Part shown: one piece after another, positions 1-64,000 of the stretch
How positions within the stretch are numbered: the stretch's first letter is position 1
Layout of the letters: every line of letters begins with the position of its first letter
NCBI GenBank assembly: GCA_020055645.1
Contig: CM034546.1
Location: forward strand, 80,724,001-80,788,000
Reading direction: 5' to 3'
Length of the DNA: 64,000 nt
DNA from: Tomocerus qinae
Lineage: Eukaryota > Arthropoda > Collembola > Entomobryomorpha > Tomoceridae
Program-made: the position numbers and the translations under genes
Notes under the pieces: model-generated
What the model saw: the letters and a program-made list of their open reading frames with translations, nothing else
The model's database searches: none
What the model was told of the DNA's origin: nothing

Positions 1-314
1 AGATAGAGTTTGAAGACGTATAAAATTTCCTGTTTGCTTGGTTCAAAATTGATTTAACTTTAGTTCTCCACATTGAATGACATGGTTTATTCAGAAAAGT
101 TTCTTCTCTGCATGCGAATAATGTTTCTTTGTCTGGCATTCATGCTTGTGCACTATAACTTTCGAACGGTTTCAGATAGGCTGTTCAAATTTTCAGGATA
201 CAATCTATTATAGGTAAATAGGAAAGGCTAAAAAATTGCTAAAAATCAATATAACTTTTGATTAACTGATGAATTGTTACGGTCGGCACGGCTACTAACA
301 TTTTCTAGTTGTTT

Positions 315-399
315 GGAACATTCTGAATGTTCCATGGAATGTTGGGAATGTTCCACGCTCGCTGATTGGCTGATCTCCTACCAGATTTTGGTATAAATA
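315..399 (+). promoter_or_regulatory. heat-shock-type promoter (HSE cluster, CCAAT box, TATA box)
   Basis: At 315-354 there are GAA and TTC blocks in the inverted arrangement bound by heat-shock factor: three GAAnnTTC pairs plus one extra GAA within 40 bp. An inverted CCAAT box (ATTGG) follows at 364-368 and a TATA box (TATAAATA) at 392-399. This order and spacing are typical of inducible hsp promoters. No coding region follows: LINE A starts about 140 bp past the TATA box, inside what would be the 5' leader. Part of the upstream sequence (about 186-225) resembles 11330-11365, so the block may belong to a repeat rather than a host gene. Confidence 0.6.
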
Positions 400-530
400 G
401 AGATCATTCCTGAGAGGGTCAGTAGCTGATTAGCTCTCATGGCTGGAAATGGTCAAGCATTCTCTCTGAGAATTGGCCTGCTAGCTAATTCTAAATTACT
501 TGTGCCTATTTATTATGCATATTGCATAAG

Positions 531-545
531 CATAAATAGTAAGTA
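531..545. repeat. target-site duplication of LINE A, left copy
   Basis: The 15-bp sequence cataaatagtaagta occurs here and again at 9085-9099. The copies bracket LINE A exactly. The last bases merge with the element's tail, so the true duplication may be a few bases shorter. Confidence 0.8.
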
Positions 546-734
546 GGTAGGTAGGTAGGTAGGTGTTTATTGATCGATTTATGCAGCATCAATCACATAT
601 AAAATTTTGCAATGGTTACATTCGTTTTAGAATATGGAGAATAAATTGTAAGTTTAAAATATAATCAGTCAATAATATATAATTATCTTATCCTTAACTT
701 AGTGTAATTTAATGTCACCCAACTCACACTTGCT

Positions 735-2154
735 TTAGAACTCGCGAATAAATGCTCTAGTGCACATTGAAATTTTCCAAAACATATACATATCTATTGC
801 CTTAGTTTTATCTATATTACTTATTAGTTCATTGTAGCTTTCTTTGGACTCTACGCTTGTCTTTCCTGATATGTGTGGCAATATGTACTTCGACCTAGGT
901 TCGGCGTAATGAGGGCAAATTAACATAACATGAAATTCGTCTTCAAGCTGGTTTTTGTTGCATATGTCACAATTTTTGTTATTATTAACCATACTTCCTA
1001 GCAAATGAATTGACTTATCATTTACAACAATACATGACAGTCCAGATCTTAATTGACACACAAGTCTACATATTTTCCATGGGAGTTGACCTTCTAGATA
1101 TGGTTCATACGTACGGTTATTTTTTATAATATAGTATAGGTTGTTGCTGTTTTTGTAATCTAACATTAAGTTAATATCTTTTTCTATTAATTTATCTCTG
1201 TACTCACTTAACAATTTTGGCAGCTCTTTTTTGATTGTTTTGGCATCCTGTGTATTCCATATGTGCTCTAATCCTTTGTCGTAGAGATATTTTTTGATTT
1301 GCACAGTCCAATTGAGCTCAGGATTTCCGAGATCTGATATCTTAATTAGGTTTGTGTACATAACATGAATAAGAGATTTCTCAGGTTTTTCTAGTATTTT
1401 AATCAGAAATAGTATTACAGTTTTTAGTAGGAAAATTTCAATGTTCTCTATACCAGTTTCCAGTCTAATATACCAATGCGGTGTGTACTTGGGAAGATAT
1501 AGTAGATGTCTTACAAATCTCATTTGGAATTGAATTATTTCTACCTCATGGGCTATCCCCCACACAGGTATTCCATAAAACAGGACTGATCTAACGAGTG
1601 AATTAAAAAGATTTTGTTGGATACTAATTGCATTTAGTTTTGACTGTGCAAATAGTGATATCAAGTTTTTTGTAGCAATATTTCCCCTTCCAATAAAGTG
1701 ATCAGCTGCAATACGAAATTTACCCGTGTACGAAAAGGGGATACCAAGATACGCGTAACTATTTACAATTTCAATTTGCTTATTTTCATAGAAAAATCGA
1801 ATACTTTTACAAACTTGACCTCCTCTTCTAAATACAATAATTTTTGTTTTACTAAGATTAATATTTAGTTTGTTACGGTTTAAATATTCACTAAGTATGT
1901 TTATTTTCTTTTGTAGATTTGTAGGGGTGTCAGCTGTTATGCAGATATCATCACAGTATAGCAATATGTGAATGGTAAAGTCTCCTATTTGTACACCTGG
2001 TATGTTAGTCTTGTTGATTGTGTCGACTATGTCATCCAAGAATATTGTAAATAGTTTTGCTGACAATGTCTCTCCCTGTAAAACTGATCTTTCAATTTTG
2101 AAAGTGTTAGAGAAACCTTTATCGGTACGAATGCATGCTTTGGCTAAAGAGTAT
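735..2154 (-). pseudogene. LINE A reverse transcriptase, C-terminal part
   Basis: Continuation of the LINE A reverse transcriptase beyond the LINE B insertion. It starts in the palm region and contains the catalytic motif as YCDD, where most LINEs have F/YADD. The thumb and a connection region follow, then a C-terminal zinc knuckle (C-x2-C-x9-H-x4-C) near the end. The catalytic aspartates are present. The open frame runs a short way into B's AATAC tail, which is why it appears to begin with repetitive Ile-Gln-Tyr-Asn residues that are not part of the protein. It is inactive as it stands because it is separated from its N-terminal half. Confidence 0.8.
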
Positions 2155-2180
2155 TGTATTGTATTGTATTGTATTGTATT
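2151..2180 (-). repeat. AATAC pentanucleotide tail of LINE B
   Basis: Six perfect GTATT units on the plus strand are the (AATAC)n 3' tail of the minus-strand LINE B. The junction with LINE A lies inside the first unit because the TSD (GAGTAT) shares its last bases with the tail. Confidence 0.85.
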
Positions 2181-2312
2181 TATTGTCAGTTTCCATATGT
2201 ACATAGGTAATTAGACTGCCAATTAGTTTTCAACATAGTTACCTGATTTACAATTTCATTATAATATGGACTTAAACAATTTAGTGTTTCACAAAAAAAA
2301 AATTATAAATTA

Positions 2313-4526
2313 TCATTCAGAGTCATCACTTACTACTTGTAAGTCATAGTATATACTATTACTGTTTATAATAAGTTCTTTTGATTGCTGTATTAGTAAG
2401 TAAGATTTTATATTTTTCTTAAAGTTATTTAAGTTATTACACTTTTTAATGACATCGGGCAATGCAATCCATTCATTCATACTAGCATACATAAAAGATT
2501 TTTGCCCAAAACTAGGTACATTGTAATTCATTGCATGATAATTATAAGTTCTAGTTCTGGTAGATATAGTGTTTACATTGTTACTATTGTAATTAACATA
2601 ATCTTTAAAGTAGTCAGGACTAGTATTATTTACAATGGTGTACGTCATTATGAGAATTTCATACCTAATAAGATATTTTGGTGACAGCCAGTTTAATTTA
2701 CTCAAAATATCTTCTGTTACACTCTCATATTTACCTAAATAATAATATTTAATATAAATGTATCTTGCTGCGCGCCTCATAATACCATATATTTTATTTA
2801 GACAAGTTTTATTTGCATTCCCCCATATAATGGACATGTAATTTATATTTGGCATTACATAGGAGTTAATTAGTAATATTCTATTTTTCTCACTTAGCAA
2901 TGTCTGTACATAATTTAAAGACCATAGTGTCCTACCACTTTTGTTTACAATTTCATTAATATGATCTTCCCATGTCAAACCTTCATCTATAGTTAATCCT
3001 AATAGTTTCATTTTCTTTACTGGTTTTATTATTACATTATTAAACTTTAAAGAGATATCACCAATGCTTTTTAACGTATTTGGCTTTCCTAGTACCATCA
3101 TTAAAGTCTTATCAATATTTAATTCCATACTATTGTTCGACATCCAATTATTTACAGCTTCAAGATCAGTTTGCATCTTATTTAATATTATGTTTATATA
3201 CTCAGGCGGTCCTGATATGGTTAGCCCGGTGTCATCTGCGAATAATATCATTAGACTATTTTTTATACAAAGTGGAAGATCATTAATCAACAGAGTGAAT
3301 AATAAACATGAGATTACACCTCCCTGTGGAGTACCTAGGGTAGTATACTTTACATCAGAGACATTATTTTCTTTTATGTAGACATATTGCCCACGATTTT
3401 CCAAGTATGACTTAAACCACTTTTCAGATATATTATACCAAGACAGTTTATGTAATAAAGTTTTTCTAGAAATTCTATCAAAACATTTCCTTATGTCTAG
3501 TGAGATTAGTATACATACATTATTATTTGCTATTTCCTTGTATAAATAATCAGTAAGTGCTACCTGTGCATGAACTGTGGAATGTTTACTACGAAATCCA
3601 AATTGATATTTTGTTAATATATTGTTATCAGTTACAAATAATGCTAATTGATTGAAGACACATTTTTCTGTAAGCTTACCAAATACTGTTTGTATTGATA
3701 TAGGTCTGTAGTCACTAGCTTCTTTGGGATTTGGTATTTTCGGAGAGGGTAGTACTTTTGAAATCTTTAAATCATTAGGAACAGAGCCTTCACTTAAACT
3801 ACTATTGACAAAGTCAGTCATTTCCTGCTTAAAGTTTGGTACATTCATAAGTATATTAATCATAAATGGGCATATTCCTAGTGTATCGATGGATTTTGAG
3901 TCACGCTTTTTTAGTCCTTTCCATGCTATATTTAGTTCCATAGTATTTATATTTCGTACAGTAAAAGTATTTATGACATTAGGTAATTCATTTGGTCTTG
4001 TAGGAAAATCATCCTGAATTGCAACACTTGTACTTATTGATATAAAGTAATCATTGACTAAATTGCTATCGCAATCAACTTCACTATGTTTAGATTTACC
4101 TAAGTTGATAAATGGCTTTACAGCTGAATAAACTCCTTTTGTTTCTATTTCTGCATTAATTGTATTTCTTGTGTCTTGGTGAATCCTTTTTTTAACTACC
4201 TTATTCAAAATCTTAAGTACTACTTCGTTTATTACAGTGGGATTTTTCTTATGCTCTTTATAAGCAATATCTCTTTGTTTAATTAAGTCTAATGTGATTT
4301 CACTGAGCTTTCTTTTAACATTAACTGTATTAATAGTTTTCGTCCTAATTGGTACATATCTATCATATAGCTGAATAACATTTGATTTTAATGTATCTAG
4401 CTGTAATTCTAAAGAGTTATTATCATTGCAGAATTCCATTTGACATGCTTCAATACATATTTCATTTATTTTCAAATTCTTAGTATCTAAATTGAAACGT
4501 TTTTTTAATTGGTTTGGGTTTTCCAT
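2313..4526 (-). pseudogene. LINE B reverse transcriptase
   Basis: An open frame of 737 codons covering a complete LINE reverse transcriptase: the RPIS motif at the domain start, the first catalytic aspartate in a SLDIRKCF block, the TPQGGVIS block, and the FADD catalytic motif followed by thumb and C-terminal extension. The domain looks intact and has no internal stop. It is out of frame with the endonuclease upstream, so the full ORF2 product cannot be made without correcting one shift in an adenine-rich stretch near 4490-4526. Confidence 0.9.
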
Positions 4527-5220
4527 AATTTAAATGACATTCTACCATTTGATGATCTGATAGGAAGGTTTCAAAAACATTGACTTTTCCTACTAAATCA
4601 TGCCGATTTATGATACATAAATCAAGAATATTGTCTCCTCTGGTAGGTTTATCTACTATTTGAACAGCTGAGTGGGGTTTTAGCAATTTTCCTAGTCTTA
4701 CATGATGCTCTTGTTTTGGCAGATTAAAATCACCCATAATAATATAATCAAGTCCTGTATTAGTTAAGTCTGATATCATTACATTTATACTGGTAAAATC
4801 TACATCTAAAGTTGCTTTGTCATATATGGTTCCCCTGTACAAGCAGACAATAATAAACGACTTATTAAACTTATATTGCATTTTTAGTGATAGGAACTCA
4901 ACATTTTTGTTTGTACTTAGCAAGCTTAAACTAGGAAATACATAATTAGTACATTTAAATTCATTCCTTACAATTATACAAATACCCCCTTGACCTTTGT
5001 ACACTCTATCTTCCCTAAATAAGTTATAGTTAGGAAAGTTAGGCGAGGGGCGATTAGGTTTATAAAATGTTTCAGTTACACATACAATATCATGATTTTT
5101 TTCATTTATAATATCTGTCAGTTGTAGATATTTGTTTTTTAAGCCTCTAATATTTATATTTGAAATAAGAAATGTCTTGGACTTACATTTAGGTTTAATC
5201 GGTGGAGTATCGCATATATC
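4480..5220 (-). pseudogene. LINE B apurinic-type endonuclease
   Basis: An endonuclease/exonuclease/phosphatase-fold domain that nicks target DNA to prime reverse transcription. Visible motifs, N- to C-terminal, are the NINIRGL block, the VTET block with the metal-binding glutamate, a GDFNLP block and a C-terminal SDHQMV block. The frame opens by overlapping the end of ORF1 and has no clear ATG near its start. It ends at a stop at 4480, where the frame shifts relative to the reverse transcriptase. Confidence 0.8.
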
Positions 5221-6020
5221 TAGATTGTTGGAGGTCCTAAAAAACTAACATCCATACCCGAGTTTTGATGAGCAGTGATCTGACATTCCAAACCTTTCCT
5301 TTCGAGACGATCATTGACTACATAAAAAATTTCACCATTAACATCAATACAATTTTGGCTGTAATCTATTTTAGCGTTGATATTATTATTATTTGATTCT
5401 TTTTGCTTCTCTCTTAGCAGTTTCCTTGCTTTACGGATATTTAGTGGAAGATCTTCATTGACGAATATTTTCTTTTCTTGATTTCTTAGTTTTTGTTTCG
5501 ATGCAAAAACAAGGTTACGGTCATACTGAAGCATAAACTGAACTTTAACTGGCCGAACTCTTCCACTTTTGTACTGCGATATTCTGTGTACGGTATCAAT
5601 TTTTATGTTCTTTAGCTTCATATCCTGCAATATAATCTTGTTGATTTTTCTTGTGCAGCTCATTTCGTCTTCATTTTCTTCATCGTCCACTCCAATAAAG
5701 ATCAAATTCTTTTTCCTAATTTCACGCTCTAGTCGATCATTTGCAGATTGTAAACTGTAAACTTTCCCTTTTAGATCTTGTACCTCATCAGTAAGAGCTT
5801 TATTTTGCTGTAGTATTTTTTGAATAAGCATGCCATGATCATCAATTTTCTTGTTGGTGGAGTTAACTGCTTCCAAAATATTGCTGAGCATTTGACGATC
5901 ATCCATTTTGATTTTGTTCTTTTTTGGAGATGTATCCTTGTCTACGGGATCGTCCAGAGTCCTTTTTGGGGCACCTCGAGAATTAGTTGTTTTTGGTGGT
6001 GAATGGGTCACTAACAGTCT
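5220..6020 (-). pseudogene. LINE B ORF1 (nucleic-acid chaperone)
   Basis: The product has a lysine-rich N-terminal stretch, a predicted coiled coil (heptad-like EVQDLKGKVYSLQ region), an RRM-like core beginning KNLIFIGV with a later RPVKVQF strand, and a basic C-terminal part. This is the L1-type ORF1 order, which forms trimers on RNA. Upstream the frame is fused by chance to the truncated reverse transcriptase of LINE A, giving an 848-codon chimeric open frame (5220-7766) that is not a real protein. Confidence 0.75.
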
Positions 6021-6027
6021 ATTATTT

Positions 6028-8032
6028 GAGTATATTATTTGTATTACTTTTATGAATTTTTTACTAATACCCGCTTTTGTCAGCTTATTCCACAGCAATT
6101 GTTGTTCCACGGAGTCGAACCCTTGACTTAAGTCCACGAAGAGAGCGTATACTTTTTGTTTCCGTAAACGAAGTCGATATTGCACGAGACAGTTAAGAAT
6201 GAACACTTGATCAATGGTTCCAGTTCGTTGTTTATAACCTGCTTGGAATTCTGATATTGTGTTTTTCTTTTTGCACCATGAGTTTAGACGGCTTGCAAGT
6301 AGAGATGTAAATAGTTTTAATGTAGTGTTAACAAGCGAGATCGGTCTATAATTTCGCGGATCCTCTGTGTTCCCTTTTTTATGTAACGGCACTATTGTTA
6401 TTTTTGTCCAGTCGCTGGCTATTTTTGCAGGGTCTTCAAACATTTCATTGAATACAGTTAACAGCTCTGTTTTGGCATTTAGTGGTAAGTTTTTCAGCAC
6501 TTCATTGGGTATCCCGTCTATTCCTGGTGCTTTGTTTGTTGACAATTTCTTTATTGCTAGATTGAGTTCGAACATATTAAATGGCTGATCTAATTCTTCA
6601 TCTGTCACTTCTGGTTCACACTCGATAGGGGTTATGTCAGTCATTACACTACTGAATATTTTTTGATAGTGGTCATGCCATGCATCAAGTGAGATGTCGT
6701 TAGTAACGTACTGTTTAGAGTTCCTAAATATTTTTATGGCTTCCCAGAATTCGGAATTATAGTTTTCTAGAATTTTGTTTTGTATTTCTTGATAGTATTC
6801 AACCTTTTTAATATTGATGATGGTTTCAAAGTGTTTCTTACTGTCCAGGTAGGCTTTAACGAATTCCCTGTACCCTATTTGGTCGGTTGTTGGATTTTGT
6901 TTTCTTAAAAATCTTAGCTTTTTCCTTAAATCTGATTTAGCTTGTTTACATTCATGATCAAACCATTTAGGTGACATTAATTTCTGCTGTGAACCAATTC
7001 TTCTCTCCGTCTTTAACTCGCAAAGAGTAGCAGATTTGTATATAAGTTGACACATCTTGTTCATGTTCATGGACTCTAAATCGTCATTCTGCATTTCTTC
7101 GAAGACTACTTGTAGTGTAGATGTGAATTCTTCTTTTTTCTTATTGTCCCAACGAATTGCTGGGATTTCCAAAGGTTGTACCTTATCTTCTTTTGGCCGA
7201 CAAACATTTAAACTCATTTCAATTGGGAAGTGCTTTGAATGAATGCTGTCTTTAATGCAAAAGTCGTGAATCTTATTGGAGAATATCAACTGCGAGGAGA
7301 CAATTCCCAGGTCAATTACACTGTTGCTGTTTTTTGTAATATGTGTAATTTGCCCTTCTGAGTCGCCATCCGTACAGCCATTACAAATAAATAAATCGTT
7401 CTCTTCGCAAATGGAGATTATCTTTCTTCCTCTAGGATTCAGTTCACTGTCTTGACTTGTTCTTTGTGTTTTGTCTCCGTCATTATCGTATATATTATGC
7501 GGTATGTTGTATGTCCCTATTCTTCCGTTTAAGTCACCCATCCATATAAAATTGTTATCATCGCTGTTTTGAAATTTTTCTTCAATATAGTCTATTACCG
7601 TGTTGCCAGGTGTTGACGGATAAGGCGGTGCATATGTAAAGACTACTTCTATTTCATCTCCAGCTATTTCCTTCTGTATTTTTAATGTAGCACAGTAAGC
7701 AGAATCTTCAGTAAAAATCACATGATCCTCCAAATATCTTTTCGTTCCAATTAGTAATCCAGACATGCTTCGTCCTTTTTTGATGTACGATAGGCCTTAA
7801 CCAGCTTGATTTGGTATATACCTCTTAGTTTTGAAATTGTTGCTTTTGAACAGACGTCATTTAAATTTTCACACCAAGTCTCTGATAGGCAGAATATGTC
7901 AGGGTTTAGCGTGATTATTTCTTCAATTTTTTGGGTTGATTTGTTTTTCGTTAGTCCGTCAGTATTCCAATAGATTATTTTTAGTTTGTTTTTATGGTTG
8001 TTTATGGAGCTTTGTGTGAGTTGGGCATCTAC
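6028..8032 (-). pseudogene. LINE A endonuclease and reverse transcriptase, N-terminal part
   Basis: The endonuclease begins just after the ORF1 stop with a YWNTDGL block and an LSETW block holding the metal-binding glutamate. Near 7775-7785, in a run of six adenines, the frame shifts by one base. The rest of the endonuclease (WMGDLNGR block) and the reverse transcriptase start (NKAPGIDGIPNE, YRPISLVN, the FVDLSQGFDSV catalytic block) follow in the second frame until the LINE B insertion. No in-frame ATG lies near the start of the endonuclease. Confidence 0.8.
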
Positions 8033-8905
8033 CTATATGTTTAATGTGCTAGAAAGGTTTGTAAACATTTTTGGTAAAATACTATTTCCTTGATTCGTTG
8101 TGAAGTTGAAACCCTCAGTTTGCGATTGCCGGGGTTTTGCATTATTTTCAGTACCAATGTTTGGTACTTGTGATTTGTTTTCTCCACTACGTCCTTGGCT
8201 GTAAGTCAGTATTCTTTGTAGTCTGTTCCTTTCTCTTGTTACTTGTGGCAGATCAGCATTTATGAAAATATTTTTCGTCTGCGGTGTTTTCCGTAGTTCG
8301 AATCTGCTTTTGTAGACGATATTTCGGTCATTTCTTCGTACAAATTCAACTTTCACCGGCCTGTGAGAACCTAGCTTGTATTTTTGTATGCGATTGACAG
8401 TGTCAATTTGAATATTTCTGCAGTGCAGCACATTTTGTATAATATCAACAATTTTGGCGTAGCACTGTTCCATATTTTCTGTTTCATTGTCATCGATTCC
8501 CATAAATATAAGATTTTTTCTTTTCAGTTCAATTTCCAGGATTTCGTTTTTCTTTTCCAGGTTTTTTACTTTGTCACGTAGCTCGGTTACTTCAGATTTT
8601 ATTTTCTTATTTTCATCCTGCAGAGTTTCGATATCTGATTTTATTGTTGTTACTGTGTTTAGTATTAGATCGATTTTTTCACTATCAGTCAGCATTTTTT
8701 CAGTAGTTTCTTGCACTTTGCCGTTTCCTCCAGGATCAAGTCTTATTCTTTTTTGACCACAATTGGCATTCGTCTGGGTGCTGTCCTTTTTCGGTGAATG
8801 CCCTTTAGGCCGGCCCAGCCTTAGCGGATGCTTCGTTATGCCTTTTGCGGTACTAACTTTGCTAGGGCTGGGTAGATTAATATTTACTTTCAGTCTTCGA
8901 TATGT
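8033..8905 (-). pseudogene. LINE A ORF1 (nucleic-acid chaperone)
   Basis: A homologue of LINE B ORF1: a basic N-terminus with an HPLRLGRPKGHSPKK stretch, a coiled coil, the KNLIFMGI core strand, the RPVKVEF strand and a basic C-terminus. The frame is open from 8905, but its first in-frame ATG is at 8695, inside the coiled coil, so the true start is lost or not ATG. The frame ends at a TAG (8033-8035), and the endonuclease continues directly in the same frame with no gap. Confidence 0.7.
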
Positions 8906-9084
8906 TTAATGTGCTGATTGTATATGTTTTGTGTGTTTTCTAGTGGAATAAAATGTGCTTTTTCTTTTTCTATTACTTTTATGTGTTTTAAGAATCAAAA
9001 TGTTGTGTCGTTAATTAAAATTAATTACAATTTTGTTCAGTAACTTTACAAACACCCTCCCCGTTCAAATTCCCCGCGTTTCTT

Positions 9085-9099
9085 CATAAATAGTAAGTA
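9085..9099. repeat. target-site duplication of LINE A, right copy
   Basis: Second copy of the 15-bp sequence cataaatagtaagta found at 531-545. It marks the 5' boundary of LINE A at about 9084. Confidence 0.8.
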
Positions 9100-9121
9100 A
9101 TAATTGCATCTTGAACTCTAC

Positions 9122-10601
9122 ATGTCGTAGGCCATGAGAGGATATGGGCGTTCACCGTGACAGCCTAGGGTGCGAGAGGTTCCTCCCATAGCCTAGGTTT
9201 TGAGAGGACGGCATGGCAGGCTCTGAGAGGACGGTCAGTTGGGATAAGAATGAGAACATGGAACATTTTTGGTGTGTAACTTGCAACTGTAACTTGAAAT
9301 AACTTTTTACTAGTCAAAGCGAAATTATCATTATTAACAGGTCTGGTTATTAAGTAGTGGCAGCTGCTTTATAGGAATGACCAATCTGTCTGTCTATCAG
9401 TAAGCACGATACCTTTCGAACGGAATGACATAATCCGTTCAAACGTTTTTCACGCAATATAGGTATCAAAAGAAAGATCGATTTGGTGAAGGGCCAAAAT
9501 TGGTCACAACTCCTGACTAGAGGAGGGATTAAAAAATTAAAAATTGACCTAAGTTTCGTTTTGTGCGTCGTACAAAGTCGTGTAATGCCTACTTTGACAT
9601 TCGGAAAGATTTAGAGATCACTATTATGTGGGTTACTGTCATACCATAACAGAAATAGTGTGTAAAAACCCAAAAACAACCAAAAATTGAGACAAATTCC
9701 GTTTCATTCATTCTACAAAATAGTGTAATACCTTGTTCAGTTCATTCTTTGTTTCAGTATTCCATGTAGAAAGAAATGGCAAGGCATAAAATATTCCATC
9801 ACTAATTAGTCGTTATTTTTGCAGAATACACCCACATGATATGTTTTCTACATAGAACATTATTTTTCTTACCAATGCATTGATTTCCATTTACAATAGA
9901 ACCTGAGGTATAAGATGTAACAGAGCCAGTGTTAGATCTGTCCTATCGAATGTTCTATGTGGAACAAATTGTCACGTGCGTATATCCTGTAAAAATGACG
10001 ACAAATTGGTGATGGTGATTGAATATATTTGCCCTGAAATACACTGAAATAATGCGTTTTAAGTCCTAACGAATGTCACTTTTAATCAAGGTTTCGACTG
10101 GGAAATACCACTAACGGGAAGCTTCCCATTTCCCACTGGGAAATGTGGGTATCCAAATGGAGTGGGAAATGGGTAGTGTGGGAAATAGTGGGAAAAAGAG
10201 CCAAAATAGCGCCAAAATTCAAATTTTTGGGCTTCATTTCCCATATTTCCCACTAATTCCCACTATTTCCCATTTACCACAATTTCCCGCATTTCCCGGA
10301 CGTCCAACAAAGTGGGGTGGGAAATGGGAATATTCGCAACTCTGCTTTTAATGATATAATCTGAATATCAAGGAATAACCTGACCTGATAATAATGATAA
10401 TTTCGCTTTGACTAGTAAAAATAAGTTATTTCAAGTTACAGTTGCAAGTTACACACCAAAAATGTTCCATGTTCTCATTCTTATCCAAACTGACCATCCT
10501 CTCAGAGTCTGCCATGCCGTCCTCTCATAACCTAGGCTATGGGAGGAACCTCTCGCACCCTAGGCTGTCACGGTGAACGCCCATGTCCTCTCATGGCCTA
10601 C

Positions 10602-10606
<5 letters not shown>
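9122..10606. mobile_element. DNA element with about 230-bp terminal inverted repeats
   Basis: 9122-9351 is repeated in inverted orientation at about 10375-10606 with a few mismatches; the tips read ATGTCGTAGGCC. The 1-kb interior holds no credible coding region: its longest open frame (10145-10351) lies in a GGGAAAT-rich low-complexity stretch. Part of the interior, a TATAGGAATGAC block followed by CTGTCTGT near 9372-9396, resembles the repeat at 31040-31085. I see no unambiguous TSD. It is best called a non-autonomous, foldback-like element. Confidence 0.7.

Positions 10607-10641
<35 letters not shown>
10604..10641. repeat. (AT)n microsatellite
   Basis: About 18 AT dinucleotides directly abut the right inverted repeat of the preceding element. 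Confidence 0.95.
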
Positions 10642-10645
<4 letters not shown>

Positions 10646-10713
10646 TCATAATAAGTCGTGAAGTAGCACGGTTGAATTGAAAGCTGACAGGTGTTCAAGC
10701 ATGCAATGGCTTG

Positions 10714-10920
10714 TTATAGACAGCAATTGAAGATATTGTGCCCAGAGAACCCAAACTGCTGATCACTCTGTGTATTACTCTTTGGACTGGAACAAGGCGT
10801 GTTTGTTAAAGCTGAGATTTTTTTATTTTCGCATTGATTGTTACAAGCATAATTATACATTTTTGTGAGGTGAAAATTAATTTCTGCGGCGATTATTAGT
10901 ATTATCAGCAGAGCGAACAT
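10714..10920 (-). pseudogene. left-arm copy of the small secreted-type ORF, 3' end lost
   Basis: Mirror copy of the open frame at 12683. The first 64 residues are the same, beginning with a hydrophobic signal-like stretch. The copy then runs out of the palindrome arm at 10727, and its last residues come from unrelated flanking sequence. If the right-arm ORF is a gene, this is a truncated inverted duplicate. Confidence 0.35.
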
Positions 10921-12876
10921 AAAGCTAATTATTATTCATTGCTCGTGTTTATTCATGAGTCAATTAATTAGTTTCAAAGATGTTAATTAATGATCCCGTT
11001 TTCCCCAAGTTGGAATAGAAACGACGTCATGACTATAAGATAAACGTTAAATGGCTCATGCGCATTGAATAATGTTTGACTCATGAGCCGGCACGAATCC
11101 AAAAATTTGGCCAAGGTGGTGCGCCGGGCACAAAATTAATGACAAAAACTTGACAGAATTTTAGCGAATTTTGGCCCTTTTAGGGGAAAAGCTTCTCTTT
11201 CTCTCCAATTTAAGGGACTCTGTGTTCCCCCTCCTGCTCCCTACTGGACACGTGCTTGATGCGAGAAGGTTTTATGACTACGAATACTATTACTAAACCG
11301 CTGCATTGTTGTTGAAATTCAAAATGTATTCAAATTTTCAGGGTACAATCTACAGGTAAATAATTTAATATGGAGGCCGAGTTCGTAAATGGGCAAGCAA
11401 AACCGGCGAAACCCCCTAAGTGGAGGAAGAGTTCAAAAATTAAAAATAACTAAAAATTGACGCAACCATTCGTTTTTATCCATTCTACAACATCGTGTAA
11501 AAGCTTGTTTTCTATATAAATGCCGTTATTGAAATTGTGAATCGCACTAATATATGTATTATACGTCTTGTTTCAAAACAGCTATAATATTGTAATCGTG
11601 TTAGTACGCAGGTGCAGGGAATATGTGAAACTTTTATGCTGCTGATAATCATCGGTCTGTCTATGAATTTTGGGACAATGCGCAATCACTAGAAATTTAT
11701 ATTTCAATGTTTTTCTGGCACTTAGTGCTAGGTTTTCAGCTAGTTGTAATAATATTAGTAATAAACCATTGCAAAACGTACATAAAACAGAGAAGTTTAA
11801 ATTTTTTAACTAAGGGGTAACAGTAACCTCTTTAGTAGTGTCCCAGAACCCTTAAACAACTAGCTGAAAACCTAGCACTAAGTGCCAGAAAAACATTGAA
11901 ATATAAATTTCTAGTGATTGCGCATTGTCCCAAAATTCATAGACAGACCGATGATTATCAGCAGCATAAAAGTTTCACATATTCCCTGCACCTGCGTACT
12001 AACACGATTACAATATTATAGCTGTTTTGAAACAAGACGTATAATACATATATTAGTGCGATTCACAATTTCAATAACGGCATTTATATAGAAAACAAGC
12101 TTTTACACGATGTTGTAGAATGGATAAAAACGAATGGTTGCGTCAATTTTTAGTTATTTTTAATTTTTGAACTCTTCCTCCACTTAGGGGGTTTCGCCGG
12201 TTTTGCTTGCCCATTTACGAACTCGGCCTCCATATTAAATTATTTACCTGTAGATTGTACCCTGAAAATTTGAATACATTTTGAATTTCAACAACAATGC
12301 AGCGGTTTAGTAATAGTATTCGTAGTCATAAAACCTTCTCGCATCAAGCACGTGTCCAGTAGGGAGCAGGAGGGGGAACACAGAGTCCCTTAAATTGGAG
12401 AGAAAGAGAAGCTTTTCCCCTAAAAGGGCCAAAATTCGCTAAAATTCTGTCAAGTTTTTGTCATTAATTTTGTGCCCGGCGCACCACCTTGGCCAAATTT
12501 TTGGATTCGTGCCGGCTCATGAGTCAAACATTATTCAATGCGCATGAGCCATTTAACGTTTATCTTATAGTCATGACGTCGTTTCTATTCCAACTTGGGG
12601 AAAACGGGATCATTAATTAACATCTTTGAAACTAATTAATTGACTCATGAATAAACACGAGCAATGAATAATAATTAGCTTTATGTTCGCTCTGCTGATA
12701 ATACTAATAATCGCCGCAGAAATTAATTTTCACCTCACAAAAATGTATAATTATGCTTGTAACAATCAATGCGAAAATAAAAAAATCTCAGCTTTAACAA
12801 ACACGCCTTGTTCCAGTCCAAAGAGTAATACACAGAGTGATCAGCAGTTTGGGTTCTCTGGGCACAATATCTTCAA
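10727..12876. repeat. 2.15-kb near-perfect palindrome
   Basis: The left arm (10727-11747) and right arm (11856-12876) are reverse complements over 1,021 bp around a 108-bp spacer. Coordinates of matching bases at the inner and outer ends add to the same sum (23,603), so there is no net indel across the arms, and every stretch compared by eye was identical. The arms contain a CACGTGCTTG-tipped inverted-repeat family also seen near 13080-13240 and 37685-37835, and one copy each of a small open frame. A missed-adapter assembly artefact is a real alternative. Confidence 0.9.
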
Positions 12877-13027
12877 GATGCGAATGCGAGTCAAAAAGAC
12901 TAAGCACAGCACAAGACTTGGGCACGGTATAAAGTATAATTGTTCGAAGGAAGAAGTTTATACTACCAGACTACCACGTCGCACAACAATGTATTTAAAT
13001 TCAGTAATTTTATCCTTCTGTCGTTAA
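12683..13027 (+). CDS. hypothetical small secreted protein, palindrome-arm copy
   Basis: An open frame of 114 codons starting at an ATG followed by a strongly hydrophobic stretch (MFALLIILIIAAEINF), which looks like a signal peptide. A small Cys-containing segment (ACNNQC, later TPC and YNC) and a basic C-terminus follow. The first 64 codons lie in the palindrome arm; the remainder is unique flanking sequence. I do not recognise a family, and splicing could shorten or extend it. It is reported because signal-like N-termini are uncommon in random AT-rich frames; it may still be fortuitous. Confidence 0.3.
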   Translation: MFALLIILIIAAEINFHLTKMYNYACNNQCENKKISALTNTPCSSPKSNTQSDQQFGFSGHNIFKMRMRVKKTKHSTRLGHGIKYNCSKEEVYTTRLPRRTTMYLNSVILSFCR

Positions 13028-13079
13028 AATGCGCAAGCGTGTAATGCATAAAAATAAGGCCTAATCTAAGTGGTATTTA

Positions 13080-13240
13080 GCATCTTTCGCAGAGGGGACA
13101 CAGAGCCTATACATCTGAGGAAAAGAGAAGCTTTTCCCCTAAAAGGTCCAAAAATCGAAAAATTCTTTAAATCTTTAAAAGATTTTGCTATTAATTTTTG
13201 TGCCGTCGCCCCTCCTTGACCAAATGTCTGGATACGCGCC
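13080..13240. repeat. short interspersed copy of the element in the palindrome arms
   Basis: This segment shares the AAGCTTTTCCCCTAAAAG block, the ATTAATTTTGTGC block and the GGATACGCGCCTG tip with the palindrome arms and with the small insertion at about 37685-37835. It looks like a degraded non-autonomous DNA element. Confidence 0.5.
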
Positions 13241-13672
13241 TGCATACGAGTACGCACAAATATACCTACATACAAACATTATTCAATGCGCATGAGTCAG
13301 TTTTCGTTTATCCTATAGTAGTGATACTTCATCAACGAAGAAAACTGAGAACGCCAGATTGAAACAAATGATTAAGCAACATAAAACAGCACTTAACGAC
13401 TACCATAATGTAAATTGTCATCATTGTACATCACTATAAAGTAGATTGTAAATAGATTGTATAAAGTGATCGAAGGTTTTGCTTTTATCTGTTTTACTGG
13501 TCAAGAACAAAAATATTAAAACACTTGATTGATTTGATTAGAAAGAATAAAACGGTTAAAAATACGTATAATTCATGGCAGTGAGGATTTGCATTACTCG
13601 GTGACATATTTCTAATTATTCATTCGTTTATCTGTTTTAATAAAATATATTTACAAAGACTGTAAAGCAAAA

Positions 13673-15541
13673 ATGAAAAAGGTTTTTATCTTGTCTTTAT
13701 GGTTGACTATGACCATCTTCGGGCATAGTCAATCTTCAAAATTTCCTGGATCCTTAAGAAATTCGTTGGCCGAAAAGGGTAGAGTTAACATTTTTGCAGC
13801 CATGAAAGAAGGCACGGCGGAAGTATTGAGAGAAGTGGAAAGAAGTCTACCATCGAGAGCCACTCACGGCCTGAGGACAACTGCGGTATACAGCTCCCTA
13901 AAAGCTCATGCCGAACGATGCCAGAAAAATGTCCTAGCAAAACTCCAAAGAAACCCAGAGTTGGAAATTCAAAGTTTTTGGATTATAAATCAAGTGTACA
14001 TTAAAAATGCGGATGCAGCAACTGTGGAAGTGTTGGCAGCCATGGAAGAAGTCGTAGAAATTACTGAAGAGCAAATCGTCCACATTGAAGAAATTGTAGT
14101 AGGTCCGGTTGAAAAAGGTTTCAGAAATCCCAGAACTGAATGGGGTCTGGAAGATATGAATGTGCCTTTGGTGTGGGGAATGGGTGGAGGGGGAAATGGA
14201 ACTGGAGTCGTCATCGGAAATATCGATACTGGAGTCCGGCACACTCACGAAGCATTTAGAAGCAAGTGGGTTGGCACAGCGGGATACGGATGGTATGATC
14301 CGGAAAATAAAACTTCCATTCCTTTTGACGACTACAATCACGGTACGTTATTCTTATTCTGGTCGGCAAAAGTAAATCTAGGGTATATTTTTATTATTCG
14401 TGATAATTTAACATATATTAACAACATGACATGAGACATTCCAAATATTTAATTTTTGAAACAGAAGTTGTTAATGTTGTTATTATAAGGATAGGCATCT
14501 GATTATTTACAACTGATTTATGCTATCAGTGTCATTGTATTTATTTTTAGCATTACAGTACAGTAGTTAAACATTTGTTTTTGATGTAAACTCAGGCACT
14601 CTTACTATTGGAGCATTAGTTGGAGATGGAGGCATAGGTGTAGCTCCTGGTGTAAGTAAAAAACAAATTATCCTAAAGCTGTAGGTACTACTTGTAGATT
14701 ATAATATATTATTATTATAATTAAATGGCTTTGTTAAAATTAATTGTTATCAATGTTAATATTATATGTAGGCTAAGTGGATGGCATGCAAGGCATATCG
14801 AGGTGATGGAACAGCATTATCTTCTTCGTTTGTAGCATGTGGACAGTTCATGGCCTGTCCTTCAGACACCTCAGGAAACAATACAGACTGTTCAAAAGCC
14901 CCTCATGTCGTCAGCAACTCTTGGGGATGGTACGGTGGCGTAACTTTATTCAATCCAGTTTTGGAGGCTTGGATTACCGCCGGCATCCTTTCCTCATTCT
15001 CTGCTGGAAACGAGGGAGCTTGCAGGTATAAAAACATAGCAGAACATCTAAACTTAAAACAATAATGGTAACACAATATTTTAACATGTACTTGTTTCCC
15101 TCTAGCTCGATATTATCCCCTGCTGATCAGCCAAATGCCATTGCAATCGGGGCAATAGGACCCAGTCATGATTTGGCATACTTTAGCAGCAAGGGACCAT
15201 ACCTTGGCCAAATTAAGCCCGACATATCAGGTCCAGGAACCGGAATACGTACTGCAGATCATAGCAGCGATTCTGCATATGTAAGTGCGGCGGGTACTAG
15301 TTTAAGTTGTCCGTTGGCTTCTGGAGTCTTGGCACTCATGAAAGGTGCTTTCCCCAATCTTGGTCACAATCAAGCTAAAAACGCTTTGTTGCAATCTGCA
15401 AGTCGAGATATTAGACCAGCCGGAGTGTCATGTGGAGGAGTTAGTGATAGCATATTCCCAAATAACCATTTCGGCCACGGACGTGTTGATGCTTTAGCAG
15501 CAATGAGATTGCTCAACACAATGTACTTAAACCAAAATTAA
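13673..15541 (+). CDS. secreted subtilase (S8 peptidase, bacillopeptidase F-like)
   Basis: A four-exon gene: 13673-14342, 14596-14651, 14772-15025 and 15106-15541, all with GT-AG introns whose phases fit, giving 471 codons. The product starts with a signal peptide (MKKVFILSLWLTMTIFGHSQ) and a prodomain to about residue 160, followed by the S8 catalytic domain. The catalytic aspartate is in NIDTGVRHTHEAF, the histidine in DYNHGTL (split by intron 1; the usual HGTH reads HGTL), the oxyanion asparagine in SAGNEG, and the serine in AGTSLSCPLASG, so the triad is complete. The WMACKAYR and APHVVSNSWG blocks place it with bacillopeptidase F-type subtilases, a mainly bacterial branch. It probably acts as an extracellular endopeptidase after prodomain removal. 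A polyadenylation signal (AATAAA) lies at 15576-15581. No disabling change was seen. Confidence 0.85.
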
Positions 15542-15575
15542 ATTAACTACGATGTAATTCAAAATATTACTTGTC

Positions 15576-15581
15576 AATAAA
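15576..15581 (+). terminator. polyadenylation signal of the subtilase gene
   Basis: A canonical AATAAA lies 35 bases past the stop codon. Confidence 0.6.
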
Positions 15582-16046
15582 ATTGGTATACCATTCTATA
15601 TCATACATGTATATGTTACAGGAAATTTGTACAGACCGGACGTTTGCATAGGTCCGGCAGGACATGTGCACACGTCCTGCTGTCCTGAAGTCGGATATTT
15701 GAATTATCCTAGGACATGTGCACATGTCCGAGGACAAGTGAACGTGACAAAGTTTAATTTCCCACTTGATTTTTCTATTTCCCATTTTCCCACCCACTTG
15801 GCCTTTTGTTTCCTGTGTCCCACTTCTTTCATTTCTCACTCTCAACTATGCATACATGCATTATAGAGCATGGTAAGTGCATCATTGAGTACAACTAGGT
15901 ACATATATATGTTTGCATTTAATTATGTTATCAGTATCATCTGTCCATAATTTTGTTTACTTTATACTAAAGGTAGTACCTGTATGTGTCTTATCATTCT
16001 CAGTGGAGACATATAAAGTATAAAGTAGTAAATCATATAAGTAGTA
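15582..16046. other. intergenic, no gene recognised
   Basis: Contains short palindromic GGACATGTGCAC-type motifs at about 15650-15745 and a TTTCCCAC-rich stretch at 15758-15840. No coding region is supported. Confidence 0.5.
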
Positions 16047-16301
16047 TTATGGTCCCAAGCAATCTATTTTTCTATTCAATTGGAAGAACAATGAATCATA
16101 TGGTACTACACAAAAGGCTTGCTTCGACCAGAACTCGAAGCCGAGAACTGTACTATGAGACTACCACACTGCGGGTACGATTTCATACGCGAAGCCCACT
16201 ACTATTTGCCGACTGATGAATAGTATGTACTTAACATATTGAGCTGAATGCAAATGATGTAATGACTGAATAGCCGAATGTACTGAGTGTATACTGTACT
16301 C

Positions 16302-16690
16302 GTAAATTTTTAAATTTAATCGAAAATTTTGGAATTTAATCGAAAATTTTGGAATTTAATCGAAAATTTTGGAATTTAATCGTACATTTTGGAATTTAAT
16401 CGTAAATTTTGGAATTTAATCGTACATTTTGGAATTTAATCGTAAATTTTTGAATTTAATCGTAAATTTTTGAATTTACTCGTAAATTTTTGAATTTACT
16501 CGTACATTTTTGAATTTACTCGTAAATTTTTGAATTTAATCGTACATTTTGGAATTTAATCGTAAATTTTGGAATTTAATCGTAAATTTTGGAATTTAAT
16601 CGTAAATTTTGGAATTTAATCGTAAATTTTGGAATTTAATCTTACATTTTGGAATTTACTAGTAAATTTTGGAATTTAATCGTAAATCCG
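16302..16690 (+). repeat. 20-bp minisatellite, left arm
   Basis: About 19 units of the type cgtaaattttggaatttaat, with variants differing at a few positions. The same unit occurs inverted at 25250-25560. Confidence 0.95.
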
Positions 16691-17068
16691 CATTTCGGCT
16701 ATAAATTCATCCGTATTTCGGCTGTAGTCATTTACATTCCGATATGCGGTCGTCCTTATTTGGCTATACTGTCATTTACATTTCAGCTGTACTGTCACCC
16801 TATGTAGGCATTCAGTTATATGTGGCCCGGTCTAACGTCAATGTCTTAACGACAGCTGTTTACAAAAATTAGATTTTAGTGTCATCAAATACAGAAAAAA
16901 ATTCTTTACATTAAAAAAATTCGAAATTTTTAAACCACGTTTAGTATTTTTAATTTATAAAACAAAGTAAAGCATTCCAGATGAGAATTCATTATTGCTT
17001 TACTATGTTGTTGATGAGTACGTATGCTTAATAATATGAATGGTTAAAATGAGCGACGCGCCTTGTAT

Positions 17069-17510
17069 TAGCTTTTTTCCGCGTTAGAAGTTAATGTCGT
17101 AAGGAGTTTTACGTCAGATCGCGAAACATATGGTCATTGAGCTCAATCTGTAATCAAGTAAGTAGCATTCATCGGTCGGCAAATCGTAACGTGCTTCGGA
17201 TATGAAATCGTACCCGCAGAGTTGTAGTGTAGTTGGACCTCACACGTTGTTTTTATCGGCTTCGAGTTCTGGTCGAAGCAAGCTTTTTGTGTAGTACCAT
17301 ATGATTCATTGTTCTTCCAATTGAATAGAAAAAAAGATTGCTTGCGACCATTCTGCGGGTATGATTTCATATCCGAAGCACGTTACGATTTGCCGACCGA
17401 TGAATGCTACTTACTTGATTACAGATTGAGCTCAATGACCATATGTTTCGCGATCTGACGTAAAAATCCTTACGACATTAACCTCTAACGCTGGAAAAAG
17501 CTAATACAGT
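17069..17510. repeat. internal palindrome containing diverged foldback ends
   Basis: 17069-17220 is repeated in inverted orientation at about 17350-17510, including a TACGTCAGATCGCG block and a CATATGGTCATTGAGCTCAA block. The region between, 17221-17345, is a diverged inverted copy of the outer end of the foldback element (AATGAATCATATGGTACTAC on the minus strand). It looks like the junction of two older foldback copies. Confidence 0.7.
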
Positions 17511-17778
17511 ACTGGTAAATTCGATAATTTACTGGTAAATTCGATAATTTACTGGTAAATTCGATAATTTACTGGTAAATTCGATAATTTACTGGCAAAT
17601 TCGATAATTTACTGGTAAATTCGATAATTTACTGGTAAATTCGATAATTTACTGGTAAATTCGATAATTTACTGGTAAATTCGATAATTTACTGGTAAAT
17701 TCGATAATTTACTGGTAAATTCGATAATTTACTGGTAAATTCGATAATTTACTGGTAAATTCGATAATTTACTGGTAA
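17511..17778 (+). repeat. 20-bp minisatellite interrupted by the BEL/Pao element, left part
   Basis: About 13 nearly identical units of actggtaaattcgataattt. The array stops at GGTAA (17774-17778) where the retrotransposon begins and resumes from a second GGTAA at 24957. Confidence 0.95.
17774..17778. repeat. 5-bp target-site duplication of the BEL/Pao element, left copy
   Basis: GGTAA immediately precedes the 5' LTR and is repeated at 24957-24961 after the 3' LTR. Five bases is a normal length for BEL/Pao integrases. Confidence 0.85.
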
Positions 17779-17978
17779 TGGATAAACCTCGTTATTGCAT
17801 TTTGGTATCTACACGAGGGAGCAAGACGTAAGTTCGAAACAGTCTTGTCTTGCCCCTTTGTTGAGTTGGAATCTCTACAGGGAGACAGGACGTGTTAGTT
17901 CGAAACATTCTTGTCTCTAGCTTGTGCTTGAGCTTCTCACTCGTCCCTGCACATTTACATGTAGTAGATAGGGACAGT

Positions 17979-18016
<38 letters not shown>

Positions 18017-18017
18017 A

Positions 18018-18062
<45 letters not shown>

Positions 18063-18599
18063 AAGGAGTAAAGCCTACTCTCTTTCCCACAGCCAGCCTC
18101 CTATACCTTTCTTAATAAATGGATAGCTCTAGTTAGTACATACGTAAGCAGAATAGTTCTAGCATAGCATGTAAGTCTAGTACCTATTAGTATGTAGCAT
18201 AATATTATGTATGTCAATCTAGTACCTACCTATATCTAGTAGTGTGTATCCCTATCTGCCTACCTATTAGATGTAGTACTAAGAGTAAGTTTTTGGCGTA
18301 GCATTACTCAGTAGCACGAGGAACTCCATTCGAGACGCACGCCTTTTTTGTGTCAGTTCTCCGAGTTAATTTAATTTGCCCAATTAAATCTATTAAGTGC
18401 TACCCGTAATTACTTACCTGTAATTAATCATCATTTGTTTATTGTGTATTTGTTGTGTATGTGTGCCTATTATTTTAGCATAAATAAAATCGTGTTTTAC
18501 ACAAAATTCACGAAAGCACACACTACATTTTGAGCATCCTAGTTTGGCATCATTGGTTTGGACTCTACCTGCAAGCGATATCGAAGTCAGCCCTCTATA
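17779..18599 (+). repeat. 5' LTR of the BEL/Pao element
   Basis: 821 bp, beginning TGGATAAACC and ending CTCTATA. It matches 24136-24956 except for one base noticed near its end. Confidence 0.95.
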
Positions 18600-18620
18600 T
18601 TTGGTCCTTCGAGAGCACGG
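18600..18620 (+). promoter_or_regulatory. candidate primer-binding site
   Basis: The sequence directly after the 5' LTR (TTTGGTCCTTCGAGAG) is where minus-strand DNA synthesis is primed in this class. I do not assign the tRNA. Confidence 0.5.
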
Positions 18621-18925
18621 ATATCGGTAATTAACATTAATCTAAAAATTAGTGCATTAATTAGTTACCGTAATCAGTTACGGGATACTGACTGTCGCCT
18701 TGCCACGGTTACTCGTCAGCCATTTTGGAAGCCATTACGGCAGTTGTGTTTGGATCGTTCATCCAAAGTAAATTTGAATTTCCCGCCATTGGGGAAACTA
18801 GAGACAGTGCACGTCTCATCTACAAGTGAAAGTGTTTGTGAGCTCTCTACAGCTACACCAGGAAAAGTCTCATCTCAAGGTGCCCCGTAAGTTGTTCTTT
18901 CTCTTTGTCTCTTGCATAAAGCATC

Positions 18926-21900
18926 ATGGAAGCCGTCCAGAGGAACCGACGGGCCTTGAACACAGAGATCACTCGGATCGCTAATGTACTTGCCCAGTAC
19001 GACAAAAGGAAACCGATGCCGAAATCAGAGAACGTAGTACAGGAGAAGAGTCTGTTTGCCTGCAGACAACGGTACTACAAGGTCTTGGAGGAGTGCAGTG
19101 TCGCCGCCAAGACCACTGCGGAGTACGACCGCGAAGAAGCAGAGTTTCTCACTCTCATCGAAAAGATGGACAAGTTGAGCATCAAGCTCGAAGACATGAA
19201 GATCGCCGCTGCCGCACTAGTGACTGGAACCTCAGAAATCAAGCTACCGAAGCTTGAACTACCACGGTTCTCCGGTGAGGTACACCAATGGCTTTCCTTT
19301 CATGATCTCTTTTTAGCGTCCATCCACCATAATACGAAGCTATCTGGAGCACAGAAGCTTCAATACCTGAAAGGTGCAGTGGACGGTGAGCCGTCGAAGC
19401 TCATCAGTAGTCTCCAGATAACAGACGCTAACTACGACGTCGCCTGGAAGACCTTAGAGGATCGGTATCAGGATAAGCGTGAACTCATCCGAGGTACGTT
19501 CGTCCGACTCCTCTCACAACCGAACAGTATTACGGATTCTCCAGCTATGCTACAGACTCTAGCCGATACTTCTCGTGAGTGCGTGCAATCCTTCGTGACT
19601 TTGGGCATTCCCAAAGAAGAAGTGTGTGAGCTTCTAATAGTGCACATCATCACGCAAAAGTTGGACTCAGAGTCTCGCACGCAGTGGGAACGCAAGCAAG
19701 AGAAAGGTAAACTTCCCACATTTGAACAATTTTGTGAGTTCCTTGATGAACAGGCCAGAGTCACGGCCGCAGCAAAACCGTCGTCGTCCAAGTCTCAAGC
19801 AAAGTCCAAGGATCGCCGTCCTGGAGCAGCCATGCATTATGGATCATCGGACGCAAAACCACGAAGTGAGTGCACGTTTTGTAGTGGTGAGCATCACATA
19901 TTTTCGTGTTCAGCCTTTGCGGCTTTAACTGTGCTAGACAGATGGACATCTGTAAAGAGTAAAGCCTTATGCTTTAACTGCTTGGAATTTGGGCACAGAA
20001 CTGAGAACTGCACGAAGAGGAAGTGTAGGCATTGTCGGAAGCCCCACAATCGCTTACTCCACCCGGAGAAACCTCCGCGAAAGCAAGATTCGCCTGCACC
20101 AACTACTACGGATCCACCAGAAAAGGTACAAGTCAGTTTTTGTTCGTCTCTATCAGCATCACGTACGCAAACTCTGCTGTGCACTGCGCTCGTACGAGTG
20201 AAGGACAGCAAGGGACAGCTACAAGTGTGCAGAGCTCTGTTGGATAACGGCTCGCAGACGTCTACAATTACTACAGCATGTGCAACTCGCCTAGGACTAC
20301 GTAGGCGCAAAGTGCACATACCCATCTCAGGCATTGGTGGTGTGGATGCAGGTACGTACTCGGAAATCACTTCTCTTAGCTTTTCGTCATGCTACGCTAC
20401 TCAGCCTACATTCGATGTCAACGCTATCGTGATGAAAGTCATCACTCATCCTTTGCCCACGTACAAAATCACGCAAGTGAATTGGAATCACCTACAAGGA
20501 CTTCAACTGGCAGACCCTCAATACAACGTCCCTAGCAAGATTGACATGCTGCTAGGTATGGACATTTACAATGCTTTGCTTATGGATGGCATGAAGAAAG
20601 GCGTACAGGGTAGTCCTACAGCTATCAACACGGCCCTCGGTTGGATCGTCGGAGGAAAGCTAGGAACTACGCAGCCTACTTCACTCGCTACGCATCACGT
20701 CCATTGCGACATGGATGAAGCGCTTAGAAAGTTCTGGGAACTGGAAGAGCTGCCATGGCAGAAGTTCTTGTCGCTCGAAGAGAAAGAATGCGAAGAACAC
20801 TATGCAGCTACGCATAGTAGAAACCTTGATGGAAGATTTATCGTGCGCCTTCCCTTTAAGAAAAATGCAGAGCCACTTGGAGACTCTAGGAACATTGCCA
20901 TGAAACGCTTGAAGAGCACCGAACGAAGATTAGGCTTAGACCCACCTTTGCATAAAGAATACCAGACGGTAGTTAGTGAGTATTTGCAGCTTAATCATAT
21001 GGAATTTGTCCCCGAGCGTGAAGTGTTTCCCGACAGACAAGTGTACTACATGCCACACCAGGCAGTGTTAAAGCCCACTAGTACCACGACTAAACTGCGT
21101 GTAGTGTTTGATGCATCAGCAGCATCATCCAATAAAGTTTCACTGAACGAAAATCTACTAGTAGGTCCCAAACTGCAAGACGACTTAGTGTCGATACTAG
21201 TTAGGTTCCGCAAGCATGCGATCGCATTTACGGCAGACTTGGCCAAGATGTACAGACAAGTACAGATGCATCGCGATGATATCGACTATCAACGCATTCT
21301 TTGGCGAGCCTCTACTACTGAACCTGTACGAGACTACAGGCTTCTGACTGCTACGTTTGGAACTGCCTCAGCACCGTACTTAGCTATCAAGAGCATTCAG
21401 CAACTAGCTACGTATGAAGAAACCAAGCATCCAGAAGCAGCGCAAATAGTACGTAGAGATTTCTACGTTGATGATTTGATGAGCGGTGCGGAGAGTGAGG
21501 AACACGCAATCAAGCTACAGAGCGAGTTGATTGCAATGTTACAGCTCGGCCAGTTTGAACTACGGAAGTGGTCATCCAACTCTCCCGTACTGCTAGCCTC
21601 CCTCCCACCTGAAATGCGTGAAATCAATTTGCCTTTGTCGATCGACGAAAATGAAACTATAAAGACATTAGGACTTAAATGGCATCCTGCTACGGACTGC
21701 TTTTCATTTACAGTCACTCTCACGCAACAAGTCACGGCACCAACCAAGCGGATAGTGTTGTCAGAAATTGCTAAAGTGTTTGATCCGCTTGGCTGGCTGT
21801 CCCCAGTGACTATAGTTGCGAAGACTTTCATACAGACGCTATGGAAGGAAGAAATCGGCTGGGACGAAGCATTACCGCAAGAACTCCAATCTCATTGGAA

Positions 21901-24028
21901 TGAATTAAGAGAGCAGCTGCCTACTCTCCATGCATTGAAGATACCACTCCACGTCCTTACAGTGAATGTTGTTGAGACTCAACTGCACGGCTTTAGTGAT
22001 GCATCGGAACGTGCATACGCTGCAGTTGTGTTTCTACGCTCTGTTGATTCAAATGGAACTGTGCGCGTCAGAATGGTAGCTGCTAAAAGTAAAGTGGCTC
22101 CAGTGAAGCAAGTGACTTTGCCTCGCTTAGAATTGTGTGCCGCAGTTCTACTCGCAAAGTTGATGCAGTGTGTGCATAGTGCGTTAATGCTACCTGTACG
22201 AGAAAACTACGGCTGGACGGATTCTACGATCACTCTCGCATGGCTCTCATCCCCACCTCAACGCTGGTCCACATTTGTTGCAAACCGTGTTTCTGAGGTA
22301 CAGCAGACTGTGCCATATATTGAATGGAATCATGTACGGAGTGAGGATAATCCTGCAGACTGTGCATCCAGAGGGATTTCACCGTCTGAACTCCTCACTC
22401 ACAATCTGTGGTGGAACGGGCCTGAGTGGCTCGCAGTGCCTGACTTTGTGCCTACTAGCTATACTGAGCAGTGTTTCGCTCCGCCTGAAGAACGAGCGAA
22501 GAAAGTGCTACATGTTCTGGTGGATGACTCTATGCTACATAGATATTCAGATGTAAGTCGACTACTTAATGTTACTGCATACTGTTTACGCTTCCTTCGT
22601 AATGCTCGAATGAAAGCAAGTGCGCGAGGTACTAGGCCAGAGCATATCAGTCCACCCAACACGTCCGAATTAGATGATGCATTGCATACATGGGTGAAGA
22701 TAGTTCAGTCGAACGAGTTTCACTCGGACATTTGTGCTCTTAAAGCAAACAAGGAATTGCCCACTAGCAGTAAACTGAAGTCGCTTGTGCCATTTCTCGA
22801 TGAAAATGGAATTCTGCGCGTTGGCGGACGGCTGAAGAAATCAGCATTGCACACAGATGCCAAACATCAAATATTATTGCCGAAGAATCACCACTTCACT
22901 CATCTCATCATAGCATACTACCACAAGAAAGAATTGCACGCAGGGCCTCAGCTACTACAAGCATCAATTCAGCAGAAGTACTGGATTCTGGCCGCCCGCG
23001 ATGCTATAAGGAAATATGTGCGCCAGTGTGTACGGTGCTTTCGCTTCCGTGCACAAGCTACGCAGCAGAGAATGGGAGAACTTCCAGCATCTCGTGTCAC
23101 CCCAGCACCTCCATTTCAACGGTGCGGAGTTGACTATGCTGGCCCATTTCTGCTCACCGCACGGAAGGGACGAGGACAGAAGAGCTACAAAGCCTATGTA
23201 GCTCTCTTCGTGTGCTTCGTGTCTCGTGCGATTCATTTGGAACTGGTATCTGATTTGACTACGGATGCTTTCATGGCTGCATTCCGTAGATTTATTGCAC
23301 GTCGTGGAAAGCCTACAGACGTGTATAGCGATTGCGGTACGAACTTCGTTGGTGCACGCAACAAGCTCGATGACCACTATAGGAAGTTTATGTCTGTAGC
23401 CCACAACGAAGAAATGGAACGAGAATTCGTACGCGAAAGGATCCACTGGCATCTCAATGCACCTGCATCGCCACACCATGGAGGTATATGGGAGTCTGGC
23501 GTGAAGTCCATGAAGCATCACCTCCATAGAACGGTCGGCAATGCAATTCTCACCACAGAAGAGATGTCTACACTGCTAGCGCAAGTAGAAGCTTGCCTCA
23601 ACTCCCGTCCTATCACTGAACTGTCAAGCGACCCGAACGACTTGCTGCCGCTTACGCCTGGACATTTCCTCATCGGACGGCCTCTCACTGCACTCGCGGA
23701 GCCTTCGCTCACGCACCTGAAGGAGGGACACCTATGCCGCTGGCAACATGTACAGCAACTGTACCAGCACTTCTGGAATAGATGGTCCACGGAATATCTC
23801 GCACGGCTCCAGCAACGGAAGAAGTGGACTACGGTGCATCCCAACATCAAGGTAGGAGATGTAGTGCTTCTTACGGATGAACGCCTTGCACCAAACAAAT
23901 GGAATCTAGGACTCATCACAGCTACCACGCCTGGAAAAGATGGTTTAGTGCGCGTAGTGACTGTGAAGACATCAGCAGGGAGTGTGCAACGCTCCATTGC
24001 TAAAGTGTGCATATTACCTATAGGATAA
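18926..24028 (+). CDS. BEL/Pao Gag-Pol polyprotein
   Basis: One open frame of 1,700 codons. The order fits BEL/Pao: a gag region with two CCHC-type zinc knuckles (around residues 315-360), an aspartic protease (LLDNGSQTST, about 437), a reverse transcriptase (FTADLAKMYRQ about 767; YVDDLM about 846), an RNase H region (GFSDASERAYAA), an integrase zinc-binding H2C2 module (about 1336-1375), and an integrase core with the D-D-E residues in GVDYAGPF (about 1402), YSDCGTN (about 1467) and GIWESGVK (about 1521). A C-terminal DNA-binding tail of the DUF5641 type follows. Gag and Pol are in one frame with no shift. No stop or missing catalytic residue was seen, so the protein is probably functional. 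Confidence 0.95.
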   Translation: MEAVQRNRRALNTEITRIANVLAQYDKRKPMPKSENVVQEKSLFACRQRYYKVLEECSVAAKTTAEYDREEAEFLTLIEKMDKLSIKLEDMKIAAAALVTGTSEIKLPKLELPRFSGEVHQWLSFHDLFLASIHHNTKLSGAQKLQYLKGAVDGEPSKLISSLQITDANYDVAWKTLEDRYQDKRELIRGTFVRLLSQPNSITDSPAMLQTLADTSRECVQSFVTLGIPKEEVCELLIVHIITQKLDSESRTQWERKQEKGKLPTFEQFCEFLDEQARVTAAAKPSSSKSQAKSKDRRPGAAMHYGSSDAKPRSECTFCSGEHHIFSCSAFAALTVLDRWTSVKSKALCFNCLEFGHRTENCTKRKCRHCRKPHNRLLHPEKPPRKQDSPAPTTTDPPEKVQVSFCSSLSASRTQTLLCTALVRVKDSKGQLQVCRALLDNGSQTSTITTACATRLGLRRRKVHIPISGIGGVDAGTYSEITSLSFSSCYATQPTFDVNAIVMKVITHPLPTYKITQVNWNHLQGLQLADPQYNVPSKIDMLLGMDIYNALLMDGMKKGVQGSPTAINTALGWIVGGKLGTTQPTSLATHHVHCDMDEALRKFWELEELPWQKFLSLEEKECEEHYAATHSRNLDGRFIVRLPFKKNAEPLGDSRNIAMKRLKSTERRLGLDPPLHKEYQTVVSEYLQLNHMEFVPEREVFPDRQVYYMPHQAVLKPTSTTTKLRVVFDASAASSNKVSLNENLLVGPKLQDDLVSILVRFRKHAIAFTADLAKMYRQVQMHRDDIDYQRILWRASTTEPVRDYRLLTATFGTASAPYLAIKSIQQLATYEETKHPEAAQIVRRDFYVDDLMSGAESEEHAIKLQSELIAMLQLGQFELRKWSSNSPVLLASLPPEMREINLPLSIDENETIKTLGLKWHPATDCFSFTVTLTQQVTAPTKRIVLSEIAKVFDPLGWLSPVTIVAKTFIQTLWKEEIGWDEALPQELQSHWNELREQLPTLHALKIPLHVLTVNVVETQLHGFSDASERAYAAVVFLRSVDSNGTVRVRMVAAKSKVAPVKQVTLPRLELCAAVLLAKLMQCVHSALMLPVRENYGWTDSTITLAWLSSPPQRWSTFVANRVSEVQQTVPYIEWNHVRSEDNPADCASRGISPSELLTHNLWWNGPEWLAVPDFVPTSYTEQCFAPPEERAKKVLHVLVDDSMLHRYSDVSRLLNVTAYCLRFLRNARMKASARGTRPEHISPPNTSELDDALHTWVKIVQSNEFHSDICALKANKELPTSSKLKSLVPFLDENGILRVGGRLKKSALHTDAKHQILLPKNHHFTHLIIAYYHKKELHAGPQLLQASIQQKYWILAARDAIRKYVRQCVRCFRFRAQATQQRMGELPASRVTPAPPFQRCGVDYAGPFLLTARKGRGQKSYKAYVALFVCFVSRAIHLELVSDLTTDAFMAAFRRFIARRGKPTDVYSDCGTNFVGARNKLDDHYRKFMSVAHNEEMEREFVRERIHWHLNAPASPHHGGIWESGVKSMKHHLHRTVGNAILTTEEMSTLLAQVEACLNSRPITELSSDPNDLLPLTPGHFLIGRPLTALAEPSLTHLKEGHLCRWQHVQQLYQHFWNRWSTEYLARLQQRKKWTTVHPNIKVGDVVLLTDERLAPNKWNLGLITATTPGKDGLVRVVTVKTSAGSVQRSIAKVCILPIG

Positions 24029-24120
24029 ATAATGAATTTTTTATTGTATTTAGCTATATTTATCCTTGGCATGTATTATGTATGTATGTATGATAGCTTA
24101 GAATGTTGAAATAGTGTATT

Positions 24121-24135
24121 TCAAGGCGGGGAAAA
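24121..24135 (+). promoter_or_regulatory. polypurine tract
   Basis: AAGGCGGGGAAAA directly precedes the 3' LTR, where plus-strand synthesis would be primed. Confidence 0.65.
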
Positions 24136-24335
24136 TGGATAAACCTCGTTATTGCATTTTGGTATCTACACGAGGGAGCAAGACGTAAGTTCGAAACAGT
24201 CTTGTCTTGCCCCTTTGTTGAGTTGGAATCTCTACAGGGAGACAGGACGTGTTAGTTCGAAACATTCTTGTCTCTAGCTTGTGCTTGAGCTTCTCACTCG
24301 TCCCTGCACATTTACATGTAGTAGATAGGGACAGT

Positions 24336-24373
<38 letters not shown>

Positions 24374-24374
24374 A

Positions 24375-24419
<45 letters not shown>

Positions 24420-24956
24420 AAGGAGTAAAGCCTACTCTCTTTCCCACAGCCAGCCTCCTATACCTTTCTTAATAAATGGATAGCTCTAGTTAGTACATAC
24501 GTAAGCAGAATAGTTCTAGCATAGCATGTAAGTCTAGTACCTATTAGTATGTAGCATAATATTATGTATGTCAATCTAGTACCTACCTATATCTAGTAGT
24601 GTGTATCCCTATCTGCCTACCTATTAGATGTAGTACTAAGAGTAAGTTTTTGGCGTAGCATTACTCAGTAGCACGAGGAACTCCATTCGAGACGCACGCC
24701 TTTTTTGTGTCAGTTCTCCGAGTTAATTTAATTTGCCCAATTAAATCTATTAAGTGCTACCCGTAATTACTTACCTGTAATTAATCATCATTTGTTTATT
24801 GTGTATTTGTTGTGTATGTGTGCCTATTATTTTAGCATAAATAAAATCGTGTTTTACACAAAATTCACGAAAGCACACACTACATTTTGAGCATCCTAGT
24901 TTGGCATCATTGGTTTGGACTCTACCTGCAAGCGATATCGAAGTCAGCCCTCTACA
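24136..24956 (+). repeat. 3' LTR of the BEL/Pao element
   Basis: 821 bp, beginning TGGATAAACC and ending CTCTACA, followed by the GGTAA duplication (24957-24961). Confidence 0.95.
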
Positions 24957-25560
24957 GGTAAATTCGATTATTTACTGGTAAATTCGATAATTTACTGGTA
25001 AATTCGATAATTTACTGGTAAATTCGATAATTTACTGGTAAATTCGATAATTTACTGGTAAATTCGATAATTTACTGGTAAATTCGATAATTTACTAGTA
25101 AATTCGATAATTTACTGGTAAATTCGATAATTTACTGGTAAATTCGATAATTTACTAGTAAATGTGATAATTTACTGGTAAATGTGATAATTTACTGGTA
25201 AATGTGATAATTTACTGGTAAATGTGATAATTTACTGGTAAATGTGATAATTACGAGTAAATTCGAAAGTTTACGAGTAAATTCCAAAGTTTACGAGTAA
25301 ATTCCAAAGTTTACGAGTAAATTCGAAAACTTACGAGTAAATTCAAAAATTTACGAGTAAATTCAAAAATTTACGAGTAAATTCAAAAATTTACGATTAA
25401 ATTCCAAAATTTACGATTAAATTTAAAAATTTACGATTAAATTCCAAAATTTACGAGTAAATTCAAAAATTTACGATTAAATTCCAAAATTTACGATTAA
25501 ATTCCAAAATTTACGATTAAATTCCAAAATTTACGATTAAATTTAAAAATTTACGAGTAC
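24957..25560 (+). repeat. minisatellites of the right arm (two unit types)
   Basis: 24957-25250 resumes the array interrupted at 17778 (about 15 units of ggtaaattcgataatttact, the last five with GTG in place of TCG). At about 25250 it passes through hybrid units into the inverse complement of the left-arm minisatellite (ttacgattaaattccaaaat, about 15 units to 25558). The gradual transition suggests one unit type evolved from the other. Confidence 0.9.
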
Positions 25561-25811
25561 AGTATACAGTCATCACATTCGGCTATTCAGTCATTACATC
25601 ATTTGCATTCAGCTCAATATGTTAAGTACATACTATTCATCAGTCGGCAAATAGTAGTGGGCTTCGCGTATGAAATCGTGCCCGCAGTGTGGTAGTCTCA
25701 TAGTACAGTTCTCGGCTTCGAGTTCTGGTCGAAGCAAGCCTTTTGTGTAGTACCATATGATTCATTGTTCTTCCAATTGAATAGAAAAAAAGATTGCTTG
25801 GGACCATAATA

Positions 25812-26431
25812 TCACCGAGGAACAAAAAATGAATGCTTTTTTTGCATAAACGGTAAAAAGGCACCTTTTTAATAAAAAGTAACTTTTTTACCTGTTTTGT
25901 CTTTTCAATATGCATAAAGACGAAGTCAGTCTAAAACTACTCCGCTAACCAAACAAATATAAAGCAAAACTTTAAGAGTGTGAAATAGTATTTTAAATCC
26001 ATAGAACACCAATCTAGAAATACCGGACAACAAAATAAGACGTTTTATTTATTTTTATTGTAACTTTTAGACACTTAAAAAGCAAAAGTTAGCACTTATC
26101 TTTTTTGCAATAAAGCAGAAAACAAAAAAGGTCCCTTTTTGTTCCTTAATTATACCAGGATTTTATGAAGCCTAATAAATAATGAGATTCCGTTTGTTTT
26201 TATATTACTTATGCAAAATCATATCAAAACATTTTAGTATCGCAATCATAATATTATATTATATAGGTAGTATCATATCGTTTGAATGACTACTAATAGT
26301 AATAATTACTATTTGTTACTATCTACTGTCATCGAAACCCAAAACACCACTCTATACCATACCAAAACACCAAACAGATAGTATACCTACGATACCTACT
26401 AACAGAGCCATAGCCAGGGCCAGGGGGTGGC
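25812..26431. other. intergenic, no gene recognised
   Basis: AT-rich sequence with no supported coding region. Confidence 0.5.
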
Positions 26432-26660
26432 TATTCAGGCAGTGTACAAAATACCATTTACCACTTACCAGTGGTAAGTGGTTTTTAAGGGTATTTAACG
26501 TTAAATACCACCACCTAAAAAGTAGTGTGGTAAGTAGTAAAAATGGTAAAAAATGGTAAAAATAGTTTCTTTTAAATTTCGTGTTTAAATTTTGAATAAA
26601 ATTCGGTGCCAGAGTATGAAATTGCTTAGCAGCTGATGATTGTTGTTACAAATAGATAAG
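26432..26660 (+). mobile_element. truncated hAT-like element (same family as 43537-44269)
   Basis: Starts with the hAT-style tip CAGTGTACAAAATACC. It matches the reverse complement of 44269 inward, including the TTTAACGTTAAATACCA palindrome and an AAATTTCGTGTTTAAATTTT block. The opposite end is missing. Confidence 0.6.
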
Positions 26661-26735
26661 TGTTCATCAATCAGAGTGTTACATAATGCAGCATCTGAAA
26701 ATAATTTACCGCATGCTGACTTTATACACTGTGGT

Positions 26736-26862
26736 CAAGGTATCAAAAACCCTGGTTTTTTAAGAAAATATACCCTCGACCCTGGGTTTTTTATATAAAA
26801 CTATAGGAATAAATGCAAGCCCAAAATACCCTAATCTATAAAAAACCCAACCCACAACCCTG
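26736..26862. mobile_element. short hAT-like deletion derivative (same ends as 36910-38805)
   Basis: The CAAGGTATCAAAAACCCTGG start and CCCACAACCCTG end match the tips of the larger element at 36910-38805. The flanking 8-mers are not identical, so the boundaries are tentative. Confidence 0.5.
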
Positions 26863-26937
26863 GTTATGGCATATGGAATAGAGTTTCATAATGGCCTTTT
26901 ACGTTTACAGTTACCAGTTACTACTTCAACTTCAAAC

Positions 26938-27215
26938 CAGTGTTCGATGACCAGCCGGCTGGTTGATTAAAATGGCTGGCTAAAATGGCCGGTCGGCTGT
27001 TTGAAATTCTTTGTTAGCCAGTGGTCAAAATGGTCAAAATGGCTGAAATGGCCAAAAATAGTGAAATGGGGCTATGTAAACTGAGAAAATCATCCTTGGT
27101 TTGACGGGAAATTTAAAAAACCATGATTTTTGGCCATTTTGGCCACTAGCCATTTCAGTCACTTTAGCCGGCTGGCTGGTCAAAATCATTTTTAGCCGGC
27201 TAAAATGGAACACTG
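26938..27215. mobile_element. hAT-type MITE, 278 bp
   Basis: Tips CAGTGTTCGATGACCAGCCG and, inverted, CAGTGTTCCATTTTAGCCGG. It is flanked by the perfect 8-bp duplication CTTCAAAC (26930-26937 and 27216-27223), the length made by hAT transposases. The interior is rich in GGCTGG/GGCCA motifs and non-coding. Confidence 0.85.
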
Positions 27216-27223
27216 CTTCAAAC

Positions 27224-28016
27224 TATTAGGGAAGGTGTTTGAATACCATTTCTGTAAGTGGAGCTGATAAGACTTATTACAATTTTATTCAATGAATGGT
27301 TGTAGCGGTGATAAAATTATCACAAATGTATTGGTATTTTGAAATAAAGTGTTATTGACAGTTATATCTAAATTTAATTTTCAATATCATTTAATTAACT
27401 AGATATGCGATTTTCTGTTTATGTTAAGTGGGGCTTGTCACCTACCTATGTGTAACCTAATTATAATTATTCATATCACTATAATATGCTAACTTTTAAG
27501 AATGCTATCATTATGATATATATCATTATGATCAAAGCTACATTAATATACAATTACCAAAGTGGATTAAATGGAGTACAGAATGCTCCACATTTAATTG
27601 CAAAGGGAATTGTATCATTTTAACATTAAATGCATAAAGATTAACAACCCGCTTTCAATTGAACTGTAATATAAATCTGATCTCTGTGTAAAATTAGCCA
27701 TGCTACGTCTCTAAAGCAAAATCTCATTTACAAAGGTCGCTACACTGCATCTATTTGTCTCCTACCAAGCAGAATGCTTCCCAAATGCCAGGCTGATCAC
27801 ATTATTTAATACAATTTAAACTTCCATGAATTTAAATTAAATGCAAATAGCGTGCGAAATGTATGACTCAATAGCATCTTCCCATTTCTGATGATAGGAA
27901 ATTAAATGGAAAATCATAATGCCTAGCCATTTGGTACAAACGTAATAGAAAGAATCAACGGGACTGCCCCTAATTGGCATACACGTTTTGACATAAAATA
28001 TTTTTTTCCAGACACC
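27224..28016. other. intergenic, no gene recognised
   Basis: AT-rich. No coding region, RNA gene or repeat structure that I can support. Confidence 0.5.
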
Positions 28017-28024
28017 CTTTTTGG

Positions 28025-28965
28025 CAGTGGCGGCTCTAGGATTTGCGAGGCCCTGGGCAAAATGTTCACGCGAGGCCCCGTAATAATAATTCACAAATAT
28101 GCAAATAATTATATTAATTCAAATCTACGAATTTGGAAATTGGAAATATCCGTTTTTAAATGAATTGGCCATATGAATAATTAGCGTGAAATCTTTTTAT
28201 GGTTTTTTGAATGTGATTGAAAACAAAACAAGTACGTGTACAGAAGTGAGTTTCGGGAGGGACTATATTATGTGATACTTATATCTGTAATACATATATT
28301 CGCGCGTAGCGCGAAAAAATTTGTCAAATTTTGACAAAAATTAGTCAAAACTGGCCTAAAAATGGCAAATAATCAATTATTTTGCTTTTTTGAGAACAAA
28401 TATCTTTTTTCTTGGATTTTGAGGTGGGGCTTCTGCCTATAAAGGGGTCCACCTCAGTACGTCCTTTATTCAAAATAAGAACCTAAAACTCTGTTAAAAA
28501 CTATGTAGGCGCAATGCGGGATTTTGGAATTTCAATATTTATTCATTTAAAAAAATTTCGTTATTTCTTAAAATAAAAAAAATTATTAGTGGAAACATAA
28601 TTGTCTACATCTACTGCAATTACGCAGTTTTGGTATCGCAACACGCTACAAATTTTTGAATTGAAATGCATATAGTAATTCTATAATAATTCTGAGAGAT
28701 GCTGCTTTCGTGTCACCAGTATGTTTTTATTAGATTGTGCGATGTCTACTTTTGGTATACTTTTCTTCCTTGAATTCTAAAAATGGTTCTGTAATAAAGC
28801 TGTAACAAAACGTATAACTTAAACCAAAATGCAAAACAAGTATTTCTGAAGTGAAATCAACACAGACAATTTGAAATTCTTTCTTTGTCAAAGCTCTACG
28901 CGAGGCCCCCAAAGCGCGAGGCCCTGGGCAACTGCCCAGTCTGCCCATTGGGAAAGCCGCCTCTG
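28025..28965. mobile_element. hAT-type non-autonomous element, copy 1 (941 bp)
   Basis: Starts CAGTGGCGGCTCTAGG and ends AAAGCCGCCTCTG, with the perfect 8-bp duplication CTTTTTGG on each side (28017-28024 and 28966-28973). The interior is closely similar to 37090-38219. It has no transposase. Confidence 0.9.
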
Positions 28966-28973
28966 CTTTTTGG

Positions 28974-29283
28974 TATACTTAATTGGCATAAATTTACTGA
29001 ACAAGCAAACAATTAGTCACAATACTTAATCACAAAGATTTGTATTTTGCAGTGTCAATGGAAATAATGAATTCAGTCATCGACAGTTGGAAAATAGTGA
29101 GGGGAACTTGGGTTTGGGGGAAACTTTGGAGGAAATGGCATTCCATCGTCTTTGAATATAACGAACCTAACCTAATAACCTGTCAATTGTTTATTTTATT
29201 TAGGTTAGGTTTTTTATATCCTCAAAATATGGACATTCCCAATAATTATTCCGTTGATACTAACTGTTTCGTAATTTTATTTA
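28974..29283. other. intergenic, no gene recognised
   Basis: Contains a 97-codon open frame (29040-29333) that runs into the pogo-like TIR and shows no family signature. Confidence 0.5.
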
Positions 29284-30067
29284 CCGTAATAATCGAAATA
29301 ATTCCGCGCGGAATTATTGTTTCAAGCACATGAAAAAATTCCTGAAAAGGCCAAAAATGTCGAAATAATTCCGCAAGTCAATATTTATTTTATTTTCAAT
29401 GAATGGGATAAAAAAAATTTATAAAAAATTTATTTAGAGGTCATCATCTGAAGACAGGGATAAATTTATCGAATCGATTAAATCGGGGTCCATGTCTTCT
29501 TCATCCGAAGGCAATAAAATATCGTCCTCAGTCCTCATAGATTAAGGACTGTTCCATTTGCATATACTGCTGCTGTAGCATTTCTCCCCCTTCATTACAA
29601 TCCTTGCCTGATTTGAAGGTCGTTATTAAATTGTCCAGTGTTCCATCTGTGGCATTTAGAATTCCACAAGAGAAGAAGGATTTTTTAATAACGTCAGCTG
29701 TTAAGGAATCCCAGGCTTCGACCATCCAACTGCAGACTACACTCAAAGAGGGTGGCTCTGAATTAACACCTTTAGTAGTTTCAATGTTTCCAGGAGTGGA
29801 TACCCACACATTGTATTTTTTCCTGATGGAACCTTTGAACGGCTTGTTCCAGCTGACATCTGCTGGCTGGATGTATTTAGTACATTCTCCTGGGATGACA
29901 GCAGAGTCGACTTTTAGTCTTCGTAATTCTTTTTTACCTTTCATCATCCTTTTAGGTACAGGTACGCGGAATTATTTCGATAAGCGAAACTATTACCATT
30001 AACAGCCAAAAAGGCAAAGTAAAATCGAAATAATTCCGCGTACGCGGAATTATTTCGATTATTACGG
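29284..30067 (-). mobile_element. pogo/Tigger-like DNA transposon remnant
   Basis: Inverted tips CCGTAATAATCGAAATAATT, each flanked by a TA dinucleotide (29282-29283 and 30068-30069), the target of the IS630-Tc1-mariner superfamily. It encloses a minus-strand transposase C-terminus. At 784 bp it is an internally deleted copy. The sequence ATTCCGCG appears in palindromic form just inside both ends. Confidence 0.8.
29528..29947 (-). pseudogene. pogo-type DDE transposase, C-terminal fragment
   Basis: About 139 codons. The recognisable block is IPGECTKYIQPADVSWNKPFK, the region around the third acidic residue of DDE_1 (pogo/jerky) transposases, followed by the helical C-terminal part. The helix-turn-helix DNA-binding domain and first catalytic residues are absent, so it cannot be active. 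Confidence 0.75.
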
Positions 30068-30479
30068 TATAATTTTTGAAACAACGGAAGGCAATTTCTG
30101 AAATTAAACGAACAACTGGAGAGAAGAAGAAAAGAGTAACTAGAACTATTTGGAACCATTCTTATCAGCGATCAACAGCATATTGGAACATTAATTCATT
30201 TTTTGGCATAAGCATAACATAGAATTCCTTACCTCCTAACTTACCCTACTTTACCCTTCTAGATGTAGTAGTTTATGCCAATAAGTGAAACATAGCTTTA
30301 TGCCAAATAGGAGAAAAAAGATTGTGCCAATAAGTGGGTTTTTAGGCCAAACTATGATTTTTTTATTTTATGCCAAAAAGTGTATGCCAATTAGGGGTAA
30401 AAATATGTTATGTTAATTAATTAATAAACCATGTACAAATGGGTGTAAAAAAGTGGTGTGAAATTGCGTAGAAAGTTTT

Positions 30480-31100
30480 ATCTGATTATCTGACGTTACA
30501 TGACGCTTTTAGTGACTTTTTTAATGACCTCTGACCTTTTGTCACGTGCAACTTGACCTTGAAATGACCTAACGAATAACCTTTTCGAACGAGCTATCTC
30601 ATGACGTTCAACAATGTCAATAACTATAGTAACGCCAATTTTTAATTTTTGGACCACGCCCACAGGCAGGGGGTGTATCCGATTTTGTCCATTTTCGAAC
30701 TCGACCTCTCGTTTCATCCCTTCATTGCGTACACAAAGTTTGACTGATTATATGACGTTACATGACGATTTTAGTGATGTTTTAAAATGACCTTTGACCT
30801 TTTGATACGTGCCACTTGACGTTGACATGACCTAGCAAATAACCTTTTCGAACGAGTTATCTCATGACGTTCTACAATGTCGATAACTAAAGTTACACCA
30901 GTTTTTAATTTTTGGACCACGCCCACAGGTAGGGGGTGTATCCGATTATGTCCATTTTCGAACTCGACCTCTCTTTTCATCCCTACATCACGTACAGAAA
31001 GTTTGAGTTGATTATCTCAAACCGTTTATGAGTTATCGTGCTAACAGACGGACAGACAGACAGATCCGTCATTCCTATAAAGCGGTGTTGCACACCACTT
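30480..31100. repeat. two tandem copies of a 261-bp repeat plus a partial third
   Basis: The unit beginning GATTATCTGACGTTACATGACG at about 30480 recurs at about 30741, and the start of a further unit follows at about 31005. Each full unit ends with a CGAACTCGACCTCTC block. Matching minus-strand open frames (30496-30717 and 30771-30980) reflect the duplication and show no family signature. The tail, ending AGATCCGTCATTCCTATA, resembles the interior of the element at 9122-10606. Confidence 0.7.
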
Positions 31101-31655
31101 AATAATTAATAAAATTATCAATTTGTTTTTAGACGTTACTATTTTATTTTTATTTTGTAACCGTGACTTTGGTTACTTCACCCTATTTTAATTTTTTTCG
31201 GCTGGCTGAGAATTCATGGAGCAACACATCTCAAATAAGTCAAGAATAATCATTAAATCCTATCCACCTGTGGCAGATTATAAAATTGTAAATCGAACAG
31301 AGGTGTATAGGACCCATGTTTATTACAATTTACATTAGTGCAAGGTAACATACACATGAAAATGGTGATGCTAATTAAAATTCCTGTCATAGCTCTATTG
31401 ATTTGCATTCACGGAATAATATGAGTATAATATAGGGTCTCTACAAGAACGCATAGAAGTACGCCAAAACCCAACGTTTTATTCAAAGCTAACGAAATTG
31501 ACGTTTGCGCTACTGTTGCGCTTCTATAGCGCGCAAAAGGTAAAGTTATGTTATGTTAGGTAATGCTAGGTATTTTGCATTTTGTGAAATTAATTTCTCC
31601 ATTTTATAACCACCGTTTTCGATAGAGCAATAAATTTACCTGCGTATATATCTAT

Positions 31656-31795
31656 GGCCCATATTTTTAATAAACACTCCCACTAAAATCTCCACTCTTT
31701 GAGAGTGTAAGGTGCTTATTGAGATACCTTTCACTCTCGAACAAGTACGTAAAAAGTGGGTGAGAGTGGGAGTCAAGTCATTAAAAATATGGGCC
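31656..31795. mobile_element. 140-bp MITE, copy 1
   Basis: Inverted tips GGCCCATATTTTTAAT and ATTAAAAATATGGGCC with a 3-bp duplication TAT. A second copy of the same length sits at 44290-44429 with duplication TAA. Three-base duplications suggest PIF/Harbinger mobilisation. Confidence 0.8.
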
Positions 31796-32084
31796 TATGT
31801 GTGTAACTATGTGTGGTAGGGTAAAAAGCGGGAACAAATAAATATTTGTAGTTTTCAAACAAATAAATATTTGTATGTCCAATACGCATGATCATTGCAT
31901 ACCAAATTGAATCCTGCTCTGGGGGCTACTAGTAATTAATAGGTACGTTAGTATGTTTATTATTACAAACCCAGCGTTTAATACAGATAATATTACAGTA
32001 TTCTGGAAAATAGCTCTCCACCTTTTCTCGGATTTAAGGTCGTGATTTACCGACTCTTCTCTAAACACATGCTTGTCCACAACA

Positions 32085-32294
32085 AGCATGTAAAGTCTTA
32101 AAGTCCAATACCAGGCTTAACTCTAAACTTTTAATTCGCTGGTGTACTCTGCAGATGGAAACAGAGTTGCTACTTGCGCAGCGTTGGGAGGTTCCTTCGC
32201 TGCGCAAATAGCCACGCTGTTTCCATCTGCAGAGTACACCAGCGAATTAAAAGTTTAGAGTTAAGCCTAGTATTGGACTTTACATGCTTGTCCA
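32085..32294. mobile_element. hairpin element of about 210 bp
   Basis: Arms 32085-32183 and 32199-32294 are inverted repeats (GCTTAACTCTAAACTTTTAA and its complement) with a loop of about 15 bp. The left arm contains a small internal duplication of AAAGTC. It lies about 540 bp upstream of the first ceramidase start codon. Confidence 0.75.
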
Positions 32295-32829
32295 CAAGTA
32301 TATTTGCATAAATTATTTATTTCAATAATCAGACATTTTGCTGCTTGTGATTACCTAACTGGCGGAATCATGAACATTTCATTTACGTTAGAGCAAAGAT
32401 AACTTGAAGGATTGTTAGTTAAGAGTAGTGTTGAAACCTATAAATTAGTATTAACGAAGAATGAGTAATATTAATATTGGTCATCCACAATATGATTCAC
32501 ATTCTGCCCACCTGGACAGTTACAAGTTAAAATTAAAAATACTACTATGTAAAGATTAGAATTAGATAGTTGCACACAGATTTCCGTTTAAAAATGGTAT
32601 TTATCATTACCATTCCATGGTATTCCATAGTGGTGAAGAGATATTTTGTCGGAAAGATGAGCAATGGGCATTGGGCAATGGTGTCAAGTGATAAGCTATC
32701 AAGACAACTAATATAATTGATAAAATATGTATGGAGGTATGCTTTTAGGATAAAAAGGATATATTCGGTGGAAAAATCTAAAACCTCCTCAGTAAGTATT
32801 ATTTCCTTGCCAAGCTGAAAAGAGTCAAA

Positions 32830-35800
32830 ATGAAATTTTTGAGCTTGTTGGTGTGTATTTCGATTTCGATAGTATCGTTAGCGAACTCTGCTTTTGGTCA
32901 AGATGAAGAAGGCATTTACAGAATTGGAACTGGAATTGGTGACGTCACAGGTCCTGCAGCTGGAGTGCAAATAGTAAGTTGGTAAAGGAATTGAATAATT
33001 ATCATGCCACAGCTCTTTAAAAACATTGCTCGCTGAATTTAAGTAAATCTGTTTTTGCAACAAAACCATGTAGAGCGGTACCATAAAACAAAACCTCCTT
33101 GCTGCTGGGATTCATACAAGACTCTACGCCCGGTCATTTATAGTCCAATCTTTATCCAATGATAAAAAAGTCGTTTTTGTTTCCTGTGATTTGGGAATGT
33201 TTGATCATGGACTAAAATTGGAAGTAAAATATTTCTCTTTTCGTTCAAAAATAAATTTGACGCAAAAATAATTTGCAATTAAAGTTGATTAAACATTTTT
33301 AAGGTCATTAAAAAGCTGAAAGGCATCTATGGGAACACTACATATACTGAGAAAAATGTACAAATCAGCGCCACGCATACCAACAGTGGTCCTTCGGGTT
33401 ACATGCAATATTATGCCTACATTGCAAAATATGGATTTAACCCATTGACATTCAGGGCAATTGTTGATGGAATCGTTGAAAGCATTCAAATGGCGCATAC
33501 AGCCATGACGCGTGGCCAAATATATCTGAACAAGGGAGATCTTATCGGCTACAACGAAAACAGCGAACCTAAATCGTATGAGATGAACCCAGAAGAAGAA
33601 AAGGCAATGTACAATAATTCAAATGTGGACACGAAAATGATATCTTTAAAATTGGTGGCGCTGAAAGATAACGGCATGGAGGAACCGATCGGGTCTTTTA
33701 ATTGGTGGCCTGTTGATCCGATTTCTTTTAATGCTTGGGATAACCCTTTGATTTCCTCTGATAGTCGAGGTTATGCGTCTGTTACATTTGATTACCAGAT
33801 GAACAAAGAAGAAAGACCCAGAGGAGAAAAATTCGTCTCAGCATTTGTCGCTTCGAATTTAGGAGATGTCAGCCCAAAAATACCAGGACGATTAAACGTA
33901 AAAGATAAATTGGAGAAAGTTGCCATTCTTGGTCAAGCCCAGTTTGAAAAGGCATACAAGCTATTCAATGGTAGTGAGGGTAACCCAATCCTTGTCAAAG
34001 GACCTATTGACTTTGTTCAGAGATACGTTAACCTGAAGAACAAAATGGTAAGACCTTTTCGACCAAAAAAGCCTGCTAAATAGTCCCATTTTTAAATTAT
34101 GTATTTCCTGGCACAGTTTTCAAGAAAGAGCTATTTAGCTTAAAATAACGAACAGCCTAGGTGGGCGCAAGTGGTAAATGAGCTTAATACATTATGTTTT
34201 ACAAATAGTAAATAAAGTAAAATGAGATACATAGTTGAAATTCTCTATTGTCAGACCAAAATAACAAGGTATTTGGTGCCACCAATACCAGTTACTATGT
34301 AAAATGCCATGCATAATTCAATTTGTCCTATAACACCCTAAAATCTTAAAAATATTTTTATAATTGGGAAATATTTGACTACATACTGAATTTTGAATAA
34401 CTTACAAGTTTTTCCAATTTGTAGGTTAGCATTGATAATCCAGAAGATCCGGAAGGGCCAGGTATAATCATGCTTCTATGTAAAGCAGCATTAGGTTATT
34501 CATTTTTTGGATTGGACCCGAAAGCCGACCCAGGAAAATTGCCTATACAATGGAAAGCTCTCTTTTCTTCGGGTGTTTTCAACGCAAGTATGCCCTTGCA
34601 AAAGTGTCAAAAGTAAAGCTTTAACTTATCTTAGAAATCTTAGAATATTCATAGAAGTTGTTATATTATGTTTTGAACTCCCATGTAACAATTTATGTAG
34701 GCCAAAATCTGTAGCAATGGCATTTGAAAAGACCATACTACCTTGGAAATGGATGCCTTCTATAGTGGATCTTAACATTCTTCGTATAGGCTCAATTGAT
34801 ATCGTCAGCATGCCGGGAAAATTTACAACCATGGCCGGACGAAGGTTAAAAAAGAAAATCAGAGACCTTGTGCCCAATCAAGAAATCATTATTTCTGGAC
34901 TCGCAAACAATTATATTAATTCTGTTGCTACTCCTGAAGAATATTCGATAGAGCCACAAGGATCTGCTGGCGGGGCTACACTTTTCGGAAAATATACTTT
35001 AAACGCCATCATTGATAGCCATAAATATCTTGTGACTGCACTTGATAAAGTAATATTTTCTTTTATCGAACCACGTAAAACATTTCCGGAAAATTAATTT
35101 TCATTTATACTTTTGATTACAGAACAACACAGTCAATCCAGGAATACGTCCCCTAAATTTAAAAGACTTTTTTAAAACAGAAAGAAATATTAAAGATAGA
35201 GTTGATAGGTTGCCAAAAGGAAAAACATGGGGAGACGTACTGATCCAGCCACCAAAAGTTGTGCATCCTGGAGAAAAATTACATGTTCAATTTCTCACCC
35301 CAAGTCTGAGACATAATCCCCTTCGGAACAAATCCCACTTTTTGATTCAAATTCAGAAGAACGAAATGGATTGGACGGATGTACGAACCGATGCAGATTT
35401 GGATACTACGTAATTAAAAATGAAGGCTTTCCAATTTGTTTTTAAGGGGATGGCACCAGTCTTATGGAGTTCATGGACCGACAGATCTGAATAGGATTAA
35501 TATATGTTGTAGCACTATTTTTTCTGACCAAAAGTCATTATTGTGAAAATTCAATATGGGCTACCGTTTTCGAGATATCTGTGGTCAAAAACTGCCTTTT
35601 TAACGTTAGGGGGGCAATCCGGCAGCCGAAACCCGCAGATTATTGTTATAATAACTATGGTTGGCAGGTAACAAATCTGCGGGTTTAGGCTGCCGGATTG
35701 CTCCCCTAACCTAACGTTAAAAAGGCAGTTTTTGACCACAGATATCTCGAAAACGGTAGCCCATATTGAATTTTCACAATAATGACTTTTGGTCAGAAAA

Positions 35801-36435
35801 AATAGTGCTACAACATATATTAATCCTATTCAGATCTGTCGGTCCATGAACTCCATAAGACTGGTGCCATCTCCTTTGTCTTCAGTTTTGTACTATGATA
35901 CAATAGATACTTACTTGTCGTATGTTTATTATAACTTTCACACTACCTTTACTCTTAACAGATTCTATTGGAACAGAGTAACAAACGCAGGAAATATTTA
36001 TTGGTACAATATTCCTAATGATGTAGAATACGGAACATATCGAATGCGTCATTTCGGATATTTTTTGGAAAATGAAAAGGAGGCAGCAAAACCTTTTAAC
36101 GCTACTAGTAGTACTTTCCAGGTACTATTAAGTCAAATAATTTCGCTGTACATTTTCAAGCTTTTAATGCGGGCGTCAATATGATGTCAATTGCAGATTC
36201 ACCTAAATACCTTTAAATACATAATAATCATTCTTTTCAATGCAAATATACCCGAATATCAATTTTGTCATAGATAGCTGAAATGCCAAGTTCAACTACA
36301 GCAGCTTCAACGCAACCGCCTACCACTGGTATTGCAAGAACAACGACTCAAACTTCATCTGCTCATATTACAAACATTTTCAGCGCTTTTGTGATTTTAT
36401 TTGCCGTGTTGATTAACGGTTTTGGTATCTTCTAG
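32830..36435 (+). CDS. neutral ceramidase paralogue 1, zinc site lost
   Basis: Eight exons: 32830-32973, 33074-33223, 33304-34047, 34425-34612, 34701-35049, 35123-35409, 35962-36121, 36274-36435. All have GT-AG introns with matching phases, giving 727 residues with no stop. The product has a signal peptide, then the GDVTGPA start of the mature domain, the THTNSGPSGY block, the catalytic GDVSPK block, the RRLKKK region and the C-terminal Ig-like domain. Neutral ceramidases hydrolyse ceramide to sphingosine and fatty acid using a zinc ion and a serine nucleophile. The serine is kept (Ser288). Of the four family zinc ligands, only His123 remains; the others are Asp236, Lys449 and Ser483. The second active-site histidine is Asn125. 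The Thr/Ser-rich tail ends in a hydrophobic stretch, suggesting a GPI or membrane anchor. It is probably a pseudoenzyme. Confidence 0.85.
35449..35871. mobile_element. foldback MITE inside ceramidase intron 6
   Basis: Arms of about 195 bp (GATGGCACCAGTCTTATGGA and its complement) around a short loop at about 35640-35675. It occupies most of the intron between exons 6 and 7 of ceramidase paralogue 1; the corresponding intron of paralogue 2 lacks it, so it arrived after the duplication. The arms are nearly identical, indicating recent insertion. Confidence 0.9.
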
Positions 36436-36909
36436 TATGTTATCCACTTTTAAATGTATCTTGATTTTGTCTTTGCTGTGATTTGTTGGGCTTTAATTTT
36501 AATTTCAGATAATAATATTATTGTTTATTGTGAAAATTTATTTCAATGCGAACTGCAATCAAAAAGAATTTAAAAAAAATAAAAATGTATTAACATTAGA
36601 GAATCTGCGGATTGTATGCAGATTATCCTTCTTTATCCTTCGATGCATTGAATGGCACCTACACTTTAAAGTTGCTGGTTTTAATTTCACATTGACAATT
36701 ATATTCTATTTGTTTTACATTTTAGACAATTAAAAGATCGTCAACCACAAATACCATATGATCGGTTCCAAAGTTTACTCATCGTGTGCAGATCAAATAA
36801 TATAATATTTTAGATGAAATCTATGCTTCGTTCATACTCCTTTGCCAAATTTACATCTGTAACGATATGCTTCTCATCTCACAATCACCTATCAATGATT
36901 AATTATTAT
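36436..36909. other. intergenic, no gene recognised
   Basis: 3' flank of ceramidase paralogue 1. No further coding region is supported. Confidence 0.5.
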
Positions 36910-37089
36910 CAAGGTATCGAAAAACCCTGGTTTTTTAGGAAAAAACCCTCGAACTCGGGTTTTTTTGGGTTTTTTGGGGTTTTTTGGGTTTAAGGGTTTT
37001 TTTATATAACTATAGGTATAAATACAAGCCTATATACTATACCATGTATGAAAACTACAGCTGACAACAACAACAACCGTGTCAACTAC

Positions 37090-38219
37090 CAGTGGCGGCT
37101 CTAGGATTTGCGAGGCCCTGGGCAAAATGTTCGCGCGAGGCCCCATAATAATAATTCACATATATGCAAATTATTATATTAATTCAAATCTACGAACCTT
37201 TTCCGTTTTTAAATGAAATTGGCAAATGAAAAATGAATTTTCGCGCTATTTTCAAATTTTTTGTTTTTTTTAATGTTATCGAAAACAAAACAAGTACGTG
37301 TACAGAAGTGAGTTTCGGGAGGGACTGTATTATGTGATACTTATATCTCTATTACATATATTCGCAGCGCAGCATCCCAGCACGAAAAGCTTTGCCAATT
37401 TTGGACCAAAATTAGTCAAAACTGGCCTAAAAATGGCAACTAATCAATTTTTTGCTATTTTAAGAAAAAATATCTTTTTTCTAGGATTTTGGGGTGGGGC
37501 TTCAGCCTATAAGGTTTTCCACCTCACCATCCACCTCCTTTATTCAAAATAAGACCCTAAATCTCTGTTAAAAACTATGTAGGCGCTATGCGGCATTTTA
37601 GAATTAGAATATTTTATTCATTTTTTTGAAAATTTCTTTTAAAATTTAAATAAACTATTAGTGGAATTACAAGCAAGTATCCAGGAATTTGGCCTAAGGG
37701 GAGCTCACCAAAATATATTGATAAAATTAAGGCAAATACGCGCGAAGCGCGAAATTTTTAACCTGTTTTGACATAAAAATTTCCTTTTTCCGGATACTTG
37801 AAGGGTCCTGGCCCTCTCTCTGGATACGTGCTTGAGTGGAAAAATAATTGTCTACATCTACTGCAATTGCAATTACGCAGTTTTGGTATCGCAAAATGCT
37901 ACAAATTTGTGAATTGAAATACATATAGTAATTCTATAATAATTCTGAGAGATGCTGCTTTGGTGTCACCAGTATGTTTTTACTAGATTGCGCGATGTCT
38001 ACTTTCGGTATACTTTTCTTCCTTGACTTCTAAAAATGGTTCTGTAAAAAATTGTGTAACAAAACGTATAACTTAAACCAAAATGCCAAACCAGCATTTT
38101 TGAAGTGAAATCAACACAGAGAAGTTGAAATTCTTACTTTAACAAAGCTCTGCGCGAGGCCCCAAAAGCGCGAGGCCCTGGGCAACTGCCCAGTCTGCCC
38201 ATTGGGAAAGCCGCCTCTG
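37090..38219. mobile_element. hAT-type non-autonomous element, copy 2 (1,130 bp)
   Basis: Has the same tips as 28025-28965 (CAGTGGCGGCTCTAGG and AGCCGCCTCTG), with the perfect 8-bp duplication TCAACTAC (37082-37089 and 38220-38227). It is longer than copy 1 mainly because of a small insertion at about 37670-37840. Confidence 0.9.
37670..37840. mobile_element. small nested insertion in hAT copy 2
   Basis: This stretch is absent from copy 1. Its tips are CAAGCAAGTATCC and, inverted, CAAGCACGTATCC, and AGTGGA occurs on both sides. It is related to the CACGTGCTTG-tipped repeats in the palindrome arms. Confidence 0.65.
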
Positions 38220-38813
38220 TCAACTACTATTACTTAACGTCAATGAAAAGAAAAATTAAAGCATAAAAGTTTAATAAAATTTATGTTGTAACGTAGCAAG
38301 CAGTATTTTTATGAACATCTATATTATTATTACTGTTTGATAACAACTAGTGAAATATTAAGCAAAATATTTTACTGACTATATTGACTTTATGAAATTA
38401 TTCCTTTGTTAATTTGAAGCTTTAATTGCAAAGCATTACATTAATGAATATGTAAGTGATAAATTGAAATTATGTGTACAACAACACTATAAACATAATC
38501 TTCACAATGCAATGACTAAAGTATACATAAAACTAACATTATTATAGTCCTCACATTACGATACATTAATTACGCTTAGAAGTGTAGAACTTATATTTAT
38601 TTTGTTTCCACCTGATTATGCATTTGTTTACATTTTTGAATAGAAATTAGTATGTATTGCGTATCTAGATGGAGCTGTAGTGCACATTTTTGTATGTTTT
38701 GTAATAAACCCAAAAAACCCGGGGTTATTTAAGTAAAGCGGGGTGGGTTTTTTGCCAAAAAACCCAAAAAACCCCAACCCATAAAAAACCCGACCCACAA
38801 CCCTGATTATTAT

Positions 38814-39264
38814 TTGCATCCCATATATCACGATCTAAGATAATACTGTGTTTTTTCTATATTGATGATTTAATTAAAATTGATATGACCAATTTGGGAT
38901 TAAAAACAATGAGTTAAAATGCTGTACAGACAATCTTTTAATGATATTAATAAACATTACTTGGCATATTCCATAACAAATTGATTACTGATCGAATAAT
39001 TATGATTGATTTTACCAAATATGACAATACTGAATCAACATTGCTCTTGCCCTATATTATCAACAGGTGTTTAGGCAGCCGTTATCTTCCCATTCAAGAT
39101 TTCAATACAAAATCAGCCGTACATGAGTGTCTGTGTTAGTTATCATTAAATTCACAAACACGACAAACAAATTCCAATCTGTCAGTTTGAACTGAACATT
39201 TATTTATTAAAGGAATGCCTTGGGTGTCATTTGGTTTCAACTGCACAACACATTCTCAATTAAA
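38814..39264. other. 5' flank of ceramidase paralogue 2
   Basis: No repeat or RNA gene recognised. It should hold the promoter of the downstream gene, but I see no convincing TATA box. Confidence 0.4.
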
Positions 39265-42200
39265 ATGAAAATTCTAGTCACATTAATCGGGCTAGCAGTG
39301 CTTGCAAAATCGTCCACTGCCCAAGATGCTGAAGGTATCTACAAAATTGGTACTGGAATTGGCGACGTGACAGGTCCTGCTGCAGGCGTTGTTTTGGTAA
39401 GTAATAATTGCATTTTAAAATGTAGCTGTAACTGTAGCTGCAAATGAGATAAAAAATTACCTGAATAGTTTTCGCTTGGAATACCGATTAATACATTATT
39501 ATATCTGTGATAATAAAACGATATTGCATGGCGATTGGAAGGCTTATGAAAATGCGGCTAAAACCTTAAAATAATTTGATTTACATAAATTTTAGAATGG
39601 CTACGTGAATCCAATTACACTAGCTGCTGGAATTCATACAAGACTCTTTGCAAGATCTTTTATCGTCGAATCATTAGACAATATAGACTCTGAAAAAAGA
39701 GTCGTTTTTGTTTCTTGTGATTTAGGAATGTTTGATCATGGAATTAAAATAGAGGTAATTATAAAATAGTTTATTGTTAGGCAATTCTAAATTGGAAATA
39801 AGTTGGTTTGAATTTCAAATTCTAAATAGTTTTCGAATCTATATCAATTTCTATGCCATTCTAATGATATAATTATTCTTTTTGTATGTACAGGTAATCA
39901 AAAAGCTAAAAGCCATCTATGGCCATACCAAATATACTGAGAGAAATGTTCAGATCAGCGCAACGCATACTCACAGCGGTCCTTCTGGGTTCATGCAATA
40001 CTATGCTTATCTTATCATTGAAAGCTATGGTTTTAATCCATTAACATTCTGGGCAATCGTGGATGGTATAGTAGACAGCATTCAAATGGCAGATGCTTCT
40101 TTAAAACCTGGCCGAATATATCTGAACAAAGGAGACCTAATTGGGTACAACGGAAATAGGGCGTCACGCGCCTATGAATTTAACCCCCCAGACGAACGAG
40201 CAAACTACACTGACAATGTTGACAAGGAAATGATTTCTTTGAAATTCGAAGCCATTGACGACAATGGAAACGCGGAGCCGATCGGTTCTTTCAACTGGTG
40301 GCCTGTTCACCCGATATCCTTCAACGATTGGGACAATCCATTAGTTTCTTCTGACAACCGAGGCTATGCAGCTGTCAAATTTGACTACGAGATGAACAAA
40401 GGCGACGGAGCAAGACCCGGTAGAGGAAAATTCGTTTCAGCATTTGCCGCTTCTAATTTAGGAGATGTAAATCCAAGAATACCTGAAAGAGTAAATGTTA
40501 CAGAAAAATTAGAAAAAGTTGCCCTCGTTGGCGAAGCACAATTTAAAACGGCATTTGCACTATTTAATGATATCGGTAAACTAATTCCAGTCAAAGGACC
40601 TATTGATTTCGTCCAACAATATGTCGATATGCCAACTAAACAGGTATCGGCCGGAAAAAATACATTATTATTGATTGCCCAATAAATACATCTTAGGCCT
40701 TGTGTTTATTAAATTGTTGCATATACGTCAAGATTTACACGTGTTTAGGTTACTATTTCCAACCCTGATGACCCTAACGGTGGCACAACTACAATAAATA
40801 TCTGTAAAGCTGCCTTGGGATATGCATTCGTAGGATTAGATCCTGGACAGAAAGACTTTTGGGATTTTATCCTCCACCTCATTCCCGATAATACTCCAAA
40901 TGAAGATATGATAACATGTCACGCGTACGAGATTAAAAAACGATAAAATATTATAATTATTTTAAAATATGATTAGAAGAACTTTAATGTTTTATTAATA
41001 GACCAAAACTCATTGCATTAGCTGCCGGACAAATGACGGATCCTTTTGACTGGGCACCTTCAATAATTGATCTTAATATTCTTCGTATTGGTAACGTTGA
41101 TATTGTTGGTGTGCCAGGAGAATTCACTACAATGTCTGGACGAAGGTTGAAAAGAAAAGTCCAGGAATTAGTGCCAAATCATGAAGTTATTGTTGCTGGG
41201 CTAGCCAACAATTATATAAATTACATTGCAACGCCTGAAGAATATGGCGAAACGCCACATCAAGACAGTGCTGCTGGAGCCACGCTTTTCGGACCGTACA
41301 CTTTAAATGCCATCATTGACAGCCACCGATTGCTTGTGGATGCAATGAATAGAGTAGGTTTTTTGAATCTATTACTAAACCCATTTATTAAAATATAATG
41401 GATGTTTAAAATTTATTCTAAACTATTTATTTACATCTTTAAAAATGAATATTTATAAAACACAGGGGGAGTCCCATTTGGTGGAACAAGGAACACCTCC
41501 ACCATATCTTTTAGACAAAATAAAGCCAAAAAAGGATACTAGAGTTGATGTATTGCCAAAATGGCCTAAAGAGGCAAAATGGGGAACTGTAGTCACTAAG
41601 CCTGCAAAGGTTATGCATCCAGGAGATACTCTGATTGTTCGTTTTGTCACTCCAAGTCTAAGACATAATGCTCTCCGGAAGCAATCCCACTTTTTGATAC
41701 AAGTACAGAACGAAAACGACCAGTGGGCTGATATACGAACAGATGCCGATTTAGACACAACGTAAGTCAATTTAAGCTTATAGTAAAGACACTAACCAAA
41801 CAAGCTTTAATTTTGAATAGTTAATTAAATGTAAACTTCGGCAAAAATGCTAAATTTTTAGCTATGAATCTGAGTCTAAGTTGTGCTGGAATGTATAATA
41901 TTAAAAAGAAATTCTCTAAAGTTCCAAATTTGTTTGATTGCATAAAATGTAAAAAAAGAAAAAAAATTTTATTTATTTTTTATTTGCATGCTGATTTTTA
42001 GATCATTTCTTGGTTTTTCGTTCATTTTTAATCCAAACTTCTTAAAATTATTTTCTGGAACATATTTTCTAACAGAGTATTTCATTTTTGCAGATTTTGG
42101 TGGAACGCGAAGAACAACATTGCGGATATATATTGGTTGAACATCCCAAATGACATTCCTTTCGGTACTTATCGGGTTTATCACTCTGGATATTATTTGG

Positions 42201-42456
42201 AAAAAGTAGACGAAGAACCAAAACCATATAATGGGACTACCGACACTTTTCAAGTAAGAGCAATGGATTTGTGAAACTTTATTTATTTAAAATGAATAAT
42301 AAGGATTTCCGTACCTAAAAGTGTTCATAAATTTCAATTTTACAGATCCTCGACCCTAATCCACAGCCTACCCAACCAAGCTCAGCAAGCACCCTTATTT
42401 CTTCATCTGGTATCTTCCTGGCTGCTATATTGCCTTTCCTTTTTAAATATCTTTAG
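39265..42456 (+). CDS. neutral ceramidase paralogue 2, nucleophile lost
   Basis: Eight exons with the same intron positions and phases as paralogue 1: 39265-39396, 39596-39754, 39894-40643, 40749-40924, 41002-41353, 41466-41761, 42094-42253, 42346-42456, giving 711 residues with no stop. It has a signal peptide (MKILVTLIGLAVLAKSSTAQ) and the complete ceramidase domain order. All four family zinc ligands are present: His122 in ATHTHSGP, His236 in WWPVHP, Glu446 in VPGEFTTM and Tyr480 in NNYINY; the second active-site histidine (His124) is also kept. The serine nucleophile of the conserved GDVSPN hexapeptide is replaced by asparagine (GDVNPR, Asn290). The C-terminus ends in a hydrophobic tail after a Ser/Pro-rich stretch, suggesting a GPI anchor. 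It may bind zinc and ceramide without hydrolysing it, or act through another residue. An AATAAA lies near 42625. Confidence 0.85.
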
Positions 42457-43219
42457 TGTCGTCAGCGGCAACCTCATGGATTTATTAATGCTTAATGCAC
42501 TTATGTCTACTAACATTTTAAAAGATATTTCAACAAGGTGAACTCACAATATAGTGACCTTCATTTTGTAGTTTATACCCAATATTGAATACACGTATCG
42601 GCTTATCATAATAATTTCTAATGAAAATAAAAGGCTGAATGAACAGCTAAGTAATTTTTTGACTTTCGACGCTAAAGTATTTCAATGTCCATTTTTATAA
42701 TAATATCGACTGATTTTTCATATTAATACTGTAACGTGTAACACATATAATATATATAATATATACCATATTAGTCTAGTTTAACATATTATATCAAGTA
42801 GGTTCTAGCATGTATATATTGAAATCTTCATCAATAGCATCGGCTTAACAGTCTAACTTTCTGATAGTGGATTCTAATTGTATCTGTTTTGTTTTTGTAC
42901 CTTTCAAGTATTCAAGTCTATTTTGAAAATATTTCGTTCTGGAACTGAAAATAATATTATTTAAGATTGCAATAAGGAAATGTATAATTACACCGCAACA
43001 CAATTTATTTTTCATTTTCTCTATAACTCCAACATTGTAAATTGTACAATGTACAATCAAAGGAGTAAAACGCATACCTTCATGTATTAAATTTAGCTCA
43101 TGAAGGTATGCATTGGGGTACATTATTGAAAATATTAATTCAGGTACCAATAAGGTTAAAGTTATTCCAAGTGAGTAGATAAAAAGACGTAAAACTAGTA
43201 TTTAATTTATTTTACTTCT

Positions 43220-46200
43220 TTAGTACCTAGTCATGAGGTCTATAGCATACTTATTGAAAATCTCGTTTGCATCTTTTGCCATGAAAAAATCTCCATGATT
43301 CCCTTTCGGATCTAAGCCCCGCAAGTAGACATTATTCGGCAACTCTAAAGCCAGTCTTGAAATATCCTGGAAACACAAAAGTAAAATCGTGAATAAAAGA
43401 ATACATAGCATAACTATAATGTATATGGAATGGCGGAATGAAAATGGTAATCGGGCCTTTTCTGGGTTATTGAGTTCTTGAAATGGCATTCACCATTGTG
43501 AGCGGCAAAGGCTAAAGCCTTAGGGTGGGTCGCACACATTGTACGAAATTTACCACTTTTTAGGCTTTTTTACCATCACAGTGGTAAAAATGCACTTAAT
43601 GGTAAAAATGCATTGAATGGTAAAAATGGTAAATTTTAGCGATTAATTAGTCAGATTAATACAGACACACAAGACTTAATAAAATATAAGTTTTAAAACT
43701 TTATTGTCTATGAAATATTTCCAATTAGCCCCTTAATTAATCCTATTTATTTCATAGGTTCGCCGAAAGTTATAAAAAAAAATTATTGTGTTTGGTATAG
43801 CCAATTTATATACAACTAGAAAAAGCCCGTCCTACGGACGGGAAATAATCAACACTCCCCACTCCTAACAATACCAAATCCAATCATATTTGGTTTAATT
43901 TCAAAATATTGTAATTATTCTTGCGCCTGCGTACTTACACGAAGTTCATCTTTTACATTCAAACATTATCACGGAAATTTTTCACTGCACAACTCCACTT
44001 TAAGATTATCTTATGGGTATGATTGATACGAGTGTGCTAATTTAATTGCAATTGATTTCTCTATCGGCAAATAAGGATGACGAACACTTATTTAATTTGT
44101 GACAACCATCATCAACTGCTAAGCTATTTCATACTTAGGCATCGAATTTTATTCAAAATTTAAACACGAAATTTAAATGAAACTATTTTTTACCATTTTT
44201 ACCACTTACCACTACTTTGTATGTAGTGGTATTTAACGTTAAATACCATTAAAAATATTTTGTACACTGGTCGCACACCCTTAGATTAAGGCCCATATTT
44301 TTAATAAACACTCCCACTCTAATCTCCACTCTTTGAGAGTGTAAGGTACGTATTGAGGTACCTTTCACTCTCGAAAAAGTGCGTAAAAAGTGCGTGAGAG
44401 TGAGAGTCGAGTCATTAAAAATATGGGCCTAAGTTATCATGAAAAATTGGGTTAGGTTTGTAAGGTTGGACACCCCATAGCCTTTAAGTCTTGCTTGGCT
44501 GATCTGGGAGTAGTCCTTATAGAATACAATATAAATTATAGGCCCCCTGACCAGATACAGCACAATAATATTGTCACTTGTAATAATATCTATCTCTATA
44601 AAAAAGGAATTATAATTAATATTAATTCTAGCTTTAAGCTTTTAGTATCCTCGGGTGTTCAAATTGCTCGGGTGTTTTGCTGATTTGATACCCAAAAGCC
44701 CGACCGAAAATCCAAGAACCCGCCTATTCACGTGCAGATATATAGTATTACTTAACGGTTTTTTAATTTTAGGTTTTAATTTAGTACTTAGAAAGTTAGT
44801 TAGAACATATCAACAAACAATTCACCTTTTAATACTGACTCGATCTTTATAATTTCAAAATGCAAAATATATCTACTAGTACATACCTTAGGAGGAACCA
44901 GACTGTCAGTTTTTCCATAGAAAATGCCAACAGGAACTGTCGTAGCTTTCAAAAAGTACAGAGGAGGTTTTTCGGAGCCATAGACTTTTAAATTTTTAGC
45001 TCGACCGTAATTATAGTGCTCGAAATTCCCTGATCTTATCAACTGCACAAAATGTCGAAGTACTTTCACGGAGGATGAACTAGGATGCGTAGTAAGATAC
45101 TTAGGATAGTCCTGTTGAAAGGGATTATTAATTAGCCATAATATTATTATTAATTAAAATTTATGTCAATAGACAAATATAATCTCGTTTGATTACGTAA
45201 GTTGTAACAATAATAATGATGATTACGGGACCTTGGATTTTAGTAGCTTTCTATTTATGGCTACTGATTACTGTTCTTTGCTCTGTTACATATTATTTAT
45301 ACAATATTAATTGAGAGACTGTGTTGAACCAAGTTGTTTGTACAGTTATTAGCCAATGAACGGTCTTAATTATATCCGAATTATTTAATAAAACAGGAAG
45401 TAAAATAAAAAAAGTAGTTTGAAAGAATTCTGTTCATGCACATGAACGGAACGAAATCTTTAGACTCTATTTAAATGTAAAACAGATCATGAAAGATTAA
45501 AATATGTCTTCTTAACAGAAAGGCACAATGGGTGGTAGGCAACATAATTTTGTAAAATAGGAGCAATGGTCTGAATATTATTTTACATGTTGGTGAAAAT
45601 AATTTTCTTACATTTGAATTTGGAATTGAAAAACCTAGGATGATGTTGACAACCAAAGTGCAAATTGTAGTAGCTATTGGACGCCAGGCACAGGCACTCA
45701 TTCCAGCCAATTGTACAATATGGAGGAAAAACGGAGCCGGAAATTGTCCTTTTCCATAACCAATGACTCCTACTCCGATCTGAAATATTTTGTATACTAC
45801 TGGTAAAACTATATAAATAGTGAACTTAGTTAGTTGTTCTAATGGTAATTGTAATTGTTAATAACGCTATCTTGTGCTGGTGAATAACTATTGCCAATTT
45901 TTATACAAATTGTGGCATCAATTATTATACAGAAGTCTGCTTAGTATTGTCACTTTAATTCAATCTAGTTGAAAACTCTTACGTCCGCGAGAGGTCCGAA
46001 TCCTAACAAGAGTCCTACTAGCCCAGTCAAATGCTTGACATACACAGCCGGTGCTACTCCTACCATTAGACTGATCTTATTATTGTATTCAGGAAAATTA
46101 TACATGGCCATATGAAATACTAGTCCGCCCATAGAGTGTCCAATGAACTGTATCTTCGGTGCACCAGTTTCGTTTATAATGTAGTCAATTTCTGCAGGAA

Positions 46201-47178
46201 TATCATACCTTCCAATGTCATCGATGCTAAAGTTAAAAAAATTATATTTAAAAATCTCAATCTAAAATTATAATAAAAAATTTATACTTAAGCATCAAAT
46301 CGACCTAATGATAATCACTGTTTTATGTTTAAACTATTAATTAAACCTGTAATCGAAAAAGGCTTTATCCTTGTCAGTATATTTTATGTGTTTCCGAGAA
46401 TATCTTGTCCCACGAGCATTGGCTATAGTATTGGTAAGATATTGTTTCATTAGGTATAATGAGGATGTTAGAACTTTGAAATAAGTTGTAAATTTATTTA
46501 CTTATATTTTATATCGCTATATAGTATTAATTAAAATGTTTCATTGTAAAGCAATATTCAAAATACGTTTGAATTTGGTATATTCATATTATCATGTACT
46601 TACCAAGCCAAATATCATATCCCAAGTCAGCTAATTGTAGAGCTGTGCAATAAAAATTACAAGTAGAGGTTTTAGCATGGCCAAATTTCATACAATTCAA
46701 CAAGATTCAAAGCATTTTACCCAAAATCTTATCCGGATCGTTAAGAATCCAGACGCTGCTGTCGGACACTAGTCCATGGTGGAATAAAATTGGCTTTCTT
46801 CGAGGTATATTTCTTTTTCTACCAAATGGGATTCTTATCATGGTCAAAATATAGCCGTCGGCAGTTGTCACTTCATGAATTTCTGCAGGATAGCCATACC
46901 CTCGAATATAGTCAGGCTGAAAACGCAAAAGTCATTAGTACTCAAAAGGCATTTTAAATATTCTATAAATAATAAAAATTATTCACCACAGATTTAACAG
47001 CGGCCTGAGGTATCTGTCGGGTTTTAATTATATGGGTAACGTTTTTATAAAGACGTGGTTTTCGTTGAATTTCAGACTCATTACTTTCGTGAACACGCCA
47101 TCCAATTAATATGTAAAACAAAACAAAACTATTGTACACTTCCATTAAATGTGACAAATCGAGAGAAACTGATAACAT
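43220..47178 (-). CDS. secreted acid lipase (lysosomal acid lipase/gastric lipase family)
   Basis: Eight minus-strand exons: 46987-47178, 46721-46916, 46604-46642, 46347-46422, 45983-46226, 45612-45779, 44887-45111, 43220-43366. Phases fit throughout, giving 428 residues. Family landmarks in order are the GYGYPAEIHEVTTADGYIL block, the HHGL oxyanion block, IWLANARG, the nucleophile elbow GHSMGG (Ser199), the catalytic aspartate in YGKTDSLV (Asp374) and the histidine in GNHGDF (His404). The N-terminus carries a hydrophobic signal stretch; translation could instead start at the second ATG (47145). The enzyme should cleave triacylglycerols or sterol esters outside the cell or in lysosomes. The usual LGN before the RG motif reads LAN. 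The last intron is enlarged by two transposons. The gene is convergent with ceramidase paralogue 2, about 760 bp away. Confidence 0.85.
43537..44269. mobile_element. hAT-type MITE in lipase intron 7 (733 bp)
   Basis: Tips CATTGTACGAAA and, inverted, CAGTGTACAAAATA, with the perfect 8-bp duplication GTCGCACA (43529-43536 and 44270-44277). It contains GGTAAAAATG repeats and a TTTAACGTTAAATACCA palindrome. Same family as 26432-26660. Confidence 0.85.
44290..44429. mobile_element. 140-bp MITE, copy 2, in lipase intron 7
   Basis: Same tips and length as 31656-31795, with 3-bp duplication TAA (44287-44289 and 44430-44432). Confidence 0.8.
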
Positions 47179-47880
47179 TTGGGTTATAACAATTTAGTCT
47201 CTGTTGGGTTTCAATATAATATCGGTGGACTTGTTTTAGCTTAAATCATTGAAGCCTCTCATACAACAGTTCGTCTTAATGCCATTTGTCATGTAGGAAA
47301 AATCTTCGAAAACTGCCAAAATAGGATTGTGTTCTTTAGTTGTTCCAAACAATAATGGCTTACGCGAGCATTTTCTGCAACAAGGAAATAAAAAAAACTA
47401 CTTCCGTGTATAAACCATATACATATATAAACCATTAATTGAAGTACCTATAGTTCGTGTCATAAATGATACAATTATAATCAGTGGTTTCCGAAAATAT
47501 CTCAAATGTCATCTATAGTTGCGCTTTCCAGTGTATTCAATAGTTTTATTATATATTGCAAATAGTATATTGTATAATTACTATAGTTTATAGTGTGATG
47601 ATAGTACATGGCATTACCAAAAATACAGCGTCAGTAGTGCATGGTTTTTTTGGAATAATAAAAACGCGTCTACATACTTATTTTGCCAAAATTATAACTT
47701 TACAACTTGCTTCGGTTCCAAACGTTTATCCAAGCAAAACATTTGCACTACCCTAGTTTACAAAGTCAAGGCTGAACCTTCATACGTAAGTTGATGGTAT
47801 GTTGCAGCTTAATAATATGTAATTTAATTTCAATTTCAAAGTTAGCGTCAACACATTTAGCTTGTTTCGCATTAGTGATA
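47179..47880. other. intergenic, no gene recognised
   Basis: 5' flank of the lipase gene. AT-rich, with no supported coding region or RNA gene. Confidence 0.5.
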
Positions 47881-48374
47881 CAGTATTTAAATGTAAATGG
47901 CCCATTTTACAATACAAAAGCGAATGACCTTTTTTAATGTCAAATCGATCATTTTCATAACACCATTTAGAAAGCCACCACAGAATATAACAACGGCAAA
48001 AAGGCTTTGATGCATCAAACACTTCCGCTGAAGTATTAGCCTAGTAATTTGGACCACCGCAGAAATAAGTGTTATTCGACGGTCAAAATCATTATTTAGC
48101 GTCAGGATAAGTTTTTGTCCAACATGTCTTGCATTTTGTGCATTCGTCAAAAGTTGCATCATTTTTTATTTTTATTGTTAGTTGTCAGTATGAACTTGCC
48201 TAATGTCTTACTGATATCTGCATATACAATATCAGAAAAACATTCCAAATGATGCTGTAAACTAGACTTTTTAAAGGTCGAAATTATTTCTACCACTGGC
48301 CGACCCCAGTGATTATGGTATAACACGATTGCTCTAACTTCATCCCTGTTCATGTCGACCAATGAAAAAGACAA
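47881..48374 (-). pseudogene. unrecognised broken coding-like segment
   Basis: Minus-strand frames 48159-48374 and 47887-48162 follow each other, and a third overlapping frame (47780-48022) continues with a Cys-rich stretch. The first contains DEVRAIVLYHN followed by a helix-like stretch reminiscent of the helix-turn-helix at the N-terminus of Tc1/mariner-type transposases. A similar peptide (SEIRAIVLYKD) is encoded on the plus strand at 48424-48456, making a short inverted arrangement. The frames are interrupted by stops. Transposase remnant is my best guess, but I do not recognise the family with confidence. Confidence 0.25.
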
Positions 48375-48733
48375 TGAGATGTGTATGGCCTGGGTCTTCG
48401 CAACGAACCAGTCCCATTGTTTTCAGTCTGAAATTAGAGCAATCGTATTATATAAAGATAAGTTGCCCGAAAATCCCAAATTTTCCCACATTAAATGTTT
48501 TGTTTTATAAAATAATAGTACCGAAGGCGTCGTACCCAAATCAGACATGGAAACCCAACCAACAATAGCTATGGTTAGTTGGGTCTGGGTTGGTGCAGGC
48601 TATGCATAGCCTGCACTTTTGGGAGGGAAGATATTAAAAATTTTTGAGGATTTGGTGAAGATTCGCCATTTCCTTCAAGAATATTCCCCGTACATATTTA
48701 ACATAACATGACTATACTAGTAAGAAACAAATC

Positions 48734-49046
48734 GTCTCTTAAGGAACCATTCAGCCTAAAACACTTTTCGTTTTGTGTACCAAATATCCTATCTCCATTT
48801 TTCGTTTTGGGTACCAAATAGCCTATCTCCATTTTTCGTTTTGGGTACCAAATAGCCTATCTCCATTTTTCGTTTTGTGTACTAAATAGTCTAAACGCCA
48901 TAGCCTAAATGCTGCCCCATGTATGTAGAGAGTGTCTAGTCTATGGAGATAGATAGGCTATTTGGTACACAAAACGAAAAAAGGAGATAGGCTATTTGGT
49001 ACACAAAACGAAAAATGGAGATAGGCTAAATGGTTCCTTAAGGGAT
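48734..49046. mobile_element. foldback MITE with internal repeats of about 37 bp
   Basis: Ends CGTCTCTTAAGGAACCATT and, inverted, CATCCCTTAAGGAACCATT. The arms are built of repeated TTTCGTTTTGTGTACCAAAT and AGCCTATCTCCATT units. A one-armed relative is at 52450-52630. Confidence 0.75.
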
Positions 49047-49374
49047 GATATTTAGCATTAGTGGTATAGGAACATTCAAAGTTAAGCCCCGCCCCCTCTT
49101 TTACCCATGACCTTTTGAGGCAGCTTTCTGCCTCACTGTGCGTGTGTTGTGTTGCGTAAAACATCTTTTACTCCAATCAACCCTTAAAGAATCCACAGTG
49201 CATGTGCAGTGGTTGGAGAGCTTTATGTGACATTAATTGTGGGAATTAATTTTCTGTATATTTTTGATTTTGTCCAGCTAGGTATTTAAGAACCCATGTT
49301 GTACTGAAACCATAATGTCATCAAGACTAAAGTATAAAGGTAATCTGGTGCACGCGCATTGAATAATGAATGTT

Positions 49375-49515
49375 TTTAATAATGTACCCCAAAGCAGTTT
49401 ACCTGAAGCCCACTATTAGCAAAGTGTCTTTGTCGGGTAACTTCGAAAGGCACCCGACAATAGCATGTTGCGTGTGGTGAACGTCGGGTAAACTGCTTTG
49501 GGGCACATTATTAAA
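49375..49515. mobile_element. 141-bp MITE
   Basis: Inverted tips TTTAATAATGTACCCCAAAG and, inverted, TTTAATAATGTGCCCCAAAG, followed by CAGTTTACC. The interior is short and non-coding. Confidence 0.75.
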
Positions 49516-50829
49516 TACCTTTGTATGTACGTATGTTTGTATGTGTGTATATGTACAAATGAGCTGAGCCCCCAGCCGTGATATTTAGTGGCGGCGGCGG
49601 TTGAACCCCCATTTTTCATCGGTTGAGCCACCTTAGCCGAGGTTTACCAGCGGCGGCTGATAAATATCATTTTAAAAGTATAAACGCGATTTTGGACATG
49701 TGTAGTGAAATATTCCTTGTGTTTTTAAGTATGTTGCATACCAACGCACCATAGATGTAAACATAACCATCCACCATCCCATCCGGATGTTTGGATGGGT
49801 TGGATGGGATGTTTATCAAAAGATATTCATCAATAACCTATCTATCTATATCATACCAATAGTGTAAAGCTGAGGTGGAATTGCGAAATAAATAAAGGGA
49901 TGGATGAAATTAGTGTTAGTACGCCGCGCACGCCGCGCAGGGAATTTATGAAATTTTCTGCGATTGAAATCTTCGGCCTGTCATTGAATTTCGGGCTAAT
50001 ATGCAGTCGCTAGAATATTACAAGTTTCAACATTTTTCTAGCACATCTTATGTGCTAGGTTTCACCTAGTATATCATCATAATCTATATAATAATAGCTG
50101 CACAAATGTGAAAATATAAACGTAATCGGAATGTTTGTATGTACGGATGTTCGTATGTACGCCATATAATATATAAAAACTATACTATAAATAATCTATA
50201 TACAGCATTGTCTATACCATAAATGTTAAAAAATTTTCGTTCTTGTGATTGGAGGGAGTCATGAGCGGAGCCCTTATCCGCAATCTTTTAAACTGAACTG
50301 CAATATATTTACTCCATCTTCATATTATGAGCATTTAAATATTTTAGCCATGTCATATGATTTTGATTGTAGTTTTCTCAATGTTTCATATAGGTTATTT
50401 ATATAGTTTATATGTATATTTGGTTGATTTGCTAAAGATGCTAAATTCCCTCCAGATGGAACTTGGTTTTATGCATACACGCTTGCGCGGTGATAAAATT
50501 ATGAAAGTCACTGTTGTGCGACGTGGTAGTTGAAACTCTTTCTTTTAATTTAATATATACCGTGTGGTGACCTTATTTTATACGCAGGAAAGTTTAAATT
50601 TGGCTATTCATATTGAAGCTATAGTTTTTTCAATTCGCAAATGGTTTTAAGCTAATAGGAGGTTAAACATGTTTTACGTCTTAAATAGAAAAGCTAAGTC
50701 CATTCTTAAATAGAAAACATTCAGAGCGGGATAAACTATTTTTTTTAAAATTCAAATGTGTACGTTTTGAATGTGCCGTGTTATTGTGTTAAAGAGATTT
50801 ATTATCATAAAATTATGACTTTAGACTCA
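49516..50829. other. intergenic, no gene recognised
   Basis: Contains a GGATGGGATG-type low-complexity stretch near 49780-49812 and fragments resembling the palindrome arms (a GCACATCTTATGTGCTAGGTTT block near 50041). No coding region is supported. Confidence 0.5.
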
Positions 50830-50955
50830 TCCTATTCCTATCATCATCATGCTTGGTGACGTCAAAATGACGTCATGTCTCATTGGATACAATTTTTAGT
50901 AGATTTAAAATCAACTGATATGACGTCACAAATCGTGATGATGATAGGAATAGGA
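50830..50955. mobile_element. 126-bp MITE carrying three TGACGTCA sites
   Basis: Perfect 20-bp inverted tips TCCTATTCCTATCATCATCA (50830-50849 and 50936-50955). Inside are three full TGACGTCA palindromes, at 50857-50864, 50868-50875 and 50921-50928, the binding site of CREB/ATF factors. Confidence 0.8.
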
Positions 50956-51066
50956 AAAGCATAAGTAGCCCTTAACAAGTTTAGGTGGGTAAATATTTAT
51001 GAGTATTGAGTATAGAATATTTCTTTAATGTGATGCCATTTTCGGTGGTCGTAGTCATGAATGTCA

Positions 51067-52450
51067 TGTGTGTGTGTTAGTGGGAGAGTATGATCAATAC
51101 TATTGAAGAGTAAAGACACACTACCGCTCAAGCCGCGAGGACTTACTTGTAGTTGCTCCCTGAACAGCTTTACTGTTCGGAGAAGCCACTCATTCGTCCT
51201 GCAGACATACAAAATGAAAGCAGAGACGACAAGAGCAACCCCGGTAACTCATCCACGTGAACGAGAAACTTACTCAGGTGCTTGAATCTTAACTCGCTCA
51301 AAGCTGGGCATTCAGCCACATGGTGGACCGACGTATCAACGCTTAATGCGCACAATGGGCAGAGCGGAGACGAATGATTCCCCAATAGATTCTGATGCTT
51401 GGCCAAGGAGGAGAAACCAGTAATTAAATGAGTGAAGACCCTGAGCGTTCTTCTACTCAAACTTGTGAAATATTTGCTTAAAATTGGTATATGAAGGGGA
51501 AGGCAAAAATAATCTTGTAGTTTTACAATCTGAACGTCTTTTCCAATTTTGAATATTTAATTTGTTAAAAGCTTTGGAGATAACAGTTTTTGCGCATTTC
51601 GAAGAAAATGGCAGTATTGGTTCAGGACCCAAAACTTCTTTAGCTAATAAATCAGCCTCTTCGTTTCCTATAATATCAGTATGACTGGGAACCCATTGTA
51701 GGGTAACGGATGCACTTTCTGAAAGTTTGTGCAAGGCTCTGAAAAATTCAGTATCAAGGCCGAGTCCGTGTAATTAGCCTCAAGGGCTTTTAAAGAACTA
51801 AGAGAGTCGCTGTAGATGACTACTTCATCTCTCCAGTCCATATATGTGATTTTAGATATGACCATAAGTATAGCTACCAATTCCGCTTGAAACACAGTAG
51901 CATATTGTCCTAAACATTGCTGTATGATGATATGACTATCAGTGCTAGTAATTATTGCAGCACATCCTGCTACATTGTCCATTTTCGACCCGTCTGTATG
52001 ACAGACCAGTCTCTGGTTTGAAGGTTGAAGAATGACAGGTGTTTCTGTGTCAAGTACAGTAAAATTTTTACCCATGAGGGCAGTTAAGGGAGTTGAGTCC
52101 ATAGGGAATTCCAACTCAGGCAATTGTTTCAAAAGATTTGCAATTAGATCAACATGCGTTAATCTTTTAAGGCTCCCTTTCCCATACCAGGGCAGCCATT
52201 TTCCAGTACAGCGCAATCGATGTGCTGTTGAAATAGCGGTTTTTGTAAGGAATATATCTATAGGCTCAATACCTACTATACATTCTAACGCTGCAGAGGG
52301 TGAACTATGCATTGCACTAGTAGTCATTAAACAAGCTAGTCGTTGAACACTCGCCAAAGTTGATATTCTAGATTTGCTGTGAACAGCCGTTAACCACGTT
52401 GAAGTCATGGAAGTTGACATTTTCCTTGCATTGACACTACACATTAAAGG
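51067..52450 (-). mobile_element. LINE C fragment with RNase H, 5'-truncated
   Basis: Minus-strand 3' portion of a LINE that carries an RNase H domain, as in the I/R1-like groups. It begins in the region after the reverse-transcriptase thumb, followed by RNase H, a C-terminal zinc knuckle and a 3' UTR ending in a CA repeat (51067-51077). The last 110 bp, including a CCTCGCGGCTTGAGCGGTAG block, are shared with the SINE at 62702-63223. Its left boundary touches a foldback repeat. Confidence 0.8.
51170..52440 (-). pseudogene. LINE C RNase H and zinc-knuckle region
   Basis: Three successive frames. 51668-52440 carries a thumb-like region (LASVQRLACLMTTSAM) and the RNase H start, with catalytic residues in CHTDGSK, AELVAI and YSDSLSSLKA. 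The rest of RNase H (SHTDIIGNEEADLLAKE) is in 51453-51734, and the zinc knuckle (CPLCALSVDTSVHHVAECPAL) in 51170-51460. At least two frameshifts separate these, so it is inactive. All four RNase H acidic positions are visible. Confidence 0.8.
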
Positions 52451-52630
52451 TAGTATATCGTCCCTTAAGGAACCAAATAGCCTATCTCCACTTTTCGTTT
52501 TGTGGACGAAATAGCCTATCTCCATTTTTCGTTTTGTGGACGAAATAGCCTATCTCCATTTTTCGTTTTGTGGACGAAATAGCCTAAACGCCACGTAGCC
52601 TAAATGCTGCGCCATGTATGTAGAGAGTGT
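52450..52630 (+). repeat. tandem repeat related to the foldback MITE at 48734-49046
   Basis: Starts CGTCCCTTAAGGAACCAAAT, then about three units containing TTTCGTTTTGTGGACGAAAT and AGCCTATCTCCA. It ends with the same ATGTATGTAGAGAGTGTCT block as the MITE. Only one arm is present. Confidence 0.75.
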
Positions 52631-52743
52631 CTGAAATACATCTTATATGAAATATATCTTAAAATATATCCCCAGAATAAACACTAGCTTTATTTATAAC
52701 AGGCATTATTTATAATATTATTATTTATAATTATTTATAACAG

Positions 52744-53096
52744 ATAATAATGGAAATAACTATAAATGGGATAAATATGTTTTTAAAAACGAACGGGAGG
52801 CGATTGAACGGGACCAAAAACGCCTTCTGGAAGAACGTGAGGAAAAAATCCGAAGCGAAAGGGAACGGAAACGTCGTGAGAGAGAAGAGAACCTTAAAAC
52901 AGAAAAAGAGTTAAGACGTCAAGCTGTAGAAAAATTGAGAAAACGAGAAGCCATTGAGCGTCAACAATATGAACAATGTGTCAATCACATCAGTTTATTC
53001 TCTCTGAAAGTCCCTCTTGCTCGAACTCCAATTATAAATTATTCAAAACAACGATTAGGTTTGGGAAAATTTATTTTCAAGCTTTATAGAAATTAA
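52744..53096 (+). CDS. 3' exon of a coiled-coil protein gene
   Basis: An open stretch of 117 codons without any ATG, preceded by a TTTATAACAG splice acceptor and ending at a TAA. The product is highly charged and Glu/Arg-rich (EREAIERDQKRLLEEREEK and similar), predicted to form one long coiled coil. A non-repetitive C-terminus follows, containing CVNHISLFSLKVPLA and GLGKFIFKLYRN. The lack of a start codon and the acceptor argue for a terminal exon whose upstream exons are not recognised; the LINE and repeat just upstream may have enlarged the intron or cut the gene off. It could be a fragment of a cilia- or cytoskeleton-related coiled-coil protein, but I cannot name a family. Confidence 0.5.
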
Positions 53097-53399
53097 ATAA
53101 TTGTGAGCTTAATTCATAAAGATGAACATTTTAAAATGTAAACTTTTGTAACCGATTATTGATTTCTCCATTTGATTTTTGAAATGAAATTTTTGAAATA
53201 TAAACAATGCAGATGTGTATTCACTCCAGTAGTTAATTTATTTCAATTGAAATAATTGAAATAAATTCTATTTCAATTACTTTATTTTTCAAATCAAAAA
53301 TTTCGCCTATTTATTTCCGCGAATATTTCCTGTGCCATGTCTGATACAGATTGATTATGTGTTTGTGTTTCATCACATTTGAGCGTTACGAAGGTTGTA

Positions 53400-53555
53400 G
53401 GTGAACTCATCTAAAGCACTTTCGATAATTGGCGAAGGTGAAATCGATAATACAATGTAGATCTTCATAATTAATTGTAATGTAGTTATCGAAATCACCT
53501 TTGTAATTATCGAGGTCACCTTAGTCAATTGTCGAAAGCTTTATACGAGTTCACC
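53400..53555. mobile_element. 156-bp MITE
   Basis: Inverted arms of about 40 bp beginning GGTGAACTCATCTAAAGC and, inverted, GGTGAACTCGTATAAAGC, both continuing into CTTTCGA. The interior is AT-rich and palindromic (ATCGA motifs). Confidence 0.7.
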
Positions 53556-54029
53556 GGACACAGTTAAGACAATACTTAGTATAGGTAGAAATTAGTAAAC
53601 ACCACTTCCTTTGTTGAATTCTGCACTCAGTATCTAATTTTATGCATTAGATAAAAATAAGAGTTTCCATTTGTACAGGTATCAAATTTCATTTTTTTGT
53701 TTCAATAAAAAAGAGTATAGGGAATGTAAAATTTGTGAGAATATCCTTGGCCTTTGACTGTATCATTCTATTATATTTAACGATTAACATGCTACACATA
53801 TGTATCTAGAACAGTAGGGCAAACGTATAACATCAGGAAACCAAGATTCTACCAATCTTGCTTTCGCAATCGCAGCCTTCTTATAATAATTGAGTCATGT
53901 GTGAGTGAAAACCTAAGTACATTATATATGTTATATACAACATATCGATATATGTTGTAACCTTGAAACTCATTTTAATGAAATAGTGGTACAGTACTAT
54001 TTGTGCAGCTTTTACTAGACCAATAAGTG
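53556..54029. other. intergenic, no gene recognised
   Basis: No supported coding region. A short palindrome (TACAACATATCGATATATGTTGTA) lies near 53936-53959. Confidence 0.5.
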
Positions 54030-54199
54030 CACAAGGGCGTATCTAGAATCCAAATTTAGGGGGTGCTTGAACATGTGACAAAATTTTTTTATGCATAAAA
54101 ATACTTTTTATTAAATTTTGAGAAAATATTTAGTTTATTTTGGGAAATTTAGGGGGTGCTTAAGCATCCTAGCACCCCCTCTAAATACGTCCTTCAGTG
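54030..54199. mobile_element. 170-bp MITE
   Basis: Tips CACAAGGGCGTATCTAGA and, inverted, CACTGAAGGACGTATTTAGA, with internal AGGGGGTGCTT repeats. Non-coding. Confidence 0.65.
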
Positions 54200-54527
54200 C
54201 ATATATTCCTCAAAAACTTTTCTAAATACGTAGTCTGTTTACTCCACCTTTATGTATCAACGACGTTATAAATGACGTGTGGTGGCGATTACGAAAATCA
54301 TGAACAACTGCAGTATATCCTGAAATAATTTATATTGCACAGAGTTTACATACATAAGCTTCGCTGAGACTATTAATGCAGGTAAGTTCTGATGGCCATT
54401 AACAGATGCGTCATTATCATTGTGTCTTTGAGATAATCAAGACAGTTGGTAAAAGATAGCAAAATCTGTTTCTGCAATCGTGTTTGCTGTGATGACAATC
54501 TAACCGCAGTGGCTTCCCTCAAAATAC

Positions 54528-54533
54528 TATAAA
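54528..54533 (+). promoter_or_regulatory. TATA box of the small secreted-protein gene
   Basis: TATAAA in an AATACTATAAAAAGAGC context, 82 bp before the start codon, a distance that fits a leader of about 50-60 nt. Confidence 0.6.
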
Positions 54534-54614
54534 AAGAGCATCTGCATTCCATTTAAGTCTATTGTACAAAACCATTCGTCAAACTCATTTTGACTCCAGC
54601 TATAGCAAGCCAAA

Positions 54615-55701
54615 ATGTTTTTCAAACTCGCACTCTGTCTGTTAGGATGCGGATTGTGCTATGCCGGTATAACGGACACTGTGTCCAGTTTAGCGGGCAT
54701 GCCATCCGATATCAAATGGACGAAAGCAATCAACGCCAAGCTCTGTGAGGATGGAGCTCACCCGGATGATGTTGCTACCCAGTTCTATGCTTGCTACGAC
54801 GAAAAAATCACACCCGTAAAATTTTAATTTCTGTAAACATTGCAGTATTTAATCAATATAATTACACAATTTACTCAATATGTCGTAACTGATGTTTCAG
54901 GGAGGTCAGCAGTTCGTCCATTGCATGACAGATGTATACGGCGTCAAAATGGACACATCTGCTAACATTGACGTTGTCTGCAATGCCTCATCTGATAAAT
55001 TCCCAAGGGTAAGCATATACCTCAGAATTTTCAGTCTTTCCAAACTTTAATTGCAATACAAAGACTAAATTTTTCACATTTCAAAGAATTTTATCTCAAC
55101 CTTTCAACATTGGAGATTGATTGCTTACAAACTTGGGGATCTTTGAGCTTTGGATAATTAATATATAAATTTAAATAGTCCTCAGTACCAACTATTTCAT
55201 TAAGCAATCTTACTGATTTCTCTCTGCCATTTGGAAATTGTAAAGCACAAATTAATATTATTAATAATATTATCCAATGAATAACAGAAAATATAATTTC
55301 ATGGTTACAGTATGCCTTATGCCTTTTGGCCAGACTGCAAATGCCTACACATTACGTTCTTCCATCGAAGGCTATGCACAAATTGAACGTGAGTCATTTT
55401 AAAATATTTTATATCCCTTTTTAAGTTTCACAATTTCAGCTTAGGTAATAATAAGCTTTCATTGCCTTGAATCACAAACTTCAAAAAGTTTTCAGAACGA
55501 ATTAATACAGTATTAGAACATATTACTTACACATTATTTTACCATTCAAATTAAAAATCTAATATTTGAGCTGCAATAACATTTAATAATATTACAAATT
55601 AACAAACAGATGGACAATGACAACTAACTTTATTTGTCCATATGTTTTTTCATATGCAGCAATGTCAAGGTGGTGTTTTAGGAGTTCCAGCCCCTGCATA
55701 A
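54615..55701 (+). CDS. small secreted six-cysteine protein, family unknown
   Basis: Four exons: 54615-54815, 54901-55008, 55311-55388, 55660-55701, all phase 0 with GT-AG introns, giving 142 residues. The first 17 residues are a signal peptide (MFFKLALCLLGCGLCYA). The mature part has exactly six cysteines (in KLCEDG, YACYDE, VHCMTD, VVCNAS, YALCLL and QCQGG), consistent with three disulfides. Spacings between them are about 15, 14, 18, 12 and 23 residues. This does not match classical insect odorant-binding proteins, where the second and third cysteines are three residues apart. A TATA box precedes the gene and an AATAAA follows near 55857. The product is likely secreted into haemolymph, gut or gland. 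I do not recognise the family. Confidence 0.7.
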
Positions 55702-55862
55702 GGTACAACTTATAGTAAACCTTACAATTCTGGGGCACGTTTGCTATTAGAAAGGGTTTTATTGGTCTGTGTAGAAGATCAATGACCAAACAGAAACATT
55801 GGTAAATTGAAAAAATATTTCTATTTTAATTATGTTGATATTATTGAACTGAATTGAATAAA

Positions 55863-57200
55863 AAAGTGCATGCATAAATAATAGAACGACAAATATCTAA
55901 TTTTTGAAAAATTCTAACTGTATCGCATATTAAATTATCAAGCGTGTATCGCATAAGTCAATGCGCTTTCTTTCCTCTCTGTAGAAAAATTATTGCCGTG
56001 GCTTTGAAGGAAGGGATTGGTGTTCATAGTTCTGCCAACTTGATATTTGCGAGAGTTATACACTTGCAGCCCCGTAGGACTGTATATAAATTATATCTGT
56101 CTATAATCTGTATCAAACTTTTATTTCTGTGGATTGAATATTTTGTGAAGCACTTCTCTGTACTATAATAAGCCAACTCAACCAGCTAGTTGCAGATATG
56201 CAGAGTGGGCAGAACTGCGAGCAACTGCGAAAGTGGGATTCATTTCAAACCTAATCCAATCATTTCATTGGCTGATACGTTTGCAAACTCTGGCTGGGCA
56301 GAATTGCGCAGCAAAAAGGCATGTTTTACTTCTGCACCTTGCTTTCGCAGCCACTAGAATTACTAGTACATTCATATTATGTGAACTATCTATCGTGTGT
56401 TTTACACAAGTTTCTTTTACCTATAATTGATTTCTGAACGATTGACAACACACTCCCAAAAACTAAAAAGGGTACACCTACTACTTCCAAAAATACTTAA
56501 CAAACAAGAGGGCAACAAAAGTGGTGTCCGAGTGAAATCAATTCTTTCGTTTTTAAAAGAATCGATTAAAGTTGGAAAGCAAATAGAGGTAAAATTTTAT
56601 TTAAATAGCTACTACCAAAATGTATGCATCAATAATAATAACATAGTCAGGCATTTTTGGCATTGAGTCGACGAGTTTTCTTTCCGGAGATGAATAATGC
56701 AACTTTTATCACAGGTAAATAGGAAATTCTAGTGCAAATTTGCTATTTTGAGTTGCAAAATCAACTCAAGAAGGTTGTTGCAAAAATGAGCCAAATGCTT
56801 CTGATCATGCGCAAACTGACTGCTTTTCTGGAATTCTGCGAGTAGGTTGATTTGGCCTAATATAGAAACAGTGAGCATTTTTAATAAAATGTGCGAATAA
56901 CACCATACCAATGTAAAAACAATAAGGTATTGGACTCGACATCATTATTTTCATTTTTTCATCCGCCGTGAATCGTCTAAAGTGTTTACGTATAGTTCAT
57001 TCTATAATGTTCTAAACTTTTTCTACATTATCACTACTATTAGATAAACGGCAAACGTCAGTCACGTGACAATTCCGTTTGTATGTTTGTACTTCTCTGT
57101 GTTAATTTGCCCCAATTCTAAAACGCAACAAAGCACAATAGCGCACTTAATGCGGCCAAATCCTACACGTCCGAACCAGAAGAACTTCAAGCCAGTGTAT
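55863..57200. other. intergenic, no gene recognised
   Basis: Several 60-80-codon open frames (for example 56427-56666) show no signal peptide, domain motif or convincing splice context. Short GCAGAAxTGCG motifs recur at 56200-56320. Confidence 0.45.
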
Positions 57201-57204
57201 ATGT

Positions 57205-57415
57205 TAACGGCAATAAGTAAATTCAGGCATTAAGCTTAATGCCTGAATTTTACTCGGCATTAAGCTTAATGCCTGGTCTAATTGCCTGATTTGATTGGAA
57301 ATCAATGTAAACAGAAAAAACTTCACTTAAGGTTTTGCATACCGCACTGCGGTATGCAAAACCGCAATGCGGACTCAAAAACCGCACTGCGGTTTCGCTA
57401 CCGCAAGACTGTATC
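57205..57415. repeat. clustered short palindromes
   Basis: GCATTAAGCTTAATGC occurs twice at 57230-57273, and CCGCACTGCGG / CCGCAATGCGG palindromes occur three times at 57344-57395. Each can form a small hairpin. They may be remnants of an inverted-repeat element. Confidence 0.7.
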
Positions 57416-57419
57416 TTAT

Positions 57420-57800
57420 CATGATGCTATTGCATCGCATTGTATGGCATTGCATTCCACCGTGAAGTATTAAATCGAAGTGCATGTTAATGTATACATC
57501 ATAATGCATTGATTTGTATCTTATTACATGTTATTGCATTGTATGACATCGCATTGTATGACATCGCATTGTATAGCATCGCATTGTATTGTATCGCATT
57601 GTATTGCGTCGCATTGTATTGCATCGCATTGTATTGAATCGCATTGTATTGTATCGCATTGTATTGCATCGCATTGTATTGCATCGCATTGTATTGCATC
57701 GCATCGTATTGCATCGCATCGTATTGAATCGCATCGCATTGTAACTCATCCCATTGTATTGTATTACAACGCATTGTATTGTGTCGCCTTATGCCACATC
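57420..57800. repeat. 15-bp minisatellite (CATCGCATTGTATTG)n
   Basis: More than 20 imperfect units, cleanest between 57548 and 57740. It gives long but meaningless open frames on both strands (repeated Met-Arg-Cys-Asp or Ala-Ser-His-Cys). Confidence 0.95.
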
Positions 57801-58024
57801 GCATCATAATGCAAATGCATAATATCACTTCGCATGACATCGCATCTTTTTATATAAAAATGTAATATATTGCATTGCACCGTGTTGTATAACGTATATG
57901 CATAGTTCTTTAAGACAAAAGTGTTGTGCATCTTTAGATTTACTTCATTGTGTGTTCAGCAACTGAACACAACTAACTGCTCCTGAAAGTATCAATTATT
58001 TAATTTCAGATATAATTATTGAAG

Positions 58025-58678
58025 ATGGAATGCGAAATTTGCGGAAAATGCTATTATAATAATGGAAATTTATTCCGACATCAAAGAGAAGTACATGGTA
58101 AAAGACAGTCTGGGGGTTCATCCATTGATAAACTTGGGCGTAAAAGAAAATACATTGAATCGGATGATGAAGCCACGCAAATAAATTACACTTTGAATCC
58201 TCTAAAGAACAAATATTCTAATTTTGAACAAAATGATCATTCTGAAGAAGAATCCAACTCTGGTGACAGTAATTTGGAATCAAATGCTGACTCAAGTGAA
58301 AACGAAGAATTTTCAACCGAATGCATTAAGATGTTTCAAAGAATGGTGCATAATGCAGAATTTAATTATATTAAGCTTAGCAAAAATTTGCTAAAATCAT
58401 TATTGAATTGCACGAAGAGCCATGAAGAATTGTGTGGAGATAAATCTGAATTATGTGACGATGAAGATGAAGAGGACAATGAAAGTGAAGACGACGGAGA
58501 AACTGAAAATAACGATGCTGAAAATGATGATGATGATGAAGATGAAGATGGTGATGATGAACTAACGGATATGTCATTGGATATTTTAAGAGTTATCCTG
58601 AAAGCAGCAGAAAAAGAAGGATTTAAATTAACAAAGAAATTGTTTTTCCCAATTGTTGATGCACTTAATACGAAATAA
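58025..58678 (+). CDS. C2H2 zinc-finger protein with acidic region, single exon
   Basis: 217 codons from the ATG at 58025. The N-terminus is one C2H2 finger (CEICGKCYYNNGNLFRHQREVHG; C-x2-C-x12-H-x4-H), followed by a basic patch (KLGRKRKY). A Ser/Glu-rich linker, a central segment with hydrophobic helices, a long acidic run (about residues 140-185, dominated by Asp and Glu) and a C-terminal helical segment complete it. No transposase domain is visible. A single finger plus an acidic stretch suggests a nuclear DNA-binding or chromatin-associated protein. The frame is clean, and the AATAAA in CCTATAAATAAATG near 58777 could serve as its polyadenylation signal. A lineage-specific or transposon-derived origin is possible. 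Confidence 0.65.
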   Translation: MECEICGKCYYNNGNLFRHQREVHGKRQSGGSSIDKLGRKRKYIESDDEATQINYTLNPLKNKYSNFEQNDHSEEESNSGDSNLESNADSSENEEFSTECIKMFQRMVHNAEFNYIKLSKNLLKSLLNCTKSHEELCGDKSELCDDEDEEDNESEDDGETENNDAENDDDDEDEDGDDELTDMSLDILRVILKAAEKEGFKLTKKLFFPIVDALNTK

Positions 58679-58825
58679 AATCTATACGTAAATTACTCAT
58701 TTAACAAAATACCCACCTTATTCGAGCAAGCATCATAAATACTATGTAACCTATTTAGAGCATAGTAAAATGTCCTATAAATAAATGATATCCATCGGGG
58801 TGGTTATTAGAAATCATAAAATTGT

Positions 58826-59275
58826 CAGAGTATAAAGTCGGCATGCCGTAAATTATTTTCAGATGCCGCATGCCGTAAATGCCGTAAAAGCCGTTAATGC
58901 CGTAAATGCCGTAAAATGCATAATACACGTAATTGACAGTTTAATGGTAATTTTTAACTAATGGAAGAACAAAAAATATAATTTTGATCATTTTATAATA
59001 AATGATAACTGTCATAAGTTATCAAATGAGTTTTCCCTTTTCAAAGCTTTTTAGCCACTATGAGTGGCATAAAATCATGTTAATACACAATTTTGATGTA
59101 TAAAAGCACTTAAAACGTGTTATTTCTCACTTCCCACATCAATTTATGTGTATAAACAGCTAAGAACTTAAAAAATAATTTACGGCATTTACGGCATGCC
59201 GCCAAATACCAAATGCCGTAAATTCAATTTAAGGCATTTACGGCATGCGGCATTTACGGCACACTCGACACCTTG
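58826..59275. mobile_element. hAT-type MITE rich in TGCCGTAAA repeats (450 bp)
   Basis: Flanked by the perfect 8-bp duplication AAAATTGT (58818-58825 and 59276-59283). Both ends are built of ATGCCGTAAATGCCG repeats in inverted orientation, with diverged tips CAGAGTATAAAGTCGG and, inverted, CAAGGTGTCGAG. Confidence 0.8.
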
Positions 59276-59599
59276 AAAATTGTATAATGGAAATGTGTTA
59301 TTTTATCTGCATTTACAATAAAAATTCTATTCATATTTTTCCAATTCATTTTTAACATATAGACTATCGACAGAGCAATCATTTATACATCATTCGAATT
59401 GTCACATTCGAATTAATAATACATAATTAGTAATGAGATGGGGCTATGTGTGTAGCCTTAGATATAGCTATTTTAAAATCGCATATTTAGTATTGATAGT
59501 TAAGAAACATTTAAACCCAACCCCTACGGGCCCCGCTCTATTACAAATGACCGCTTGAGGCAGCTTACTGCAACAGAGTGATATGAGATGTAGTTCACA

Positions 59600-60090
59600 C
59601 CCTATAACTCAGCACTCAGACATATTTACATGCCTTCCATTTACTATAAGGAGTAGGGGGCATAATATCAATGCTTGAGCTGAGACTAAGTGCATAGCCT
59701 ACGACTCAGCAGGCTCAGCACTCAGGTATTTACATGCCTTCCATGTATAAGGAGTAGGGAGCATACCTATCTACGTTTGAGAGTAAGTTCATACCCTAAA
59801 ACTCGGCGCTCAGGAAGATGCATAACTTTATATGTATAAGGAGTAGGGGGTATATCTATTAATGCTTGAGCTGAGACTAAGTTTATAGCCTACAACTCAG
59901 CAGACTCAGTACTCAAAGGTATTTACATACCTTCCATGTATAAGAAGTAGGGAGCACACCTATCTACGTTTGAGAGTAAGTTCATACCTTACAACTCAGC
60001 AGACTCAGGTAGATGCATACCTATCCATGTATAAGGAGTAGGGGCATACCTATCAATGCTTGAGAGTAAACTCCTACCCTGCTTACTACT
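59600..60090. repeat. tandem repeat with alternating unit types
   Basis: Units of roughly 80-100 bp containing GTATAAGGAGTAGGG recur at least six times. Two variants alternate: one with CAATGCTTGAGCTGAGACTA and one with ATCTACGTTTGAGAGTAAGT, giving a higher-order period near 200 bp. Confidence 0.8.
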
Positions 60091-60498
60091 ATTATTCTTT
60101 TTTGAAGAGTCAAGTATGCCAATGCGTAGCAATAGCGTTTCATAGGTATAGTGTTGTAGGTGCCAAGAGTGCTTTTAATTTGAGCATCTAAATTAATATA
60201 TCTAACCTTCTTCCCTTTACATCTGAATGTATCAATTAATGGCATTGAAGTTTTTTTTAAAAACCTCCAAAAAGTTGAATGCTTAGGTCTAAATCTGACA
60301 TTCAATGAAAAATGATATCCCTTGGCACTGTTAATAGTGCGAGGAATTTCTTTTTAAACCATCGAAAGTTGTATGTTGTATTCCGTACGAGTGAAGATTA
60401 TAGATAATAAGAAGAATATGTTTGCATAAATTAGTTCTGTATAATCATTTAACATGCCATGTTATACATCCTATCTATAGACGTCATGGCTTACAATA

Positions 60499-60695
60499 AG
60501 ACCAGTTTACTTTTTCGGGAGGACCAATTTACTTTTACGGGAGGACCAGTTTGTTTTGCGGGAGGACCAGTTTACTTTTGCTGGAGGACCAGTTTGTTTT
60601 TCGGGAGGACCAGTTTACTCTTGCGGGAGGACCAGTTTGTTTTTCTGGAGGACTAGTTTACTTATGCCCAAAAGACCAGTTTACTAAGACCAATT
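60499..60695 (+). repeat. minisatellite of about 22 bp (GGGAGGACCAGTTTACTTTT)n
   Basis: About eight imperfect units alternating TTTACTTTT and TTTGTTTTT. Open frames here (for example 60459-60656) merely translate the repeat. Confidence 0.9.
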
Positions 60696-60918
60696 TACAT
60701 ACGACCATTATACATACCTATATAAACTATAATATTATAAGGAGTATTATAGTTAAGTCTCTACTCCATTCTACATGAATAGTGCCGTGCGCAAAAATTG
60801 CACGAGCTTTGCAAGCTTTTTATGTATAAGGATCGGTTCTGATAGTGGTTACTATGCATGAAAACAAAATGTGCGGCCTTAAGCCATTAGTTTAATAGCA
60901 TTAAAATAAAATTATCAT

Positions 60919-61101
60919 GGTTTCAAACAGACTGTAGCAAACCACAGGTAGGGACAATAAAAAGTAGGCGAAGCTTGATACCAAATATACCGAGTGTTGA
61001 TAATGACACATAATCACACACACAACACTCGGTATGTTTAGTGTCAAGCTCCGCCTACTAACTATACCCCTCATCCTGGGGTTTGCTACAGTCTGGTTTC
61101 A
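60919..61101. mobile_element. hairpin element of about 180 bp
   Basis: Arms 60919-61001 and 61023-61101 are inverted repeats (GTTTCAAACAGACTGTAGCA; GTAGGCGAAGCTTGA; ATACCGAGTGTTG) with a short ACACA-rich loop. Arm identity is moderate. Confidence 0.7.
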
Positions 61102-61135
61102 ATTTAATGTAAATGGCCAAATTATAAATTTTATA

Positions 61136-61607
61136 ATATACTTCTTTCCACCAAGCCACCTTGGTCTGTTGGTGTGGACACTCGATTCCATACTGGCGGT
61201 CAAGGGTTCGAATCCCGTCAGTGGCTTGGGACATTGGTACATGGAGTGGGTTTTTCTCCACAGCTGTTAGTAGTCACATTACTAATATGCAAAGGTTTTC
61301 CCTACTCTCCACTAACTGACTTGTCAGATAGGAGAAATGCCCGTAATTGGGATGTACCTTAACAGTCTTCTGTTCTAACCGCTTCTGCTTCCTATCCTAT
61401 GCTCTGCCTTCCTATTCCTGCACTAACCACTTGGAGTGAGCGCCCTTGATGAAATAAGGCAAGGTTGTGAGGGGTAAACTCACATAAAACGCCAGCGATC
61501 TCCAAGTTCTCTAGTTGCCCTTTCCTGTAACGTTACCACTCTGAATGTGCCTTGAGCCAAATTCGGAGTATAAACCCCTATCCTTTATCCTTTATATACT
61601 TCTTTCC
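61136..61607 (+). mobile_element. tRNA-derived SINE with 14-bp target duplication
   Basis: Starts with a tRNA-like region holding a pol III A box (near 61163, TTGGTCTGTTGGTG) and a B box (GGGTTCGAATCCC, 61204-61216), followed by a tRNA-unrelated body and a short TCCTTTA repeat tail. The perfect duplication ATATACTTCTTTCC occurs at 61136-61149 and 61594-61607, so the element proper is 61150-61593. It was mobilised by a LINE, not identified here. Confidence 0.9.
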
Positions 61608-62690
61608 TTTGACTTTTTCGCTTTAGACTGTGGAGATTTTTTGCGTTATTTGCAATCTTATCCCTTCTCTCTTAAGACTTTATGTTTTTAAGAAGCAATA
61701 ATTCCATCTCTTTTAATTTTTATTAATTTAATTTTAAGTTTCTATCTCTTTGCGGAATTTAATACTTCTCTCCTTTTCCTTTTTCTTGCCCTGCAGAAAA
61801 TTTTATCCTTCATAACACTTTTTTGCTTCTAAGTAGCAAAAAATTTTCCATTTCGGGGAATGTAATTGGTTATTCTTATCAATTTTCCCCTTCTGAATGC
61901 CAAAAACGTGTATATTTTTCTCCGTACCCCAACACCGGGAAAAAAATTTCCCCCAAAACTGGGAAGAATTTTGGTAGTATTTTGGATTCCGAGAAAACCA
62001 TAATTGTTCCTGTCAGCGGGTTGCACCGTTTTTAATTTATTTCAAATTCCAAACTTACATGCGTCAGACAGTTCAACTATTATATATTTTAATGATGAAG
62101 TCGACTAATTTTATTTCTCTTAAATAGATTATTACGTGTGTAGTTTCTGACAAAGCGGTTTATAGAACTGTTATAATTTCCTACCTATACGTCAATAACA
62201 TAAGGTTATTTTCCTTGTAATATGCGGATATTAATATAATTCTCATAGTTGACTCTATATTATATTATTTCCCCATTACAAGTAATAGTATTGGTTACTT
62301 CATGTACCTGACCTATACAGTAATACAGTGATGTACTATGTACAATTGTTTCAATAAATACGATATTATTACGCTTCCTAATTCAAGACTAATTATGATT
62401 TTTTATCAACAATCATAATTACATACTACAAGGCAGTGATTTGCTGTAATTTGGCCAGCCAATTAAACAATTAGATGGCAGATAAGAAAGATTTACGTGA
62501 GGTTTACAAAAGCGATTTTCATTCTCATTCGATTTAGTGACAAGGAAAGTTGGGACTGTTAATTGATAAGATATTTTAGACATTTTAACATTTATTTTAC
62601 CTTAGCTTTGCAATTGTTAGTTAAATTGTTGCATAAAATATAAACGTACATAGGCAGGTACTTGATTTACGATAGGCAGTACACAAGTTT
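61608..62690. other. intergenic, no gene recognised
   Basis: AT-rich, with CTTTT-rich pyrimidine stretches to about 61800. No supported coding region. Confidence 0.5.
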
Positions 62691-62701
62691 GTATGGGCGT
62701 A

Positions 62702-63223
62702 CAGGTCTGTCTAGTGGTCTAAACAGCCGCTTCTCAGGCTGATGTCTGGAGTTCGAATCTCTGGAGCGCCTCAGGTCTATAAGGTAGTAGTCTGGAGCTG
62801 GGAGAAGCTGTCATTGCCGTATATTCGTTATTAGCATTGATTTGCCTATCTTAGTGGCAATATGATTATCTATCAATGCCCTGTCTGTAGTGTATGGATT
62901 GTTCTGTTGGTCTGTATACGTGCTACGAGTTCTACCTAGCACAAGTCTGGACAATGGAATGTACATGAGGTGATAAGGTGGGTTGAAATAGACTGCCATA
63001 ATTGATTTGAAGGTGGTCACTGGTGGTCGGCTTACATGTCCCGGTCCCTCTCTGCCTGCTCACCAGATTGAGTTGCGGGACAGTGTCTCTTCGTGTAAGT
63101 CTGTACACTTAGTAAAGTTGTTCCGGGAGTCACTGCAAGTAAGCCCTCGCGGCTTGAGCGGTAGCATAGCTCTACTATTCAATAGTAGTAGCCGTGCTCT
63201 CCCCCTAACACACACACACACAA
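62702..63223 (+). mobile_element. tRNA-derived SINE sharing its 3' end with LINE C
   Basis: A tRNA-like head with an A-box region (GTCTAGTGGTCTA) and B box (GGAGTTCGAATCT, 62748-62760), a body of about 350 bp, and a 3' end (63118-63223) ending in a CA repeat. The last 105 bp match the 3' end of LINE C at 51067-51175 in reverse complement, including a CTCGCGGCTTGAGCGGTAG block. Such shared tails are how SINEs recruit a LINE reverse transcriptase. Confidence 0.8.
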
Positions 63224-63394
63224 CTTTGTATGCATTAACAATTGTCACCACGTCTTGCTATGAACTCTTACTAAAACTTCCGTCCATTATTTCTATTGCA
63301 ATTGCAAAATACATTAGTAAGCCATTTGAATTTCTCAGCCACTTATAATGCTAAATAAAATATCGCTGCATATATTATTATTCTTTCGCCGTCA

Positions 63395-63540
63395 CAGTTC
63401 CTCCATTGTATTCAACAGACAATGAATCATATGTTGGAACACAAAAGACTCAACTTCAGCTCAAACTTCAAGTCGAGGAAATGAACGTGGGAGGTCTAAC
63501 TACACTATTCCACTACGAGTCTATTGGGGAACAACTCATA
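63395..63540 (+). repeat. diverged copy of the foldback-element end
   Basis: Contains ACAATGAATCATATG, then ACACAAAAG, then an AAGTCGAG block in the same order and spacing as the foldback tip at 16088-16150. Similarity is moderate. It abuts or underlies the start of the LINE fragment that follows. Confidence 0.4.
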
Positions 63541-64000
63541 ACCGAAACCCGACAATATTTCCCGAACGACGAATCAGTTTACAATTTTATGGGATTGATC
63601 CCCACTGGTTTTCATCTTATCTCGAAAATAGAGGACAATTTGTGTATGTTGATGGGGACAATATTTCAGAGATAGGATACACATCTTTAGGAGTCCCTCA
63701 AGGCAGTATTTTAGGACCTGTTCTGTTCTCATTATATATTAATGACTTGCCTTTAGTGATAAAAAATAGCTTAAGTATTCTATTTGCTGACGACACTTCC
63801 ATGGCTATTGCTGGACCTCCGGACAATATAGCAGCACTTCTTCATTCAATTGAACAGGATATGCTGAGTGTATTAGATTGGATGGACAGCAATAGAATGG
63901 AATTAAATGTAGACAAAACACAATTCATGGTTGTTGGTAGACCACATGTTGTTAGTTCATTAGGGACACTTAGTTTTACTGTCAATAACATTACTGTGAA
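63541..64000 (+). pseudogene. LINE reverse transcriptase fragment, cut by window edge
   Basis: Palm region of a LINE reverse transcriptase. It starts with a DNISRTT block in one frame, then after a one-base shift near 63575 continues as FYGIDPHWFSSYLENRGQ, the GVPQGSILGP block, the FADD catalytic motif and the NVDKTQFMV block to the end of the window. It is the same family as LINE B but on the opposite strand. The frameshift shows it is degraded; its 3' part lies outside the window. Confidence 0.85.

Follow-up and report, generated by a model that had tools for sequence, protein, structure and literature searches.

Two adjacent neutral ceramidase paralogues in Tomocerus qinae depart unequally from the catalytic site of the family and look constrained

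What can two neighboring neutral ceramidase genes be doing when both have departed from the catalytic site of their family? The question is raised by a 64,000-nt stretch of Tomocerus qinae contig CM034546.1 (the window; all coordinates are positions within it, on the plus strand), which holds two tandem copies whose gene models we built by hand, guided by homology and splice signals. Copy 1 (32830..36435) is a spliced model of 727 amino acids in eight exons (32830-32973, 33074-33223, 33304-34047, 34425-34612, 34701-35049, 35123-35409, 35962-36121, and 36274-36435), and copy 2 (39265..42456) is one of 711 amino acids, also in eight exons (39265-39396, 39596-39754, 39894-40643, 40749-40924, 41002-41353, 41466-41761, 42094-42253, and 42346-42456). 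The original prediction, made from this DNA alone, described both frames as intact over eight exons, and this was borne out: neither model contains a stop, the reading frames are open, and GT..AG borders are present at 14/14 introns (seven per copy). Like human ASAH2 (4wgk), both copies matched over both Pfam domains, above curated cut-offs (for copy 1, PF04734 at E 1.4e-118 and PF17048 at E 5.4e-27; for copy 2, 3.4e-132 and 1.8e-22, respectively). The only solved structures that matched both copies at E <= 0.001 were the human (4wgk) and Pseudomonas (2zws/2zxc) neutral ceramidases.

Alignment with the human enzyme revealed very different degrees of loss at the catalytic site. The human residues H194/H196/R257/H303/S354/E540/Y579/Y591 correspond to H123/N125/S185/D236/S288/K449/S483/S497 in copy 1 and to H122/H124/R186/H236/N290/E446/Y480/S495 in copy 2, so that six of the eight are lost in copy 1, including three zinc ligands, and two in copy 2. 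Among the zinc ligands (His194, His303, Glu540, and Tyr579), copy 1 retains only His194; Asp236 (GAT, 33715..33717), Lys449 (AAA, 34819..34821), and Ser483 (TCT, 34921..34923) stand in place of the others. Copy 2 retains all four, with His236 at 40308..40310 and the remaining codons starting at 39966 (His122), 41120 (Glu446), and 41222 (Tyr480). His196 and Arg257 are present in copy 2 (His124 and Arg186) and are replaced in copy 1 by Asn125 (AAC, 33382..33384) and Ser185 (AGC, 33562..33564). The hexapeptide serine, Ser354 in the human enzyme, is present in copy 1 as Ser288 (AGC, 33871..33873), and copy 2 has Asn290 there (AAT, 40470..40472). Both copies lack Tyr591, opposite which a gappy stretch of the alignment places Ser497 of copy 1 (TCT, 34963..34965) and Ser495 of copy 2 (AGT, 41267..41269). 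Both keep the human Cys448-Cys498 pair, but neither has the four-cysteine subdomain, which PMC6952831 gives as Leu358-Lys387 with two disulfides.

Judged against the human and Pseudomonas neutral ceramidases and 80 bacterial homologues, the residues and numbers named in the original prediction were all correct, as was the 34-residue Glu-Tyr spacing reported for both copies, which reflects a common 5-residue deletion relative to the 39 residues of the human enzyme. Beyond that account lie the absence of Tyr591 and the subdomain from both copies, the loss of Arg257 from copy 1, and a complete third gene (see below). The description of the losses as complementary did not hold up: neither copy has Tyr591 or the subdomain, and the catalytic losses amount to 2/8 in copy 2 versus 6/8 in copy 1. 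For the same reason, a loss of only 2/8, the label of pseudoenzyme is weak for copy 2.

We compared these departures with variation among bacterial homologues, using the best 80 of the 273 found, which are those closest to the Pseudomonas enzyme and do not represent the family evenly; animals were represented by the human enzyme and the third Tomocerus gene, C4, only. All 80 bacterial sequences read H,H,R,H,[S/T],E,Y,Y at the catalytic places, the hexapeptide residue being Ser in 68 and Thr in 12. Since 80/80 share this pattern, the departures in both copies lie beyond the ordinary variation of the bacterial set. We then counted losses private to each copy, and thus later than their split, at columns where human and C4 agree with at least 98.5% of the bacterial sequences. 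Copy 1 had lost 5/6 catalytic columns versus 3/63 other invariant columns (Fisher p 2.9e-5, for a catalytic set taken from a review and from the original prediction and chosen after the losses were known), and the contrast persisted at conservation thresholds of 95% and 90% (p 9e-5 and 7e-5, respectively). A count on 37 of the 80 loci, with a poorer choice of frame, gave 5/6 catalytic and 3/64 other columns. Copy 2 had private losses at 0/6 catalytic and 1/63 other columns. When shared losses were included, the values were 6/7 versus 16/76 for copy 1 (p 0.0011) and 1/7 versus 14/76, with no contrast, for copy 2.

Selection on both genes had also been proposed originally, and the data point the same way. 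The pairwise maximum-likelihood dN/dS between the copies was 0.165 (dN 0.284; 2dlnL 249 against a ratio of 1), with a dS of 1.72 that is near saturation and was divided equally between the branches by assumption; C4 was left out of these comparisons, its dS values being saturated (8.2 and 81). By copy 1 residues, dN/dS was 0.105 (1-300), 0.144 (301-510), and 0.252 (511-675), and it was 0.169 in the 32-codon tail, where dS is saturated; no region came near 1. Within the limits of these dS values, the pairwise ratio and the private-loss contrast bear out constraint, and both genes look constrained. Under a neutral model, the probability that none of the six zinc-site residues of copy 2 would have changed is 1.5e-4 at a branch dS of 0.86 and 8e-3 on the shortest branch tried (dS 0.43); the zinc site of copy 2 looks to have been retained by selection. 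In copy 1, 2/7 catalytic residues were retained, against neutral expectations of 3.05, 1.55, and 1.02 at branch dS values of 0.43, 0.86, and 1.2. This roughly neutral drift is what one would expect if both genes were pseudogenes or were becoming so, but that view is largely contradicted by the open frames, the sound splice sites, the low dN/dS, and the few private losses of copy 1 at noncatalytic invariant columns; moreover, a crude count predicts ~85 stop-making changes in a neutral copy 1, and none is present. The marks of a pseudogene (a broken frame, a lost splice site, or a dN/dS near 1) are absent from both copies, and we regard decay as extremely improbable. Instead, the concentration of losses on catalytic positions, together with the pairwise dN/dS, argues that copy 1 is not decaying but is a pseudoenzyme that has kept its fold. 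A mild general excess of change in copy 1 is possible, given its longer tip in the tree (0.49 versus 0.16 for copy 2, the letter composition of both copies being flagged) and its larger number of unique changes (53 versus 40, chi-square 1.8; 30 versus 18 where C4 and human agree, chi-square 3.0).

A canonical third copy, which the original prediction suggested might be sought, does exist. C4, located elsewhere in the assembly, has all eight catalytic residues and all four subdomain cysteines and is 41% identical to copy 1 and 43% identical to copy 2. Each of the pair's seven introns has a counterpart in C4 at the same position and in the same phase (a comparison made by eye and, for the last intron, at the donor side only), although the C4 gene has three more introns and is longer (about 30 kb). 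In a phylogenetic tree, the pair grouped with C4 and the human enzyme with a support of 100/100. Since the pair, like the Pseudomonas enzyme, lacks the subdomain, we weighed horizontal transfer or a bacterial origin, and rejected it in view of the tree and of the seven introns matching those of C4. The matches to PF04734 across the whole assembly, at least 11 pieces, fell at two loci, namely the pair and C4, and the idea of a fourth copy was dropped. When C4 was used as the query against viral contigs, three stretches matched a pattern and none was a relative.

Both copies also have features that may bear on where they act. In each, features of an N-terminal signal, a C-terminal linker, and a hydrophobic tail can be seen, the anchor being judged by hydropathy. 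The last exon of copy 1 (36274..36435) encodes a Ser/Thr-rich linker followed by a hydrophobic C terminus resembling a glycosylphosphatidylinositol (GPI) signal, with 15-residue hydropathy means of up to 2.55; that of copy 2 (42346..42456) encodes a Ser/Pro-rich linker and a similar GPI-signal-like end, with means of up to 1.98. We propose putative GPI-type surface anchoring for both copies. Human ASAH2, in contrast, is held at its N terminus. A GPI-like tail was sought in C4 as well, but no convincing last exon was found for that gene, which leaves no basis for calling the tail an innovation of the pair.

Taken together, these observations suggest that the pair arose by an old tandem duplication and descends from an ordinary animal gene for neutral ceramidase. 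The ancestor that preceded the split would already have been without the Tyr591 element and without the four-cysteine subdomain that lies over the pocket, and would have borne the C-terminal anchor signal, and for these reasons it may have been specialised before it was duplicated. After the split, copy 1 would have been released from catalysis: His196, Arg257, and all but one of its four zinc ligands disappeared while its fold remained under selection. It might now sit anchored at the surface without zinc and bind a ceramide-like lipid, or some other partner, that it does not cleave. In copy 2, selection would have preserved the zinc site together with Arg257, whereas Ser354 has given way to Asn.

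The original claim that neither protein is a normal ceramidase stands as likely for copy 1, with 6/8 catalytic residues lost, and may or may not hold for copy 2, which keeps its zinc site. Copy 2 may still be a zinc hydrolase, since the zinc ligands, His196, and Arg257 are retained and the changed residue, Ser354, has been described as the one that holds Arg257. The Ser-to-Asn change need not abolish its zinc chemistry, and copy 2 could be a zinc amidase or esterase of altered activity in which Asn replaces the serine in holding Arg257. Against an active copy 2 counts what Galadari is said to have found in 2006, namely, that mutation of the serine abolishes human ceramidase activity. Alternatively, both copies might be catalytically dead lipid-binding proteins, with the zinc of copy 2 serving as a structural or ligand-binding site; the changed Ser354, the absence of Tyr591 and the subdomain, and the fact that Asn occupies the Ser354 place in 0/80 of the aligned bacterial homologues (the best 80 of 273) all fit such a scheme. 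However, copy 2 retains six catalytic residues of which copy 1 has lost five, a pattern that kept chemistry fits equally well or better. The Pseudomonas aeruginosa neutral ceramidase (2zws/2zxc), which is active, is also without the subdomain, so this absence alone need not kill activity, although that enzyme differs from the pair in having a complete H,H,R,H,S,E,Y,Y site (31% identity to copy 1 and 33% to copy 2). We find two dead copies possible but doubtful. At the other extreme, copy 2 could be an ordinary ceramidase in life if Asn290 reflected an individual allele, an assembly error, or A-to-I editing of AAT to AGT, the serine codon one base away. Editing is speculation, and copy 2 also lacks Tyr591 and the subdomain, which makes an ordinary copy 2 very unlikely.

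The tandem arrangement of a dead copy beside one whose zinc site is retained also suggests that copy 1 might regulate or partner copy 2 or the C4 enzyme, for example, as the dead subunit of a heteromer that activates or positions the live one. The active-site residues of the ceramidase fold lie in a single chain, however, and two half-sites would not be expected to be shared. We rejected trans-complementation of a split active site on this ground and because neither copy has Tyr591. Trypanosome AdoMetDC and prozyme are described as a case in which a dead paralogue acts as the activator (PMC5201418), and copy 1 resembles such pseudoenzyme paralogues in that catalytic residues are lost and the protein is kept. 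A partner role is quite unlikely in our estimation; it is compatible with the lipid-binding role preferred above and does not exclude it. A bolder version is unlikely: an anchored surface pair would have grown out of neutral ceramidase, its dead copy capturing a ceramide-like lipid to hand over to the zinc copy, or else regulating that copy, which would be a zinc amidase of this fold working without the hexapeptide hydroxyl (Asn for Ser/Thr).

A human segmental duplicate derives from ASAH2 and is without most of the catalytic domain. A human segmental duplicate is named in the title of one of the references of PMC6952831. Our literature search found no paper treating ceramidase and pseudoenzyme together. 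Judging from sequence, we consider it reasonably likely that this old tandem duplicate comprises an anchored lipid-binding pseudoenzyme (copy 1) and an altered zinc amidase or esterase (copy 2), the ordinary ceramidase role being left to the complete C4 gene. Neutral ceramidase is treated as a plain enzyme family; here, the pair is probably doing new jobs while an ordinary copy elsewhere does the old one. The pair offers a natural test of whether the disputed serine is the nucleophile or merely the holder of Arg257, and of a lipid-binding role of the fold without catalysis, with the complete C4 enzyme as a control within the same genome.

The two neutral ceramidase-like genes lie in tandem on the forward strand of the window, G000:C1:80724001-80788000, where C1 is contig CM034546.1 of assembly G000 (GCA_020055645.1; 334,443,149 bases in 115 contigs). 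Hand-built models place copy 1 (727 aa) at 32830-36435 and copy 2 (711 aa) at 39265-42456, both genes having eight exons separated by GT..AG introns and reading through without a stop; AATAAA signals occur 143 and 170 bases 3' of the respective stops. Both proteins match the two ceramidase domains (Pfam PF04734 and PF17048) well above the cut-offs, and the only solved chains matching both (E ≤ 0.001) are the human (4wgk) and Pseudomonas (2zws/2zxc) enzymes. Identity between the copies is 60%; with a complete third ceramidase of the assembly, the C4 gene, copy 1 shares 41% and copy 2 43%, and with the human enzyme 36% and 37%, respectively. The C4 gene (G000:C4:14296136-14325947) was modelled as 10 exons, the last exon not among them, over ~30 kb with long introns.

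Several repeats and genes surround the pair. Intron 6 of copy 1 holds an inverted repeat (35444-35876; 167-base arms, 99% complementary, 99 bases apart) that contains an inner 37-base pair and is probably a hairpin-type nonautonomous element. A second one (32099-32282; 85-base arms, 95% complementary) lies ~550 bases upstream of the copy 1 start codon. Between the copies, a 1130-base element (37090-38219), hAT-like judging by its ends, terminates in CAGTGGCGGCT and its near inverse and is flanked by the 8-base duplication TCAACTAC. A single open frame of 1702 aa at 18920-24025 has Pao-type retrotransposon domains, with peptidase A17 above the cut-off and integrase core and reverse transcriptase matches below theirs. 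Two open frames at 13616-15541 appear to belong to a single gene of the subtilase family, as separate exons: the frame at 15032-15538 has a PF00082 match, and 13616-14431, joined to it by eye, had no Pfam match at an E value of 0.001. Downstream of copy 2, minus-strand pieces at 43220-46980 resemble an insect-type lipase gene by eye; the two open frames searched there had no Pfam match.

All seven introns of the pair match C4 introns in place and phase (by eye; for the seventh, this holds at the donor end alone), and C4 has three more. In a tree of 25 rows, including 20 of the 80 bacteria described below, the pair, C4, and human formed one clade (100/100), within which branching order was not resolved; the stem of the pair was long (1.39), and the letter make-up of both copies was flagged. 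Judged by gene structure and phylogeny, the pair is an animal duplicate; a bacterial source is ruled out by the C4 intron matches and the animal clade.

The full site in human numbering comprises His194, His196, Arg257, His303, Ser354, Glu540, Tyr579, and Tyr591, of which we take His194, His303, Glu540, and Tyr579 to be the zinc ligands, in line with the two His, one Glu, and one Tyr named in the original prediction. The complete pattern occurs in C4, human, Pseudomonas, and 80 bacterial homologues (the best 80 of 273), position 354 being Thr in 12 of the 80. Aligned in the same order, copy 1 has His, Asn, Ser, Asp, Ser, Lys, Ser, and Ser, and copy 2 has His, His, Arg, His, Asn, Glu, Tyr, and Ser. 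The residues and numbering originally read in both copies were all right; "complementary" is the wrong word for the losses, since both copies pooled still give no full site.

Some losses are common to both copies. PMC6952831 describes a human subdomain of 30 residues (Leu358-Lys387) with two disulfides; by alignment it is absent from both copies, which retain the remaining disulfide pair, and C4 has the four cysteines of the human-type subdomain. Tyr591 is missing from both, where a small insertion has reshaped the surrounding stretch; since the serine codons there differ (TCT and AGT), this may not be a single shared substitution. Also altered in both are 13 of 76 other conserved columns, defined as those shared by human, C4, and at least 98.5% of the bacteria. 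Together, these joint losses suggest that the ancestor of the pair was probably already far from the standard enzyme.

Private losses differ between the copies. Copy 1 has lost 5 of the 6 remaining invariant catalytic positions versus 3 of 63 others (Fisher P = 2.9e-5), a contrast against which it counts that the catalytic set was not picked blind to the losses. In copy 2, all 6 of these catalytic positions are intact and 1 of the 63 others is gone; the Ser354 change of copy 2 was left out because bacteria vary there. For copy 1, looser conservation gave P values of 9e-5 (95%) and 7e-5 (90%), and inclusion of shared losses gave 6/7 versus 16/76 (P = 0.0011). Among 299 columns where C4 equals human, 30 are altered in copy 1 alone, including 5 of the 8 catalytic ones (hypergeometric, 3.3e-4). 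Two further points count against a catalytic-specific contrast: unique changes are somewhat more numerous in copy 1 than in copy 2, at 53 versus 40 (chi-square, 1.8), or 30 versus 18 where C4 and human agree (chi-square, 3.0), and its tip in the tree is longer (0.49 versus 0.16).

Pairwise codon maximum likelihood gave a dN/dS of 0.165 and rejected a dN/dS of 1 (2ΔlnL, 249), at a dS (1.72) that is near saturation and was split equally between branches by assumption. Counted over seven residues assumed intact at the split, copy 1 without selection would retain 1.55 at a branch dS of 0.86 (3.05 at 0.43; 1.02 at 1.2); it kept 2, and none of the ~85 stop-making changes expected by a crude count was observed. 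The active site of copy 1 has therefore diverged about as much as expected of a neutral site, with the fold held. All six zinc-site residues of copy 2 would survive without selection with a probability of 1.5e-4 at a branch dS of 0.86 (8e-3 at 0.43; 1e-5 at 1.2); hence, its zinc site looks constrained.

We found no paper combining ceramidase or neutral ceramidase with pseudoenzyme in the open-access literature searched. Among the matches listed in a broader search, none described such a pair. Among those listed in another, on springtails, one springtail paper contained the word ceramidase (PMC3325419). The same pair may already have been described or be common in related species. As a working model from sequence, copy 1 is likely a zinc-free pseudoenzyme, secreted and binding a lipid or a partner, and probably tethered to the cell surface via a putative C-terminal anchor. 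Copy 2 is likely a zinc protein and possibly a still-active amidase of an altered kind, in which the Asn at the Ser354 position would hold Arg257. Complete ceramidase would be provided by the C4 gene.
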